Shown here: piece by piece, positions 1 to 64,000 of the stretch
Position numbering within the stretch: the first letter of the stretch is position 1
Layout: each line of letters starts with the position of its first letter
Assembly: GCA_014323545.1 (NCBI GenBank)
Contig: CP058647.1
Coordinates: 248,001-312,000 of the forward strand
Length of the DNA: 64,000 nucleotides
From: Hyphobacterium sp. CCMP332
GTDB taxonomy: Bacteria > Bacteroidota > Bacteroidia > Cytophagales > CCMP332
Direction: 5' to 3'
The notes under the pieces: model-generated
Told to the model about the DNA's origin: nothing
The model's input: only the letters and a program-made list of their open reading frames with translations
The model's database searches: none
Program-made: the position numbers and the translations under genes

Positions 1-1368
1 CCAACGCAGTGGCCTTGATTTTAAACCAAACATTTTCTGAATGGCAAATTCATTTGTCCTACCTTGCCATTCCACCATGGTAAATACCAATATTAAAAGC
101 AGCAATACTTTTAGAAATAGAAAATCTTTCGTAAAAGGAATTGAAAACAGATCCATGCTCAGCATATGGCTGTAATAGTCCATCGCATGGGCAATGGATT
201 CCGATCTAAAAAATATCCATGCCAGACAGGTAATTAAAAAGGTAATTCCAATGGATAAAATGGTTTTTATATCCGGAAAGAAACGGCCCTCTCCTGCTGT
301 ATCCAGATTTTTTCGATTCTGTCCAAGGATCATCAAGGGTAAAAAGTAGAGAGCATTTAAAGCACCCCAAACAATAAAGGTCCAATTGGCGCCATGCCAA
401 AAACCACTCACCACAAATATGATCATGATGTTTCTTATCTGCATGTATTTGGATCCTTTGCTTCCTCCCAGAGGTATGTATAAATAATCGCGAAACCAGG
501 TGGAAAGGGAAATATGCCAGCGTCTCCAGAATTCAGCTATGTCTCTGGAGAAATACGGGAAAGCAAAATTTTTCATCAGGTCAAAACCAAAAAGACGGGC
601 CGTACCTATGGCGATGTCAGAGTAACCCGAGAAGTCGCCGTATATCTGAAATGCAAAGAGCACTGCTCCTAATAATAATGTGCTCCCCGAATAGCTCTCC
701 GGATTGTCAAAGATCATATTGACATAATAGGCGCAGTTGTCAGCTATCACTACCTTTTTGAACAAACCCCACAATATTTGTCGACAGCCATCTACTGCAA
801 GGCCATAATCGAAGACGCGTTTTTTGAAAAATTGAGGTAAAAGATGAACCGCGCGTTCAATGGGTCCGGCCACCAGCTGTGGAAAAAAACTCACAAAGGC
901 TGCAAAGGCCAGAAAATCGCGTGTGGGTTTTAAGTTGTTGCGGTAGATATCGATGGTATAACTCAACGTTTGAAAGGTGTAAAAACTTATGCCCACCGGT
1001 AACACGATATTCAGTGAATCACCATTGATTTCTGTGCCAAAAAATGAGAAGGCCCTTGTGAAATTATCGAGGAAAAAATTATAGTATTTGAAGAAGCCGA
1101 GTAATCCCAGATTGGTTAAAAGACTCAGAATCAGAAGATACTTGCGTTTTTGTTTGGTGGAAGTCATTTCCAAACGCAGACCGACCAAATAATCCACAAG
1201 GGTACTGAAAATTATCAGCGACAGAAAACGCCAATCCCACCAGCCGTAAAAAATATAACTGGCGATGACCACAAAGAGATTTTGCCATTGCAGCTTATTT
1301 CTAAGCAGCCAGTATATGCCGAATACAATTGGAAGAAATACCGCAAAATCAATGGAGTTAAATAGCAT
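1..1368 (-). CDS. MBOAT-family O-acyltransferase (AlgI-like), 3' end cut by window
   Basis: Membrane-bound O-acyltransferase of the kind that transfers acyl (usually acetyl) groups to exported polysaccharides. The reading frame is open from an ATG at 1366-1368 to the window edge (456 codons), so the stop codon lies outside. The protein starts MLFNSIDFAVFLPIVFGIYW and is strongly hydrophobic. The family signature is visible: a WRRWHISLSTWFRDYLYIPL stretch with His285, and a FWHGANWTF motif whose His325 is the expected catalytic residue. Most AlgI proteins have about 470-500 residues, so nearly the whole gene is present. It lies 20 bp downstream of the polysaccharide ABC permease gene on the same strand, which suggests it decorates the exported glycan. 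The acyl group and acceptor cannot be read from the sequence. Confidence 0.93.
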   Translation of the reverse strand, partial: MLFNSIDFAVFLPIVFGIYWLLRNKLQWQNLFVVIASYIFYGWWDWRFLSLIIFSTLVDYLVGLRLEMTSTKQKRKYLLILSLLTNLGLLGFFKYYNFFLDNFTRAFSFFGTEINGDSLNIVLPVGISFYTFQTLSYTIDIYRNNLKPTRDFLAFAAFVSFFPQLVAGPIERAVHLLPQFFKKRVFDYGLAVDGCRQILWGLFKKVVIADNCAYYVNMIFDNPESYSGSTLLLGAVLFAFQIYGDFSGYSDIAIGTARLFGFDLMKNFAFPYFSRDIAEFWRRWHISLSTWFRDYLYIPLGGSKGSKYMQIRNIMIIFVVSGFWHGANWTFIVWGALNALYFLPLMILGQNRKNLDTAGEGRFFPDIKTILSIGITFLITCLAWIFFRSESIAHAMDYYSHMLSMDLFSIPFTKDFLFLKVLLLLILVFTMVEWQGRTNEFAIQKMFGLKSRPLRW

Positions 1369-1388
1369 GTATTAGCTCTAATTTAGAT

Positions 1389-2216
1389 TTAGGCCACATC
1401 GGCGAAGTTTCTTTCCATTTTTCTAAAATAAAAGGAGCCAAAAACAAAGAGTAAAACCGATACCATTGCCCCTATGCCAATTAAATCCCAGGGCATAGCT
1501 TTTGTGCCCAGGAATGAAGACCGCATTCCTTCAATTACGCCTACCATAGGGTTGAGGGCATAGAAATACAAATATTTTTCCGGAATTATTGATATGGAAT
1601 ACACTACAGGAGCCGAATACATTAAGATTCTTACCATAAATGACATGGCGTGGTTTACGTCTCTGAACTGAACCGCTAACGCAGATAAGATCATCCCCGA
1701 ACCAATGGAAGTGAGCACCATTATCAATAATAGAATCGGCAAATAAATGATATTGTATGAGGGAATAAAATTATAGTATAAAAACAATCCTATCATCACG
1801 ATAAACCCAATTGAAAAATCAATGAATTTTGTAAAAACAGCTGATAAAGGTAAAATCAAACGCGGAAAATAAACTTTTGACAATAGGGCTTTATTTGCAG
1901 TCAAACTATTTGAAGATTCGGTTAACATACCACTGAAATAATGCCAGGGAACCATTGCTGCAAAACTGAATAGAATGTACGGCACACCATCGCTGCCCAA
2001 TCGCGCTAATTTTCCAAAAATCAGCGTAAATACAACTGTTTGAACCAATGGTTGTATTACCGCCCAGCTAACACCTAAAACCGATTGCGCATACTTTGCT
2101 TTAATTCCGCGCAAAACCAAAAAATATAACAAATCCTTGTATCTGATAATTTCTTTAACATCTATCAGTTGCCAGCCTTTTTGTGGTTTGATTATTGTTA
2201 TTTGCTTATTTTCCAC
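1389..2216 (-). CDS. ABC-2 type polysaccharide export permease (Wzm/TagG-like)
   Basis: Predicted inner-membrane permease of a polysaccharide ABC exporter, 275 residues with about six membrane segments and a cytoplasmic N-terminus (KGWQLIDVKEIIRYKDLLYF) typical of the Wzm/TagG/KpsM family. The QPLVQTVVFTLIFGKLA stretch and the C-terminal ALNPMVGVIEGMRS motif are also family hallmarks. The start codon appears to be GTG at 2214-2216. Its partner ATPase (Wzt) is not next to it: upstream is a regulator-like gene and downstream is the MBOAT acyltransferase. It may pair with an ATPase outside the window. The role is inferred from family and context. Confidence 0.88.
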   Translation of the reverse strand: MENKQITIIKPQKGWQLIDVKEIIRYKDLLYFLVLRGIKAKYAQSVLGVSWAVIQPLVQTVVFTLIFGKLARLGSDGVPYILFSFAAMVPWHYFSGMLTESSNSLTANKALLSKVYFPRLILPLSAVFTKFIDFSIGFIVMIGLFLYYNFIPSYNIIYLPILLLIMVLTSIGSGMILSALAVQFRDVNHAMSFMVRILMYSAPVVYSISIIPEKYLYFYALNPMVGVIEGMRSSFLGTKAMPWDLIGIGAMVSVLLFVFGSFYFRKMERNFADVA

Positions 2217-2447
2217 GCTAGGGTTTAGGGTTTAGAGTTTAGGTGCAGGTCTGTTTCAAAATTACTAATTGCTCATTTCTAATTGCCAATTGATTTGACA
2301 CAGCTTCGCCTCCTCAGTCACATGAACAGAGCAGGATGGTTCATTAGAATTCGCTATTCAATCAGTTGTCAAGTTTCAACTGAAGGATTCAATTGGACAA
2401 TGGACGATCGACCATGGCCATGGTCGTTTTAATCCATCGTCAATCGT
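2217..2447. repeat. Non-coding spacer with short dispersed repeats and an 18-bp palindrome
   Basis: No convincing gene. The spacer begins with repeated GGTTTAG words (2220-2242), then has ATTGCTC/AATTGCC words (2265-2290) that recur at 61935-61964. At 2409-2426 there is a perfect palindrome, CGACCATGGCCATGGTCG. These simple words recur in other spacers of the window and look like dispersed intergenic filler. I cannot assign a function. Confidence 0.6.
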
Positions 2448-2987
2448 CTATGCCCTCCACAGCCAAATGGCCTGATCAGCTTCTAATTTATCTTTTAAGC
2501 CAATAAACTCTTCTTCGGAGAGAATCATGGCTCTAATTTTTCTTTTAATCATCTTCTCAGCTTTTGCAACCAATCGATGAAGATTGTCTCTGTTTACCTC
2601 GCCAATCAAAACCAGATCAATCAAACCGCTATCTATGCCTTTAGTATAATCACCGTGAATAAATGCGCCTTTTACATCCCCCAATTTCTGAACCACCTCT
2701 TCAGCGATCTTATCCAGTCCCAAATATTTCATGGCGAGGTTTTTTAATTCTGGAAATAGTGGGTGTTTGCTATTTGCACGGTATTCTATGGTTCTTCCAG
2801 CTTCTTCGGAAACTAAAAATCCGGCTTCACTTAAATTATTAAGTTCCAGTCGGATCGCATTGGTGGATTCACCAAATTCATTGGCCAAACTCCGCAAATA
2901 GCCCTTGCTGTGAGCGTTTGAAAAAAATTTGACCAGCAATTTTATTCTGGTCTTAGATGTGATGAGTGTTTCGAGCAATTCTACCAA
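2448..2987 (-). CDS. Winged-helix DNA-binding protein fused to a nucleotidyltransferase-like domain
   Basis: A 179-residue protein with an N-terminal ArsR-like winged helix (about residues 10-75, TSKTRIKLLVKFFSNAHSKG) followed by a nucleotidyltransferase-fold domain (about 95-170). In the second domain the usual GSxxxG and DxD metal-binding signature is replaced by HGDYTKG and DSGLIDLVLIG, so catalysis looks unlikely (inference). Such proteins occur near UpxY genes in Bacteroidota polysaccharide loci, and this one lies 85 bp downstream of upxY, pointing to a regulatory role. No ATG precedes the conserved start, so translation probably begins at TTG 2985-2987. No target is evident. Confidence 0.75.
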   Translation of the reverse strand: MVELLETLITSKTRIKLLVKFFSNAHSKGYLRSLANEFGESTNAIRLELNNLSEAGFLVSEEAGRTIEYRANSKHPLFPELKNLAMKYLGLDKIAEEVVQKLGDVKGAFIHGDYTKGIDSGLIDLVLIGEVNRDNLHRLVAKAEKMIKRKIRAMILSEEEFIGLKDKLEADQAIWLWRA

Positions 2988-3072
2988 TTACAATCAACTT
3001 CGCAATGGCTACGTTGATTAAATGTCAAATTACGAATTACGAATTATAAAAAACAAGATATGAGTAGTTTTT

Positions 3073-3588
3073 TTACTCATCACTTGTATTAATTAGCTTT
3101 AAAGTATCAAATGGGAGCTTTACCTTGATGTTTTTGTCGATGCTTTCAAGCTGAATAAGTACGAAAGGGCTATCTTTTGATAGTACAATGGCTGTGTTGT
3201 TTTTCAAGGCGCCTGAAGTAATTATAACTTTTTTACCCTTTTCGAAATCGCTAATATCCGATTCTTCCTCTATGGCATATCCCGATTCCAGAATTTGTTC
3301 AATGATTTCCTTGTCTTTTGAATGGAGTACAGCGGGTTTGTCATTGTGACGAATGTTCCATGAAATACCCGGCAATTGAAGAACTTCCCTAAGCTGATGT
3401 TCCTCCAATTTGACAAAAATGTAAGAGCGAAAGAGAGGGGCTTCTACTTTTTTTTTGCGATCAGACCATTGTCTTAATTCCTTTACCATGGGTAGCCATG
3501 CCTCATAGCCTCTGCGCAAAAGAAGGTCCAAACATTTTTTCTCATGCCTGCTTTTGGTGTAAAATACCAGCCATTTCTTTTCAGACAT
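3073..3588 (-). CDS. UpxY/RfaH-like transcription antiterminator (NusG paralogue)
   Basis: A specialised NusG paralogue, 171 residues, likely to load on RNA polymerase and help it transcribe the long polysaccharide operon. The N-terminal NGN domain is recognisable (KKWLVFYTKSRHEKKCLDLL, then APLFRSYIFVKL), and a KOW-like C-terminal segment follows (FEKGKKVIITSGALKNNTAI). The length matches UpxY proteins. It sits within the glycan gene cluster, 1 bp after the WbpB-like gene and on the same strand, rather than first in the operon as in Bacteroides fragilis capsule loci. The ATG start is clear. Role in antitermination is from family knowledge. Confidence 0.87.
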   Translation of the reverse strand: MSEKKWLVFYTKSRHEKKCLDLLLRRGYEAWLPMVKELRQWSDRKKKVEAPLFRSYIFVKLEEHQLREVLQLPGISWNIRHNDKPAVLHSKDKEIIEQILESGYAIEEESDISDFEKGKKVIITSGALKNNTAIVLSKDSPFVLIQLESIDKNIKVKLPFDTLKLINTSDE

Positions 3589-3589
3589 C

Positions 3590-4555
3590 TCAGGATTTAG
3601 TGAAAGGATGATGTGCCAGGGGTAATTTTGCCAAGGGATGATAATCGTCCTTTAGAGGTTGCGTTTCCGCTTGACGAATCTCAAACACTTCATTGATAGA
3701 GGGTTTTGCTTCTGAGAGCTCAAAGCCATTTCCAGACATTATATTTTCATAACTCCTCGTATGCAGATCATTAAAACCCTTGCTAAACTCAAACTCTTCG
3801 CCCTCAATTGTTAGGGATCTGTAAGTGCTTAATCCCGATTTTTTTACCTTTTCGGGAAGTGTTTCTGCGTTAATACTCAAAAACCATCTTACTCTTGCAT
3901 TTTTTAATTCCAGAAATCCACTCGCGCGATCGTGTTCATGCAAATGAATTTTGCGTTTCTGAACCGGCCCAAAAATCCACATCAGCATGTCAAAAAAATG
4001 AATTCCAATATTTGTAGCTATTCCACCCGATTTATTAATGTCTCCTTTCCATGAGGCGTAATACCAGTTGCCCCGAGAGGTAATATAAGTTAGATCGATG
4101 TCATGTATCTTATTCGGCTCAGCTTCAATTTTTTGTTTTAAAGCAATAACACTTGGATGAAGCCTTAATTGCAAAATGTTATAAACTTTTTTACCTGATT
4201 CCTTTTGCAATTCCAAAAGGTGGTCAACATTCCAGGGATTTAAAACGAGTGGCTTTTCACAAATTGCATCAGCTCCGTAGCGCAATGCAAAACGGATGTG
4301 GGCATCGTGCATATAATTGGGTGTGCATATGCTGATGTAATCTGCCTGATGATTTTCTCTTTTTTCTTTTTCTAAATGCCTGTCAAATCGTTCGAATTCG
4401 GTAAAAAAAGCAGCTTTTGGAAAGAATGAGTCCATAATTCCCACACAGTCGTGTTTGTCAACGGCAGCAGTTAATTTATTTCCGGTTTCTTTTATAGCTT
4501 TTAAATGTCGCGGTGCTATATAGCCGGCAGCACCGATGAGAGCGAAGTTTTTCAA
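3590..4555 (-). CDS. Gfo/Idh/MocA oxidoreductase, WbpB/WlbA-like sugar-nucleotide dehydrogenase
   Basis: NAD-dependent oxidoreductase of 321 residues that resembles WbpB/WlbA, which oxidise the 3-position of UDP-GlcNAc-derived uronic acids on the way to diamino or acetamido sugars. The N-terminal Rossmann glycine motif is AGAAGYIAPRHLKAI-like, the family Glu-Lys-Pro motif is present (ICEKPLVLNPWNV), and the HFFDMLMW stretch carries the usual active-site His/Asp region. The substrate is inferred from similarity and the polysaccharide setting. The likely start is TTG (4553-4555), as no closer ATG exists. It ends 1 bp before upxY, so the two are co-transcribed. Confidence 0.85.
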   Translation of the reverse strand: MKNFALIGAAGYIAPRHLKAIKETGNKLTAAVDKHDCVGIMDSFFPKAAFFTEFERFDRHLEKEKRENHQADYISICTPNYMHDAHIRFALRYGADAICEKPLVLNPWNVDHLLELQKESGKKVYNILQLRLHPSVIALKQKIEAEPNKIHDIDLTYITSRGNWYYASWKGDINKSGGIATNIGIHFFDMLMWIFGPVQKRKIHLHEHDRASGFLELKNARVRWFLSINAETLPEKVKKSGLSTYRSLTIEGEEFEFSKGFNDLHTRSYENIMSGNGFELSEAKPSINEVFEIRQAETQPLKDDYHPLAKLPLAHHPFTKS

Positions 4556-4796
4556 ATTTAGTTTAGTGTTTAGTGCTTAGAGTTTAGCTCGTTCAATATG
4601 CAATTTTAAGTATTAACAATTATGATTCACAATATTAGAAGGATTCGTTTGGGTTAATTGGATACTTTTATTTTATGGCTTATGAATATTCATTTGAAAG
4701 GGTTTAGGGTAAAATACGATGTATTCAAACAACCGTACCAACGATTCACTAATTTCTCAATAAAAGAAAAATAATACCTGTTATTTTCATAGTTAA

Positions 4797-5168
4797 ATGA
4801 AACATATATACTCTTTCGAGAAACTAAATGTTTGGCAAAAATCAAGAGAATTATCTATCGATATTTATAGAATCAGCTCATTTTTTCCTGATTCCGAGAA
4901 ATTCAGCTTAGTCAATCAAATGAGAAGAGCTTCGATTTCAATTAGTTCTAATATTGCCGAAGGATCTTCAAGAAGCACATCCAAAGATCAATCTCATTTT
5001 TACAATATTGCTCATAGCAGCCTAATGGAGCTATTAAGCCAACTAATCTTGGGATTAGATCTAAACTACCTGTCAATTTCAGAGTATAATAGCATTAGAA
5101 ATGAAATTGACATAATCTCAAAACTACTTTCCGGCTTACGAAAAAGCCGAATTGGAGCGCAAGCCTAA
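4797..5168 (+). CDS. Four-helix-bundle protein (S23/IVP family)
   Basis: A 123-residue all-helical protein of the family first found in intervening sequences of 23S rRNA genes. It shows the usual N-terminal F-E-K-L-x-V-W-Q-K-S motif and a central SNIAEGSSR motif. Family members occur scattered through Bacteroidota genomes outside rRNA genes, and their function is unknown. This copy is a single gene on the opposite strand to the surrounding polysaccharide genes, flanked by repeat-containing spacers, which suggests a late insertion into the locus (inference). A second, divergent family member lies at 45997-46356. Confidence 0.88.
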   Translation: MKHIYSFEKLNVWQKSRELSIDIYRISSFFPDSEKFSLVNQMRRASISISSNIAEGSSRSTSKDQSHFYNIAHSSLMELLSQLILGLDLNYLSISEYNSIRNEIDIISKLLSGLRKSRIGAQA

Positions 5169-5208
5169 ACCCTAAACTCTCAACTCATAGAAACGCTCTA
5201 AAATTCAG

Positions 5209-5277
5209 GGGATGCCAGCCTACCGGATTTCCTGTCGAAAGGCATGGCAGGCAGGCCGCATCCCGGTAACTATCGGG
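5209..5277. repeat. Stem-loop repeat element between four-helix gene and epimerase
   Basis: A GC-richer patch with nested inverted repeats: outer arms GGGATGC (5209-5215) and GCATCCC (5258-5264), inner arms GCCT/AGGC (5218-5221 and 5253-5256), and a second small palindrome CCCG/CGGG (5262-5265 and 5274-5277) that overlaps the epimerase stop codon. It resembles REP/BIME-type elements. No T-run follows on either strand, so it is not an obvious terminator. Confidence 0.5.
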
Positions 5278-6328
5278 AGCGGGAATAGTACTCTTTATAC
5301 CATTCCACAAACTTTTTCACTCCCTCATCCACTCCTACTTGTGGTTTGAAATCGATGTATTGATAAAGATCGGAGACATCAGCATATGTATTTTCTACAT
5401 CTCCGGCCTGTAAAGGCTGAAAATTGATTATTGCTTTTTTTCCTGTGTGTTTTTCTATGGCTTTGATAAAGTCCATCAATTTTGTTGGGCTGTTATATCC
5501 TATGTTGAACAATTGATAGGCTGCTGTGCTCTCGTTGGGAAGTAAATTTTTTTGAGCATTTGAAGGTTTTCCACTTGGTACCTTATCGATCAGTCTATTG
5601 ATTGAATCGACAATATCACTGATATATGTGAAATCTCTGCTCATTTCTCCCTGGTTGTAGACCTTAATTTCCTTTCCCTCCAATATGTTTTTTGTAAAAA
5701 TAAACATGGCCATATCGGGCCTACCCCAGGGTCCGTAAACCGTAAAAAACCTTAATCCCGTCATGGGAATTTTGAAAAGGTGACTATAAGTATGCGCCAT
5801 CATTTCATTGCTCTTTTTTGTCGCAGCATAAAGGGAAATGGGATGATCGGTGTGGTGAAATGTCTTAAAAGGTATTTCTTTATTCAAACCGTAAACTGAA
5901 GAACTTGAGGCAAAAATGAAATGCTTTATTGGCCTTTCTCTAATTGCTTCCAGGAGATTCAAAAAACCATGTATGTTACTTTCAAGGTATTTTTCCGGAT
6001 GATCCAGAGAATACCGAACGCCAGCTTGCGCTGCTAAATGAATTATTACTTCGGGATTTGATTTTGAAATAAGATCAACAAGCTCATGTTTATTGGCAAT
6101 GTCAATTTTTACAAATTTAAAATTCTGAAAATTCTCACTTTGCAATATATCATCGTCAGAGATTTGGGAAGCACTTATTCCCAGTGACTCCAAACGTCTT
6201 AATTTAAGATCTACATCATAATATGTATTAAGGTTATCAAGACCTATAATTTCATGGCCTTCACTGAGAAGCTTATACGCCGTGTGATATCCAATAAAGC
6301 CCGCAACACCGGTGAGAAGTAGTTTCAT
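5270..6328 (-). CDS. NAD-dependent epimerase, UDP-glucuronate 4-epimerase-like
   Basis: Extended short-chain dehydrogenase of 352 residues, closest by pattern to UDP-glucuronate 4-epimerases that make UDP-galacturonate for polysaccharides. The NAD-binding motif TGVAGFIGYHTA is at the N-terminus, LDNLNTYYDVDLK follows strand 2, and the catalytic Tyr-Lys pair lies in SLYAATKKSNE after the SSSSVYG serine motif. The FFTVYGPWGRPDMA motif is typical of this subgroup. It lies 8 bp downstream of the wzc-like gene and is probably co-transcribed. The last codons (SRSR) fall inside a palindromic repeat. Exact sugar specificity is inferred. Confidence 0.88.
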   Translation of the reverse strand: MKLLLTGVAGFIGYHTAYKLLSEGHEIIGLDNLNTYYDVDLKLRRLESLGISASQISDDDILQSENFQNFKFVKIDIANKHELVDLISKSNPEVIIHLAAQAGVRYSLDHPEKYLESNIHGFLNLLEAIRERPIKHFIFASSSSVYGLNKEIPFKTFHHTDHPISLYAATKKSNEMMAHTYSHLFKIPMTGLRFFTVYGPWGRPDMAMFIFTKNILEGKEIKVYNQGEMSRDFTYISDIVDSINRLIDKVPSGKPSNAQKNLLPNESTAAYQLFNIGYNSPTKLMDFIKAIEKHTGKKAIINFQPLQAGDVENTYADVSDLYQYIDFKPQVGVDEGVKKFVEWYKEYYSRSR

Positions 6329-6336
6329 TGTATTAA

Positions 6337-8742
6337 TCAGCCTTTGCCAAACAGCCGGTTAAAAATACCATTCTTCTTTTTGTGATCATCTTCATAATAA
6401 CCATAGCCATAGCCATAACCGTAACCATAGCCGTAACCATAGCCGTAACCGTAGCCATATCCACCTTTCTTCATCGAAAGATCATTGAGAATCATGGAGA
6501 TATGATTTATTTTGCCGTTCTGATAATCCTGGTCAAGGTTTTTGATCGCTTCAATCGGTGAAACGTTTTGTCTTACGATATAAATGGTTTGATCGGCTCT
6601 TTCCATAAGGATTTTAGCATCCGTCACCAGCCCTACCGGTGGAGAGTCAATAATTATGTATTCGTATTCTTTACGTAAGTCCTTAACAGCCGATTGCATC
6701 CGGTCGCTCATAAGCAATTCGGAAGGATTTGGGGGTATAATTCCGGCGCTGATGATATCCAAACTTGGGAACCTGGTTTTTTGAATAACTTCATTCAGCT
6801 TCATATCACCGCTCAGAAATGAGGATAACCCATAGTCATTGGAGATTCCAAAATCATCGTAAATTTTAGGTTTTCTCATATCAGCCCCTATAAGCAATAC
6901 CTTTTTTTCAGAGAGTGAAAAAACCTGTGCCAGATTGATCGAACAGAAGGTTTTTCCTTCTCCACTAATACTGGATGTCACAAGAAAAACACCTCCTTCT
7001 TCACCTGCCTGAAGAAAATGAATGTTTGAACGTATGGCTCTAAAGGACTCGGAAACAACGGATTTGGGTTTTTCTGTTACTACGAGATTATTGGAATGTT
7101 TACTGTGTCCTATTACCCCTATAAGCGGGATATTGGTGAGACTGAGAAGATCATCCTTATATTTTACCCTATTGTTTAAAGCTTCCCTCAAATAAATAAA
7201 ACCAAAAGGAATCCCAAGACCAATGGCCAGGGCAATTAATAAATTTCTTTCCTTATCCGGAATAAGAGGATCATCGACATACTTTGGATTATCGAGTATA
7301 TCATAATCAGAACTGTTGGCTGATTTACCAATGCTTATTTCTGTTTTCTTTTGAAGTAACAATTCGACCAATTGAGAATTTAGTTCCGACAATTGCTGAA
7401 TTTCGTATAAATCTCTCTGCTCTTCCTGCAAACCCTTTAATGAGGATATATAAAAATTGATTCTGGAATCGGTTTCAACAAGTTTTTTTTGATTATCTCT
7501 TTGAAGGTTTGTGACATTTTCGAGTATGTTTTTTTCTATTCTTTGAACTACGCTTTCTTCATAATTGAGATAAGGGTTTTCCTTGTTTTTATCATTTTTC
7601 AATAAACGCGCCTCTTTCTTAATTTTAATATACTCTAAAGCCAAAGAGTTGAGAAGTGGGTCATCAATGCCTATAACCATTGGCGCAAAGATTTCCTCAT
7701 CTCTATTTTGAATTACATAGTTTTCCAGATATTCATAATAATTTTTTCTCAGAAGCAATTCTGATTTACTTTCTTCAAGCCTGTTTATTTTCTCAAGTAT
7801 CAAATTGGAGCCGTTCCCAAAATCCAGGTTCTTTATCTTGTATTCATCAATTTTTCCTCGGAAAAAACTTAAAGTGTCTGTTAGCTTCGACAATTGAGCA
7901 TCAATAAAGCTCAAAGAATTTGAGGCATCCCTATTTTTTTCGGACAGGTTGTTTTTTCGGACTACCTTAATCAGGGTTTCCAAAAAAGCCATGTCCTTAT
8001 GAGGCGTGGTAGAGTTGAATGCAAAATGAAAAATATTATTAGAATTTTTATCGCTGCGCAGCCTTAATTGATTATTGTATAAACTAATGTTATTTTCAGG
8101 GTCATTTAATTTTAAAAGGAAATCATCGCTTGTTTTTGAGAGGTCACTATTCGTTATTTTTTGAACTCTCATTTTGCAGCCATTGATATTAAACCACTCA
8201 CCAAATTTAAATTTGCTTTTGGGCAAATCGGCATACTCGCTCTGTTCGTTAAGAGGTTTTAAGGAAAATGATGAGTTATCCTTTAGATTGGTAAATTCAA
8301 ATAGCTCTCCAAATGGAATTTTTGTAGAATTTGAATCTATTTCAATCCAAAAATAGTTGTGAGGATAAATTTCAGTTGTTTTGATTTCACCTGATCTGTA
8401 AATACTGAAATGAAAGTCCAATTCATTTAAAGCTTCTTCTATATTTTTTTGAGACTTAATAATTCTCAATTCGCGTTCAACATCACTTGCATCGGTGCGG
8501 AAAATACCGGCCGTTCTGCCTGATGAAAAAATACTTTCACTTTCGGGGTCCTTCACTTTTACAAGTGAAGCAGAAACCTGATAAATGGGTGTGGTATATC
8601 TGTTGTAAAGAAAAGCCGCAGTTAAAAATACGATCACGCACAAAGCTATCCAGTACCATTTAGAAAGTGCGCTCAGGAGTACTTTCTGAATAATTCCAAT
8701 GCCCTGTTTTTCCTCCTGATCAGTATTTTGAAATTCCTCCAA
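6337..8742 (-). CDS. Wzc-like polysaccharide co-polymerase with BY-type tyrosine kinase
   Basis: Inner-membrane protein of 801 residues that controls export and chain length of capsular or exopolysaccharide. Order of parts: membrane helix about 30-46, periplasmic Wzz-type domain and long coiled coil (about 260-480), second membrane helix about 500-520, then a cytoplasmic bacterial tyrosine kinase with Walker A (SISGEGKTFC, about 590), Walker A' (LLIGADMRKPK) and Walker B (YIIIDSPPVG, about 700). The C-terminal tail, normally a tyrosine cluster for autophosphorylation, is ten Tyr-Gly pairs followed by Tyr-Tyr, encoded by a hexanucleotide array at 6401-6460. The apparent start is TTG (8740-8742), immediately after the wza-like stop; no in-frame ATG lies nearby. 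Confidence 0.93.
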   Translation of the reverse strand: MEEFQNTDQEEKQGIGIIQKVLLSALSKWYWIALCVIVFLTAAFLYNRYTTPIYQVSASLVKVKDPESESIFSSGRTAGIFRTDASDVERELRIIKSQKNIEEALNELDFHFSIYRSGEIKTTEIYPHNYFWIEIDSNSTKIPFGELFEFTNLKDNSSFSLKPLNEQSEYADLPKSKFKFGEWFNINGCKMRVQKITNSDLSKTSDDFLLKLNDPENNISLYNNQLRLRSDKNSNNIFHFAFNSTTPHKDMAFLETLIKVVRKNNLSEKNRDASNSLSFIDAQLSKLTDTLSFFRGKIDEYKIKNLDFGNGSNLILEKINRLEESKSELLLRKNYYEYLENYVIQNRDEEIFAPMVIGIDDPLLNSLALEYIKIKKEARLLKNDKNKENPYLNYEESVVQRIEKNILENVTNLQRDNQKKLVETDSRINFYISSLKGLQEEQRDLYEIQQLSELNSQLVELLLQKKTEISIGKSANSSDYDILDNPKYVDDPLIPDKERNLLIALAIGLGIPFGFIYLREALNNRVKYKDDLLSLTNIPLIGVIGHSKHSNNLVVTEKPKSVVSESFRAIRSNIHFLQAGEEGGVFLVTSSISGEGKTFCSINLAQVFSLSEKKVLLIGADMRKPKIYDDFGISNDYGLSSFLSGDMKLNEVIQKTRFPSLDIISAGIIPPNPSELLMSDRMQSAVKDLRKEYEYIIIDSPPVGLVTDAKILMERADQTIYIVRQNVSPIEAIKNLDQDYQNGKINHISMILNDLSMKKGGYGYGYGYGYGYGYGYGYGYGYYEDDHKKKNGIFNRLFGKG
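6401..6460. repeat. Hexanucleotide tandem array (10 units) encoding the Tyr-Gly tail
   Basis: Ten consecutive 6-bp units of the form CC(A/G)TA(G/A/T) on the + strand, read on the minus strand as Tyr-Gly codon pairs of the Wzc-like kinase. Units differ only at the third codon positions (TAT/TAC, GGC/GGT). Gain or loss of a unit keeps the frame and changes the number of tail tyrosines. Confidence 0.92.
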
Positions 8743-9648
8743 TTATCTCGTGGTTAGTAATACAACTAAGGTGGCAATTGAACTCAATGTAGCCACGGCT
8801 CTTGCAGCATCTGATATTATATATTGCCGCCATACCTTTGCCTTTAAAGCCGGAACAATAATTTTGTCTCCGGGTCTCAAATAGTAAAATTCTGATCCTA
8901 ATAATTTTTCATCCAGTAAATTGATATAGGCTGTTTTCACATTTCGCCCTTCGGTTCTGACTAGTTTAATCCTGGATCTATCTGCAAATTCAGTAAGGTT
9001 TTCCGCGAGGGCAATGGCATCAAATATATTTGTTTCTGTACTATAGGAAGTGTAGCGACCCTCTTTGGCAATTTCCCCAAATACTGTAAACTGAAATGAC
9101 ATGAGTTCAACCTTTACAATAGGGGTTTCAAAATAACCTTCCAGGCTTTTTTGAATTATGGCTTCTGCCTCATCTATGGATTTGCCGGATAAAATCAATT
9201 CTCCAATTTCAGGTAAATTGAGTTTTCCTTCATCATCCAGTTCAAATCCGGACAAAAAATTATCAACAAGAAATTGAATCAAACCCACATCAAAAGGATT
9301 GTCTCCACTACCTCCTGCACCCATCATCCCTCCACGCGCACCGGATCCACTTTGCTGGGTTAAATTATTTTGTTCAAATTGGTTGAGTTTTCTAATCTGG
9401 CCTAATTGTCTTTCGTATTCCTTGATGAAGTTGTACTCCGCCGGTGTTAGCGAACCGATGCGAATGGATAAAATATCTCCGGGCTGAAGCATATAATCCT
9501 GATATTTGGCTTCATATTCATTAACCCATTGATTATATGGCAAGTTTTTACCGTAATAGTCGTCGTCCTGTAAATAAATAACTTTCTTATTCATAACACA
9601 GGAGAAAGCCATTACTGAAATAATGGCCAGAATACCTAATCGCTTCAT
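8743..9648 (-). CDS. Polysaccharide export lipoprotein (Wza/BexD-like)
   Basis: Predicted outer-membrane lipoprotein that forms the exit channel for the glycan made by this locus. From the chosen ATG (9646-9648) it has 301 residues: a signal peptide with lipobox MAFSC and Cys17, a polysaccharide-export domain beginning YMLQPGDILSIRI, an SLBB-type segment (ELMSFQFTVFGEIAKEGRY), and a short hydrophobic C-terminal helix (AVATLSSIATLVVLL). A TTG two codons upstream is an alternative start. The middle holds an unusual Gly/Gln-rich insert (about 100-115). It ends next to the wzc-like start and begins 9 bp after aconitase. Confidence 0.92.
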   Translation of the reverse strand: MKRLGILAIISVMAFSCVMNKKVIYLQDDDYYGKNLPYNQWVNEYEAKYQDYMLQPGDILSIRIGSLTPAEYNFIKEYERQLGQIRKLNQFEQNNLTQQSGSGARGGMMGAGGSGDNPFDVGLIQFLVDNFLSGFELDDEGKLNLPEIGELILSGKSIDEAEAIIQKSLEGYFETPIVKVELMSFQFTVFGEIAKEGRYTSYSTETNIFDAIALAENLTEFADRSRIKLVRTEGRNVKTAYINLLDEKLLGSEFYYLRPGDKIIVPALKAKVWRQYIISDAARAVATLSSIATLVVLLTTR

Positions 9649-9657
9649 TTCCAATTT

Positions 9658-11922
9658 TTACTTCTCAAGCTCTTTTATCAAATTAAGAGCAGAGCCCGCT
9701 CTAAACCACTTAATCTGGTTTTCATTATACGTGTGGTTGGTTTTGATCAAATCCTCAGAACCATCAGAATGTTTAAATCGCAATGTAATTTGTTTATCAG
9801 GCGCGAATTGATCCAAATCTACAGTTTCAATTATATCGTCTTCCAGAACTTTGTCATAATCGTTTTCATTTGCAAAAGTCAGACCCAACATTCCCTGCTT
9901 TTTCAGGTTTGTTTCATGAATTCTGGCAAATGATTTCACCAGAACAATTCTTACACCTAAAAATCGTGGCTGCATAGCCGCATGTTCTCTGGAACTTCCC
10001 TCCCCATAATTGTGATCACCAATAACTATTGTTGGTATTCCTTTAGACTTATAATCTCTTTGAGTTGCAGGAACAGCTCCGTACTCACCGGTCAACTGAT
10101 TTTTGACCTTGTCTGTTTCATCATTGAAATAATTGACAGCACCTGTAAGCGTGTTATCTGATATATTATCCAAATGTCCTCTGAATCTCAACCAGGGACC
10201 GGCCATAGAAATATGATCGGTGGTACATTTACCCTTTGCTTTAATAAGCAATCTCATATCCTTGAAATTTTCTCCATTCCAAGGGTCAAAAGGTTCGAGC
10301 AATTGCAAACGTTTTGAGTCGGGCGCAACTTTTATTTCAACCTTGCTTCCATCTTCGGCAGGAGCCTGATAACCAGAATCTTCTACTGCAAAACCCGAAG
10401 GTGGAAATTCTATACCCATCGGCTCATCCAATTTCACCTGTTGCCCGTTTTCATTTGTTAAACTGTCTGTAACTGGGTTAAATGTAAGATCGCCGGCTAT
10501 TGCAAAGGCTGTGGTGATTTCAGGTGAGGCAACAAATGCGTGGGTATTTGGATTGCCATCGTTCCGTTTTGCAAAATTCCTGTTAAATGAGGTGATTATA
10601 CTGTTTTTGCGTTTCGGGTCATTGGTATGTCTAGACCATTGGCCTATACATGGCCCACATGCATTGGCAAGTACTACACCGCCTATGTCTTTAAATACGT
10701 CCAAATAACCATCTCTGTCAACTGTATACCTTACCATTTCAGAACCGGGAGTAACTGTAAACTCCGCCTTGGCTTTTAGATTTTTTTCCGAAGCCTGTTT
10801 CGCGATGGATGCTGAACGTGTGATATCTTCATAGGAAGAATTGGTACATGATCCGATCAAACCAACCTCAAGACGTGCCGGCCAGTCGTTTTTCTTTACT
10901 TCTTCAGCAAATTTTGAAATTGGAATAGCTCTATCCGGTGTAAATGGACCGTTTACATGAGGTTCAAGTGTGGATAGGTCAATTTCAATTAACTGATCAA
11001 AGTATTTTTCAGGATTGGCATATACTTCAGGATCTCCGGTTAAATGCTCTTTAACTCCATTGGCAAGATCGGCCACATCTGCCCTATCTGTTCCTCTTAA
11101 GTATTCTTCCATTTTAGCATCATAACCAAAAGTAGAAGTCGTGGCACCAATCTCAGCTCCCATATTGCAAATGGTTCCTTTCCCCGTACATGATAAGGAT
11201 TCGGCTCCTGGCCCAAAATATTCAACAATTGCACCTGTTCCACCTTTTACGGTTAAAATTCCAGCGACTTTTAAAATAACATCTTTTGAGGCAGTCCAAC
11301 CGCTGAGTTTTCCGGTTAATTTTACGCCAATGAGTTTTGGAAATTTTAGTTCCCATGGCATTCCCGCCATTACATCTACTGCGTCTGCGCCTCCAACGCC
11401 AACAGCCACCATACCCAATCCTCCGGCGTTTACAGTATGAGAATCCGTTCCGATCATCATTCCTCCGGGAAATGCATAATTTTCCAGAACGACCTGATGA
11501 ATAATTCCTGCTCCAGGTTTCCAGAAACCAATACCGTATTTATTTGAGACGGATTCTAAAAAACTGAATACTTCTCCACTGGTATTAATGGAGTTTTTAA
11601 GATCTTCTTTGGCTCCTTCTTTGGCTAATATCAAATGATCACAATGCACAGTCGATGGAACAGCCGCCTGTTTTTTACCAGCTTGCATAAACTGAAGTAG
11701 TGCCATTTGTGCTGTGGCATCTTGCATGGCTACCCTGTCCGGTTTGAAATCAACATAGGATTTGGCCCTTTTAAATTCTTCTTTCGGCAAAGGGTCTGCC
11801 AAATGACTGTATAATATCTTTTCGGTGAGTGTAAGAGGCCTGTTTAATAAGTTTCTGCTTTTCTCTACTTTTTCAGCAAGGTTTTGATAAACCTTTTTGA
11901 TCATTTCTATGTCGAATGCCAT
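9658..11922 (-). CDS. acn: Aconitate hydratase (mitochondrial-type aconitase)
   Basis: TCA-cycle enzyme that interconverts citrate and isocitrate with a [4Fe-4S] cluster. The 754-residue length and sequence match mitochondrial-type aconitases found in Bacteroidota. The three cluster cysteines are in place: Cys359 in GSCTNSSY, and Cys422 and Cys425 in ACGPCIGQW. The active-site Arg motif is present in the C-terminal swivel domain ([12 protein letters not shown]). The ATG start at 11920-11922 lies 31 bp below a -7 type promoter box. The wza-like gene follows after 9 bp with no terminator, so transcripts may continue into the polysaccharide genes (inference). Confidence 0.97.
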
Positions 11923-11952
11923 ATGGATTCAGGTTTTTTTCTATGAAGAAGG

Positions 11953-11960
11953 CAAAAGTA
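11953..11960 (-). promoter_or_regulatory. Putative -7 promoter element of aconitase
   Basis: On the minus strand the sequence reads TACTTTTG, a perfect match to the Bacteroidota -7 consensus TAnnTTTG, about 31 bp upstream of the aconitase ATG. The matching -33 TTTG is poor (TTCA at the expected 19-bp spacing), so the call rests on the -7 box and its position. Confidence 0.5.
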
Positions 11961-12157
11961 TAAATAAAGGATGAATATCTGAACTGAAATAATTATCCAT
12001 TTAAACGTAAAAAATATGCGAATCATGCCTTTCCTTAAAAAAAATTGTACTTTTTTGGGAAAATATTACAGGAGTACCCATCATTTTAAATTGAATCACG
12101 TACACTTGTTAATAGGATTATTATTGTGAATACTGTAATTTAACGTAAGCTCGTGCG

Positions 12158-15100
12158 GTGAATATGACATATAAACGTACTATTAAGCATATTACTATCT
12201 TGTCAACGCTTCTCCTTGTCATTCAGGGTTCCCTTTTTGGCCAGGGTTATCCGTCTCTGGATTGTTCGACGGCATTAAGATTATGTAATACTACCAACAG
12301 GAATGATACAATTCAGGCTCCATTTACAGGTGTAGGCTTTGATGATCTGGCTGGAGGCGACTCCGTTTGCTGGGCTTCAGGTGAAAATAGACCCTTTTGG
12401 TACAAGTTCACTGTGGCCAATACAGGCCCTTTTGAAATGACTATTGATGACAATGTTTTTTTCGGTGGTGCTCCACTTGCACTTAGTTTTGCCAATAATT
12501 GGGCTATTTACGATGTCACCGGTGGTTGCAATATTGGTCCTTCAACTCAGGTGGCCTGTTTGGATAATGGCGGAAATACCGGGCCCACTGGAATTAGAAA
12601 CAGCCCTCCTAATGCGCGTTTCATTGCCCCAATTAACTTAACCGCAGGTAGAACTTATGCCCTTGTAATTGATCTTGGAACTGGTTTTATAGCCGGATTT
12701 GACATTTTCATCGAGTTGAGTTTTAATGACTCCGGATTACCCGGTGCAGTAGATTTTTCTAGTTTAAACGCCAATTTTACAGTTTCTGATGACACGGCCT
12801 GCGTCGGACAGGTAGTGAATTTTACAGACATTACAAGCGGAGGAGACCCACCTTATTTGTACAGTTGGGATTTTGGAGACGGAACAGGGACTTCTACTCT
12901 GGCAAATCCAAATTATGCTTATACTGCCAATGGCTCTTACACTGTTAGCCTTACTGTAGATAATGATACCAATCTTACCTGTACAAGTGTTGTAAATCAA
13001 ACCATGGTAGTTCAAGATGTTGTGGTTACTTTGGATCCTGTCCCTGACCAATGTCCAAACAGTCCTCCTGTTACTTTAACAGGGAATCCTGTAGGTGGGA
13101 TTTTCAGCGGGCCTGGGGTTGTAGGAAATACATTTGATCCTTCTATTGTTGGCACGGGTACTTACCTTATTACATACAATTATACTGACCCAAATGGCTG
13201 TACAAATTCCGATAATATTTCAATCGATGTATTAACACCGGTTGTGCTCACGGTTGATAAGGCATCTGAAACAATTTGTGAATCAATAGATACTGCTGTT
13301 TTTACCGCCGGTGGTGCAACATCCTACCAGTGGTTTGAAGTTGGTAACCCGGCTGTTCTCTCTACAAGTAATGTGTTTTCAATTTCACCTAATACTACTA
13401 CTCAATACGCTGTAAGGGGTGAAAATGCAGCCGGTTGCGCCGAATTTGATACGGTTACTGTTTTTGTCAATCCACCTCCTACTGTTAATATTACAGCATC
13501 ATCGAATCCAATTTGCTTTGGCAACAGCGCTACCTTAACAGCCTCCGGTGCCAATACCTATCAGTGGTTTGAAGTAGGAAATGCCATCGCCATTTCTACA
13601 TCAGCAGCAATTAATGTTTCTCCGGCTACAAGCACCGATTATTTGGTCATTGGAACGACTACCGCAACTGGATGTTTTGATTCAACTATTATAACCTTAA
13701 CGGTAAATCCATTGCCCACAGTAGGTGCTAGCGCAGATATTAACCCGATTTGTCCGGGTGGAACAAGCACATTAACCGGATCAGGTGCAAATACCTATCA
13801 ATGGTTTGAAGTTGGAAATGCTGTCGCCATTTCTACATCGCCAAGTGTAGCTGTAAGCCCGGGAGTAAGCACAGACTATATTGTAATTGGTACCAACACC
13901 ACGACTGGTTGTTTTGATTCTGCATTCATTACTGTAAATGTAAATGCAGCAGTAACCGTAAATATTACAGCAGGGTCAAATCCGATTTGTCAGGGTGAAA
14001 GCACCAATTTAACTGCTTCAGGAGCCGATACTTACGAATGGTTTGAAGTAGGAAATGCAACAGCCATTGGTACAAGTTCAGTCATTAGTGTTTCTCCAAT
14101 TGTAAATACAGATTATATAGCAGTTGGAACGGCCACTGTAAGCGGTTGTATAGATACTGCTTTTATTACCTTAAATGTGAATGCGAGCCCTCCGGTTGCT
14201 ATCACTCCATCGTCTAATCCCATTTGCAATGGCGAAAGTACCAGTCTAACCGCTTCCGGTGCGGATACCTATCAGTGGTTTGAAGTTGGAAACGCCGTGT
14301 CTTTCTCAAGTTCTTCAGTTGTGAATGTCAGTCCTACAATAAATACCGATTATTTTGTAATTGGAACAGAGACTGCTACAGGTTGCTTTGACACTGCATT
14401 TATCTCAATAACCGTAAATCCACTGCCGAGTGTCAATAGCAGCGCAGATTTAAATCCAATTTGCCTTGGTCAAACAAGTAATTTAACAGGAAGCGGAGCG
14501 GATACCTATCAATGGTTTGAAGTTGGTAATGGCACGGCTATATCAACGACTGCTAATGTTTCTGTTAGCCCGGTTGTAAGTACGAATTATTTTGTTGTTG
14601 GAAACCTGACAGCCACGGGTTGTTTTGACACCAGTTTTATTACGATAAATGTTAACGCAAACCCGCTCGTCAGCATTACTGCAGGTTCTAATCCTATTTG
14701 TTTAGGTGATACCACCAATTTAAATGCCGCTGGAGCAGATACTTATCAATGGTTTGAGGTTGGAAATGCAATAAGCATAGGTAGCGGTACTGTACTTTCT
14801 GTATCTCCGGCATTGACAACGGACTATTTGCTCGTTGGTACGGCGACAGCCACAGGTTGTATTGACTCGGCCACAATTACATTGACGGTAAATCCTCTTC
14901 CAAATGTTAATGCAGTAGCAAGCAGCAACCCTATTTGTTTGGGAGAAAGCAGCACTTTAACAGCTTCAGGGGCTGATACCTATTTATGGTTCGAAGTGGG
15001 TAATGCTGTAAGTTTTTCTTCCTCTGCCATAGTGAATGTGAGCCCTGCAGCCAGCACAGATTATTTCGTCATTGGTAATGAAACTGCCACAGGATGCTCG

Positions 15101-18100
15101 GATTCGGCATTTATTACTATCACCGTTAACCCAATTCCAAATGTAAATGCAATTGCTGATGTCAATCCAATTTGTCCCGGGGACACCTCTAATTTAACTG
15201 CTTCAGGTGCCGATACTTATCAGTGGTTTGAAGTTGGGAATGCTGTTGCTATTTCAACCTCGTCTACTGTAGCCGTAAATCCGGCTTCGAATACCGATTA
15301 TTTTGTAATAGGTACTAATACTTTGACCTCTTGTTTTGATACTGCTTTTATTACTGTAAATGTGAATCCAGCGGTTAATGTTAATATTACTGCCGCAACT
15401 AATCCAATTTGCCAGGGTGAAACGACAACTCTTACGGCTTCGGGTGCAGATACTTACATTTGGTTTGAAGTTGGGAATGCTACAAGTATCGGCTCAGGTG
15501 CCAATTTAAATGTTTCACCGGCATCAAATACTGATTATATCGCAATAGGTACAATAACCGCTACCGGTTGTTTTGACTCTGCATTTTTTACTTTAAATGT
15601 TGATCCATTGCCAACGGTGAACAGCAGTGCCAGTGTTAACCCGATTTGTTTTGGCGAAAGTACAAATCTCAGTGCCAGCGGAACTGACACATATCAATGG
15701 TTTGAAGTTGGAATCGCGGTACCAATATCTACAAGTCCTAATGTTAGCGTATCTCCTGCAAGCAGCACCGATTATTTTGTAATTGGTACACAGACCTCTA
15801 CCGGTTGTTTTGACACATCATTTATTACTATTAATGTTAATCCGCTTCCAAACGTAACTGCGAGCGCTGATGCCAATCCAATTTGTATTGGAAGCAGCTC
15901 AAATCTTAGCGCAGCCGGAGCCGATACATATTTGTGGTTTGAAGTTGGGAATGCTGTTTCAATAGGTAATACTTCAACCATTAATGTGAGTCCGGCAGCA
16001 AGTACTGACTATATAGTAGTGGGTACAAATACATTGAGTGGTTGCTTCGATTCAGCTTTTATTAGCATTTCTGTTGTTCCCGGAATAAATCCAACTGTGA
16101 GTATTGCATTTAATCCGGATACTACGTGTTTTGGAGATACCACATTTTTTACAACCATTGTTACTGGTTCCGGAATAAGTCCGACTTTTCAATGGTTGGT
16201 AAATAATATTAGCCAGGTCGGGTTTACCACTTCTACATTTTTTAGCAACAGTTTGAATCCCGGTGATGAAGTAAAAGTTTTAATGACGTCTTCAGAACCA
16301 TGCGCCACAGGAATTGCAAGGGACAGCTTAAATCCTCTGATCCTCACTAATTTGAGTACAGCAGTTAGTCTGAGTCAATCTCCATCCCCTGTCTGTTTTG
16401 GTGATTCAACAGCATTTATTGCCAGTCCAACAAATGGCGGTAGCAATCCTGTTTACTCATGGACCATAAATGGCAGCCCTCAAGCAGGAATTACGGGTGA
16501 TTCATTGATTTCAAATTCTGTCAATAATGGAGATCTAGTTGCTGTTCAAATGAGCTCTTCAGAAATATGTAATACAGGTCCCGCCTCAGCCAATATAAGT
16601 GCGAATATCAATCCAACAGTTAATCCAACGGTAAGTTTAATTCAAAGCCCAAGCCCATCCTGTATTGGTGATACAGCTTTATTTACGGCAAGTTTTAGCG
16701 GAGGAGGCTCTAGTCCCGTATTTGCATGGACTGTAAATGGCAGTCCTCAAGCCGGCTTTACCGGAAGTACATTTTTTAGCACTGCATTGAGTAATGGTGA
16801 TTTGGTAGAAGTAACATTGACATCGAGTGAAATATGCTCGAGTGGCCCCGTTAGTTCAAATTTAGCCGCGAGTATAACCAGTAATGTCAATCCAAGTGTT
16901 TCCATAGTGCAATCACCAAATCCTGTTTGCAGTGGTGATACGGTTATCTTTTCTACAATCTCATCAGGTGAGGGCTCTTCCCCTACTTTCCAATGGAGCA
17001 TAAATACGATTGTTCAGATTGGAGAAACAGGCCCATCTTTAACTTCAACTACAATTAATGATAATGATCTGATTGAAGTATTGCTGACTTCCTCGGCTTC
17101 ATGTGCCACCGGAACCGCCAATTCAAATTTAAATGCCTCTGTAGTTACCAGCGTTAGCCCTAATGTTTCTTTAGTACAAAATCCATCGAGTGCCTGCAGC
17201 GGAAGCAATATCGATATAATCGCCAGTCAAAGCGGAGGAGGATTAAGCCCTGTATTTGCCTGGACAGTCAATGGTACGCCACAGGCAACAAGCGGTAATG
17301 TCTTGAGCAGTACTTCATTTAATAATGGCGATAGCGTAGATGTTATTATGACCTCAAGTTCATCCTGCGCCATCCCAACTACGGCCAATGCAAGTCTTGT
17401 AGTCAACCTCACCGGAAATATCACACCATCAGTTAGCCTGAGCCAAATACCATCAAGCATTTGCAATGGTGATTCGGTTAGATTTAGTGCTGTTCCTACC
17501 TCTGGAGGACTAACACCATTTTATAACTGGTTTGTAAATGGAGTGCCTCAAGCTACTAACATTGACTTTATCGAAGGAAATACGTTTGTCAATGGCGATC
17601 AGGTGATAGTCGAACTGGTTTCCTCTGAAATTTGTGCGACCTCAACCGCTTTTGATACAATCTTGGTTAATAGCGTAGCTTCCATTGTGACAAATCTTGA
17701 TTCAATTGTATACGATGTCAATCCGGTTTGTAGTGGCACGGCACTGGGCTTCAAGGCTTATGTTTCGGGTCAGGGTATTTCGCCATTGTATACCTGGGAG
17801 GTCAATGGAATTGATCAATCGGTAAATTCTGACAGCATAAATCTTAATAATTTATCAAATGGTGATTCAATTCGTTTTACGGTTGCATCATCTTCTTCCT
17901 GTGCTGCTCCGGGTATAGACGATAGTGTTTTTGTCATCAACTCTGTTTTTGATCTTCAGCCTTTTATTACCGTCATTCAACCAAGCGCCTGCGGATCGGG
18001 AAATGGAATTATCACTGTGGATTCGGTCAATCTGGGTTCCGGATCTTATCAATATTTGATAAACAGCGTTGACTCTTTCACTAATTCATTCAGCGGATTA

Positions 18101-20881
18101 GGCTCCGGAGCATATTTGATAACCATAAATGATCTGGTTTCAACTTGTAGTTTTGATACTACAATTAGCATTAATGTTGCAGGGGCTATTTCAGCTTCGG
18201 TTAGCACTACTCCTACCCTTTGCAGTGGATTAAACAATGGTCAGGCTCAATTCCTTTCTTTAAGCGGTGGTTCAGGGTTTTATGAGTTTTCAATTGATAC
18301 CGGTGCAACATGGCAAAACAGCAATGTATTTAATAGTCTGGCACCGGGAAATTATTTAGGAATAGTTCGCGATAGCCTGGATCCTACTTGTACCTTCCAA
18401 TTGAATTTTTTTATCGGAAGTTCCTTTAATGTTAGCGCAATTATTCAGGTAGATAAGGAAACGAGCTGTGGAGCAAATGATGCCGTTATTAACATTTTAA
18501 GTGTTTCCGGTGGTACTTCACCTTATCAATTTATTCTTCTCGACAGTATCGGAGATACCCTGGAACCAATTCAACCTATCACTTCTTCAGTGGATAGCCT
18601 ATCGCCGGGAAATTATACTTTGGTCATTCTGGATGCCAATGGCTGTCAGATTTCGATCAACATTATCATCAATGGTTTGATTGCACCAACGGCGACACCA
18701 ATAGAAGTTCAGGCCGTTAGTTGTTTTGGTGGAAATGATGGCTCAATAGCCCTTAGCAATTCTCAGGGAGGATCGGGTACCTATCTTTACAGCATTGATG
18801 GCGGTACATTCCAGGCCGATACCCTGTTTAATAATTTGCTCGCAGGAAATCACGTTCTGAGTATAAGAGATGTGAGTACGCTGTGTACTTCCAATTATAA
18901 TTTTGTTCAGTCTCAGCCCGACTCCATGCAATTATTCGCTACAATTACTCCACCTACGAATTGTTCGAGTAATAACGGAATAATAAATATTGACTCAGTT
19001 TTAGGTGGAAATGGTTCTCCCTATACTTTTGTTTTGAATGGAAATACGGTAAGCAGCCCAATCACAGGATTAGACGATGGTTTTTATACATTGATTGTTT
19101 CTGATAATTCAAGTTGTACGGATACCAACTCAATTAATATCACCGTTTCCGGATCGGGAGCACCCAATATCAGTGTTCAAAATATTGATTGTTTTGGAGA
19201 TACTAGCGGGATCTTAAGCATCGACACGGTAATAGGTGGTACAGCTCCTTTCCAATTTAGTTTAGACAATGTTATTTTCGATACTACCAGAACTTTTACA
19301 GGTCTAAGTAGTGGAAATGGCGTTTTATTTATGGAAGATGCCAGTGGCTGTCTTACAACCGTGCCTTATTTCATTAGCGAAAATCCCGAAATAACAGCAA
19401 ATATCACTGCTGCCGATATCAGCGATTGCAATCTGACAGATGGAAGTTTAAGCATCAGCAATATTTCCGGTGGGCAACCGAATTACGTTGTACAATTAAA
19501 TGGAAATAGTCAGGCAAACATTCCTCCTGCTATTACGGTTTTTAACAATCTCGACAATGGTGTTTATACCATTCAAATATTGGATCAGCTCAATTGTGTT
19601 GCTGAATTTACCGATACCATTTTTGCACCAAACAATATTGTAATTGGTAATATTATTCGAACAAATCCAATTTGCTATGGTGCAAACAGTGGTTCTGTTG
19701 AATTGACAGGCATAAGTGGCGGGGTAACTCCTTATTCATTTGCCTTAAATGGCAATCCTGTTCCTTCCAATCCTATTGGAGGTTTATTTGCAGATTCTAC
19801 TTATACCATTACTGTAATTGATAATGACAATTGCGATGTGAGTGTCGATGTAAGCCTGGTTCAACCTGATTCATTATCCTTTGATCTAAATATTACAGGT
19901 AACGCGGATTGCGGTGAAAATACCGGTTCAGTGCTGGTTTTAAATCCAATCGGTGGGGATGGTAATTATGTTTATGAAATAATAGGAGCCGCCGGACAAC
20001 AAAGCTCAACCTTGTTCGATAGCCTCAGTGCCGGTAATTACAATTTATTGATGAGTGATGGAAACAATTGTCAGCAAGTCAGAGCTTTCCAGATCACTGG
20101 TACTGCTCTATTGAATTATTCTGTTTCTGCAAATTCAATAACCTGTAATGGTTCTGATGATGCATCGATTGCAATTTCAGGTTTGCAAAATGGTTTTGCA
20201 CCTTTTGCTGTGAGCTTTGATAATGGAATCCAATTTCTACCCGGAACATTTAGCTCTGATACCACTTTTAATCAGATTGCGGAAGGTTTATATGATATCG
20301 TAATACGCGATTCACTGAATTGCTTATACAACTTTGGATCCACTATTGAAATAACAGAACCGGACGCTATTGTAGCTGAGATAGAGAATATCACAATGAC
20401 CATAGAAGACTCGTCAACAGGACGAGTGGCTATATACGATGTAGTCGGAGGAACAGAGCCTTATACACTGAGTTTTGATGGGGATCCGGCTTTCAATCTA
20501 ATTCTGAATCCAAATACACAGGCCTTTGATACCGTGCTGGAAAAAATAAGTGAAGGAATTCACAACATACGCATAAATGATTCACGAAATTGTACAGAAT
20601 CGTTTGAAGTCTATGTGGAAGCTTATGAATTTGCCAACAGATTCACCATTCCAAACATATTCACTCCAAACCAGGATGGATACAATGACTATTTTGTAAT
20701 TCCAAAGCTTCCTTCCGGCAGCAAATTAAAAATATTTGAAAAATCCGGCCGGCCCGTATATAGTAGTGATGATTATCAAAACGACTGGGATGGCGAAGGC
20801 TATGCCGACGGTACCTATTTCTATACTCTGGAAATTCCAAATCAGGGAATATTCAAGGGATTTATTGAGATATTCAGATAG
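12158..20881 (+). CDS. Giant secreted repeat protein with PKD, Ig-like and SprB-type repeats and T9SS type B sorting domain
   Basis: Predicted cell-surface adhesin of 2907 residues exported by Sec and then the type IX system. A signal peptide (residues about 1-29, ending LFGQG) leads into a 160-residue domain, a PKD domain (about 207-290, SWDFGDGT motif), and twelve tandem 79-residue repeats marked by WFEVGN (Trp392 to Trp1260). Then come about seven 90-residue repeats (VNGSPQAG / GDLVEV / TSSEIC) at about 1306-1935, a run of SprB-like repeats at about 1935-2820, and a gliding-motility-type C-terminal domain (NIFTPNQDGYNDYF, about 2834-2907). Start may be GTG 12158 or ATG 12164. The last 8 bp overlap the convergent acyl-CoA reductase gene. 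Ligand unknown. Confidence 0.93.
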   Translation: MNMTYKRTIKHITILSTLLLVIQGSLFGQGYPSLDCSTALRLCNTTNRNDTIQAPFTGVGFDDLAGGDSVCWASGENRPFWYKFTVANTGPFEMTIDDNVFFGGAPLALSFANNWAIYDVTGGCNIGPSTQVACLDNGGNTGPTGIRNSPPNARFIAPINLTAGRTYALVIDLGTGFIAGFDIFIELSFNDSGLPGAVDFSSLNANFTVSDDTACVGQVVNFTDITSGGDPPYLYSWDFGDGTGTSTLANPNYAYTANGSYTVSLTVDNDTNLTCTSVVNQTMVVQDVVVTLDPVPDQCPNSPPVTLTGNPVGGIFSGPGVVGNTFDPSIVGTGTYLITYNYTDPNGCTNSDNISIDVLTPVVLTVDKASETICESIDTAVFTAGGATSYQWFEVGNPAVLSTSNVFSISPNTTTQYAVRGENAAGCAEFDTVTVFVNPPPTVNITASSNPICFGNSATLTASGANTYQWFEVGNAIAISTSAAINVSPATSTDYLVIGTTTATGCFDSTIITLTVNPLPTVGASADINPICPGGTSTLTGSGANTYQWFEVGNAVAISTSPSVAVSPGVSTDYIVIGTNTTTGCFDSAFITVNVNAAVTVNITAGSNPICQGESTNLTASGADTYEWFEVGNATAIGTSSVISVSPIVNTDYIAVGTATVSGCIDTAFITLNVNASPPVAITPSSNPICNGESTSLTASGADTYQWFEVGNAVSFSSSSVVNVSPTINTDYFVIGTETATGCFDTAFISITVNPLPSVNSSADLNPICLGQTSNLTGSGADTYQWFEVGNGTAISTTANVSVSPVVSTNYFVVGNLTATGCFDTSFITINVNANPLVSITAGSNPICLGDTTNLNAAGADTYQWFEVGNAISIGSGTVLSVSPALTTDYLLVGTATATGCIDSATITLTVNPLPNVNAVASSNPICLGESSTLTASGADTYLWFEVGNAVSFSSSAIVNVSPAASTDYFVIGNETATGCSDSAFITITVNPIPNVNAIADVNPICPGDTSNLTASGADTYQWFEVGNAVAISTSSTVAVNPASNTDYFVIGTNTLTSCFDTAFITVNVNPAVNVNITAATNPICQGETTTLTASGADTYIWFEVGNATSIGSGANLNVSPASNTDYIAIGTITATGCFDSAFFTLNVDPLPTVNSSASVNPICFGESTNLSASGTDTYQWFEVGIAVPISTSPNVSVSPASSTDYFVIGTQTSTGCFDTSFITINVNPLPNVTASADANPICIGSSSNLSAAGADTYLWFEVGNAVSIGNTSTINVSPAASTDYIVVGTNTLSGCFDSAFISISVVPGINPTVSIAFNPDTTCFGDTTFFTTIVTGSGISPTFQWLVNNISQVGFTTSTFFSNSLNPGDEVKVLMTSSEPCATGIARDSLNPLILTNLSTAVSLSQSPSPVCFGDSTAFIASPTNGGSNPVYSWTINGSPQAGITGDSLISNSVNNGDLVAVQMSSSEICNTGPASANISANINPTVNPTVSLIQSPSPSCIGDTALFTASFSGGGSSPVFAWTVNGSPQAGFTGSTFFSTALSNGDLVEVTLTSSEICSSGPVSSNLAASITSNVNPSVSIVQSPNPVCSGDTVIFSTISSGEGSSPTFQWSINTIVQIGETGPSLTSTTINDNDLIEVLLTSSASCATGTANSNLNASVVTSVSPNVSLVQNPSSACSGSNIDIIASQSGGGLSPVFAWTVNGTPQATSGNVLSSTSFNNGDSVDVIMTSSSSCAIPTTANASLVVNLTGNITPSVSLSQIPSSICNGDSVRFSAVPTSGGLTPFYNWFVNGVPQATNIDFIEGNTFVNGDQVIVELVSSEICATSTAFDTILVNSVASIVTNLDSIVYDVNPVCSGTALGFKAYVSGQGISPLYTWEVNGIDQSVNSDSINLNNLSNGDSIRFTVASSSSCAAPGIDDSVFVINSVFDLQPFITVIQPSACGSGNGIITVDSVNLGSGSYQYLINSVDSFTNSFSGLGSGAYLITINDLVSTCSFDTTISINVAGAISASVSTTPTLCSGLNNGQAQFLSLSGGSGFYEFSIDTGATWQNSNVFNSLAPGNYLGIVRDSLDPTCTFQLNFFIGSSFNVSAIIQVDKETSCGANDAVINILSVSGGTSPYQFILLDSIGDTLEPIQPITSSVDSLSPGNYTLVILDANGCQISINIIINGLIAPTATPIEVQAVSCFGGNDGSIALSNSQGGSGTYLYSIDGGTFQADTLFNNLLAGNHVLSIRDVSTLCTSNYNFVQSQPDSMQLFATITPPTNCSSNNGIINIDSVLGGNGSPYTFVLNGNTVSSPITGLDDGFYTLIVSDNSSCTDTNSINITVSGSGAPNISVQNIDCFGDTSGILSIDTVIGGTAPFQFSLDNVIFDTTRTFTGLSSGNGVLFMEDASGCLTTVPYFISENPEITANITAADISDCNLTDGSLSISNISGGQPNYVVQLNGNSQANIPPAITVFNNLDNGVYTIQILDQLNCVAEFTDTIFAPNNIVIGNIIRTNPICYGANSGSVELTGISGGVTPYSFALNGNPVPSNPIGGLFADSTYTITVIDNDNCDVSVDVSLVQPDSLSFDLNITGNADCGENTGSVLVLNPIGGDGNYVYEIIGAAGQQSSTLFDSLSAGNYNLLMSDGNNCQQVRAFQITGTALLNYSVSANSITCNGSDDASIAISGLQNGFAPFAVSFDNGIQFLPGTFSSDTTFNQIAEGLYDIVIRDSLNCLYNFGSTIEITEPDAIVAEIENITMTIEDSSTGRVAIYDVVGGTEPYTLSFDGDPAFNLILNPNTQAFDTVLEKISEGIHNIRINDSRNCTESFEVYVEAYEFANRFTIPNIFTPNQDGYNDYFVIPKLPSGSKLKIFEKSGRPVYSSDDYQNDWDGEGYADGTYFYTLEIPNQGIFKGFIEIFR
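13220..16072 (+). repeat. Twelve tandem 237-bp coding repeats
   Basis: The conserved TGG-TTT-GAA core recurs at 13331, 13565, 13802, 14039, 14276 and onward to 15935, a period of 234-237 bp (78-79 codons). Each unit carries two cysteines, in NPIC and in GC(F/I)D. Synonymous positions differ freely between units, so they are old duplications held by protein-level selection rather than recent copies. Confidence 0.9.
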
Positions 20882-21887
20882 TAGCTAAATATTTCATGGT
20901 ATCCACTCCATCTGCATAATCCCATAATTCGGGTTCCTGGCTTTTGCCAAATGGAATGGTTTTGATTCCCAGTTTTGTATTTGAAACAATGCATTGAATA
21001 TTCTCGATCTGAGATTGAATATTTATTTCGAGACTTTTTAAATCCTTATAATAGCTGTATTGAAGATTTGCCACCGGGCAAAAAAGACTTTGTCCCTCTT
21101 TCAAGAGAAGAAAATCTGAGGCGAGATGAGTGTCTCCGTTAACCAAATATATCGATCTGTAATAGTCATAATTGTTGGCGTATTTATTATTGTTAATAAC
21201 ATCAGAAAATACTTCCAGTGCATCAAGTATTGTTACCGGTGACATTGATTCATGCAGGTACAAATAAGTCACGTTTCTGCAGCCCAGACCGTAATAATCA
21301 AAAATATCTTTTCCAAGCTCCTGCAATTCTTCTTTGCTCTCAAAACCCGATAAGACTGCCACGGAGGTTCTGTTTTTTCTAATAATATTTGGGTATTTTG
21401 AAAAATACTGATGAAAATATCGTGCAGAATTATCACTTCCGGTGGCAATAACAGCATCAATATCCTTTATTCTTTCTACTACAATCCATAATTTTTCAAA
21501 TTCAAGGTCAATCTTTATTAGTTCATTTCTTAAAAAATTCATCAGTACTGAATCTTTTGAACTTAATTTTGTAATGGCCATATTACCCGACATTAATACA
21601 CAAAGCACATCGTGAAATCCAACCATTGGAATATTTCCTGCAAGGACTAATCCCACTTTTTTACTTTGACTGATTGGTAATTCGGGGTATGAATCAATCC
21701 AATTTTTAAGATCAGTCTCATTCAGCCATTTGCAAATACCTAATAGTGCCTTGTTAATATTATCGCTTGTAAACCAGAGATTTTCATTAAATGCACGCAT
21801 GAATAATTGCTCTTTTTCTTCATTTCCAAGTTTTTGTAGCGTATTCCCCAATTGAGAAAAAGAATGAATTAACCTTTCTTTAGTCAT
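20874..21887 (-). CDS. LuxC-like acyl-CoA reductase
   Basis: Aldehyde-dehydrogenase-fold protein of 337 residues in the LuxC acyl-CoA reductase family, which reduces fatty acyl-CoA to aldehyde with NADPH. The probable nucleophile is Cys203 in YYGLGCRNVTYL. The LVLAGNIPMVGFHDVLCVL stretch, with the glycine-rich cofactor loop, and VIATGSDNSARYF fit the family. It is somewhat shorter than LuxC of luminous bacteria (about 480), and no luxAB, luxD or luxE gene is nearby, so bioluminescence is not implied. It is divergent from a dicluster ferredoxin gene (83 bp between starts), an arrangement that may supply electrons (inference). Confidence 0.85.
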   Translation of the reverse strand: MTKERLIHSFSQLGNTLQKLGNEEKEQLFMRAFNENLWFTSDNINKALLGICKWLNETDLKNWIDSYPELPISQSKKVGLVLAGNIPMVGFHDVLCVLMSGNMAITKLSSKDSVLMNFLRNELIKIDLEFEKLWIVVERIKDIDAVIATGSDNSARYFHQYFSKYPNIIRKNRTSVAVLSGFESKEELQELGKDIFDYYGLGCRNVTYLYLHESMSPVTILDALEVFSDVINNNKYANNYDYYRSIYLVNGDTHLASDFLLLKEGQSLFCPVANLQYSYYKDLKSLEINIQSQIENIQCIVSNTKLGIKTIPFGKSQEPELWDYADGVDTMKYLATI

Positions 21888-21910
21888 TTCCGATTTGATG
21901 CTTAATTTTG
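21879..21910 (+). promoter_or_regulatory. Putative promoter of the ferredoxin gene
   Basis: TTTA (21879-21882), 20-bp spacer, then TAATTTTG (21903-21910), matching the Bacteroidota TTTG / TAnnTTTG pattern with a perfect -7 box. A transcript would start near 21917, about 53 bp before the ferredoxin ATG. The -33 part overlaps the 5' end of the divergent acyl-CoA reductase gene. Confidence 0.55.
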
Positions 21911-21969
21911 CAGCCGAAAATTAAACATTTAGCCTTGAATTGAGGTTAAAAGATTAAAATTGGAATGCT

Positions 21970-22317
21970 ATGGCTATAATGATAACCGATGAATGCATCA
22001 ATTGTGGCGCTTGTGAACCCGAGTGCCCAAATACTGCAATTTATGAAGGAGGTGTAGAATGGAGTTTTTCCGGCGGAACAGAACTAAAGGAAATAGAATT
22101 AGAAGATGGTAGCAATATGGATGCGGGCACAATGATGGAGCCAAAATCGGATGAATTTTACTATATCGTAACCGATAAATGTACTGAATGCATGGGATTC
22201 CATGAAGAGCCACAGTGCGCGGCTGTTTGTCCTGTAGATTGTTGTGTTGACGATCCCGAAGCAAGAGAATCGGAGGAAGAACTACTCGCCAAAAAAGCAT
22301 GGATGCACGGTGAATAA
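21970..22317 (+). CDS. 4Fe-4S dicluster ferredoxin
   Basis: Small electron carrier of 115 residues with two [4Fe-4S] clusters. The first binding motif is [12 protein letters not shown]; the second, [18 protein letters not shown], has an extended CX2CX8CX3C spacing as in YfhL-type and Alvin-type ferredoxins. An acidic 35-residue segment separates the two motifs. The chosen ATG gives [10 protein letters not shown]; the expected family start. It is the first gene after a good promoter and is closed by a strong terminator at 22343-22378, so it is probably a single-gene transcript divergent from the acyl-CoA reductase. Confidence 0.93.
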
Positions 22318-22342
22318 TATTTGAATTAAACAAAGCAATTAT

Positions 22343-22378
22343 AAATCCTTCTCTATTGGGAAGGATTTTTCATTTTTG
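22343..22378 (+). terminator. Intrinsic terminator after ferredoxin gene
   Basis: Perfect 9-bp stem AAATCCTTC (22343-22351) with GAAGGATTT (22360-22368), 8-nt loop, followed by a T-rich run. It separates the ferredoxin gene from pgk, whose ATG is at 22396. Confidence 0.8.
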
Positions 22379-22395
22379 CAGAATAAGCACTATTT

Positions 22396-23583
22396 ATGAA
22401 AACAATCGACGACATATCATTTTCAGGAAAAAAAGTATTAATGCGAGTGGACTTCAATGTCCCTCTGGATTCAAATCAAAAGGTAAGCGATGAAACAAGA
22501 ATTAATTCAGCCATACCTAGTATCAAAAAAATCCTTAATGAGGGTGGAGCTGTTATACTTATGTCTCATCTCGGAAGACCGAAACAGGGACCGGAAGCTA
22601 AATTTTCCTTGAAACATATCATTCCAAATTTGAACAAAGCTCTGGGGCTTGAAGTACAATTTGCCGATGATTGTATCGGAAAAAGTGCAAAAGAACTATC
22701 TGAAAAGCTCAATAGCGGAGAAGTATTACTTCTTGAAAATGTCCGCTTCTACAAGGAGGAAACCAAAGGCGATACCAATTTTGCAAAACAGTTAGCTTCT
22801 CTTGGCGATGCCTATGTCAATGATGCTTTTGGAACCGCTCATCGGGCCCATGCAAGTACCACAACCATTGCGGAATTTTTTGAAGAAAAAGCAGCGGGCT
22901 ATCTAATACAGGCTGAAATTGAGAATGCAAAAAAAGTGTTGGAACACACCGAAAGACCATTCGTAGCAATCATGGGGGGTGCAAAGATTTCTGATAAAAT
23001 ATTAATTATTGAAAAGCTTCTGGATAAGGTAGATTACCTTATCATCGGTGGAGGTATGTCCTATACATTTATTAATGCACAGGGTGGGAAAATTGGAAAT
23101 TCCCTTTGCGAAGAGGACAAAATCCCGCTTGCGAAAGAACTGATAGGCAAAAGTAAAGATAAGGGTGTATCGATATTGTTACCAATGGACTCTGTGGCAG
23201 CCGATGCATTTGATAATGATGCCAATACGATGATTTGCAATAGCCATGAAATCAAAGATGGCTATATGGGTCTGGATATCGGGCCACAAGCCATAAAAAC
23301 ATATTCTGAAACTATATCTTCAGCAAAAACCATATTATGGAATGGACCAATGGGTGTTTTTGAAATGGATAATTTCAGCAAAGGAACTAAAGAAATTGCC
23401 AAGGCAATAGCGGCTGCCAGTGCGAAAGGTGCATTTTCACTAATAGGTGGAGGGGATTCTGCTGCTGCTGTCAATCAATTGGGATATGGTGATAAAGTAT
23501 CTTTCGTTTCTACCGGAGGAGGTGCTTTATTGGAATATTTCGAAGGAAAAGAGCTTCCAGGGATACTGGCTTTAGACCAATAA
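22396..23583 (+). CDS. pgk: Phosphoglycerate kinase
   Basis: Glycolytic enzyme that transfers phosphate from 1,3-bisphosphoglycerate to ADP. At 395 residues it has the normal bacterial length. The N-terminal substrate motif RVDFNVPLD, the SHLGRPK motif, ENVRFYKEE, and the C-terminal nucleotide-binding GGGDSAAAV are all intact. It begins 18 bp after the upstream terminator, so its promoter must lie within the terminator region (a CATTTTTG near-match to the -7 box is at 22371-22378). A UbiA-like membrane protein gene starts 1 bp after its stop and a methyltransferase gene follows, so the three probably share a transcript. Confidence 0.98.
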   Translation: MKTIDDISFSGKKVLMRVDFNVPLDSNQKVSDETRINSAIPSIKKILNEGGAVILMSHLGRPKQGPEAKFSLKHIIPNLNKALGLEVQFADDCIGKSAKELSEKLNSGEVLLLENVRFYKEETKGDTNFAKQLASLGDAYVNDAFGTAHRAHASTTTIAEFFEEKAAGYLIQAEIENAKKVLEHTERPFVAIMGGAKISDKILIIEKLLDKVDYLIIGGGMSYTFINAQGGKIGNSLCEEDKIPLAKELIGKSKDKGVSILLPMDSVAADAFDNDANTMICNSHEIKDGYMGLDIGPQAIKTYSETISSAKTILWNGPMGVFEMDNFSKGTKEIAKAIAAASAKGAFSLIGGGDSAAAVNQLGYGDKVSFVSTGGGALLEYFEGKELPGILALDQ

Positions 23584-23584
23584 T

Positions 23585-24418
23585 TTGAATATTTATACAA
23601 AGTTTTTAAGGTACATAAATGCCTTGAGTATCGACATTGCGATTGGTGCAGTAGCTTGCTCTAAGCTTTTATATATCATCTTAGATTTAAATTCAATTTG
23701 GCATTATGATTTGGTATTAGGACTTAGTGTTTGGTTGATTTACACCCTCGATCATCTTGTTGATGCCAAATTGATTAAAAAAGAAGCTGTTTCTTTCAGA
23801 CATCGATTCCATCAGAAGCATTTCACTTTCATAAGCTTAATTGCCTTGCTGGCCATTTTGATTAACGCTGCCTTTACTTTGTTTTATTTTCCTATGGAAA
23901 TCATTATTGCAGGACTATCTTTAATGATTTTTGTAGTTGTACATCAAATATTAAATCACTTCTCCAAAGATTATTTCTTCCTGTTTGGCAAGGAAATGCG
24001 TGTGGCTTTAGGATACTCACTTGGCATTGCTTTAAGCCCATTTATTTCTGCAAAATATATTTCCCCTGATGCCTATCTGGCATTAGTTATATTATTTTTA
24101 TTAGCCCTTATCAATCTTTTATTTTTTAGCACTATAGAACGAGAAGCCGATATGGAAGATCGGTTTACAAGCATCAGTTTGTACTGGAGTCCTTATAAAA
24201 TCAGTCAAAGCATTAAAATAGCAGCACTTTTTTGTTTGTTTTTGTGTCTGTATTTTATATCCCTCAGTGAGCATACGCTTATCGGACTATTACTGTTGAC
24301 AATGCTGTTTATTCTATTTCTTTCTTTTAGAAAATCACAACTACTTATTTCCACCGACCTTTACCGAAGCCTTGGAGACGGAATATTTTTAATTCCAATT
24401 GTTCTATTTTGGCTATAA
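23585..24418 (+). CDS. UbiA-like polytopic membrane protein
   Basis: A 277-residue integral membrane protein with about eight hydrophobic segments. It resembles UbiA-type prenyltransferases: an Asp-rich loop after helix 2 (YTLDHLVDAKLI, Asp56 and Asp60) and a second acidic loop (EREADMEDR) sit where UbiA enzymes bind Mg-prenyl diphosphate, though the first loop lacks the usual Asn-Asp pair. The assignment is therefore tentative. No ATG is available near the start; TTG 23585-23587, one base after the pgk stop, gives a sensible N-terminus. Its stop is directly followed by the methyltransferase ATG, so the two proteins likely act on the same lipid or quinone (inference). Confidence 0.65.
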   Translation: MNIYTKFLRYINALSIDIAIGAVACSKLLYIILDLNSIWHYDLVLGLSVWLIYTLDHLVDAKLIKKEAVSFRHRFHQKHFTFISLIALLAILINAAFTLFYFPMEIIIAGLSLMIFVVVHQILNHFSKDYFFLFGKEMRVALGYSLGIALSPFISAKYISPDAYLALVILFLLALINLLFFSTIEREADMEDRFTSISLYWSPYKISQSIKIAALFCLFLCLYFISLSEHTLIGLLLLTMLFILFLSFRKSQLLISTDLYRSLGDGIFLIPIVLFWL

Positions 24419-25051
24419 ATGACGAATAACTACGGTATAATTGCTCCCTTTTATGATCTACTTAAAAAAATTGTATTTGGCCAATCTTTGATAAAAGCCG
24501 AATGCATCCATTTAAACGGAGTCAGTCAGGAGAGTAAATTATTGGTTGTTGGATGTGGAAGTTCGGAATTTCTTGAACACATTGACACAAGTAAATTTAA
24601 ATGCATAAACTGTATTGATAAAAGTGCCAAAATGTGTGAAAAAAGCAGAAAAAGACGCGATAATCTGAATCTGGCAGATAAAATCCGAATAGAAAAAAAA
24701 GATTTTAAAAATTTTGGCTCATCAGTGAAATACGATGTAATCGCATTGCCCTTTTTTCTGGATAGTCAAAAATTCAATGATATACCTTTAATTCTAGATA
24801 AATGTCATTCCATGCTTGCAGAACAGGGCTCATTAATCATCACCGATTTTAACTCAAAAACATACCGAAAATCAAATATTTTGCTTATAAAAAGCATGTA
24901 TATTTTTTTTAGAATAAGCACAAATATCCCTGTATTAACTCTATTTGATACAAGAAATTTTATCGATTTAAAGAAATGGAAACAGGAAAATAGCTATTTA
25001 AGCCCTAAAGAGCTTATATTTAGTATAAAATTGAAAAAAATTCCGATTTAG
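24419..25051 (+). CDS. Class I SAM-dependent methyltransferase
   Basis: A 210-residue methyltransferase with a recognisable SAM-binding motif I (LLVVGCGSSEFLEH) and motif II acid (INCIDKSAKM), followed by a post-motif region (KYDVIALPFFLD) and a short C-terminal part containing a hydrophobic segment (SMYIFFRIS) that may dock to membrane. The ATG is immediately after the UbiA-like gene stop, with no spacer. The pattern of a prenyltransferase-like protein plus methyltransferase recalls quinone or isoprenoid-lipid modification, but no substrate can be deduced. The gene is AT-rich. Confidence 0.75.
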   Translation: MTNNYGIIAPFYDLLKKIVFGQSLIKAECIHLNGVSQESKLLVVGCGSSEFLEHIDTSKFKCINCIDKSAKMCEKSRKRRDNLNLADKIRIEKKDFKNFGSSVKYDVIALPFFLDSQKFNDIPLILDKCHSMLAEQGSLIITDFNSKTYRKSNILLIKSMYIFFRISTNIPVLTLFDTRNFIDLKKWKQENSYLSPKELIFSIKLKKIPI

Positions 25052-25158
25052 TCGGTTACATTTATATAAAAAAGAAAATCTATATATGATATAAACTTTC
25101 AGGTGAGAACCTGATTTAAAAAAATTTAGTTCTTTTGTATATAACTAATACAGCAAAC

Positions 25159-25572
25159 ATGCTTGACAAGCAAACCTTGATTGATAAACACCTGAGTAAC
25201 TTGGTGTATTTGGCTAAAATCGATGATCACTTTGATCAGACCGAGAAAGATCTTGTATATAAGATTGGTTTTAAAAGTGGCCTCAATGCTAAGCAAATTG
25301 ATCAATTAATAGACCGGGCTGAAGATATCGACATCGTTGTACCTGACAATGAGGAGGATCAGTTCGAATACCTCTTTAATGTTGTACAGATGATGATGAT
25401 CGATGGCAAATTATATCAAAAGGAGCTGGACTATTGTGTAGAAGTTGCCATCCGACTTGGATTCAAGAAAATTATTGTTACTGTACTTATCCGTGCTATA
25501 GAAGACGGTTTGAAACTCGGTTTGGATGTTGATTCCATAAAAAGAGAAGCATTTGACCTAATTGCCGAATAG
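25159..25572 (+). CDS. TerB-like (DjlA N-terminal type) domain protein
   Basis: Small acidic helical protein of 137 residues from the chosen ATG. It resembles TerB/DjlA N-terminal domains, which bind metal through acidic residues: LVYLAKIDDHFDQTEKDLVY and VVQMMMIDGKLYQKELDY are the two characteristic helix-acid motifs (DG.....E). TTG at 25135 would add eight residues but lacks a rationale. It stands alone between the methyltransferase and smc; a weak terminator follows. Cellular role unknown. Confidence 0.7.
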   Translation: MLDKQTLIDKHLSNLVYLAKIDDHFDQTEKDLVYKIGFKSGLNAKQIDQLIDRAEDIDIVVPDNEEDQFEYLFNVVQMMMIDGKLYQKELDYCVEVAIRLGFKKIIVTVLIRAIEDGLKLGLDVDSIKREAFDLIAE

Positions 25573-25594
25573 TTATCCACATCTTATAAAATAA

Positions 25595-25617
25595 CCCCTT
25601 TTCCGGGGATTCCTTTT
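25595..25617 (+). terminator. Weak intrinsic terminator before smc
   Basis: CCCC (25595-25598) pairs with GGGG (25605-25608) across a 6-nt loop, followed by a short T-rich run (TCCTTTTT). The stem is only 4 bp, so the call is tentative. Confidence 0.4.
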
Positions 25618-25656
25618 TACCAAAAATGCTAATTTCGCTCCATTGCAATCTAATAT

Positions 25657-28600
25657 ATGGAGATTACACGACTGGAAGCCAAAGGCTTTAAGAGTTTTGG
25701 TGATAAGATTATTATAAATTTTGACAAGGGTATCACTGGTGTAGTGGGCCCCAACGGTTGTGGCAAGTCAAATATCGTTGATGCCATAAGATGGGTGCTT
25801 GGTGAGCAAAAATCCAGAACATTGCGCTCAGACAAAATGGAAAATGTCATTTTTAATGGCACCAAAAAGCGAAAGGCCATGCAAATGGCAGAGGTCTCCC
25901 TTACATTTAACAATACTAAAAACATTCTACCTACTGAGTATTCTCAGGTAACCATTACCAGGAGATACTATCGCTCGGGTGATAGTGAGTACTTATTAAA
26001 TGGAGTTCAATGTCGCTTAAAGGATATTACCAATCTTTTTATGGACACAGGCATCGGATCTGATTCCTACGCCATAATTGAGCTTAAAATGGTCGATGAT
26101 ATTCTTCAAAATAAGGATGGAGCAAGAAAAAATCTGTTTGAAGAGGCTGCAGGTATTTCAAAATTCAAGGTTAGAAAACGACAAACCCTTAAAAAACTCG
26201 AGGACACTGATAAGGATCTTGAACGTGTGGAAGATCTTCTTTTTGAGATTGAAAAAAATATGAAAAGCCTGGAAAAACAGGCTAAACAAGCTCAGAAATA
26301 TCAGGAATTAAAATCAGATTATAAAAGCAAAAGTATTGAGCTCGCCCAAATCAGCATGAGTTCTCACAAACAAACGCTGGATAAATACAAGGCACAAATA
26401 CAATCCGAAAAGGATCAAAGAAGTGATATACAAAGTAAAATTCAGAAGCAGGACTCAAAAATTGAAGAGGAAAAGAAAAATCTAATTACCAAAGAAAAAG
26501 AACTCTCCTCAGCACAGAAATCGTTAAATGAGCATGTAGAAAAAATCAGAAATTACGAGAGCGAAAAAAATATCAAAAACGAAAGGCTCAGATATCTCAA
26601 TTCCAATCTGGAAAGGTTAAATGAACAGTTGGACTCGGATAAAAAAAGTAATGAAAGGGCCGCATTTAGTATAAAAAGTCTTGAACAGGAACTTTTAGAA
26701 ATCGCTGAAGAGGTGAAAGCCAATACCAGGAAAGTTGAGGAACTCCAAAAATTACATCATCAACAAAAAGAAATAACAGAAGCTAAGCAAACTGTATACG
26801 ATGAATTACTAAAAAGCAAAACCAATGCTCAACAGGAATATTATCAAATTTCCAAAGCTATAGAAATCAATGAAATTCAGCTCGAATCACTAAAACAACA
26901 AATAGAACGTGCAGATACCGACAGCGGTGCCAAAGAAAAAGACATTGAGATGTTTTCAGAAAAGATCGCAATTCTCGAAAACAACATTAAGGAAAAAGAA
27001 AAAGAACTTTCAGTTCTGAAAGACGATGAAAGCAAAGTAGTCAAACAAATCGAAGCAGCGGAAAACGACATTGAAAAGATTCGAACTAAACATATCGAAG
27101 TCCGAAGAAGTATCGACTCCAGGGAAAATGAGTACAAACTCACAAAATCACTGGTCGATAATCTGGAAGGTTTTCCCGAGGCAATAAAATTTCTTAAAAA
27201 ATCAGGCAATTGGGCAAAAAAGTCACCGCTGCTTTCCGATATTATTTCTACAGATGAAAACCACAAGTTGGCTATTGAAAATTACCTTGAACCCTACCTG
27301 AATTACTATGTGGTGGCCAGTCTCGACGAGGCATTAAAAGCTATTCATTTATTGAGCGACGCCAGTAAGGGAAAGGCCAATTTCTTTATCCTTTCTGAAT
27401 TTGACAATTACCTTTCTCAAAAGCCAAAAATCTTTAATTCAGCCATCGCAGCTACCGAACTGGTAGAATACGATATGCAGTATAAAAAACTGGTGCAATA
27501 CCTTCTTGATAATGTCTATATCGTTGAAAAATTTGACAACAGTATATTATCAGATAAAGATGTAGTATGGATAAGTAAAGATGGGAAAACAGTAAAAAGG
27601 AAGTTTAGTCTGTCCGGCGGTTCAGTAGGACTTTTTGAAGGCAAAAGGATTGGAAGGGAAAAAAATCTGGTCAAACTAAAAAATGAAATTCAAAAACTTC
27701 AAATAAAAGATCAGGAGACCGAAGCCAAACTTAAAAAACGGCAATTTGACCTTGAGGAGCTCAAAAAGGCTGATAAAAACCATATTATCGATGAAAAACA
27801 GGACTATTTGAATAACCTCAAACAAGAGCTGGTTTCTATCAAAACAAGGAAAGAGCAATTTGAAGATTTAATTGCTTCGAGTTCAGGTCAAAAAGAAGAT
27901 ATCCGTGCTAAAATTGAAGAGATCGAATCTTCGAAACTCGAACAGGGGCCTAAACTCGAAAAATGTCAAATAGCACTTGAAAATATAGAACAGGAATTAA
28001 AATCTGCCGCAGAAGCACTTGAGAAAGAAAAATCCAATTCTTCGGAAGCCTCTCAGGCTTACAATGAAGCAAATATCTTTTTTATTCAGCTTCAGAATAA
28101 AGAAAAGTCGCTGACCCAGGATATCGATTACAAAAAAGGCAATTTTGAAAACAGTAAGGAAAGAATAGAAAAAGCTCAAAGTGATATTCAGAAAACCAAT
28201 GAAGAGATAAAAGTCTTACTCAGTAAAACCGATGCTGCGGAGTCTGATCTCGTTGAATTATACGATCAAAAGGAATCCCTTGAAAACACGGTTAATGAAA
28301 AGGAAAAAGCCTATTATGCGCTGAGAACGTTGATCGATGATATAGAGAAGCAAGTCAGGGAATTTCAAAGAAAAAAAGAGGTGATTGATTCATTTATCCA
28401 CAGTCTTGAGGAAAAAAGAAATGAAACAGACCTGGCAATGACCGCCCTCAAGGAGAGGCTTTCTGTTGAGTTTGAAATTGAAATTGACATAGCCAAAATT
28501 GATGGCAATAAAAACATTGATGAGGAAGAAAAAGAAGCGCTGTTAAATGAAGTTCAAAAAATAAAAGATCGTCTCGAGCGATTAGGCCCTATTAATCCCA

Positions 28601-29187
28601 TGGCGCTGGAAGCTTATGAGGAGATTAAAAACCGATATGATTTTATAATAGAACAAAAAGAAGATTTAATAAAAGCAAAGGAATCTCTCTTAAATACCAT
28701 CTCGGAGATTGACATGGTGGCTAGAGAAACATTTGAAAAGGCATTTGAGCTAATAAGGGTTAATTTTCACAAGGTATTTCGCACGCTTTTTACAGAAGAA
28801 GATTCCTGTGATTTAAAACTAATAAACCCCGATGATCCTGTGGATTCCGACATTGAAATATTTGCGCAACCCAAGGGCAAACGCCCGCTAACCATCAATC
28901 AATTGTCGGGGGGAGAAAAGACGCTTACGGCCACTTCCCTATTATTTGCAATTTATCTATTAAAACCGGCTCCCTTTTGTATTTTTGACGAAGTAGATGC
29001 GCCTTTGGATGATGCGAATATTGATAAATTCAATAATATTGTTCGGGAGTTTTCCAATGAATCTCAATTTATAATCGTCACACATAATAAAAGAACCATG
29101 GCAAGTACAGATATAATTTATGGGATTACCATGGTAGAAAATGGGGTATCGAGAGTCGTTCCTGTAGACTTAAGAGAATTAACCTGA
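25657..29187 (+). CDS. smc: Chromosome segregation protein SMC
   Basis: Structural-maintenance-of-chromosomes ATPase, 1176 residues, which dimerises and compacts or segregates DNA. Walker A is at residues 32-39 (GPNGCGKS), long coiled coils flank a hinge at about 500-640, and the C-terminal head has the ABC signature LSGGEKT (about 1086) and Walker B FCIFDEVDAPLDD. The length is normal for bacterial SMC. The partner scpA and scpB genes are not in the window. The SLC12-type transporter gene starts 7 bp after the stop, so the two are likely co-transcribed. The start at ATG 25657 matches the canonical beginning (MEITRLEAKGFKSF). Confidence 0.98.
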   Translation: MEITRLEAKGFKSFGDKIIINFDKGITGVVGPNGCGKSNIVDAIRWVLGEQKSRTLRSDKMENVIFNGTKKRKAMQMAEVSLTFNNTKNILPTEYSQVTITRRYYRSGDSEYLLNGVQCRLKDITNLFMDTGIGSDSYAIIELKMVDDILQNKDGARKNLFEEAAGISKFKVRKRQTLKKLEDTDKDLERVEDLLFEIEKNMKSLEKQAKQAQKYQELKSDYKSKSIELAQISMSSHKQTLDKYKAQIQSEKDQRSDIQSKIQKQDSKIEEEKKNLITKEKELSSAQKSLNEHVEKIRNYESEKNIKNERLRYLNSNLERLNEQLDSDKKSNERAAFSIKSLEQELLEIAEEVKANTRKVEELQKLHHQQKEITEAKQTVYDELLKSKTNAQQEYYQISKAIEINEIQLESLKQQIERADTDSGAKEKDIEMFSEKIAILENNIKEKEKELSVLKDDESKVVKQIEAAENDIEKIRTKHIEVRRSIDSRENEYKLTKSLVDNLEGFPEAIKFLKKSGNWAKKSPLLSDIISTDENHKLAIENYLEPYLNYYVVASLDEALKAIHLLSDASKGKANFFILSEFDNYLSQKPKIFNSAIAATELVEYDMQYKKLVQYLLDNVYIVEKFDNSILSDKDVVWISKDGKTVKRKFSLSGGSVGLFEGKRIGREKNLVKLKNEIQKLQIKDQETEAKLKKRQFDLEELKKADKNHIIDEKQDYLNNLKQELVSIKTRKEQFEDLIASSSGQKEDIRAKIEEIESSKLEQGPKLEKCQIALENIEQELKSAAEALEKEKSNSSEASQAYNEANIFFIQLQNKEKSLTQDIDYKKGNFENSKERIEKAQSDIQKTNEEIKVLLSKTDAAESDLVELYDQKESLENTVNEKEKAYYALRTLIDDIEKQVREFQRKKEVIDSFIHSLEEKRNETDLAMTALKERLSVEFEIEIDIAKIDGNKNIDEEEKEALLNEVQKIKDRLERLGPINPMALEAYEEIKNRYDFIIEQKEDLIKAKESLLNTISEIDMVARETFEKAFELIRVNFHKVFRTLFTEEDSCDLKLINPDDPVDSDIEIFAQPKGKRPLTINQLSGGEKTLTATSLLFAIYLLKPAPFCIFDEVDAPLDDANIDKFNNIVREFSNESQFIIVTHNKRTMASTDIIYGITMVENGVSRVVPVDLRELT

Positions 29188-29194
29188 TTATTTT

Positions 29195-31417
29195 ATGAGT
29201 CAAACTAAAAAAGGCTTTGGAACGGCGCCTGTATTTCTTACAGCTGTTTCTACCATTCTCGGAGCAATCATGTTCCTCAGATTTGGATATGCGGTTGGAA
29301 ATGTTGGCTTATACGGCACTTTTGCAATTATCATTATTGGTCATTTGGTAACAATTCCAACGGCCATGGCCATTGCTGAAATTGCCACAAACCAGAAAGT
29401 AGAAGGTGGCGGTGAATACTATATTATCTCCAGGTCATTTGGAATCACCATAGGTGCCGCAATTGGAATAGCACTTTATTTATCTCAGGCGATAAGTGTA
29501 GCATTTTATATTATCGCATTTTCCCAGGCATTTGAACCTGTATTTCATTATTTATTACAGGAATACGCGATTTACGTTTTTGATTACAGAATCGTGAGCA
29601 TTCCCTTTTTGCTATTATTGATTTCACTCATTTTGATTAAGGGTGCTGATCTTGGAGTGAAAGCGCTCTATTTTGTAGTCACCATTCTCGCAGCATCTCT
29701 TATTATGTTTTTTATGGGAGGAAAAACAGCCGGTTCTGTTGATTTTACTGAAATGGATATGATGCAGACGGTTTCTGATCCGGATAATTTCTTTTTTGTA
29801 TTTGCCATCTGTTTTCCAGCATTTACCGGTATGACTGCCGGTGTGGGACTATCCGGAGATTTAAAGGATCCCAAAAAATCAATTCCAAGAGGAACGTTGT
29901 ATGCAACAATTTTTGGAATGATAATGTATTTCTTTATTGCTATAAAACTGTACCTCTCCGCCTCACCTAACGAACTCGATCAGAATCAGTTGATCATGAG
30001 CGATATTGCCATATGGGGACCAATCATACCTATTGGGCTCGCTGCAGCTACCATTTCTTCAGCACTGGGTTCAATTATGGTAGCACCCAGAACTTTGCAG
30101 GCTCTGGCTTCAGATAGAATTTTTCCATCCACAGATGCCAATATCTGGTTATCAAAATTTGTAACGCAAAGCAAAGAACCGCGAAACGCCGCAATCGTCA
30201 CTTCAATTATTGCCTTCTTTTTCGTTATGATCGGTGATGTCAACTTTGTGGCAGAGATCATTTCAATGTTCTTCATGGTGACTTATGGAGCAATATGTAC
30301 CATTTCATTTTTGGAACATTTTGCTGGTGATCCCTCCTACCGGCCTTCCTTTAGATCGAAATGGTTTTTATCCCTGGTTGGAGCCGTATTGTGTATTTTT
30401 CTGATGTTTCAAATGAATGCCACCTACGCCACAATATCCCTGGCTATTATGGTACTCACTTATCTGGGAATATCGAATACCAGAAGTCAAAAAGAGGGAT
30501 TAAACAGAATATTTCAATCCGTAATATTCCAATTAGCACGCCAACTTCAGGTATTTCTGCAAAAGGCTCATAAAGATCCCGATGCTGATACATGGAGACC
30601 CTCAGTAGTATGTATTTCAGAAGACTCATTCAAACGTTTTGGTGCTTTTGAATTGCTGGGTTGGATTTCTTATAAATTTGGATTTGGAACCTATATTCAT
30701 AGAATTGATGGTTATCTGTCCAAAGACACACATATTAAAGCAAGAGAGTCTTTAAACAAGCTCATAAAAATGGCAGAGGCCAACAAAACAAATATCTACT
30801 TGGATACAATGATCAGTCCAAGCTATACCTCGGCAGTGGCCCAGGTGATTCAACTTCCGGGCATATCCGGCAAAGAAAATAACATGATACTCTTTGAGTT
30901 TTCAAAACATAAACCCGATAATCTGAGTGATATTGTAGATAACTTTCAACTCACGAAATCCACCAATTTTGATGTTATGATTCTCGGAAGTTCTGACAGA
31001 AATTTCGGTTTTAGAAAACAAATTCACATTTGGCTTACTCAAAAGGATTTTGAGAATGCGAGTTTAATGATCTTGTTGTCCTACATTATTTTAGGACATC
31101 CGGATTGGCATAAGGGCGATATTAAAATCTTTGCCATTTATCCAAAAGAAGATCTAGTCAATCAAAGAAATAAGATCATGGAATTGATCAAAACAGGCAG
31201 GTTGCCAATTTCACCAAATAATATTGAGGTTATACCTAAAACCGAAGAGATTGAAATAAAAAATATTGTCAATGAAAAGTCTGCCGAAGCCGATTTAACC
31301 ATTCTGGGAATTCGAACTGAAATGGTGAAACACGAGGCCGAAGAAGTTTTTAAAGGTTACGATTCCATTGGTGATGTGCTCTTCGTCAATACCAATACTC
31401 AAAAGCAAATAGTATAA
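29195..31417 (+). CDS. Amino acid/cation-chloride transporter of the APC superfamily (SLC12-like)
   Basis: Integral membrane transporter of 740 residues with about twelve membrane helices in the first 480 residues and a soluble C-terminal domain of about 260 residues. The core starts TAPVFLTAVSTILGAIMFLR, and the intracellular loop SGDLKDPKKSIPRGT is typical of the APC fold. The C-terminal domain, with repeated alpha/beta strands (for example NFDVMILGSSDRNFGF), resembles the regulatory domain of eukaryotic SLC12 Na-K-Cl transporters, so the bacterial cation-chloride cotransporter group fits best. Ion specificity is not readable. It is last in the smc transcript and closed by a strong hairpin. 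Confidence 0.85.
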   Translation: MSQTKKGFGTAPVFLTAVSTILGAIMFLRFGYAVGNVGLYGTFAIIIIGHLVTIPTAMAIAEIATNQKVEGGGEYYIISRSFGITIGAAIGIALYLSQAISVAFYIIAFSQAFEPVFHYLLQEYAIYVFDYRIVSIPFLLLLISLILIKGADLGVKALYFVVTILAASLIMFFMGGKTAGSVDFTEMDMMQTVSDPDNFFFVFAICFPAFTGMTAGVGLSGDLKDPKKSIPRGTLYATIFGMIMYFFIAIKLYLSASPNELDQNQLIMSDIAIWGPIIPIGLAAATISSALGSIMVAPRTLQALASDRIFPSTDANIWLSKFVTQSKEPRNAAIVTSIIAFFFVMIGDVNFVAEIISMFFMVTYGAICTISFLEHFAGDPSYRPSFRSKWFLSLVGAVLCIFLMFQMNATYATISLAIMVLTYLGISNTRSQKEGLNRIFQSVIFQLARQLQVFLQKAHKDPDADTWRPSVVCISEDSFKRFGAFELLGWISYKFGFGTYIHRIDGYLSKDTHIKARESLNKLIKMAEANKTNIYLDTMISPSYTSAVAQVIQLPGISGKENNMILFEFSKHKPDNLSDIVDNFQLTKSTNFDVMILGSSDRNFGFRKQIHIWLTQKDFENASLMILLSYIILGHPDWHKGDIKIFAIYPKEDLVNQRNKIMELIKTGRLPISPNNIEVIPKTEEIEIKNIVNEKSAEADLTILGIRTEMVKHEAEEVFKGYDSIGDVLFVNTNTQKQIV

Positions 31418-31447
31418 AAAAACCCGAAACTTGCGTTTCGGGTTAAT
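31414..31447. terminator. Bidirectional intrinsic terminator
   Basis: Perfect 10-bp stem AACCCGAAAC (31421-31430) with GTTTCGGGTT (31435-31444) and a TTGC loop. The minus-strand side is followed by seven T residues, so it is a strong terminator for the leftward DNRLRE gene; the + side trails into AATTG and should also stop the transporter transcript to some extent. It lies between two convergent genes. Confidence 0.85.
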
Positions 31448-31465
31448 TGTGCCGTTTTATGCAAT

Positions 31466-32389
31466 TTAATTCTTAATCAATTTTTGAGTTATGGTTGTAT
31501 CTCCTATTTGCATTTTGAGCAAATAAATACCCCGGTCCAAATCTGAAATATCAAAAAGCTTAGAATTTGGATTCAATACTTTTCTTCTTTTTCCATTTAA
31601 ATCGAGCACTTCAACATTTTCAATTTTCATATTAGACTTAATCTCAAAACTTGATTTGACAGGGTTTGGAAACACAGAAACAGTTTTAATCAAATCGGAT
31701 TTTGCATTTAGAGCCACAGGTCTTAAAAAATCAATTTGCAAGGAAATTGAGTTGGATGAATTTTCCCTTGAATCGATGCGTTTTGCACTGGCATTTATGC
31801 CTTCCTCTCCAATTAATATCCAACCATTGTTATTGGAAGGATTATTTAACCAGTCCTGCACATCGGCAATCATCTGTGCACTTGAAGCACTATAAGCTCC
31901 TGTACCCGTCACATCGACACTACCCGATGCAGTTGGGTTAAAATCTCCACCGGCATTGGCCCACGGAATGGGATTGGTTCCACCAAAAAAGGCCATGGTC
32001 CAGGTGGCATCTCCCGTACTTGCTGCTGTTCCGGTACCTTCGTTTCCTCCTGCATTGCTGCTGCCTTCTCCCCAATCAGTACTTAATGTATGAATATTTG
32101 TGGTTCTACTTGTGCTGTTTGGTACCTTGCTGACTTCAAATCGAAGTAATACATTGGTGACACTATCTCCCGGTTGAAGCGCTGATGCAATATCAAAAGA
32201 TATTAGGGCCCTTCTTAAATCGCCTTGATTGGTTTGCCCAAAAAACAAATAATCACCGGCGCCATTGCTGATATCACCGTTAGCGGATTCATACAAGGTA
32301 TTATCTTTATCCGGACTTATAGTCACAGATTGAGCCCAGACAAATTGAATTGAAATTAAGGTTAAGAGTAAAAGTAATTTTGTTTTCAT
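31466..32389 (-). CDS. Secreted DNRLRE-domain protein with T9SS type A sorting domain
   Basis: Extracellular protein of 307 residues. A signal peptide (MKTKLLLLLTLISIQFVWAQ) precedes a DNRLRE-type beta-sandwich (about residues 20-215: ISPDKDNTLYESANGDISN near the start, ALISFDIASALQPGDSV in the middle), and a C-terminal type A sorting domain of about 75 residues ends the protein (VSVFPNPVKSSFEIKS, LNGKRRKVL, LDRGIYLLKM). The ATG at 32387-32389 starts the signal peptide directly; a further upstream in-frame start adds nine residues ahead of it and is less likely. Such domains are common in proteins that bind polysaccharide or stiffen secreted fibres; no catalytic domain is visible. Confidence 0.85.
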   Translation of the reverse strand: MKTKLLLLLTLISIQFVWAQSVTISPDKDNTLYESANGDISNGAGDYLFFGQTNQGDLRRALISFDIASALQPGDSVTNVLLRFEVSKVPNSTSRTTNIHTLSTDWGEGSSNAGGNEGTGTAASTGDATWTMAFFGGTNPIPWANAGGDFNPTASGSVDVTGTGAYSASSAQMIADVQDWLNNPSNNNGWILIGEEGINASAKRIDSRENSSNSISLQIDFLRPVALNAKSDLIKTVSVFPNPVKSSFEIKSNMKIENVEVLDLNGKRRKVLNPNSKLFDISDLDRGIYLLKMQIGDTTITQKLIKN

Positions 32390-32498
32390 AGTATAGATAT
32401 TTCTATTTATAACCAATTAAAGCAATTTTAGATTTATAATAGGTCTTTTTTATTACTTAATACAATAAAAATTCAAAAAGTAAGTGAATATTAAATTA

Positions 32499-32529
32499 TT
32501 TGGATAAGCATTTCTGAGCATTAAATTTG
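32499..32529 (+). promoter_or_regulatory. Consensus Bacteroidota promoter for hbd-like gene
   Basis: TTTG (32499-32502), exact 19-bp spacer, TAAATTTG (32522-32529). This is a perfect match to the Bacteroidota housekeeping consensus. Transcription would begin near 32536, about 14 bp before the ATG at 32550, with AAAGGA just ahead of it. Confidence 0.8.
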
Positions 32530-32549
32530 CGTGACCAAAACTCAAAAGG

Positions 32550-33437
32550 ATGAAAAAAATCGCAGTAATTGGAGCAGGTACTATGGGAAATGGGATCGCA
32601 CATGTTTTTGCTCAAAACGGATATGATGTCAATCTGATTGACATAAGTCAGGATTCATTGGACAAGGGCATTGCCAACATTAATAAAAATCTCGAACGCC
32701 AAATCAAAAAAGAGCTCATTACTGAAAACGACAAAAAAAGTATTCTGGCCAGAGTTAATATGAATACGGATCTGCCAAAAGGTGTTGCCGATGCTGACTT
32801 GGTTGTAGAAGCAGCCACGGAGAATGTGGATTTGAAATTAAAAATTTTCAAGACCCTTGATGAGAATACTAAAAAGGATTGCATACTGGCTTCCAATACC
32901 TCATCAATTTCCATAACTAAAATTGCCAGTGTAACCTCAAAACCCGATAAGGTAATTGGTATGCATTTTATGAATCCGGTGCCGGTCATGAAACTGGTAG
33001 AGGTAATCAGGGGCTATTCTACTTCCGATCAGGTTACCAAAACGGTATTTGAACTTTCTGAAAATTTAAAAAAAGTACCTGTAGAGGTAAATGATTATCC
33101 AGGATTTGTGGCCAACCGAATTTTAATGCCAATGATTAATGAGGCGATCATTACACTATTTGAGGGTGTGGCCGGAGTTCAGGAAATTGATACCGTTATG
33201 AAACTGGGCATGGCACATCCCATGGGACCATTACAGCTGGCAGACTTTATAGGATTGGATGTTTGTCTTTCTATTTTAAGGGTATTACACGAAGGTCTAG
33301 GCAATCCAAAATACGCCCCTTGCCCATTATTGGTCAACATGGTACAATCCGGAAATCTCGGGATAAAATCGGGTACCGGTTTTTATGATTATTCAATGGG
33401 TGGCAAGGAATTGGTCATCGCCGCGAATTTCAAATAA
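32550..33437 (+). CDS. 3-hydroxybutyryl-CoA dehydrogenase
   Basis: NAD(P)-dependent 3-hydroxyacyl-CoA dehydrogenase of 295 residues acting in fatty-acid or butyrate metabolism. The Rossmann motif VIGAGTMGNGIAHVFA is at the N-terminus; the catalytic His-Glu region reads IGMHFMNPVPVMKLVEVI, with the Ser-Asn motif LASNTSSISI before it; the C-terminal domain contains HPMGPLQLADFIGLD, which is family-diagnostic. Length is normal for the single-domain enzyme (Hbd/PaaH). It has its own consensus promoter and ends 2 bp before the convergent thioesterase gene. Direction of the reaction in the cell is not determined. Confidence 0.95.
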   Translation: MKKIAVIGAGTMGNGIAHVFAQNGYDVNLIDISQDSLDKGIANINKNLERQIKKELITENDKKSILARVNMNTDLPKGVADADLVVEAATENVDLKLKIFKTLDENTKKDCILASNTSSISITKIASVTSKPDKVIGMHFMNPVPVMKLVEVIRGYSTSDQVTKTVFELSENLKKVPVEVNDYPGFVANRILMPMINEAIITLFEGVAGVQEIDTVMKLGMAHPMGPLQLADFIGLDVCLSILRVLHEGLGNPKYAPCPLLVNMVQSGNLGIKSGTGFYDYSMGGKELVIAANFK

Positions 33438-33439
33438 AC

Positions 33440-33838
33440 CTAAATTTCCCCATTTTCCCATTTTTTACGAATATGAGGTGATATCGGTATTGCAGAACCG
33501 TGTTCGTCTATTTTAACAAAAGTTATTTTAGTAGAACAAACTACATCCTCTTCTCCTGAATAAACATTGTGCTTGCGAGCTTCAATGGAAAGGGTAATTG
33601 AAGTGCTTCCAATCTTATGTACCTCACCATAAATTAAAATCTGAAAACCCTGTTTAACAGCTTTTTTAAAAACTACTTCTTCCATTTTAAGCGTCACAAG
33701 ACTTGCGGTTTGCACAATCCTTGAAGCCAATGTAGCGGCTGCTTCATCTATCCATGAAAGCATATTTCCTCCAAATAAATTGCCATGCATACCGAGGTCC
33801 TTTGCCATTGCAATTTTAGATGTGATTAATGTCATCAT
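33440..33838 (-). CDS. Acyl-CoA thioesterase, YciA-like hotdog fold
   Basis: Hotdog-fold acyl-CoA hydrolase of 132 residues that releases free acid and CoA. The GNLFGGNMLSWIDEAAATLA helix carries the family's catalytic Asp, and VVFKKAVKQGFQILIYGEVH follows the usual strand order. The length matches YciA-type thioesterases. The start ATG overlaps the dapD stop by 4 bp, so the two are translationally coupled even though the functions are unrelated. The chain-length preference cannot be judged. Confidence 0.88.
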   Translation of the reverse strand: MMTLITSKIAMAKDLGMHGNLFGGNMLSWIDEAAATLASRIVQTASLVTLKMEEVVFKKAVKQGFQILIYGEVHKIGSTSITLSIEARKHNVYSGEEDVVCSTKITFVKIDEHGSAIPISPHIRKKWENGEI

Positions 33839-34647
33839 ACGGCGATATCGTTTTCTCTCAATGCTTGATTTAATGATGTTTTCAGATCAGTTCCGGCATT
33901 TCGCTTACCAATTATCAAGGCCGCAGGAACATTGAATTCCCCTGCGGGAAACTTTTTAACTGTGGTACCCGGAATGACTACAGATCGCGGTGGAACAAAG
34001 CCTTTGTAGATAGTAGGTGTTGACTTTGTGACATCGATAATTTTAGAGCTTTTAGTAAGGCTTACATTTGCACCTAAAACCGCTTCCTTTCCTATGCGCA
34101 CACCTTCTACCACTATACACCTTGAACCTATAAATGCGCCATCCTCTATAATAACCGGTGAAGCCTGAAGAGGTTCTAAAACACCTCCTATTCCAACACC
34201 ACCACTCAGATGTACGTTTTTTCCAATCTGCGCACAACTTCCCACCGTAGCCCAGGTATCTACCATAGTACCTTCATCCACAAAGGCACCAATATTTACA
34301 TACGAAGGCATCATAACTACTCCTTTTGATACATAAGCACCGTATCTGGCGAGTGCATGAGGTACAACCCGAATTCCTAATTCTGCAAAATTTTTCTTTA
34401 ATGGAATCTTGTCGTGGAATTCGAAAATTCCTGATTCCAGGGTTTCCATTTTGCGAATTGGAAAATAGAGGATAACTGCTTTCTTTACCCACTCATTGAC
34501 CTTCCAGTCCTCGCCCTCTGGTTCTGCCACACGAATTTCGCCTTTATCGAGCATTTCAATTGCTTTTTCTATGCCAGCAATCGTTTCATCTTCTTTGAGA
34601 AGTTCTCTATTGTCCCAGGCCGTTTCAATTAGTTTTTGTAATTCCAT
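33835..34647 (-). CDS. dapD: 2,3,4,5-tetrahydropyridine-2,6-dicarboxylate N-succinyltransferase
   Basis: Lysine/diaminopimelate pathway enzyme that succinylates tetrahydrodipicolinate using succinyl-CoA. The 270-residue protein has the N-terminal helical domain (MELQKLIETAWDNRELL) and the left-handed beta-helix with hexapeptide repeats (GVGIGGVLEPLQASPVIIED, FIGSRCIVVEGVRIG), and the catalytic acidic motif MVDTWATVGSCAQIG. An in-frame ATG at 34662 would add MNRQI, but the internal start at 34645-34647 matches the family. Start codons of this gene and the divergent glycosyltransferase are only 14 bp apart, so the promoters must lie inside the neighbouring coding sequence. Confidence 0.95.
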   Translation of the reverse strand: MELQKLIETAWDNRELLKEDETIAGIEKAIEMLDKGEIRVAEPEGEDWKVNEWVKKAVILYFPIRKMETLESGIFEFHDKIPLKKNFAELGIRVVPHALARYGAYVSKGVVMMPSYVNIGAFVDEGTMVDTWATVGSCAQIGKNVHLSGGVGIGGVLEPLQASPVIIEDGAFIGSRCIVVEGVRIGKEAVLGANVSLTKSSKIIDVTKSTPTIYKGFVPPRSVVIPGTTVKKFPAGEFNVPAALIIGKRNAGTDLKTSLNQALRENDIAV

Positions 34648-34661
34648 AATTTGCCGATTCA

Positions 34662-35765
34662 ATGGATAAAAAGAAAGTCCTTATTGCTTCTGTTTTAAAG
34701 CCGGTTAATGAGCCGCGAATGTACAAAAAGTTGGGTTTATCTTTAGCAGAATTTCCAAACCTCGATGTACATATTGCCGGTTTTAGTTCTAACAATAAAC
34801 AAAGTGATAATAAGATTTCATTTCATCCAATTTTTAATTTTAAGCGGATCAGTTTGGGCAGAATGCAATCAAATTATAAATTCTTAGCACTGCTCAATAG
34901 AATTAAACCTGAAATTTTAATCGTCAATACTTTTGAACTTTTAAATTCAGCAATTAAATACAAAAAAAATAATGACTGTTTTCTTATTTATGATATTCGT
35001 GAAAATCACAGTCTAAATGTAAGTAGGCTAGGCATATATCCCTTTCCCTTGAATCATTTACTGGCAACTTATATAAGAAATATTGAGCTAAAGGCGAGCA
35101 GGCAAATTGACCATTTTTTTTTAGCTGAGAAATGTTATTTAGATGAACTCCCCTTTATTGGTCCAAAACACACGGTATTGGAGAATAAATACCAGGGTGA
35201 AAAAATCCGGAGAAATATATTCAATCCGGATAATATCCGATTTGCATTTACAGGTACTGCGCATCATAGCACCGGTATTTTTAAAGCCATTAATTTTGTT
35301 GATTCAATTAATAAATTGGGGCAAAAAGCCCAGCTAAATCTATGTATTCATGCCACTAAAGAGGATGTCTATTCAAGGTTAAATAAAATTTCCTACCCTT
35401 GGTTAAGCGGTGAAATAAAAAGTAACCCTGTAGATAATTACGAAATTATTGAAGTCTATAAAAGATCGGATGTTCTTCTTGCTCCTTATCACGTCAATGA
35501 ACAAAACAGGAATAAATTCCCCACTAAATTATACGATGCGCTTGCAAATGGAATTCCAATGATCATCAGTGAAAATAACTATTGGAAAAAGAACTGTAAT
35601 CCAAAAGCACCCCTCATTCATTTTGATTTTAATTCTTCTCCGGATACATCAGTCATCGAAGCCATAAAATTAAAAATCCATTCAGATTTTAAAGATGAAT
35701 CCGCCCTATGGAATAGTGAAAAGATCAAGTTAAATTTTTTAAACACGGTTTTAGACTCCTCTTAA
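34662..35765 (+). CDS. Glycosyltransferase (GT-B fold, GT4-like)
   Basis: Putative glycosyltransferase of 367 residues. It begins KKVLIASVLKPVNEPRMYKK, the glycosyltransferase-4 N-terminal start, and its C-terminal half has the usual donor-binding loop (EVYKRSDVLLAPYHVNEQNR, then NKFPTKLYDALANGIPMI), where the family's Glu-containing region appears altered. No sugar or acceptor can be assigned. It stands alone rather than with the polysaccharide locus, divergent from dapD, and may act in lipopolysaccharide or glycolipid assembly (inference). Confidence 0.72.
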   Translation: MDKKKVLIASVLKPVNEPRMYKKLGLSLAEFPNLDVHIAGFSSNNKQSDNKISFHPIFNFKRISLGRMQSNYKFLALLNRIKPEILIVNTFELLNSAIKYKKNNDCFLIYDIRENHSLNVSRLGIYPFPLNHLLATYIRNIELKASRQIDHFFLAEKCYLDELPFIGPKHTVLENKYQGEKIRRNIFNPDNIRFAFTGTAHHSTGIFKAINFVDSINKLGQKAQLNLCIHATKEDVYSRLNKISYPWLSGEIKSNPVDNYEIIEVYKRSDVLLAPYHVNEQNRNKFPTKLYDALANGIPMIISENNYWKKNCNPKAPLIHFDFNSSPDTSVIEAIKLKIHSDFKDESALWNSEKIKLNFLNTVLDSS

Positions 35766-35815
35766 CTTTTATCATATTTACCTGTATTACAATGCTTTAT
35801 AAATTTAAATATTAG

Positions 35816-35852
35816 TTTATTTATTCAAATATTATTTTTAGATTTGTCTAAA
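35816..35852 (+). promoter_or_regulatory. Promoter with overlapping palindromic operator upstream of the metal regulator
   Basis: TTTA (35816-35819), 19-bp spacer, TAGATTTG (35839-35846): a good Bacteroidota promoter. Over the -7 box lies the perfect inverted repeat TTTAGA-TTTG-TCTAAA (35837-35852), the general shape of DtxR/MntR operators. The gene for a DtxR/MntR-type repressor starts at 35861, 8 bp after it, so metal-dependent autoregulation is the simplest reading (inference). Confidence 0.7.
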
Positions 35853-35860
35853 TTTATACT

Positions 35861-36520
35861 ATGAAACTCAGTCTTACAGAAGAGAATTATCTCAAGGCCA
35901 TTTTTCATTTGTCACAGCAGGGGCATCAGGCTGTGAGCACCAATGCAATAGCCGATGCCATGGACACAAAGCCGGCATCTGTAAGTGACATGCTGAGAAA
36001 ACTTTCAAATAAAAAGCTGATCAATTACAAAAAATACCAGGGTGTAAAAATAAATACCGAAGGCCAGGAGGCCGCCATAAGAGTGATAAGAAAACATCGG
36101 CTTTGGGAAGTGTTTTTGGTTGATAAATTAAAATTTAATTGGGATGAAGTTCATGAAGTAGCTGAGCAATTGGAACACATCCGTTCTCCTCTATTGATAA
36201 AAAGACTGGACGAGTTTTTGGGTCAGCCAAAATTTGATCCTCATGGCGATCCCATTCCCGATGATTCGGGTTCATTCCCTGAACTTCAAAAATTTCCCTT
36301 GTCTGAACTGAAACCCGGAGAAATGGCTTCAGTAGTGGGATTGGGAGAAACTTCTAGTGTTTTCCTCAAATACCTGGACAAGATTCATATTAAACTTGGA
36401 GTGAAAGTCAAGGTAATTGAGATCGTCGAATTTGACAATTCATATGAAGTCAGCATCAATAATCACAGCCCAATAATTATTTCAGCACAAATAGCACAAA
36501 ATCTAATGGTAAATTATTGA
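35861..36520 (+). CDS. DtxR/MntR-family metal-dependent transcriptional regulator
   Basis: Metal-responsive repressor of 219 residues: an N-terminal winged helix (KLSLTEENYLKAIFHLSQQG, then VSDMLRKLSNKKLINY), a dimerisation and metal-binding domain (ITRKHRLWEVFLVDKL-type segment with His and Glu ligands and CxE-like HxxAEQLEHI), and a C-terminal FeoA/SH3-like domain (about 145-217). The three-domain layout fits DtxR/IdeR more than short MntR. It heads an operon with a metal-binding lipoprotein and an ABC ATPase, the start codon of the next gene overlapping its stop. A palindrome over its promoter suggests autorepression. Fe, Mn or Zn specificity is uncertain. Confidence 0.9.
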   Translation: MKLSLTEENYLKAIFHLSQQGHQAVSTNAIADAMDTKPASVSDMLRKLSNKKLINYKKYQGVKINTEGQEAAIRVIRKHRLWEVFLVDKLKFNWDEVHEVAEQLEHIRSPLLIKRLDEFLGQPKFDPHGDPIPDDSGSFPELQKFPLSELKPGEMASVVGLGETSSVFLKYLDKIHIKLGVKVKVIEIVEFDNSYEVSINNHSPIIISAQIAQNLMVNY

Positions 36521-37434
36521 TGAGAAAAAATTTGATGTTTTATGTGTTATTGCTGCTTATCACAATAGCCTGTACTTCGACAAATTCCTCTGAAAAGCAG
36601 GGAAAAGTCCGTATTGTGGCCACAACCGGAATTATCGGTGATGCGCTTATCAATTTACTCGATACCAATGCTGAAATTACAAGTTTAATGGGCCCGGGTG
36701 TCGATCCACATTTGTACAAAGCGACTCAGGGCGATTTGCAAAGATTAAACAATGCGGATATTGTAGTTTATAACGGACTGCATCTCGAGGGTAAAATGGT
36801 TGAAATTCTTGAACGATTAAAAGAAAGAAAGACTGTTTACTCAATGGAAGAAATGCTTGATAAAGATGATTTTATTCAGGCAGAAGGATTTTCAGGAAAT
36901 TATGACCCCCATATTTGGTTTGATGTGTCGCTTTGGTCGAAGGCAGTTTATAATTTGGGTGGCCATTTGGCAGACACACTGCATTTTAGCAATGAAATCC
37001 TGAACAATCGCGATAATTATGTCCTCCAATTAAAATATTTACACAATGCTGTAAAAGATTCTATCAATTCAATTCCACATAAAAATAAAGTTCTTGTTAC
37101 CGCTCATGATGCATTTGAATATTTTGGCCGTGCCTATAATATTGAGGTACGTGGATTACAGGGAATATCCACATTGAGTGAAGCCGGAATAAAAGATATT
37201 ACTAAACTCGTAAATTTTCTTGTGGAGAATAAAATTCCCGCCGTTTTTGTTGAAACATCTGTATCGCGACGGTCTATTGATGCTGTGGTAGAAGGCTGTA
37301 TGCGAAAAGGACACCCTCTCAAAATTGGCGGCTATCTTTATTCAGATGCCCTGGGTCAAGCCGGAAGTCCGGAAGGAAGCTATATAGGCACAGTGAGAGC
37401 CAATGTGAAAATAATAGTTGAAGCTTTGAAATAA
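36520..37434 (+). CDS. Metal-binding lipoprotein of an ABC importer (ZnuA/TroA/MntA family)
   Basis: Periplasmic substrate-binding lipoprotein of 304 residues (cluster A-I). Lipobox ITIACTST follows a signal peptide. Candidate metal ligands are His in GVDPHLYKA, His in YDPHIWFD, His/Asp in TAHDAFEYFG, and Asp in YSDALGQAGSPEGSY, in the order seen in TroA/PsaA. The His-rich loop typical of ZnuA is missing, which favours Mn or Fe over Zn, though this is only suggestive. ATG 36520 overlaps the regulator's stop (TGATG). The ABC ATPase follows with a 1-bp overlap. Confidence 0.88.
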   Translation: MRKNLMFYVLLLLITIACTSTNSSEKQGKVRIVATTGIIGDALINLLDTNAEITSLMGPGVDPHLYKATQGDLQRLNNADIVVYNGLHLEGKMVEILERLKERKTVYSMEEMLDKDDFIQAEGFSGNYDPHIWFDVSLWSKAVYNLGGHLADTLHFSNEILNNRDNYVLQLKYLHNAVKDSINSIPHKNKVLVTAHDAFEYFGRAYNIEVRGLQGISTLSEAGIKDITKLVNFLVENKIPAVFVETSVSRRSIDAVVEGCMRKGHPLKIGGYLYSDALGQAGSPEGSYIGTVRANVKIIVEALK

Positions 37435-38222
37435 TGATTATACAAGCACAAAATCCAATTCTTGAAGTCCATGACTTAACCGTCAGCTACGATCGCAAAC
37501 CCGTACTCTGGGGGGTTGACTTTTCTGTTCCGAAAGGACAAATAATTGGAATTCTTGGACCCAACGGTTCGGGTAAATCCACCTTGTTAAAATCCATTAT
37601 GGGTCTCATTCCAATCAGCAGTGGTTACATAAAAATATTTGATAAAGACATCGATGATGTAAGGAAAAAAGTGAGTTATGTTCCACAAAGAGAATCGGTT
37701 GACTGGGATTTTCCTGCTTCAGTTTTTGATGTTGTGCTGATGGGTCGCTATGGACATCTTGGTCTTTTGAAAAGACCGCGCAAGGCCGACAGGGAAATTG
37801 CTCAAATTGCTTTGGAAAAAGTAGGCATGCAAAACTATGCAACAAGACAAATTTCTCAGCTTTCGGGCGGCCAACAGCAAAGAGTGTTTCTAGCGAGAGC
37901 CATAGCACAGGATGCTGACATTTATTTTATGGATGAACCCTTTGCCGGCGTAGACGCTGCTACAGAAAGTGCCATCATTGAATTGTTGAGAAATATGGTG
38001 AAAAACGGAAAGACTCTGGTCGTTGTGCACCATGACCTCCAGTCTGTTGCCGAATATTTTGACTGGTTGATCTTGCTTAATCTAAGACTAGTTGCTTCAG
38101 GACCAATTTCTAAAACTTTCAATGTTAAAAATCTGACAGATACATATGGCGGTAAACTGACAATTTTAAGTTCCCTTACCGATATCATGAAAAAACAGGA
38201 TTTCCCATCCAGAGAATCTTAA
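37434..38222 (+). CDS. Metal ABC transporter ATPase (ZnuC/MntB-like)
   Basis: ABC ATPase of 262 residues that energises uptake of the metal bound by the preceding lipoprotein. Walker A is GPNGSGKSTLLKS, the Q-loop region reads VSYVPQRESVDWDFP (typical of Mn/Zn importers), signature LSGGQQQRVFLARA, Walker B IYFMDEPFAG and the His-loop VVVHHDLQSV. Its ATG overlaps the previous stop by 1 bp. The operon ends here: the gene that follows encodes a dehydrogenase and not the expected membrane permease, so the transporter is incomplete in this window. Confidence 0.9.
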   Translation: MIIQAQNPILEVHDLTVSYDRKPVLWGVDFSVPKGQIIGILGPNGSGKSTLLKSIMGLIPISSGYIKIFDKDIDDVRKKVSYVPQRESVDWDFPASVFDVVLMGRYGHLGLLKRPRKADREIAQIALEKVGMQNYATRQISQLSGGQQQRVFLARAIAQDADIYFMDEPFAGVDAATESAIIELLRNMVKNGKTLVVVHHDLQSVAEYFDWLILLNLRLVASGPISKTFNVKNLTDTYGGKLTILSSLTDIMKKQDFPSRES

Positions 38223-38267
38223 TATTGCCTTAGAATATCCAAAATGCACTCAAAATAAAGTAGAAAT

Positions 38268-39191
38268 ATGAATGATGTCTCAATTGGGATAATAGGAATG
38301 GGTTGGGTTGGCACCGGTGTTGCGAGTTCTATTTTACACAAGGGAATATGCCGTGAATTGTTATTAAACGATGCGCGCAAAGAAATTGCCGAAGGCGAGG
38401 CGATGGATTTTAATCACGGTTCTCCATTTTACTCTTCCGCTGAAGTTAGGGCCGTAGAAATAGAAGAGATGTTAAATTGCAAGGCCATCGTAATTACTGC
38501 AGGACGTGGAGGAAAGCCCGATGAGAGTCGTCTTGACCTGTTAAAAGAAAACATAAAAATTGTTAAAAACATATCGGCAAAACTCAAAGGATTCAAAGGT
38601 ATTCTAATTATAGTGGCCAATCCCGTAGACATCCTAACTTACTTTTATCAAAAATATACTAAACTTCCACCCGGACAGGTCATCGGTACAGGAACCATGC
38701 TCGATACTGCAAGGTTAAGAGAAATGATTGGTAAAAAATTGGCTTTGGAACCCAAAAGTGTCCATGCTCAGGTCATTGGAGAGCACGGTGATTCAGAAGT
38801 TGTTCTTTGGTCGAGAGCAATGATTGGTGGAATTCCTCTACGCGAATGGAAAGATTGGAATAGCGAATATGAATCCGAGATTGGTGAAAGAGTGCGAAGG
38901 GCTGCCTATGAAATCATCAAACGCAAGGGTGCCACAAACCACGCCATAGGCCTTGTTACTGCTACACTTTTAAAATGGATTTTAAGAGGCGAAAAAAGGA
39001 TCATAAACCTTTCAACACTTATTTCCGGACCATATGGGATAAATGATATAGCCATATCTCTTCCTTCCATGGTATCAAATAAAGGCGTAATCGACGTATT
39101 AGAATTAAAAATGACCGATTCGGAATCGAAGGCACTTCAAAAAAGTGTAAGAGTCATTTCTGATGCTATAAATTCGGTGAAAATGTTTTAA
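38268..39191 (+). CDS. Lactate/malate dehydrogenase-family protein
   Basis: A 307-residue NAD-dependent 2-hydroxyacid dehydrogenase of the LDH/MDH superfamily. Visible: cofactor motif IIGMGWVGTGVA, catalytic His173 in IGEHGDSEVV, and the TMLDTARLR segment with the catalytic Asp and substrate Arg. In the substrate loop AGRGGKPDESRLDLL the discriminating residue (Gln in LDH, Arg in MDH) aligns with Gly82, so neither lactate nor malate can be assigned; the start of the protein also resembles hydroxyisocaproate dehydrogenase. It lies 45 bp after the metal ABC ATPase and converges with ctlX with a 4-bp overlap. Confidence 0.78.
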   Translation: MNDVSIGIIGMGWVGTGVASSILHKGICRELLLNDARKEIAEGEAMDFNHGSPFYSSAEVRAVEIEEMLNCKAIVITAGRGGKPDESRLDLLKENIKIVKNISAKLKGFKGILIIVANPVDILTYFYQKYTKLPPGQVIGTGTMLDTARLREMIGKKLALEPKSVHAQVIGEHGDSEVVLWSRAMIGGIPLREWKDWNSEYESEIGERVRRAAYEIIKRKGATNHAIGLVTATLLKWILRGEKRIINLSTLISGPYGINDIAISLPSMVSNKGVIDVLELKMTDSESKALQKSVRVISDAINSVKMF

Positions 39192-40090
39192 AACAATTCA
39201 GCGAGCATACAGCGAACACTACCACCACCGTATTTCTCAATTACTGGAATGTTGAAATAGAGAATTTCACCATCTTCTTTTAAGGAATCTATTTGGCTTT
39301 GATCAAGACAGTCAAAAGCCGTTTTTGACATCAACCAAAAAGCCTGATTATCATCATTTTTGGCCAGTAATAGATTGCCTGCATACTGATGCATTTGTTC
39401 CAATGTAATTGAAATAATGTCTTTACGGCCTTCTTTTAACAAAGCAATCATTTGATCCCGATCGTTTTTATCAATGGCATCTAAGCAGACCACCGTTTTC
39501 CTAACGCCTACGGCCATCATTACATTGCTATGATAGATTGGGACACCATTTTTATCAATAGCCTTAAAATAGAATCCCCTATAATTTAAATGTTCGACCA
39601 ATTCAAAAAAGAGCGATTCATTACTTCTAGGCGATTCACAGCAAAATGCCAACCGAGAATTATGATCAAATACCACGCTGCCCGTTCCCTCAAGAAAAAC
39701 CCCATTCTTCTCTTTTTGACTCAGGTCCAATAACAAATTATAATTTGAAGAATCGCTAATGGCTTCTATAAATTCTGGTCGTCGTTCTTTTCTCCTCAAT
39801 GCTGAAAACATCGGGTATAAAATGATCTCCCTGCGTTGATGCGTACTGAACCAGTTGTTGGGAAAAATTGTATCCGGTAAGGCATCCCCCAAAGGCTCGT
39901 CAAGAACTAACAGGTCAAAGTTGTTTTCCCGGAGTTTATTAAACATATCGTCAAATTGAATCAAAGCTTCCCTTTGTATTTTTTTTGAATCAATCACATC
40001 ACTTTTTTGAAATGCATTGTTCTGAAGGGTCTCCGGATTTGATCCGAAAGAAGCAGGCCGTACCATCATTAACTTTTTAGCCAGAGTCAT
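39188..40090 (-). CDS. ctlX: Arginine-deiminase-fold hydrolase, CtlX-like
   Basis: Guanidino-group-modifying enzyme of 300 residues, similar to CtlX, linked to citrulline use, and to dimethylargininases. The pentein-fold start is MVRPASFGSNPET; the conserved Asn-Asn-Trp-Phe-Ser-Thr motif (FPNNWFSTHQRREIILYPM) holds an active-site acid region; the catalytic His is in YHSNVMMAVG and the nucleophile is Cys294 in SVRCMLAELF. No other citrulline or arginine genes are nearby, so the substrate is by family only. It overlaps the end of the convergent dehydrogenase gene by 4 bp. Confidence 0.83.
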   Translation of the reverse strand: MTLAKKLMMVRPASFGSNPETLQNNAFQKSDVIDSKKIQREALIQFDDMFNKLRENNFDLLVLDEPLGDALPDTIFPNNWFSTHQRREIILYPMFSALRRKERRPEFIEAISDSSNYNLLLDLSQKEKNGVFLEGTGSVVFDHNSRLAFCCESPRSNESLFFELVEHLNYRGFYFKAIDKNGVPIYHSNVMMAVGVRKTVVCLDAIDKNDRDQMIALLKEGRKDIISITLEQMHQYAGNLLLAKNDDNQAFWLMSKTAFDCLDQSQIDSLKEDGEILYFNIPVIEKYGGGSVRCMLAELF

Positions 40091-40216
40091 ATAAAATATG
40101 TCATTATATTTTACAATTAGATTAGGAAAGCAAAGAATAAATTATCAAATTTTCAACTTCAAAATCATTGCTGCCTATTGCAGCATTTTTTATATAGATC
40201 GGAATTACATCAGCCT

Positions 40217-41551
40217 ATGCCTGGGAGCAAAAAGCCTAAGAAAATATTTGTTCTTGATACTTCAGTGATCTTATACGATCACGATTCAATTAACAATTTT
40301 GAAGAAAACGATATTGCCATTCCAATTACAGTTCTCGAAGAACTCGATAATTTTAAAAAAGGCAGTGACACAAAGAATTATTCAGCAAGGGAATTCATCA
40401 GAAGGATTGATGAGCTGGCTGCCAACCATCACCTAAGCGACTGGATTTCGCTCAATGGGCCTACAAAAGGAAGATTAAAGGTCCTGATGAAGGGTGACTC
40501 CAAAGACAGGACACGCAATATTTTCACGGAGAACAAAGCGGATCACAAAATTCTGAGTGCAGCACTTGGTCTTCAGGAAGAACAACCTGATTGCAGAGTA
40601 ATACTGGTGACCAAGGATATTAACCTGCGCGTGAAAGCCAAATCGCTGGATCTTCCAGCTGAGGATTACGAAACCGGAAAAATTAAAGAAGTTTCAGATC
40701 TCTACACTGGAAAAAAGGTAGTTGAAGGAATGGATCAAAAGCTGATCAATAAGCTATACAGAAACTCCAGGATAGATTGGCGCGAATTTTTTGACGAAGA
40801 GCCAATAAAAAATCAATACTTTATTATCAAGAGCGATAATAATTCAATATTGGCTTATTACAATGGGCAGGATCAAAACATTCATAAGATCGGTAAAAAA
40901 ACCGTTTACGGAATTCAGGCCAAAAATGCAGAACAGACTTTTGCCATTCACGCCATTCTCCAACAAGACATTCGATTGGTTTCCCTGACAGGTGTTGCGG
41001 GTACTGGAAAAACATTGGTGGCATTGGCATCAGTATTGGAACAAAGAAAAAATTTCAATCAGATCTATTTGTCAAGGCCAATTGTTCCCCTTAGCAATAA
41101 GGACATAGGCTTTTTGCCCGGAGATATTAAAAGTAAGATAAACCCCTATATGGAGCCGCTTTGGGATAATCTCAAGTTTATCCAGAGTCATTTTAAAGAA
41201 AAAGAAAAAGAATTTATCGCCATCAATGAAATGCTGAATACGGAAAAGCTGGTGGTCAATGCTTTAGCTTATATCCGGGGCAGGAGTATTTCCAATATTG
41301 GATTTATAATCGACGAAGCTCAAAACCTGACGCCGCATGAAATCAAAACCATCATTACGCGGGCCGGGGAAAATACAAAGATCATTTTTACAGGAGATAT
41401 CAGACAAATTGATACCCCTTATCTGGATGCCCAGTCCAATGGCCTTTCGTATTTGATAGACAGGATGAAAGATCAGGATCTTTATGCACACATTACTCTT
41501 GAAAAAGGTGAAAGATCCGAATTAGCGAATCTCGCCAATGAATTGCTTTGA
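40217..41551 (+). CDS. PhoH-family ATPase with N-terminal PIN domain (YlaK-like)
   Basis: A 444-residue fusion of a PIN endonuclease-fold domain (about 1-150, VLDTSVILYDHDSINNFEEN with PIN acidic residues) and a PhoH-type P-loop ATPase (Walker A GVAGTGKT, about 258-265; Walker B IIDEAQNLTPHE). Such PIN-PhoH proteins act on RNA as nuclease plus helicase in studied cases (family knowledge). From TTG 40178 the protein would gain 13 residues, but ATG 40217 is closer to the PIN start. The gamma-glutamyltransferase gene begins 3 bp after it, so they are probably in one transcript. Confidence 0.9.
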   Translation: MPGSKKPKKIFVLDTSVILYDHDSINNFEENDIAIPITVLEELDNFKKGSDTKNYSAREFIRRIDELAANHHLSDWISLNGPTKGRLKVLMKGDSKDRTRNIFTENKADHKILSAALGLQEEQPDCRVILVTKDINLRVKAKSLDLPAEDYETGKIKEVSDLYTGKKVVEGMDQKLINKLYRNSRIDWREFFDEEPIKNQYFIIKSDNNSILAYYNGQDQNIHKIGKKTVYGIQAKNAEQTFAIHAILQQDIRLVSLTGVAGTGKTLVALASVLEQRKNFNQIYLSRPIVPLSNKDIGFLPGDIKSKINPYMEPLWDNLKFIQSHFKEKEKEFIAINEMLNTEKLVVNALAYIRGRSISNIGFIIDEAQNLTPHEIKTIITRAGENTKIIFTGDIRQIDTPYLDAQSNGLSYLIDRMKDQDLYAHITLEKGERSELANLANELL

Positions 41552-41554
41552 TTT

Positions 41555-43252
41555 ATGGCAAATCGATTTTTATCGGTTATCAGTGTAATATTTCTGTTTT
41601 TTTCCTGTACGCAGGAAGCACCAAATCAAGCTAAAAGCACATCAAAAGTTTTTAAGAATGCCGCAATTGTAAGTGCCCATCCTTTGGCCAGCAATATCGG
41701 AATTGAGGTTCTAAAATCGGGAGGCAATGCCTTTGATGCCGCGGTAGCCGTACATTTTGCTCTTGCCGTTGTTTTCCCATATGCCGGCAATTTAGGTGGA
41801 GGTGGTTTTGCCGTTTTTATCGACAGCAGCGGAAATGCAGGTACATTGGATTTTAGAGAAAAGGCCCCATTAAAAGCAGATCGCAATATGTATCTTGATT
41901 CGTTGGGAAATGTAATTCCGGATTTAAGCACAAGGGGTGCCTTAGCAGTTGGAGTGCCCGGTTCGGTGAAAGGTATTTGGGAATTGCATAATAAATACGG
42001 GAAAAAAGACTGGAGCGAGCTTATAAAGCCTTCTATAAAATTGGCGCAAAATGGTTGGATACTTAGCTACCATGCCACATTCTACATGAATAAATACATG
42101 GCTGATATTGTCAAAACCAATAAAAGAATCAATTATTTAACTAAGAAAGAAAACTGGAAAGAAGGAGATTCTTTACGCAATGAAAAACTAGCTGCCACAT
42201 TGCAACTAATTGCCAATAAAGGTGAAAAGGTCTTTTACGAAGGAGAAATCGCCGACTCCATAATTGCCACAATGAATGACTATAGGGGGATCATTTCGAA
42301 AGAGGATCTGCAAAAATACCAACCGAAATGGCGGGAAGCCATAAAGGGCGAATACAAAGGTTATGAGGTTTATTCTATGCCCCCTCCGAGCAGTGGTGGA
42401 TGGGCGCTCATAAGTTTGCTCAAAATGGCAGAAAAATATCCCTTTAAAGAATGGGGACGATGGGATTTCAGAACGATCAATACCATTTGTGAAATAGAAA
42501 AGCGTGTTTATGCAGACCGTTCGAAATACCTTGGTGATGCGGATTTTCATCCTGTACCTCTTAATGAATTATTAAGCGATGAATATCTGGAAATGAGATC
42601 GGCAGATATTGAAACAGACAAAGCTACAACTTCGACAAATATTAGTCCCGGTTTGGAATTGGTTTATGAAAACGAGGAAACAACTCATTTTTCAATTGTA
42701 GACAAAGATGGCAATGCTGTTTCGATTACCACCACGCTAAACAGTCCTTACGGTAGCAAACTTTTGGTCAATGGATGTGGATTTTTGCTCAATAATGAAA
42801 TGAATGACTTTTCTATAAAACCGGGCTTTCCAAACAATTATGGGCTGATTGGTGGTGAAGCCAACGCCATAATACCCGAAAAGAGAATGTTGAGCTCTAT
42901 GACACCAACAATTCTTACAAAAAACAATAAACCCTTTTTGATCATAGGCACTCCCGGTGGTTCTACCATAATTACCTCTGTATTTCAAAATATTTTAAAT
43001 GTTATAGACTTTGGTTATAGCATGCAGGAATCTGTAGAATTTCCGCGCTTTCATCATCAATGGCTACCCGATAGCCTATTTTACGAGGAGGGCTTTTTTA
43101 ATTTTGCAGACAGCCTTGAATTGGTCAAAACCGGCCAAAACCTAAGACAGAGAATCCCCATTGGCAGAGTTGATGCTATATTGTTAAATTCAGATGGATT
43201 TTGGGAATGCGGAGCTGATCCGAGAAGAGACGATTATGCCAATGGCTACTGA
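41555..43252 (+). CDS. ggt: Gamma-glutamyltransferase (lipoprotein)
   Basis: Periplasmic or surface enzyme of 565 residues that cleaves gamma-glutamyl bonds such as in glutathione and transfers or hydrolyses them. A lipobox (IFLFFSCTQEA) makes it a likely lipoprotein. It should self-cleave before Thr376 in EETTHFSIVD, giving large and small chains. NAFDAAVAVHFAL and the nucleophile-side GTPGGSTIITSVFQNIL match the family. The last codons of the small chain overlap the start of the aminotransferase gene. Length is normal. Confidence 0.95.
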   Translation: MANRFLSVISVIFLFFSCTQEAPNQAKSTSKVFKNAAIVSAHPLASNIGIEVLKSGGNAFDAAVAVHFALAVVFPYAGNLGGGGFAVFIDSSGNAGTLDFREKAPLKADRNMYLDSLGNVIPDLSTRGALAVGVPGSVKGIWELHNKYGKKDWSELIKPSIKLAQNGWILSYHATFYMNKYMADIVKTNKRINYLTKKENWKEGDSLRNEKLAATLQLIANKGEKVFYEGEIADSIIATMNDYRGIISKEDLQKYQPKWREAIKGEYKGYEVYSMPPPSSGGWALISLLKMAEKYPFKEWGRWDFRTINTICEIEKRVYADRSKYLGDADFHPVPLNELLSDEYLEMRSADIETDKATTSTNISPGLELVYENEETTHFSIVDKDGNAVSITTTLNSPYGSKLLVNGCGFLLNNEMNDFSIKPGFPNNYGLIGGEANAIIPEKRMLSSMTPTILTKNNKPFLIIGTPGGSTIITSVFQNILNVIDFGYSMQESVEFPRFHHQWLPDSLFYEEGFFNFADSLELVKTGQNLRQRIPIGRVDAILLNSDGFWECGADPRRDDYANGY

Positions 43253-44447
43253 TAAAAACTTAGTTTCAAAGTATTTTCACGAGTTTGTCGCACAAACAAG
43301 TCCTCTGCCCTTTGAAATTTCGGTTGACCGTGCCGAGGGAAGCTATATCTGGGACAGCGAGGGTAAAAAATATTTGGATTTTATCTCAGGGATAGCGGTT
43401 AATAATCTTGGCCATCGACATCCGAAAATAATAGAGGCCCTCAAAGAGCAAATTGAGAAACACCTTTTCGTCATGGTCTATGGTGAATTTTCGATTAAAA
43501 GTCAGGCAAATTTGGCGGTAAAGTTATGCCAACTGCTACCCGACCCTATCGATAATGTCTATTTTACCTCTACCGGCACAGAAGCAGTAGAAGGAGCACT
43601 CAAGCTGGCTAAAAGATACACCGGAAGACATAAAATCATTTCATTTAAAAAATCCTACCATGGAAGCACACATGGTTCTTTGTCGGTATCCGGCAATGAA
43701 TACAAAAAATTCGCATTCAGGCCACTTCTTCCTGAGGTATACCAAATAGAGTTTAATAAAATAGACGAGCTCGATTTAATCGATAATCAAACAGCCTGTG
43801 TGATCATGGAAACCGTTCAGGGCGATGCAGGATTGCGAATTCCTAATTTGTGTTTTATACAGGCACTTAGAGAAAAATGCAGCGAATGCGGTGCTTTACT
43901 CATTCTCGATGAAATTCAAGTGGGAATGGGAAGAACAGGAAAACTATTTGCTTTTGAACATTACGGAATAATTCCTGATATCATAGTTATGGGAAAAGCA
44001 TTAGGCGCAGGATTGCCACTTGGTGCCTTTGCTGCATCCAAAAATATCATGTCATCATTAACTAAGGATCCTGCACTGGGTCATATCACGACTTTCGGTG
44101 GGAATCCACTTAGCTGTGCTGCATCACTGGCATTTCTCGAATGCCTAATGGATGAAAAAATCCTCGATTCAGTTGAAGAAAAAGGAAAACAACTGGAATC
44201 CTTTCTTTACCATCCGGAAATTGTGGAAGTACGTAGAATTGGGTTATTTTTTGCTGTTGAATTTAAAGACAAGGAAACGGTCAATAAAATAGTGCTAAAA
44301 TGCCGTGACAGAGGTCTTCTTAGCTTTTGGTTTTTATCCTGTCCAAATGCCTTCAGACTTTCACCACCTTTAAATATTTCTTCCAAAGAAATGAAAAAAG
44401 GAGGTGAAATAATCAGAAATTGTATTAAAGAAGTTTTGCGAAATTAG
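43236..44447 (+). CDS. Class III aminotransferase (ornithine/acetylornithine/GABA-type)
   Basis: PLP-dependent enzyme of about 403 residues in the class III (omega-amino acid) group. PLP lysine is Lys254 in VMGKALGAGLPLG; the phosphate-binding STGTEAVEGALKLAKR and the acidic LILDEIQVGMGRTG motif fit. The substrate is not determined; ornithine, acetylornithine or gamma-aminobutyrate enzymes all match this pattern. The open frame extends back to 43194, but the ATG at 43236 (or 43242) matches known starts and overlaps the ggt end by 17 bp, implying coupling. It converges with the TraB/GumN gene with a 4-bp overlap. Confidence 0.88.
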   Translation: MPMATDKNLVSKYFHEFVAQTSPLPFEISVDRAEGSYIWDSEGKKYLDFISGIAVNNLGHRHPKIIEALKEQIEKHLFVMVYGEFSIKSQANLAVKLCQLLPDPIDNVYFTSTGTEAVEGALKLAKRYTGRHKIISFKKSYHGSTHGSLSVSGNEYKKFAFRPLLPEVYQIEFNKIDELDLIDNQTACVIMETVQGDAGLRIPNLCFIQALREKCSECGALLILDEIQVGMGRTGKLFAFEHYGIIPDIIVMGKALGAGLPLGAFAASKNIMSSLTKDPALGHITTFGGNPLSCAASLAFLECLMDEKILDSVEEKGKQLESFLYHPEIVEVRRIGLFFAVEFKDKETVNKIVLKCRDRGLLSFWFLSCPNAFRLSPPLNISSKEMKKGGEIIRNCIKEVLRN

Positions 44448-45334
44448 TCCTTAATAGGCTTAACGATATATCCTTCTTCTTCCAGCAAATGAAGAATACC
44501 CGATTCGTCAGCGACATGAGTTGCTCCTACGGCGAAAAAGGTTGGGGCCATGTGCATGTACTCTACCATTTTCGGAATCCATTCTTTATTTCTGTCAATA
44601 ATAAAATTTTGGCGAAATTCTTTATTGTTTTCTACAGGGTGCATGGTAAACTCCAATACCTTGTGCAGATTACCTTCCTGAAATGACTTTACTACCGCGT
44701 TATAGTCTTGTTTTTGCTGATCCAAATTATCAAGGGTATGTTTAAGAGCAATAATTTGATCTTCGAGTTTAAAACTCTCCAATGCCTCTACTTCCCTTTC
44801 AACTGTTTCAAGCCCCATGGAAACCATGTTTTTTTCATGTGCTTTTATCAACAATTCGGGTTCATAATATTTCATAGGGTGGTTAAGTGCCAATCGCGTG
44901 ATGGTTGTAGAAAGCATGATGGGCTTAAACTTTCTGTAAACCAAATCGAATTTCATTTTAGAAACACCAAGTTTCTCAGTAAATAACTTTTCAAGTTTTT
45001 CATAGTATTCTTCACTCAGGTAGTCCTTTAGCGTTTTTCCATGTTCAAGATGCGCAGCCTTGTTCAATTCGTGTTTGGCATGATGGTCTAAATGCGTTTC
45101 TGTAGCCAAAATTCCGCATGCGTCAAATGCTTTGGCAGCATTACTGTGAAAAACAAAATCTTCAGCAGGGATAAATTTTAGAATGGCAAAAACATAAGAT
45201 GGATTTTCAAGATCTTTGCCTGATATTTCCCAAAGGAGTGCATTTTCATTGTATACCTCCTGGGCAATTCCTTTCGAAAAGAAAACAATTAGTGCAAGAA
45301 TTAAAACCGAAATACTTTTAATTACAGATTTCAT
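44444..45334 (-). CDS. TraB/GumN family protein with a degraded first motif
   Basis: Exported protein of 296 residues with a signal peptide (about 1-24) in the TraB/GumN/Tiki group, which includes putative metalloproteases with two GxxH motifs. The second motif is intact (FFAVGATHVADESG, Gly270 and His273), but the first, usually Leu-Leu-Gly-Thr-x-His, is AILK at residues 50-53, lacking both glycine and histidine. The domain is otherwise full length. Loss of the first histidine suggests that metal catalysis is altered or absent (inference). It is a single gene on the minus strand; a promoter for the divergent DUF2721 gene lies in the 60 bp upstream. Confidence 0.8.
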   Translation of the reverse strand: MKSVIKSISVLILALIVFFSKGIAQEVYNENALLWEISGKDLENPSYVFAILKFIPAEDFVFHSNAAKAFDACGILATETHLDHHAKHELNKAAHLEHGKTLKDYLSEEYYEKLEKLFTEKLGVSKMKFDLVYRKFKPIMLSTTITRLALNHPMKYYEPELLIKAHEKNMVSMGLETVEREVEALESFKLEDQIIALKHTLDNLDQQKQDYNAVVKSFQEGNLHKVLEFTMHPVENNKEFRQNFIIDRNKEWIPKMVEYMHMAPTFFAVGATHVADESGILHLLEEEGYIVKPIKD

Positions 45335-45365
45335 ATTGGAAGCCTTGAATGTTTAATTAATTTTG
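45335..45365 (+). promoter_or_regulatory. Putative promoter of the DUF2721 gene
   Basis: ATTG (45335-45338), 19-bp spacer, TAATTTTG (45358-45365). Spacing is ideal and the -7 box is perfect. Initiation near 45372 would leave about 23 bp before the TTG at 45395, which helps support that start. Confidence 0.62.
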
Positions 45366-45394
45366 AATGCGAATATAAAGCTAAAATAAAAAAT

Positions 45395-45793
45395 TTGGTT
45401 ATAGATTATTCCATACCGGCACTTTTATTCCCGGCGATCACCTTGTTGTTTCTAGCATACACCAATCGTTTTCTTGCCATAGCCACATTAATAAGAAGCC
45501 TACGAGAAAGACACAAAAAAGATTCAAATCGTTTTAGAATCGAAAAACAAATTGTTAATCTGAGAAGACGACTTTATCTCATTAAATACATGCAGATATT
45601 CGGAATCTTAAGCTTTTTGTTCTGTGTGATCACAATGATATTGATATTCACAAGCCGCGGAATGGAAGCCAATTATTTTTTCGGTATTTCATTGGTCTTA
45701 CTTGTGATTTCTCTTGGTTTTTCACTCTATGAAACCCAAATCAGTACCAATGCCCTGAATCTGGAATTGCAGGATATGGAAAACGATACTTAA
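45395..45793 (+). CDS. DUF2721 family membrane protein
   Basis: A 132-residue membrane protein with three hydrophobic segments: N-terminal IPALLFPAITLLFLAYTNRFLAIA, a central one after a basic stretch (LRERHKKDSNRF), and a C-terminal pair. Sequence and length fit DUF2721, whose function is unknown. The only suitable start is TTG 45395-45397, as stops lie shortly upstream; a consensus promoter is correctly placed. Its stop overlaps the stop of the convergent DUF1289 gene. Confidence 0.75.
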   Translation: MVIDYSIPALLFPAITLLFLAYTNRFLAIATLIRSLRERHKKDSNRFRIEKQIVNLRRRLYLIKYMQIFGILSFLFCVITMILIFTSRGMEANYFFGISLVLLVISLGFSLYETQISTNALNLELQDMENDT

Positions 45794-45942
45794 ATCTTTC
45801 GTCTTTCTAGTGAATCCGAAATTTTCTGACGTTCCTCCCTGCTGTAAAACATCCAGTTGGCTATTTCTTCAATATTTCTTTTGCAACCTGCGCAATAACC
45901 TTTCTCGTTAATGCTGCAAATTTTTATACACGGAGAATCCAT
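45790..45942 (-). CDS. DUF1289 small cysteine protein
   Basis: A short gene of 50 residues that is easily missed. The protein starts MDSPCIKICSINEKGYCAGC and continues through EIANWMFYSREERQKI, ending in RRKI. The four cysteines (Cys5, Cys9, Cys17, Cys20) in CxxxC-x7-CxxC and the Trp/Ser/Glu-Arg pattern are diagnostic of DUF1289, a probable metal- or Fe-S-binding family. Its 3' end overlaps the DUF2721 stop codon by 3 bp. Function is unknown. Confidence 0.85.
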   Translation of the reverse strand: MDSPCIKICSINEKGYCAGCKRNIEEIANWMFYSREERQKISDSLERRKI

Positions 45943-45996
45943 TTAATCAGATTAGCTGATTACATAATAAGTAAAATGAGAAATTGTTTGATTGCA

Positions 45997-46356
45997 CTAA
46001 AAAGATCCCTTCTCCATGATTTCATGAAGATCGTGTTGAATAGCCAGGTACTCTGTAACTTTTTGCTGAAACCTTTTTTCAGAAATTATATCAGAGTCAT
46101 GCGCTTTCTTTAATAGATCAATTGTCAGATTGATTTCAGTCACGGCTTTTGCAAGATGAATCTCAATATTAGACATAAACTTTCTATGGGTCCAGGCATC
46201 TGAAATTCTAGCTACCACAGCTCTGCTTACTGCTCTTAATTCGTTTACCAGTGATTCAAATTCTTCTTCATCATCGTACAATCCTGTAAGATCATGAATT
46301 ACTACTGCCAGATGGTAGGCTTTTTTATAAACTTCTAATTCAGAATAGGACTTCAT
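45997..46356 (-). CDS. Four-helix-bundle protein (S23/IVP family), divergent copy
   Basis: A 119-residue helical protein that opens with SYSELEVYKKAYHLAVVIHD, the four-helix family's standard start, and continues through ELRAVSRAVVARISDAW, where most relatives have an RA-x-x-S-x-x-x-N-IAEG pattern. It is clearly distinct from the member at 4797-5168. A near-consensus promoter (GTTG-N19-TAATTTTA) and a 10-bp palindrome GTTGCGCAAC (46385-46394) lie upstream. Function unknown. Confidence 0.82.
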   Translation of the reverse strand: MKSYSELEVYKKAYHLAVVIHDLTGLYDDEEEFESLVNELRAVSRAVVARISDAWTHRKFMSNIEIHLAKAVTEINLTIDLLKKAHDSDIISEKRFQQKVTEYLAIQHDLHEIMEKGSF

Positions 46357-46426
46357 TTCGCCATAAAATTAAGGATTCCTAAACGTTGCGCAACTCTTTA
46401 ACAATAAAGCTCTCCAATATAAGCTA

Positions 46427-46768
46427 TCATTTTAACAATGATAAAACATTTTCCGGTGGTCGACCAATAATTGCCCTGTTTTCATCTACAACAATGGGTC
46501 TTTCCAGAAGTTTTGGAAATTTTACAATCATGTTGAGATAATCGCTTTCCTTTAAATCTTTGCCCTTGTAATTTTCCTTAAATTCAGCCTCATTTTTGCG
46601 GACAATTTCTTCTGCAGATTTATTGAGTTTTTTTAGCAAATCCTGCAACTGATTTTTGCTTAGGGGATTTTTCAAATATTCATACACTTCCGGATTGTAG
46701 CCGGCACTTTTAATAATTTCAAGCGTCTCTCTGCTTTTCCGACATCTTGGATTGTGATAAATAATCAT
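46427..46768 (-). CDS. ArsC/Spx/YffB-type thioredoxin-fold reductase
   Basis: Glutaredoxin-like arsenate-reductase-family protein of 113 residues. It begins [20 protein letters not shown] with the catalytic Cys9 in NPRCRKSR, and [19 protein letters not shown] supplies the arginines that position the oxyanion in ArsC. No other arsenic gene is near, so it may be an ArsC homologue with another redox role. The start overlaps the hslV stop by 4 bp, and hslV-pdhC precede it: a likely three-gene transcript. Confidence 0.87.
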
Positions 46769-47307
46769 TTACCTAATTTTTCAATTATAATGTTGTGATT
46801 AGTATAAATACATATATCAGCAGCGATATGAAGACTTTCGGTAACCATCTCCTCCGCACTTAGTTTGGGACTGTGCTTTTTTAATGCTCTTGCAGCTGCC
46901 AGAGCATACATCGAACCGCTTCCTATCGATGTAACTTCATCGTCGGGTTCGATTACATCTCCATTTCCGGAAATTGTTAAAATTTCATTTTCATCGGCGG
47001 TGATCATCATTGCTTCCAACCTCCTCAAATAGCGATCCATTCTCCAGTCCTTGGCCAATTCTATAGCGGCGCGTTTCATGTTGCCACCATAAGAATTGAG
47101 TTTTTCTTCAAAACGCTCCATCAGAGTGAAAGCATCGGCGGTGGAGCCGGCAAAGCCTACCATAATTTTACCGTCAAAGAGCTTTCTTATTTTGCGCACA
47201 TTGCTTTTTGCTACAGTATTGCCGAAAGTAGCCTGGCCATCGGCGCCCATTGCAATTTGCCCATTGTGCTTTACGGCTACAACGGTCGTTGCTTTAATAT
47301 TCGTCAT
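46765..47307 (-). CDS. hslV: HslV, peptidase subunit of the ATP-dependent HslUV protease
   Basis: N-terminal-threonine peptidase of 180 residues that forms the proteolytic core of HslUV (ClpQY). The protein starts [20 protein letters not shown]; cleavage after Ala6 would expose the catalytic Thr7. Family residues [26 protein letters not shown] and the C-terminal ICIYTNHN are intact. The ATPase gene hslU is not adjacent and must lie outside the window, which is common in Bacteroidota. It begins 9 bp after the pdhC stop. Confidence 0.95.
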
Positions 47308-47316
47308 TCTTTTATT

Positions 47317-48978
47317 TTAAATTAACAGTCTCACAGGATCTTCCAGTAAGGCCTTAAAGGTCTGTAAAAATGCAGATCCGGTAGCGCCATCAACAACACG
47401 GTGATCACAAGACATGGTCACTTTCATGATATTACCCACCTTTATTTCTCCCTCTTTTACAACTGGTTGTTCTATGATTCCCCCCACTGCCAGTATACAT
47501 GAATCCGGCGGATTGATTATTGCGGTAAATTCTTCTATACCGAACATTCCCAAATTTGAGATGGTAAATGTATTTCCTTCCCAATCGCTGGGTTGTAATT
47601 TTTTATCCTTGGCTTTACCCGCCAAATCTTTTACCTCGGTTGAAATATGTGAAAGCGTTTTACTGTCGGCAAATCGTACTACTGGAACCAGTAATCCTTC
47701 ATCAACTGCTACTGCCACTCCAATATGAACATGGTGGTTAATTCTGATTTTATCACCCAGCCAACTCGAATTGACATTGGGGTGTTGTCTCAATGCAATC
47801 GCCGCGGCTTTGATCACCAAATCGTTAAAAGATATTTTGACCGGCGCAATTTCATTCATGCTTTTCCTTGCCTCAATCGCCTTATCCATATTTATCTGCA
47901 TGGTGAGATAAAAATGTGGCGCTGAGAATTTTGACTCGGATAAGCGTTTGGCAATGGTCTTTCGCATTTGCGATACATTGCTTTCCTCATAGGATTCTTC
48001 ACCAACAACTCTCGGCAATTGAATCTGTACACCACTGCTTACTGATTTTGATGCGGCTGCTTTTGAGCTTTGCGAAGGATTATGGTCTTCTACATCCTTT
48101 TTAATGATTCTTCCATTGGGACCTGTACCATTGATATTGTTGAGATTATAGCCTTTTTCTTTTGCAAGGCTTCTCGCCAGTGGAGAAGCTTTTACACGGC
48201 TGTCATCCGTATCATCTGTGCTTTGTTTAGCAGATGTTTTGCTTTTTTCTTCAGTTTTCTTTTCGGGCTTTGACTCTGCTTTTTCTTCTTTATTAATTTC
48301 TTCATTTCCATTGTCAGTGCTGCCTCCTTTTTGGAAATTATCTACCAAGGCCTGAAAATCAGCACCTTTTTCTCCAATTACGGCTAACAAACCTTCCACT
48401 TCAACAGAACCTCCTTCATCTACTGCCCTGTAAAGCAGTGTGCCATCTTCATAGCTTTCCAGTTCCATGGTTGCCTTATCGGTCTCAATTTCAGCCAAAA
48501 GGTCACCGGAACTGACACTCTCACCGACCTTTTTATGCCAGGCAGCAATGGTACCTTCTGTCATGGTATCGCTCATCAATGGCATTTTAACTACCGTAGC
48601 AGGAATATTGGAAGTATCCACTTTTTCAGATGAATCTGATTCCTTCTCTTTTGACTCTTCTTTTGCCTTATCTTCTTTTGTGTCTGCAGAAGCAGCACCT
48701 CCGGCTTCAAATTCCTTTTTAAGATCGCTGATATCTTCTCCTTTTTCTCCAACGACATACAATGGTGCATCAACTGCAACGCTTTCTCCGGCATCAACTG
48801 CTACATGTAAAAGCACACCATCGGCATAACTCTCCAATTCCATCGTCGCTTTATCGGTTTCTATCTCTGCCAGAATATCTCCGGCGCTCACTTCGTCACC
48901 AACTTTCTTTAACCAATTAGCCACGACACCTTCTTCCATGGTATCACTCATCAGTGGCATTTTAAAAATTTCCGCCAT
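47317..48978 (-). CDS. pdhC: Pyruvate dehydrogenase E2, dihydrolipoyl acetyltransferase
   Basis: Core enzyme of the pyruvate dehydrogenase complex, 553 residues. Order: lipoyl domain 1 (Lys43 in IETDKATMELES), a Ser/Lys/Glu-rich linker, lipoyl domain 2 (second ETDKATMELES), another linker, an E3-binding domain (ASPLARSLAKEKG), and the catalytic domain with DHRVVDG at the C-terminus. Two lipoyl domains are usual for Bacteroidota. The E1 and E3 genes are not here. A perfect -7 promoter box (49032-49039) sits upstream; hslV and the arsC-like gene follow. Confidence 0.96.
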   Translation of the reverse strand: MAEIFKMPLMSDTMEEGVVANWLKKVGDEVSAGDILAEIETDKATMELESYADGVLLHVAVDAGESVAVDAPLYVVGEKGEDISDLKKEFEAGGAASADTKEDKAKEESKEKESDSSEKVDTSNIPATVVKMPLMSDTMTEGTIAAWHKKVGESVSSGDLLAEIETDKATMELESYEDGTLLYRAVDEGGSVEVEGLLAVIGEKGADFQALVDNFQKGGSTDNGNEEINKEEKAESKPEKKTEEKSKTSAKQSTDDTDDSRVKASPLARSLAKEKGYNLNNINGTGPNGRIIKKDVEDHNPSQSSKAAASKSVSSGVQIQLPRVVGEESYEESNVSQMRKTIAKRLSESKFSAPHFYLTMQINMDKAIEARKSMNEIAPVKISFNDLVIKAAAIALRQHPNVNSSWLGDKIRINHHVHIGVAVAVDEGLLVPVVRFADSKTLSHISTEVKDLAGKAKDKKLQPSDWEGNTFTISNLGMFGIEEFTAIINPPDSCILAVGGIIEQPVVKEGEIKVGNIMKVTMSCDHRVVDGATGSAFLQTFKALLEDPVRLLI

Positions 48979-49031
48979 ATTCGTCTTCTAGGGATTTTAA
49001 TCTACAAATGTTATTAGATAATCGCTTTTAT

Positions 49032-49039
49032 CAAATCTA
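49032..49039 (-). promoter_or_regulatory. Putative -7 box of the pdhC-hslV-arsC transcript
   Basis: On the minus strand the bases read TAGATTTG, a perfect TAnnTTTG match, 54 bp upstream of the pdhC ATG. No TTTG is found at the ideal spacing, so the match alone is moderate evidence. Confidence 0.4.
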
Positions 49040-49055
49040 TTCTGTGTTTTATTGA

Positions 49056-49835
49056 TCATCCGCCTCCAAATACACGCTCTAATATATCGGTCACGCGATT
49101 CAACGGATTATTTCTAATGTTTTTTTCTTCTTCACCAACTTTAAGAAACAGTCCGTTCAAGCCTTTGTTTGTCACATACTCCGATAAGGGCACATCAGAA
49201 ACCGGATCTATAAGTCCTAAAGAAGCTGTTGATATACTATTATAAGAAGAAACATAAGTACTAAAAATATCATTGGCACTTTTGCCCGCAACTAGATCTT
49301 TTGAAAGCGAATTATCAATATCGGGTTGAAATTCACCAAATAACTCGGAAAAAGTATTTTCTCTTAAATAATTGGTGGCCGCTGTATCGGGACCATTTAA
49401 AATGTTAAAACCATCAGCAATGGTGATCCCGGTAATCGCATCTACAAATATGGGCGTCGCGCGTTTTGCTGCATCCTCCGCAGAGCGATTCAGAGACAAT
49501 ACCATATCATTGATCACCGGTTTTAATGTATTGTCATAAAGGGTTTGTAAGGTTGGTTTTAAGAATGGCCCGGCGCTGTTTATACCCGATTCCAGGGAAT
49601 TGATTTGTGTACTGACCTCATCCGGCAATAATATTTTAACCGCCTGGTCCGCAAAATAGCCATCGGTTGCCGTCAATCTGGAAACGGACGTATCTGTACC
49701 CACTCTCAGAGCTTCTTTTAAGCCCATTATCACCTCTTCGTTGGATAATCCGGTTGGAAGTGCAATATTTCCATTTTCATCACAGGAAGAGAACAAAAAG
49801 AATATAGAAATTAGTAAAATTGAAACCTTCTTCAT
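49056..49835 (-). CDS. DUF4197 lipoprotein
   Basis: Predicted lipoprotein of 259 residues: signal peptide with lipobox FLFSSCDEN (Cys about residue 19), then a helical domain with GLSNEEVIMGLKEALRVGTD, the DUF4197 hallmark, and a C-terminal YVTNKGLNGLFLKVGEEEKN motif. The function of the family is unknown; members are found in periplasm or at the outer membrane of proteobacteria and Bacteroidota. It is upstream of pdhC but has a 77-bp gap containing a promoter box, so it may be a separate transcript. Confidence 0.86.
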   Translation of the reverse strand: MKKVSILLISIFFLFSSCDENGNIALPTGLSNEEVIMGLKEALRVGTDTSVSRLTATDGYFADQAVKILLPDEVSTQINSLESGINSAGPFLKPTLQTLYDNTLKPVINDMVLSLNRSAEDAAKRATPIFVDAITGITIADGFNILNGPDTAATNYLRENTFSELFGEFQPDIDNSLSKDLVAGKSANDIFSTYVSSYNSISTASLGLIDPVSDVPLSEYVTNKGLNGLFLKVGEEEKNIRNNPLNRVTDILERVFGGG

Positions 49836-49902
49836 AATAGAAATTTTATCAAAGATAATATACTGATCATTTGCTCACAAAAAGCCTGCCACCCATCCTG
49901 AA

Positions 49903-51189
49903 ATGAATCGTAAATCAAAACGTTTTGCACTTTCAAATATCAGTCAATTTGTTCAAAATGCCTGTGATCTGGCCAATAATAATGAATTCTTTGTGCGTTT
50001 GGAGAATCACAAAATTTCATACCCCCATGGAGCTTTTCCAAAAATGATCGCCTTTGGATCCTCTTCCTCTATTTCACTTTCTGAAAGCTCCGGCGCTTTT
50101 AATCAATTAAAGGAATTCATTCAAAAAACACATGATTGGGTTTTTGGCTATTTCTCCTACGACCTAAAAAATGATACGGAAAAACTCTGCAGCCGGAATG
50201 CTGATCATAAATCCTTTCCCGAATTGCTATTTTTTTGTCCGCAAAATATTTTGGAGTTCCGCGAAGATGAAGTTATGATACATACCTTGGGAGATCCCGA
50301 AAAGCTTTTTGAGGAAATTCTAAAATACAAACTTGTTGAAGAAGCTTCAGAAAATGAAAATATTGAATTCAAAACAGAAACGTCAAGGGAGGAATACCTT
50401 GAGGTGATCAATAAACTAAGAAGACACATCTATGAAGGTGATGTTTACGAGATCAATTATTGCATAGAATACCTAGCCCATTCGGATAATATCAATTCTT
50501 ATAAGTACTGGTTAAGACTTTGCGAGCAATCTCCTACTCCTTTTGCCGCATTCTTAAAAGCCCGACAATTCTCCCTGATTTGTGCTTCGCCCGAACGCTT
50601 TATTAAAAAAATTAAGGGTGAAATTATTTCTCAACCCATCAAAGGAACTATCCATACCGGTAAAGGCAAATTGGAAAGAAAAGTAAACAAAGAACGACTG
50701 TTCAATAGCGAAAAAGAAAGAGCCGAAAATATGATGATTGTCGACCTTGTCAGAAATGATCTGGCCAAAAGTTCAAAACCTGGCTCGGTAAAAGTAGAAG
50801 AACTCTTTGGGATATACGAATTCCGCCATCTCTTTCATATGATATCGACGGTAGTTTCCGAGGCAAAAGATTCCGCAGAGCCTGTAGACATCATCAAAAA
50901 TGCCTTTCCCATGGGAAGCATGACCGGTGCACCAAAAATCAAGGTAATGGAACTGATCGAAGAATACGAGAAGAGCAAAAGAGGTATTTTTTCGGGAAGT
51001 ATAGGCTATATCGACCCATCGGGAAATTTCGATTTCAATGTGATCATAAGAAGTTTGTTTTACAATTCCGGAACTAAGTTACTCAGCTATAATGTTGGGA
51101 GTGCCATTACTTATGACTCCGATCCTGAACAGGAGTATGAGGAATGCCAATTAAAAGCAAAGGCCATTCGCGAAATATTTCAAAAATAA
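49903..51189 (+). CDS. pabB: Aminodeoxychorismate synthase component I (PabB-like)
   Basis: Chorismate-using enzyme of 428 residues that aminates chorismate in folate (p-aminobenzoate) synthesis. The motif PIKGTIHTGK holds Lys247, the residue that separates PabB (Lys) from anthranilate synthase TrpE (Ala), which favours PabB. The chorismate-binding core VDLVRNDLAK, GSMTGAPKIKVMELI and RGIFSGSIGYI are intact. The N-terminal part is short and divergent compared with TrpE. The glutaminase partner PabA is not adjacent. The start ATG 49903 is divergent from the DUF4197 gene, 67 bp apart. Confidence 0.87.
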   Translation: MNRKSKRFALSNISQFVQNACDLANNNEFFVRLENHKISYPHGAFPKMIAFGSSSSISLSESSGAFNQLKEFIQKTHDWVFGYFSYDLKNDTEKLCSRNADHKSFPELLFFCPQNILEFREDEVMIHTLGDPEKLFEEILKYKLVEEASENENIEFKTETSREEYLEVINKLRRHIYEGDVYEINYCIEYLAHSDNINSYKYWLRLCEQSPTPFAAFLKARQFSLICASPERFIKKIKGEIISQPIKGTIHTGKGKLERKVNKERLFNSEKERAENMMIVDLVRNDLAKSSKPGSVKVEELFGIYEFRHLFHMISTVVSEAKDSAEPVDIIKNAFPMGSMTGAPKIKVMELIEEYEKSKRGIFSGSIGYIDPSGNFDFNVIIRSLFYNSGTKLLSYNVGSAITYDSDPEQEYEECQLKAKAIREIFQK

Positions 51190-51251
51190 TAGCGGACTGA
51201 CAAAGTGTCATTGTTTGTTTTTTCATTAATTTGCGGTCAAATTAGGTCAAT

Positions 51252-52682
51252 ATGAGTGAAGTTATTGGAGATATCGGTATTCTGGAGCAAGAAAACAAGG
51301 CTTGTGAAACCGTAAAAACCAGTATAGAAGAAGATAGAGGAAATTCGAGAAAGCTGTATATCGAAAGTTATGGTTGTCAAATGAATTTCTCTGACAGTGA
51401 GATCGTCACATCCATTCTCAAAAATGAAGGCTTTGATACCACCTCTAAATATGAGGAGGCCGACCTGATATTATTAAATACCTGTTCAATTCGCGACAAA
51501 GCAGAACAAACCGTAAGAAAACGCCTAAAACAATTCAACGCAATAAAACGCACCAAACCCCAAACTCAAATCGGTGTTTTGGGCTGCATGGCGGAGCGTT
51601 TGAAGAAAAATCTTCTTGAAGAAGAAAAAATTGTTGATATAGTAGCCGGCCCGGATGCCTACCGCGACCTCCCCAATCTGGTAAAACAGGTGGACGAAGG
51701 CGATAAAGCGGTTAATGTTTTTCTATCAAGAGAAGAAACCTATGCCGATATAAGCCCGGTTCGTTTAAATTCTAATGGAGTGACGGCTTTTGTCTCTATA
51801 ATGAGAGGTTGTGATAATATGTGCTCTTTCTGTGTAGTACCATTTACACGCGGACGTGAGAGAAGCCGCAATCCGGAGTCAATTTTGAAAGAAGCTCAGG
51901 AACTTATTGCAAATGGCTACAGGGAAGTCACATTGCTAGGTCAGAATGTGGATTCCTATAAATGGAAAAATGAGGAAAACAGCAAGATCGTCAATTTCGC
52001 TCAATTGCTCGAAAAAGTGGCTTTGCTAAACCCTGAATTGAGAATAAGATTTTCCACATCTCATCCCAAAGACATTACGGATGAAGTGCTTCACACCATG
52101 GCCAGATACGAAAATATTTGTAATTATATACACCTGCCTGCCCAAAGTGGAAACGACAGAATTCTGAAGCTCATGAACAGGACTTATAGCCGCGAATGGT
52201 ACCTGGAAAGAGTTAGAGCCATCAGAAATATTATCGGTGATGAGTGCGGAATAAGCTCCGATATGATCACCGGATTTTGTTCAGAAACAGAAGAGGAACA
52301 TCAGGATACGCTTTCACTTATGAAAGAAGTTAAATACGATTTCTCCTATATGTTTTTCTATTCCGAGCGTCCGGGCACTTTGGCCGCCAAAAAATACAGC
52401 GATAATATCTCTCTGGAGGATAAAAAAAGACGCTTAGCTGAGATCATCGCATTGCAAAGCCAGCTCAGTCTGGAAAGAAATAAAAAAGATCTCGGTAAGG
52501 TACACAAGGTGCTTGTAGAAGGCTTATCCAAAAAATCCGATAGGGATTTGTATGGAAGAAATTCAGCAAATAAAGTGGTAGTATTCCCCAAAGAGAATTA
52601 TAAAATCGGCCAATATGTTAATGTAATGGTAAATGATTGCAGTTCTGCGACACTTTTAGGGAAGGCAGTAGAAGCAGTATAA
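51252..52682 (+). CDS. miaB: tRNA-2-methylthio-N6-dimethylallyladenosine synthase
   Basis: Radical-SAM methylthiotransferase that adds the methylthio group to N6-isopentenyladenosine at tRNA position 37. The 476-residue protein has a 35-residue N-terminal lead, an MTTase domain with three cysteines (YGCQMN, NTCSIRD, LGCMAE), the radical-SAM motif CDNMCSFC in [19 protein letters not shown], and a C-terminal TRAM domain. Length is as usual. It opens a same-strand cluster (miaB, sigma-54 regulator, lptE, Lys/Glu-rich protein, secG) with 2-40 bp gaps, or overlaps, between genes. Confidence 0.96.
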
Positions 52683-52684
52683 AA

Positions 52685-53953
52685 ATGGAAGAATCAGAAT
52701 TACAATCGCTGAAACAGAGATTTGGGATCATAGGCAATTCACCTCAGCTCAACAATGCATTGCGAATTGCTGCCCAGGTGGCCCCTACCGATATGACCGT
52801 GCTCATCACAGGAGAAAGTGGTAGCGGAAAAGAATCATTTTCTAAAATTATTCACCATTTAAGCCATAGAAAACACGGACAATTTATTGCCATAAATTGT
52901 GGAGCTATTCCCGAAGGAACCATTGATTCAGAATTGTTTGGACATGAAAAAGGCTCATTTACAGGAGCACATGATGCCAGAAAAGGATATTTTGAAGTTA
53001 CAAGTGGAGGAACCATTTTTCTCGATGAAGTGGGTGAACTGCCTGTAGGTACGCAAGCCAGACTTTTGAGGGTCTTGGAAAACGGAGAATTTATTCGCGT
53101 AGGATCGTCGAAGGTTCAAAAAGCCGATGTAAGAGTGGTAGCCGCCACCAATGTGGATCTTTTTGAAGCCGTCAACAAAGGAAAATTTCGTGAAGATCTT
53201 TATTATCGTTTAAACACAGTACCCATTACCGTGCCCTCGCTTAGAAATCGCGGAGATGACATTGCTTTGCTGTTCAGGAAATTTGCCACGGACTTTGCTG
53301 ATAAGTACAAAGTAAAACCAATTCAATTAACCTCGCTGGCCAGAGAGGCCCTATTAAAATATCGCTTTCCGGGAAATATCCGACAACTCAAAAATATCGT
53401 GGAGCAGATATCCGTGCTGGAAGTCAGTCGTGATGTGCCCCCTGAAATATTGATGAAATACCTTCCCAGTTCAGAGAAATCCATGTTACCAGACTTATAC
53501 AAAGCACAGGGCAGCGACTCCAATCAGAGTTTTAAGGAAAGGGAAATACTCTACAATGTGCTTTTTGATATGAAAAAGGACATGAATGAATTAAAAAAGC
53601 TGGTTTTAAAATTGCTCAAAGAAGATCAAAGCAAATCCGCCATTCTCAACGATCACAATGAACTCTTTGATAACATCGTTACCCAGGTAGAAGATGATCG
53701 CCCTTCGTCCAATTATTATCTCGAACAAAAGGAGTCGGGATCTGGTAGTGGTAAAACTATAGACATCAGCAAAATAGAAGACATTGAACCCGAGCAGGAA
53801 CCTGAATCGCTTTCACTGGAAGAAAAAGAAAAAGAAATGATCATTAAGGCGCTTCAAAAAAATAATAACAAACGAAAATACGCCGCACAGGATCTGGGAA
53901 TCTCCGAACGCACTTTATACCGGAAAATCAAACAGTATGAACTTGAAAACTAA
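52685..53953 (+). CDS. Sigma-54-dependent transcriptional activator without receiver domain
   Basis: AAA+ enhancer-binding protein of 422 residues. The ATPase starts almost at once: Walker A GESGSGKE (43-50), sigma-54 contact loop GSFTGA (about 90), Walker B GGTIFLDEVGELP, then an unusually long charged linker (about 265-370), and a Fis-type HTH at the C-terminus (RKYAAQDLGISERTLYRKIK). No phosphoreceiver or sensor domain precedes it. ATG 52685, 2 bp after miaB, is preferred over an internal upstream frame. The only textbook -24/-12 promoter seen in the window is in front of groES, 3 kb away, a natural candidate target (inference). Confidence 0.92.
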   Translation: MEESELQSLKQRFGIIGNSPQLNNALRIAAQVAPTDMTVLITGESGSGKESFSKIIHHLSHRKHGQFIAINCGAIPEGTIDSELFGHEKGSFTGAHDARKGYFEVTSGGTIFLDEVGELPVGTQARLLRVLENGEFIRVGSSKVQKADVRVVAATNVDLFEAVNKGKFREDLYYRLNTVPITVPSLRNRGDDIALLFRKFATDFADKYKVKPIQLTSLAREALLKYRFPGNIRQLKNIVEQISVLEVSRDVPPEILMKYLPSSEKSMLPDLYKAQGSDSNQSFKEREILYNVLFDMKKDMNELKKLVLKLLKEDQSKSAILNDHNELFDNIVTQVEDDRPSSNYYLEQKESGSGSGKTIDISKIEDIEPEQEPESLSLEEKEKEMIIKALQKNNNKRKYAAQDLGISERTLYRKIKQYELEN

Positions 53954-54455
53954 ATTCACATACACATTAAATGTTGGTTTTCTTTTGCTTACTTTAAATG
54001 GTTGTGGCGTTTATTCATTTACTGGAACAAATATTTCACCGGATGTGAAAACCATTTCAGTAGCGACATTTTATAACGAATCCGGTAATGGCCCCGCCAG
54101 TATTTCCCAAACCTTTTCAGAGGGATTGCGTGATTTCTATCAGAGCAATACCAATCTGGAGCTGGTCAATTCAAATGGCGATCTTCAGATTGAGGGCCGG
54201 ATTTCCTATTATGCAGTGGAAAATGTAGCTCCAACCGGCGATGAGTTGGCAGCTCTGAACCGTTTGAGAATAAAAGTGCGTATCAATTATATTAATACTA
54301 AAGACGATAGCCAAAGTTTTGAGAATAAGCAGTTCACTTTTTTCGAAGATTTTGATCAGCAAACCACTTTGCAAAGTGTTGAAGATGAATTGATAGAAAA
54401 TATATCAGAACAAATATTTCTCGATATTTTTACGGAAACTGTCGCAAGCTGGTAG
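53937..54455 (+). CDS. lptE: LptE-family LPS-assembly lipoprotein
   Basis: Lipoprotein of 172 residues in the LptE group, which plugs the LptD outer-membrane channel for lipopolysaccharide. Signal and lipobox: LLLTLNGCGVYSF with Cys23. SPDVKTISVATFYNESGNG and QIEGRISYY are the typical core. The start lies within the last 17 bp of the sigma-54 activator gene, so translation is coupled. Family LptE proteins are 160-200 residues, in line with this one. lptD is not in the window. Confidence 0.87.
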   Translation: MNLKTKFTYTLNVGFLLLTLNGCGVYSFTGTNISPDVKTISVATFYNESGNGPASISQTFSEGLRDFYQSNTNLELVNSNGDLQIEGRISYYAVENVAPTGDELAALNRLRIKVRINYINTKDDSQSFENKQFTFFEDFDQQTTLQSVEDELIENISEQIFLDIFTETVASW

Positions 54456-54494
54456 CAAATTAAAAAAAATGTAACTTAGCAGATTAATAAGGAA

Positions 54495-55730
54495 TTGGAC
54501 AGCAAAGAATTATATAAACTCATTGAAAAACCTCAATCGATCAGCGAAAAGCAAATTGAGGCATTGGATAAAATTATTCAGGAAAATCCCTATTTTGCCA
54601 GCGCTCGTCTAATAAAGATTTTGGATCTAATAAGAAAAAAAGATCCAAAAGTTCATCAGGAAATCCGCAATTCATCTCTCTTTATTCACGATAAGAAAAG
54701 TATTTATGATGAAATACTGAAAATAGAAAAGCCTGTGGAAAGCGAAATCCCACTTGTCAATAAAGGTCAAGTAGGACTTGGAGAAAATAAAATTGAGAAA
54801 AACGATTTCACCGATGAAATCCTCGATGAGATTACCATCATTGGCCAAGGTGTCAAAAGCACGGTATTGGAAAGTTTCTCTACCAATGATATAGAAACTC
54901 CGGTAGAAAAATCAGCAGGAAATCCTACGAAAAAAAGCGAAAGCGAAAAAAAAGAAGATCCAAAGTCCAGTAAAGTCGAACCGTTAAAGGAAGAAGCACA
55001 GATCAAAGAAATAAAAAAGGAAGAATCACTTCCTGCCAAAGAAGATAAGAAAGAAGATGCAGCTCCGGCCAAAGCCTTAAAAAAAGAGGAGATTCCAGTC
55101 CCAAAAGAAATCAAAAAAGAAAATACTCCTACTGCCAAAAGAAGTTTGGCCGATGAAGTAATGGAGAACCTGGAGCAAATGAAAAAAGACAGGGCTGAGC
55201 GCTTGAAAAGAATGGAAGCCCTCGAGGAAAAAGAAAAAGAAAGAAAAAAGGCTTCATCTATCATTACAAAAACTAAAGACAAAAAGGCTCAAAAAAAGAA
55301 TAAAGAGGAAACACCTTCACAGGAGATTCAAAAACCAAATAGCAGCAAGTTAAAAAAAGATGCCAAAGCCAAAAGCAAGGCCACAGATAACAAAAGCAAA
55401 TCAAAAACGGCAAAAAAAAAAACTGAATCTGAGCCAAAAAAAGAAGAAAAAGAAAGCAAGCCTAAAAGCGACAAAAAAATAATTGAGTCTTTCATCAATA
55501 AAAGCCCAAGGATCAAGCCACCCAAAGAAAGCACGTCCAATACCGCAAATGAGGACTTATCTAAGGCGAGCACCGAGCTCCCAAGCAATTTAATCTCAGA
55601 AAACCTTGCTAATATATTTGAGAAGCAGGGAAAAATTTCAAAGGCGATAGCAATCTATAAGCAATTGATTTTGAAATATCCTGAGAAAAAGAGTTATTTT
55701 GCGCAAAAATTAGAAACCCTAGAAAAATAG
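54495..55730 (+). CDS. Lys/Glu-rich low-complexity protein with TPR-like C-terminus
   Basis: A 411-residue protein of unknown function. Residues about 1-130 are ordered (DSKELYKLIEKPQSISEKQI start), about 130-340 are highly charged with repeated KKE/PAKE words (KKEDAAPAKALKKEEIPV) and probably disordered, and the C-terminal 45 residues form a TPR-like pair of helices (LANIFEKQGKISKAIAIYKQ). The gene starts with TTG (54495) preceded by AAGGA; no ATG is available until far inside. It lies between lptE and secG, so a role at the cell envelope is plausible but unproven. Confidence 0.7.
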   Translation: MDSKELYKLIEKPQSISEKQIEALDKIIQENPYFASARLIKILDLIRKKDPKVHQEIRNSSLFIHDKKSIYDEILKIEKPVESEIPLVNKGQVGLGENKIEKNDFTDEILDEITIIGQGVKSTVLESFSTNDIETPVEKSAGNPTKKSESEKKEDPKSSKVEPLKEEAQIKEIKKEESLPAKEDKKEDAAPAKALKKEEIPVPKEIKKENTPTAKRSLADEVMENLEQMKKDRAERLKRMEALEEKEKERKKASSIITKTKDKKAQKKNKEETPSQEIQKPNSSKLKKDAKAKSKATDNKSKSKTAKKKTESEPKKEEKESKPKSDKKIIESFINKSPRIKPPKESTSNTANEDLSKASTELPSNLISENLANIFEKQGKISKAIAIYKQLILKYPEKKSYFAQKLETLEK

Positions 55731-55734
55731 TATT

Positions 55735-56142
55735 ATGGCGATCATAGTTGGCCTGGCGATATTTGTATCTGTCCTTCTTGTTCTTGTAGTTTTATCTCAA
55801 AGCTCCAAAGGTGGTATCTCTGCCAACTTTATAGGAGCAGGTGCAAGTCAAATGATGGGTGTGAAAAAGACATCCGATATTCTTGAAAAACTAACCTGGG
55901 GTTTGGCCATAGCACTTTTGCTTTTAACACTAGCTACCAATTTCATGGTGAATGATCCATCAGATCAGGTAGAAACCTCTAGTCCGAATGTGGAAAGAGC
56001 CAATGAATCTATTCTTCCTTCTTTGAGCCCAGCGCCATCCGGTGGCGATGGTTCATCCGATGATAACTTATTGCCTGCCGAAGATGAGGGCAATGGCAGT
56101 CAGGAAGAACAAAGCTCCGACGAAGACGATCTCGGTCTTTAA
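55735..56142 (+). CDS. secG: Preprotein translocase subunit SecG
   Basis: Small Sec-translocon subunit of 135 residues: two membrane helices (VGLAIFVSVLLVLVVLSQ, WGLAIALLLLTLATNFM) around the conserved loop KGGISANFIGAGASQMMG. Unlike short SecG proteins (about 75-110 residues), it has a 50-residue acidic Ser/Asp/Glu tail, as is common in Bacteroidota. It begins 4 bp after the upstream gene and ends the miaB-secG cluster; a convergent gene of unknown function follows directly. Confidence 0.92.
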   Translation: MAIIVGLAIFVSVLLVLVVLSQSSKGGISANFIGAGASQMMGVKKTSDILEKLTWGLAIALLLLTLATNFMVNDPSDQVETSSPNVERANESILPSLSPAPSGGDGSSDDNLLPAEDEGNGSQEEQSSDEDDLGL

Positions 56143-56868
56143 TCAGACAGATATTTTCTGAACCAATAAACGCTTTGAGATGGGCAGTAATGTCTCATCC
56201 AAAGGTGCATAGGCCTTGGAGTCTATTATAAATGTAGCCGGATTTGGCAATTTTTTATATTCCCTTATCAAACCCATTTTAATCGACTCAAAGGTATTGC
56301 TGATGCTTTTTTTAATCCTTTGTAGATAATTGGTATGGATACCCCTGAATTTTGAATCGGCGCTGTCAAAAATGCTAATCTGATATTCAAAGACATGCAC
56401 ATTTGGATCGTTTGCGATATTGACTAAAAAATAGCCTTCATTTTGATTGATCGGACAAAGACCAATGGGCTCTATAAGAATCTGACTTTCGATTTCATCG
56501 TAGAGCTCCTTCCCTTCCCTAATCTTATTGCCCAGTTTTGGCTCAGCAAACTCCACAATTTTTTTAAGCTCTTCCATGAATTCAGGATCCTCGAATTTGC
56601 TCTCGTACTGCAAAGCCAGACGTTTAAGATCAAGCGCGGAAATGTTTTTCGGAAAATTCCGAATGAGTGTTTCGTTGTTTTCTTTAAACTTCAAAAGATT
56701 TTTATAGTGAAAAATAATATCGGCAAAGGGCGGATACAGTCGTTTGCTTTTGAATTTCTCATCCACCGATTGCAGATAAGCCAGTAATTTATACTGCTTG
56801 AATTCCAAATCGACAAGTCCTTCGGTCAGCCAATCATCGGAAAGACTAATGTATTTTTGATCAGTCAT
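56143..56868 (-). CDS. Conserved protein of unknown function
   Basis: A 241-residue soluble protein with no signal or membrane segment. It opens MTDQKYISLSDDWLTEGLVD and is rich in charged helices (KFKSKRLYPPFADIIFHYKN), with a beta-rich end (YEYQISIFDSADSKFRGIHT-like). I do not recognise the family. An upstream in-frame start would add 16 residues, but ATG 56866-56868 gives a better N-terminus. It converges with secG (0-bp gap) and is divergent from groES, so the sigma-54 promoter region lies between them. Confidence 0.55.
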   Translation of the reverse strand: MTDQKYISLSDDWLTEGLVDLEFKQYKLLAYLQSVDEKFKSKRLYPPFADIIFHYKNLLKFKENNETLIRNFPKNISALDLKRLALQYESKFEDPEFMEELKKIVEFAEPKLGNKIREGKELYDEIESQILIEPIGLCPINQNEGYFLVNIANDPNVHVFEYQISIFDSADSKFRGIHTNYLQRIKKSISNTFESIKMGLIREYKKLPNPATFIIDSKAYAPLDETLLPISKRLLVQKISV

Positions 56869-56910
56869 AGCACGATAGGTTTTATTAAAGCTAATAAGAA
56901 ATAAAAATAG

Positions 56911-57030
56911 TGTCAATATTATTTGGGTTCAATTTTGTCATTCATGTCAGTTTTATGAAAAAATGTCAGACTGAAATTGCCAAAAAGTATGATTTATGAC
57001 ATAGAATTAAATTGGCACATAAAGTGCAAT
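56911..57030 (+). promoter_or_regulatory. Sigma-54 promoter of groES-groEL with upstream TGTCA words
   Basis: TGGCACATAAAGTGCAAT lies at 57013-57030: GG (57014-57015) and GC (57026-57027) are exactly 10 bp apart, and both flanks match the -24 TGGCAC and -12 TGCA consensus. A transcript would start near 57039, 27 bp before the groES ATG. Upstream, the word TGTCA occurs at 56911, 56936, 56945 and 56964, and inverted at 56997, as might be expected of activator sites. No CIRCE element is visible. Confidence 0.7.
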
Positions 57031-57065
57031 GCCTCTTTGAAAATTAACTAAAACATCTAATTCAT

Positions 57066-57350
57066 ATGTCAGATTTAAAATTTAAACCATCAGTGGGCAG
57101 GGTTCTGGTAGAACCGGCTCCGGCAGAAGAAAAAACCTCAGGTGGTATTATCATTCCCGATACAGCAAAAGAAAAACCTCAAAAAGGGAACGTCATCGCT
57201 GTAGGAACTGAGAAAAAAGATGAACCTATTCCATTTAAAGTAGGTGAAACTGTGCTTTACGGCAAATACGCTGGTACAGAAATTCAAATAGATGGCAGGG
57301 AGTATCTTTTAATGAGTGCGACTGACATCTACGGAAGTTTTGCAAAATAA
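57066..57350 (+). CDS. groES: Co-chaperonin GroES
   Basis: Ten-kDa co-chaperonin of 94 residues that caps GroEL. Family sequence is standard: LKFKPSVGRVLVEPAPAEEK, then the mobile-loop region TSGGIIIPDTAKEKP, VGETVLYGKYAG and EYLLMSATDIYG. It is followed by groEL after a 30-bp gap. A sigma-54-type promoter stands 27 bp upstream of the likely transcript start region. Confidence 0.97.
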   Translation: MSDLKFKPSVGRVLVEPAPAEEKTSGGIIIPDTAKEKPQKGNVIAVGTEKKDEPIPFKVGETVLYGKYAGTEIQIDGREYLLMSATDIYGSFAK

Positions 57351-59007
<1,657 letters not shown>

Positions 59008-59009
<2 letters not shown>

Positions 59010-59086
59010 TGAAGTGTGCCCAAGGGGCTCTACTTCATTACATTCGCCGAAGCAATAGCGCTGATTCAGCGCGGAAAGCCTGGGCG
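59008..59086 (+). other. Tandem hairpins in the groEL 3' untranslated region
   Basis: First hairpin: AATGAAGT (59008-59015) pairs with ACTTCATT (59032-59039), enclosing GCCC/GGGC; it overlaps the groEL stop codon. Second: GCGCTG (59058-59063) pairs with CAGCGC (59067-59072), enclosed by CGCC/GGCG. Neither has a T-run, so they may stabilise the mRNA rather than end it. Confidence 0.5.
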
Positions 59087-59108
59087 ATAACGACTAAACT
59101 TTACAAAG

Positions 59109-59143
59109 CCGTTATGAAACAATATTCATAGCGGTTTTTTTTT
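59109..59143 (+). terminator. Intrinsic terminator of groESL
   Basis: Ten-bp stem CCGTTATGAA (59109-59118) with TTCATAGCGG (59125-59134), one G-T pair, then nine T residues (59135-59143). Confidence 0.9.
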
Positions 59144-59219
59144 GTGCCGATTTTGTTTTTATAAAAAATCTTGCCCTTATTGAAGTTGAAATAGTGGAAT
59201 AAAAGTATAATTCTATTCA

Positions 59220-60386
59220 ATGATGGATCATTCGTGGATAAATAGGCCTTATAAATTGCTCAGCGCTTTAAACATAAAATTCTTTCTTATCCTGTTAATT
59301 GCAGTTCTTGCATTTGCATGTTCTTCAGACGATAATTCCACTTCACCCGCCAGTCCCAATACCGGTTTTTTCTCCGAATACAATCAAAGAAATTTTTCAA
59401 TGGGCTTTACTTCATGGCCATATGGTCCCGATCTTGAAGATGTAAGCTCAACCTATAGCTTTATTTCTCAAAATGCCGATATATATTGCGAACATATCGA
59501 TAGTAATATTCCTTGGTCCTCATGGATCAATGATTCTACTCTACCTGCTTCATTTGTCAATGATATTGCTTTCAAAAAATCAAATAAGATTGCCGGATTG
59601 GATTTTTTGCTTTCAGTGAGCATTTTAAATCTAGACCGGAGCGATCTTGCAAATGATTTTGATGGCAATACACCAAATTATTCCAAATTATGTGACTCAG
59701 CCATTATTGGTGCCTATACCAAACATCTGGATTATCTGATTACTGAATTTGAACCTACGTATTTGGTAATGTCCATTGAAGGAAACGAATTGCTAATTCA
59801 TTCTCCCGATAAGTGGGATGATTATAAAACGCTGATGCCGGCGGTTAGAACTGAAATAAAAAACCGTTTTCCTAATCTAAAAATAACCGAGTCCTTCACC
59901 CTCCATAATTTGTTTCAGCCCGATGTAGCCAATCCCGAAGACTATATCGATGAAGTCGCAACTTATGCCAATCAATTGGATTTTGTGGGCATAAGTTTTT
60001 ACCCCTTTTTCAAGGGCCTCTCCGACTCTGTCGGTTTTCAAACTGTTTTTGACTATTTGCATAGCAAAATTAATAAGCCCATTGTTTTTGCCGAAACGAC
60101 GAATATTGCGGAAAACCTAATTGTACCCGGATTAAGTTTAAATATTTCCGGAAATCCCGAGGAGCAGGATATTTATTTACAAGTGCTTCTTCACAATGCG
60201 CAGCAACATAATTATGAATTTGTAATCTGGTGGGCGCATCGCGATTTCGATGAGCTATGGGAAACTTTTTTACCCGATGTAAAAGACCTCGGCCAGATCT
60301 GGCGTGATACAGGGCTTCTGGATGAGGAAGGCAATGAACGCAAAGCCTATGATTCCTGGCAATCTGCATTTAAGATTTCCAAATAA
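59220..60386 (+). CDS. Lipoprotein with TIM-barrel glycosidase-like domain (GH53-like)
   Basis: Predicted outer-membrane lipoprotein of 388 residues: a signal with lipobox VLAFACSSD, then a barrel that resembles clan-A glycoside hydrolases such as arabinogalactan endo-galactanases (GH53). Candidate acid/base is Glu190 in SIEGNELLI and nucleophile Glu292 in VFAETTNIAE; WWAHRDFDELWE follows. Substrate is not clear and the family call is by motif only. It is a single gene after the groESL terminator. An imperfect hairpin and T-run at 60446-60476 probably end it. Confidence 0.65.
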   Translation: MMDHSWINRPYKLLSALNIKFFLILLIAVLAFACSSDDNSTSPASPNTGFFSEYNQRNFSMGFTSWPYGPDLEDVSSTYSFISQNADIYCEHIDSNIPWSSWINDSTLPASFVNDIAFKKSNKIAGLDFLLSVSILNLDRSDLANDFDGNTPNYSKLCDSAIIGAYTKHLDYLITEFEPTYLVMSIEGNELLIHSPDKWDDYKTLMPAVRTEIKNRFPNLKITESFTLHNLFQPDVANPEDYIDEVATYANQLDFVGISFYPFFKGLSDSVGFQTVFDYLHSKINKPIVFAETTNIAENLIVPGLSLNISGNPEEQDIYLQVLLHNAQQHNYEFVIWWAHRDFDELWETFLPDVKDLGQIWRDTGLLDEEGNERKAYDSWQSAFKISK

Positions 60387-60735
60387 ATAGTTTACAGCAT
60401 TAATCTGTTTTAAAATTGACATTTAGGAATGTTTTAAGATATGATCGCACCCTAGGCATAAGTGGGCGGTTTTTTTATAGCTATTTGAGATATCAATAAA
60501 ATATCTTGCTAATTAATTTCGACAACAAGTAAAAACCCGGTTGTGGTTTTAATCAGGAATGGATAAATCAAATACTTAGACATTTAAAATTTAGTATCAT
60601 AGTTCAAAACATGGCTATTTATGCTTAGCATTGGAAAATTATAAATAATTGAAATTCAAATAATTAATAATTGTTTTTATAAAAATTATCCATTAAAGAT
60701 GTCGACCTTTATAGAACCTCTAAATAAGGAAGACC
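60387..60735. other. AT-rich spacer, no gene seen
   Basis: No ORF of note on either strand. It holds a probable weak terminator (60446-60476) and an AGATAT/ATATCT inverted repeat near 60487-60506. The 60 bp before the next gene contain no convincing promoter, but AAGGAAG is just ahead of its ATG. Confidence 0.5.
60446..60476 (+). terminator. Weak intrinsic terminator after the glycosidase-like gene
   Basis: CG (60446-60447) and CCC (60450-60452) pair with GGG (60464-60466) and CG (60467-60468), with two bulged bases, followed by a seven-T run. Confidence 0.4.
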
Positions 60736-61206
60736 ATGAAAAATTCATATTATTTAATATTTCTGTCTCTATTCATTTTAACACCTGTATTAGGTCAAAT
60801 GAAGGCTTCAGCAGATGTGCCAAAAGTTATTAAAAAGTCATTTAATAGAAATTACCCTCAGGCCAAAATGCTCAGTTGGGAAAATACACAGAACGGGCAA
60901 TGGCTAGCCTCTTATAAAAGTTCGGATAAACAATACCTTAGTACCTATTCCAAAAGTGGAAATTGGGAGGAAACAAGAAATAGCATTGAAGCCTCTGAAC
61001 TTCCTTTGAATGTAAATATTGTATTGGACAGAAAGTACAAGAATTATACTATCACTGAAGTTGATCATGTCACAATAAAAGATGGGACCTACTATGATAT
61101 TACCATTGATCGCGATGGAAATTTGACGGATTTGATAGTAAATAACCAGGGCCATATAAATGAAAAAAGTGGATCGGAGGCAGCTGAATCAGAAGACATG
61201 AATTAA
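60736..61206 (+). CDS. Secreted PepSY-like protein
   Basis: Exported protein of 156 residues with a signal peptide (YYLIFLSLFILTPVLGQ) and PepSY-like repeats (PKVIKKSFNRNYPQAKMLSW; LPLNVNIVLDRKYKNY; then TYYDITIDRDGNL). These domains occur in periplasmic proteins and inhibitor-like proteins and have no known enzyme activity. A closely related gene of 166 residues follows after 110 bp, so the two arose by duplication. RBS AAGGAAG. Confidence 0.8.
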   Translation: MKNSYYLIFLSLFILTPVLGQMKASADVPKVIKKSFNRNYPQAKMLSWENTQNGQWLASYKSSDKQYLSTYSKSGNWEETRNSIEASELPLNVNIVLDRKYKNYTITEVDHVTIKDGTYYDITIDRDGNLTDLIVNNQGHINEKSGSEAAESEDMN

Positions 61207-61316
61207 GCCTTTATTCATGTCTGTATATCGATAATTTATTGTGAAAATAATTATTGATGAAATTAAAAATTATTCAAAAAAGCTATCGAATTTTGTTGAA
61301 CACAATTAATTAACAC

Positions 61317-61817
61317 ATGAAAAAATATTCTTTCTTCTTAATTATTTTCCTTTTCACTTTTAGCGCTCTTATCGCTCAGGATGAGGATATGGACAGCGCT
61401 CCCCTAACTGTTGAAAAGGCGTTTAAAAAGATGTTCCCAAAAGCTGAAATGGCAGGATGGGAATTGGATGAAGACGATAACTGGGAAGCCAGTTTTAAGA
61501 TGGCCGGAAAAAGGCAATCCGCCAGTTTTACTGAAGATGGTCAATGGATTGAAACCGAAACCGTCATAAGTCAAAAAGAGATCCCTCAAATGGTATTGGC
61601 TTCGCTAAACAAAAACTACCCAAAACACAAGATTACCGTAGCCGAGCTTGTGGAAAACAGCGATGGCAAGTGGTATGAAGTAGAATTTGACCGTGGCGGC
61701 AGTAAATACGAAGTTATGTTTGATGCCAAAGGTGAAATCGTAAATGAAGAAGCCGAGGAAGAATCCGAAGTGGAATATGAAATTGAGGATGATGATCTTG
61801 ATGAGGATATGGACTAA
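61317..61817 (+). CDS. Secreted PepSY-like protein, paralogue of the previous gene
   Basis: A 166-residue protein with a signal peptide (YSFFLIIFLFTFSALIAQ) and the same PepSY-like pattern (TVEKAFKKMFPKAEMAGWEL; IPQMVLASLNKNYPKHKITV; KWYEVEFDRGGSKYEV). It ends in an acidic tail of Asp and Glu (about 20 residues) that the previous protein lacks. The pair may be co-regulated, but the 110-bp spacer could hold a promoter. Confidence 0.82.
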   Translation: MKKYSFFLIIFLFTFSALIAQDEDMDSAPLTVEKAFKKMFPKAEMAGWELDEDDNWEASFKMAGKRQSASFTEDGQWIETETVISQKEIPQMVLASLNKNYPKHKITVAELVENSDGKWYEVEFDRGGSKYEVMFDAKGEIVNEEAEEESEVEYEIEDDDLDEDMD

Positions 61818-61844
61818 GATCTAAAGCATCAAAATTTTATAGAG

Positions 61845-61879
61845 CCGTGTTCTGATTTATTTTGGAATGCGGTTTTTTT
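61845..61879 (+). terminator. Intrinsic terminator after the PepSY pair
   Basis: CCGTGTTC (61845-61852) pairs with GAATGCGG (61865-61872), including two G-T pairs; seven T residues follow. Confidence 0.75.
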
Positions 61880-61934
61880 ATTGCGATTCTGTGATGCATT
61901 GACCATGCCTGTTTAGAGTTGACCGGTTTTGTTA

Positions 61935-61964
61935 ATTGCTCATTGCTCATTGCTCATTGCTAAT
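61935..61964. repeat. ATTGCTC tandem array (about 4 units)
   Basis: The 7-bp word ATTGCTC is repeated three times and followed by a partial unit. Related words are found at 2265-2290, hinting at a dispersed intergenic repeat family. Confidence 0.7.
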
Positions 61965-62253
61965 TATAAAAGAAACCTATCTCTTTTGTTCCCAAGACTT
62001 TATTATTTATTAATTGTTAATTTTTATTTAAATTAACATGCGTAATTATAATGGAATTAACTGCATGTCTCTTTACATACTAATGTTCTAATCTGTCTAA
62101 GTAGTATTTATTAGTGGGTATTGAAATAAGGGAAATTAAGTTAATAACTTTATACATATGTTATCTATAATAAAAAATGGAAAGTCCTGTTCTCAAAGTA
62201 ACTTTAAAGATTCAATTACATCATTTTACTATTAAATCAATAAAATCCAAAAA

Positions 62254-62928
62254 ATGATGTCAATCAGAAAAACTGCAATAATTGCGGGGATTTTATGGAT
62301 AGTTCAATTGCTAACTGCAAGTATAAGCTATAGTGTAATATTAGATCCTATTTTATGGGGGGGGAATTTTCTTGCCGATATTTCAGTTAATCAATCCTCG
62401 GCTAAAACAGCAATGTTTTTAGACTTATTTTGTGGAGCATCTGTATTAGGAATAGCAGTAATTTTATATCCAATATTTAAAAAATATAGTGAACGAATTG
62501 CGATTTGGTATGTCGGATTAAGAGTGATTGAATTTGGAACTATCATTATACAAGGAATCCTTCTTCTTTCCTTAATTTCAGTTAGCCATGAATTTGTGCA
62601 AGCAACTACCCCACAATCTTCCTATTTGGAAATTTTAGGAAAAACAATTCGACAACAAAGAGATTGGACACAAAATATGACTATCATCTCCTTTTGTTTG
62701 GGTGCTTTTATGCTTTATTATTTATTTTTTAAAACAAAACTTGTCCCTCGTTTTATCTCTATTTGGGGACTAATAGCTGTTTTACTTCTATTTACCCAAA
62801 TGATTTTGCTAACTTTTGGAGACACTTTAAGAATGGTTCTTATGATCCCCATGGGATTAAATGAACTATTTTTAGGATTTTGGTTGATATTTAAAGGATT
62901 TAATTCACACGTTACTTATAATAAATAA
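62254..62928 (+). CDS. DUF4386 family membrane protein
   Basis: Membrane protein of 224 residues with six or seven membrane segments. It starts MMSIRKTAIIAGILWIVQLL and shows the DUF4386 layout: GASVLGIAVILYPIFKKYSE, YVGLRVIEFGTIIIQG, then VPRFISIWGLIAVLLL near the end. The function of this family is unknown. It is one of several accessory-looking genes at the right edge of the window. ATG 62254 and ATG 62257 are both possible starts. Confidence 0.78.
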   Translation: MMSIRKTAIIAGILWIVQLLTASISYSVILDPILWGGNFLADISVNQSSAKTAMFLDLFCGASVLGIAVILYPIFKKYSERIAIWYVGLRVIEFGTIIIQGILLLSLISVSHEFVQATTPQSSYLEILGKTIRQQRDWTQNMTIISFCLGAFMLYYLFFKTKLVPRFISIWGLIAVLLLFTQMILLTFGDTLRMVLMIPMGLNELFLGFWLIFKGFNSHVTYNK

Positions 62929-63103
62929 ATATCAATTTGGTTATAGAGGTTATTAATAATCGCTTAAAAGGAAAAAAACTGTAGATAACAATAGCTATTC
63001 GTCCATGCCAGCGAGGTTTACCCATGGCAAAATCACTGCAAGTCAACGCTCTCAGCGAATTTGTTAGCACAACGTATAGCCAAACGTTGATCACAAATAA
63101 AAA
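62929..63103. other. Spacer with small palindromes between two membrane protein genes
   Basis: No gene. CAACGT (63070-63075) and ACGTTG (63084-63089) form a perfect 6-bp inverted repeat with an 8-nt loop, and TGCCA/TGGCA lies further upstream. The layout recalls cassette boundaries, but the bases do not fit the integron attC consensus. Confidence 0.4.
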
Positions 63104-63460
63104 ATGAAAACTCTGAATACATACTTTTTGAGTATTTCACTTTTATTCTCCACATTTCTAATATATGTTATTTGGCTTGAGCAAGGGGATATTAATTCGA
63201 TCGGACTTTATTTAGTTCTGTTCTTAATTCCAATTATAATCCTCGGATTCCTGAATGGACTTATTCTAGAATTTGCAGAAAAAAGAAAGACAAATTTACA
63301 GAGAAGATTATGGGGTTTAGGTCCGATTATTTTGATGATTTTATTGATAATCTCAAAAATCAGAATTCTAGATGCTGACATTTGGTTTTTAGGTATTCTA
63401 GCCATTCCTACATTTGGTTTGACTATCGTGATTTGGAAAATTAAACTCAACAAAAAATGA
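63104..63460 (+). CDS. Small membrane protein, unknown
   Basis: A 118-residue protein with about four membrane helices (STFLIYVIWLE; LYLVLFLIPIIILGFLNGLI; PIILMILLIISKIRIL; WFLGILAIPTFGLTIVIW). No family was recognised. The reading frame is AT-rich with codon use like its neighbours. Confidence that it is a real gene rests on its uninterrupted hydrophobic pattern and ATG start. Confidence 0.55.
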   Translation: MKTLNTYFLSISLLFSTFLIYVIWLEQGDINSIGLYLVLFLIPIIILGFLNGLILEFAEKRKTNLQRRLWGLGPIILMILLIISKIRILDADIWFLGILAIPTFGLTIVIWKIKLNKK

Positions 63461-63752
63461 ATATTCTTTAAGTAAAAAGGGTAAAAATTAAAAGTTAAAA
63501 GTTAGAAGTTGATCAACTACTTGCCTTCGCGCTGAGCCAATTTAAGCCTTTGGCGATATTTGGAAGCCGCTATGGTCGCTTACGCTAAACCTGCCTAAAG
63601 GCAGTCAGGGCTACAGCGACAGCGTGCTCAGCACGGCGTTAAAACTTCGTTGATTAAAAAAATTTAAGATTGATAATTTTTAATTCGTAATTCGTAATTC
63701 CCATAAAGAGGTTAGAGGATTTTGTTGATTAAAAAATTGATAATTGATTGAA
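63461..63752. repeat. Spacer with a structured GC-rich island and repeat words
   Basis: A GC-richer block (about 63520-63650) holds hairpins CTGCC/GGCAG (63591-63604) and CGTGC/GCACG (63623-63635). Further on, TTCGTAATTCGTAA (63683-63696) is the inverse of ATTACGAATTACGAAT at 3029-3044. No gene seen. Confidence 0.5.
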
Positions 63753-64000
63753 ATGAAGGTATTAATAACTGGCGCAACGGGAATGATTGGGAAAGGTGTT
63801 TTGCTTGAATGCCTGGATCATCCTCAAATAGATAAGGTAATCACTATAGGACGTTCGGCATTGGGTATGCAGCATTCTAAGCTCGAAGAGATTATCCATA
63901 AAGATTTTAAGGATTACAGCAGCATTAAAGATAAATTACAAAACATTGATGCGGCTTATCTGTGCATGGGTATTAGTGCAGCTGGCCTGAGCGAAGCGGA
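63753..64000 (+). CDS. NAD(P)-binding epimerase/reductase-like protein, 3' end cut by window
   Basis: Open frame from ATG 63753 to the window end (82 codons). It starts MKVLITGATGMIGKGVLLEC, a Rossmann TGATGMIG motif of NAD(P)H-dependent sugar epimerases or reductases of the atypical SDR group. The fragment ends within AAYLCMGISAAGLSE, well before any catalytic motif, so the substrate and exact family remain open. Confidence 0.78.
   Translation, partial: MKVLITGATGMIGKGVLLECLDHPQIDKVITIGRSALGMQHSKLEEIIHKDFKDYSSIKDKLQNIDAAYLCMGISAAGLSEA

Follow-up and report, generated by a model that had tools for sequence, protein, structure and literature searches.

A conserved sigma-54-type promoter and a helically phased array of TGNCA boxes in front of groESL in Hyphobacterium sp. 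CCMP332, with a candidate activator encoded nearby

By the standard of E. coli or Bacillus, sigma-54 control of groESL is unusual. Sigma-54 RNA polymerase is unable to open DNA unaided, and the Bradyrhizobium groESL3 operon is under the control of NifA. To our knowledge, the Bacteroidota apparently possess no dedicated heat-shock sigma factor, and heat-shock gene control in those members that lack HrcA is little described. For Flavobacterium psychrophilum, mapped transcript starts assign a -24/-12 motif to groES-groEL, lon, dnaK, grpE-dnaJ, htpG and clpB; the authors name three possible activators while leaving their assignment to clusters open in the main text (PMC9723704). A 2025 survey describes chaperone genes as enriched in the sigma-54 regulons predicted for Bacteroidota and Planctomycetota, and calls groES of B. 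thetaiotaomicron sigma-54-dependent (PMC12316311). In addition, an RpoN-dependent groESL3 operon is listed for Bradyrhizobium (PMC4842269). Since PMC9723704 and PMC12316311 report such cases, sigma-54 control of groESL is already known in this phylum, and the remark of an earlier note on this DNA that it would be unusual holds against the textbooks, not within the phylum.

The window analysed here is a 64-kb stretch (64,000 nucleotides) of the Hyphobacterium sp. CCMP332 genome, which consists of one contig of 3.33 Mb. It contains groES (57066..57350, + strand, 94 aa, PF00166), the only copy found in the genome, followed by groEL (57381..59009, +, 542 aa; PF00118, and TIGR02348 over its cut-off). 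Upstream, and on the same strand, are located a miaB-like gene (51252..52682; UPF0004, radical SAM and TRAM domains), a sigma-54 activator gene (52685..53953), lptE (53937..54455), a gene for a TPR-type protein (54495..55730, a weak Pfam match below the cut-off) and secG (55735..56142); the miaB-like gene and lptE are conserved neighbours of the activator gene. A gene of 241 aa without Pfam or NCBIfam match (56143..56868, - strand) is divergent to groES, leaving a gap of 197 bp (56869-57065) that houses both the promoter and the box array described below.

The sigma-54 -24/-12 consensus is YTGGCAC-N5-TTGCW. The sequence TTGGCACATAAAGTGCA (57012..57028, +), composed of TTGGCAC, ATAAAG and TGCA, ends 37 nt 5' of groES and agrees with this consensus at 11 of the 12 scored positions (letters read include T57012, G57014, G57015, G57026, C57027 and A57028). 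GG (57014-57015) and GC (57026-57027) are exactly 10 bp apart, the spacing prescribed in our test, and the ATG of groES is at 57066, just as the earlier note had described. With C57027 taken as -12, transcription is predicted to start 12 nt downstream at 57039 (+), giving a leader of 27 nt. The genome encodes RpoN (PF04552, E 1.1e-56). The motif alone is not rare in the window, where TGGCACN5TTGCW with up to two mismatches has 36 matches against 29.8 expected, so that its place and its conservation carry the weight. In the whole 3.33-Mb genome TGGCAYN6TGCW, the strict form, occurs 30 times, compared with 2 for the reversed-pattern control; 25 of the 30 lie within open reading frames of more than 100 codons on either strand and five outside, including those in front of groES and lon. 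The N5-spaced form, scanned for comparison of spacing only, has 18 matches in the genome.

The earlier note proposed a comparison with related genomes, and the motif is indeed kept there. Of 70 upstream regions of the order, 62 carry TGGCAY-N6-TG in the 220 nt that directly precede groES, compared with about 0.3 in shuffled sequences, and these span 21 of the 22 families; the exception, family f15, carries related sequences such as TTGGCACGATAGTAG. The 70 regions derive from the 74 of 79 order-sample genomes in which groES was found, leaving out those of G013, G059, G073 and G078 and a second copy in G019. When the spacer of TGGCAY-Nk-TG is varied from k=3 to 9, matches occur in 0, 7, 2, 62, 0, 0 and 8 of the 70 regions (0.32 expected at k=6); requiring TGCW at the end leaves 25 at k=6, one at k=9 and none at the other spacings. 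This plain spacing test is independent of an earlier promoter score that likewise accepted 62 of 70 (shuffle p<=0.05), the weights of which were set partly after the sequences had been seen. In the rest of the class, TGGCAY-N6-TG is found in 24 of 40 upstream regions (about 0.3 in shuffles). Many of those without a match show AG or CG in place of TG, which indicates that the C of the -12 element is often A or T in relatives, and the site of the window is, by its letters, among the more canonical copies. RpoN is present in 78 of the 79 genomes of the order sample. Three members of the order (G009, G047 and G056), two of them with 1.6-Mb genomes, have no groES match at E 0.001 despite having RpoN.

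These observations indicate that groES is almost certainly preceded by a working sigma-54 promoter, the sigma-54 dependence of groESL in Hyphobacterium sp. CCMP332 being read from sequence. That groESL is instead read from an ordinary housekeeping promoter, with the sigma-54 site as a chance match or relic, is very improbable: similar motifs are indeed about as frequent in the window as expected by chance, but the fixed spacing is conserved in 62 of 70 upstream regions, a scan with limited degeneracy detected neither a housekeeping promoter nor a CIRCE element before groES, and the start mapped in F. psychrophilum lies behind the same type of motif (PMC9723704). A chance match was rejected on the place of the site together with this conservation, and a housekeeping promoter as the source of groES transcripts was rejected on the limited scan. 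The same scan found a single weak TAnnTTTG-like box, overlapping the -24 element, and a search of 56000-60500 for Rfam elements gave no match up to E 1.

HrcA with CIRCE, a repressor system for groESL, appears to be absent here. No HrcA match was obtained in the genome, and the best CIRCE match before groES has 8 mismatches, which led us to reject CIRCE control and agrees with the earlier note. Among 198 genomes of a phylum sample, HrcA is present in 111, all of them outside the class (111 of 149, against 0 of 49 inside, namely this genome, nine of the order and 39 of the class). CIRCE (up to 2 mismatches) is found in 20 of 41 outgroup groES upstream regions, all from HrcA-bearing genomes, whereas the other 21 have no CIRCE (at least 6 mismatches) and none of them comes from the 111 HrcA genomes. 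TGGYAY-N6-TG is present in 17 of the 21 CIRCE-less regions and in 0 of the 20 CIRCE-bearing ones; its TGGTAC variant is confined to family f41, which contributes 13 of the 21, so that the contrast is one of few lineages and not of 41 independent events. The outgroup regions are not a random sample either, a second batch of 20 having been chosen for HrcA-lacking families (12 from f41). In f41, an HrcA-lacking family of another class (L386-L397 and L203), the sigma-54-like variant TTGGTAC/T-N5-TTGC precedes groES and TGNCA boxes are few. The result is a clean phylum-wide contrast, with the chaperonin run by a repressor in some lineages and by an activator in others, and we could not find a description of this mutual exclusion of CIRCE/HrcA and sigma-54 promoters in the open-access literature.

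Upstream of the promoter, six TGNCA boxes are located within 56911-57001 (all +). The nearest, TGACA (56997..57001), has an offset of -15, counted from the first T of the -24 element, and is followed outward by TGCCA (56978..56982, offset -34), two copies of TGTCA with a subsequent G (56964..56968, -48; 56945..56949, -67) and two further TGTCA copies (56936..56940, -76; 56911..56915, -101). Six boxes within 140 nt occur nowhere else in the 64 kb, and each of the other strict sigma-54 matches among the 30 of the genome has at most two. The earlier note, which correctly described the promoter, the nearby activator and the missing CIRCE, did not mention this array. The boxes could also serve the promoter of the divergent gene at 56143-56868 (-).

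The array is shared by relatives. Of 65 order sequences, 46 carry the hexamer CTGACA/TGTCAG on the upstream side of the -24 element (3.3 in shuffles; five of the 70 regions, with weak sites, were dropped from this test). TGNCA is counted 238 times in the 70 order regions against 49 in shuffles, about a fivefold excess, and 137 times in 40 class regions against 31; in 20 outgroup regions, three of which are sigma-54-like, a mild excess of 17 against 8.8 is seen as well. Its density before groES is 2.44 per 100 nt, compared with 0.43 in 360 other intergenic stretches. Relative to -24, the boxes cluster near -15, -25, -36, -46, -57, -67, -78, -88 and -98, and anchored on this element they show the strongest periodicity at 10.5 bp in the order (all 70 regions) and at 10.4 bp in the class set (40 of 41, with L190 dropped and one same-order record, L198, included). 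The phasing power is 52.8 for the order, with offsets randomised per family (22 families), and 54.2 for the class, with offsets randomised per sequence; 0 of 2000 random-offset trials reached the observed value in either case, although the class sequences are not independent since many come from one genus. Moreover, the phase modulo 10.5 is nearly the same in different sets: 6.1 in the order, 6.0 in the class, 6.0 in 25 named groES loci (sharing at least one genome with the class set) and 5.8 in 28 grpE upstream regions.

Such an array could instead influence DNA shape, its flexible steps and A-tracts being in phase, or be occupied by a different factor, for instance a nucleoid protein, the activator then acting from elsewhere or from solution. 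This explanation, which we regard as unlikely, draws on the AA.TT words, which are also phased with a period near 10.8, and on the nearest boxes, which at about 16 bp from -24 lie closer than usual activator sites. Upstream activator sites of sigma-54 promoters are usually found at -80 to -150. In addition, some boxes of Flavobacterium-like (f26) upstream regions fall in a terminator-like hairpin. On the other hand, when 16 gapped palindromes were compared, TG.CA reached powers of 52.8 and 54.2 (order and class) and AA.TT came second with 15.5 and 14.3, all others staying at or below 8.1; the weaker phasing of the A/T-rich words suggests that DNA curvature may contribute. CA.TG, which has the same dinucleotide steps as TG.CA, shows no enrichment and no phasing (28 sites, power 1.0), and the boxes of the order set have specific flanks, TG[TG]CAG or CTG[AC]CA. 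The hairpin, TGCCAGC...GCTGGCATTTTTT, lies between the preceding gene and groES in L179-L187 and similar f26 upstream regions, and being built of TGNCA words it may represent an overlap of terminator and array. Taken together, the boxes are likely to be binding sites of the lptE-linked activator. We could not find a published description of a phased TGNCA array or of its assignment to this activator in the open-access literature, which is weak evidence of absence; TGTCA does not occur in the main text of either PMC9723704 or PMC12316311.

Sigma-54-like sites precede other heat-shock genes of this genome as well, lon and grpE in addition to groES. The strict site of lon (G000:C1:965693-965708, L129) is located 77 nt before the start and has one box, at -63; this single box counts against the box model, since lon belongs to the F. 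psychrophilum regulon. The grpE gene (L337) has the sigma-54-like site TTGGCAAAAATATTGCA with boxes at -24 and -16. Correspondingly, grpE upstream regions, read in 30 of 76 genomes, show a box pair 8 bp apart at about -24/-16 with a best period of 9.1, not 10.5, in a set where L330 falls on dnaJ and several starts look over-extended. Of the other strict intergenic sites of the genome, L121 and L126 have no upstream box and L133 has one. In seven reduced genomes, a pattern scan yielded 6 to 16 matches each, compared with 1 to 11 for the reversed control (11 of 13 in G038), and is thus too unspecific to define a minimal regulon. Relatives with genomes of only 1.0-1.2 Mb exist in the same order.

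The activator gene (52685..53953, +) encodes, according to Pfam and ortholog alignment, a protein without N-terminal regulatory domain, composed of an AAA+ domain (residues 15-181), a lid (187-265), a linker and a Fis-type HTH (377-418). Its scores (229.8 bits for PF00158 and 47.9 bits for PF02954) are those of an enhancer-binding activator, and the receiver-less activator that the earlier note placed 3 kb away is confirmed at 3.1 kb, with PF00158 beginning at residue 15. A TTG at 52637 is an alternative upstream start. Among 125 aligned orthologs of 370-520 aa, GAFTGA or GSFTGA is present in 123, including the window copy. The recognition helix ISERTLYRK (HTH residues 406-414) is 95-100% identical, and the linker contains a conserved stretch at residues 285-304, where E285, R286, L303, K304 and D299 are kept at 91-95%. 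The window protein shares 63% identity with its Dyadobacter ortholog.

The activator gene is linked to groES in many relatives. Of 73 genomes, 38 have an ortholog on the contig that carries groES; in 30 the two are no more than 10 kb apart, 29 of these pairs being on the same strand, and in the remaining 43 the ortholog could not be placed within 10 kb, partly owing to fragmented contigs. At 80 named activator loci the fetched stretch includes groES in 26, with the usual order miaB, activator, lptE, secG, groES, groEL. Two loci labelled Caulobacteraceae and Rhizobium (L221 and L256) carry this Bacteroidota-typical miaB-activator-lptE cluster and are probably misbinned contigs. Full-length homologs of 36-42% identity also occur in Gemmatimonadota (L286-L289 and L291) and KSB1 (L284), with no groES within the fetched stretch. 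Homologs of similar score are likewise present in HrcA-bearing groups (for example 334.8 bits in G154), so that the protein alone is no marker of the system and its recruitment to groES probably came later than the activator itself.

Quite probably, groESL is driven by this lptE-linked activator. The genome encodes five strong PF00158 activators and another could therefore act at groES; moreover, the F. psychrophilum authors assign none of their three activators to a cluster in the main text (PMC9723704). That the promoter is real but driven by one of the four further activators is nonetheless improbable, given the linkage in 30 of 73 genomes and, in particular, nine relatives (G007, G014, G023, G027, G038, G042, G052, G066 and G070) in which a single strong PF00158 protein was found. 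In all nine this protein is the ortholog of the window gene, in the same place, and all nine keep TGGCAY-N6-TG before groES, although their assemblies are 87-99% complete and a second activator may have been missed in some. Two reduced genomes without a groES match, G009 and G056, have no activator and one divergent activator, respectively.

We propose, and consider likely as a whole, that a sigma-54 groESL promoter is driven by the lptE-linked activator bound to TGNCA boxes. In this mechanism, sigma-54 RNA polymerase would transcribe groESL from the -24/-12 promoter at 57012-57028. The activator would use its C-terminal Fis-type HTH to bind the boxes at 56911-57001, line up along a single helical face immediately behind the bound polymerase, and open the promoter through ATP hydrolysis. 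The boxes, the nearest of which are located about 40 bp before the start, just behind the polymerase, and which recur at each turn, suggest cooperative one-face assembly and not a looped distant enhancer. As the activator has no N-terminal sensor, a partner would have to hold it in check, perhaps via the conserved linker helix, and titration of GroEL or DnaK would be our favoured guess for this restraint; we infer both the binding to the boxes and the signal sensed. A broader version is doubtful at present: throughout the class, the HrcA/CIRCE repressor would have been replaced by a chaperone-restrained sensorless activator that forms a helically phased oligomer on TGNCA boxes and acts by contact, not looping, with box number and phase tuning each chaperone gene and RpoN kept for this purpose in the most reduced genomes. 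Our analysis provides a specific activator for testing, together with a DNA code made up of TGNCA boxes with a 10.5-bp phase and a fixed offset to -24, and reduced genomes with one sigma-54 and one activator would be natural minimal systems for its study.

Compared with known systems, HrcA/CIRCE controls the same target operon by a repressor and an inverted repeat; neither is present here, and an activator-dependent promoter takes their place. The SM4 regulon of F. psychrophilum shares the -24/-12 chaperone promoters, including that of groES-groEL, and there, too, a sigma-54 activator gene adjoins lptE and is four locus tags away from groES; this species belongs to a different order, and the main text of the report describes no upstream boxes (PMC9723704). 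The groESL3 operon of Bradyrhizobium has an RpoN promoter as in the window, but it is an extra copy listed with nitrogen-fixation genes (PMC4842269), whereas the operon described here holds the sole groES copy found. PspF, the enterobacterial phage-shock activator, likewise consists of an AAA+ domain without N-terminal sensor and a Fis-type HTH, and PspF chains in the PDB match residues 15-252 of the window activator. The latter reaches 269.7 bits with the PspF equivalog TIGR02974, below the cut-off of 443.55, and differs from PspF in its linker, which spans about 110 residues and includes a conserved helix; by its sequence it is PspF-like in architecture, not PspF.
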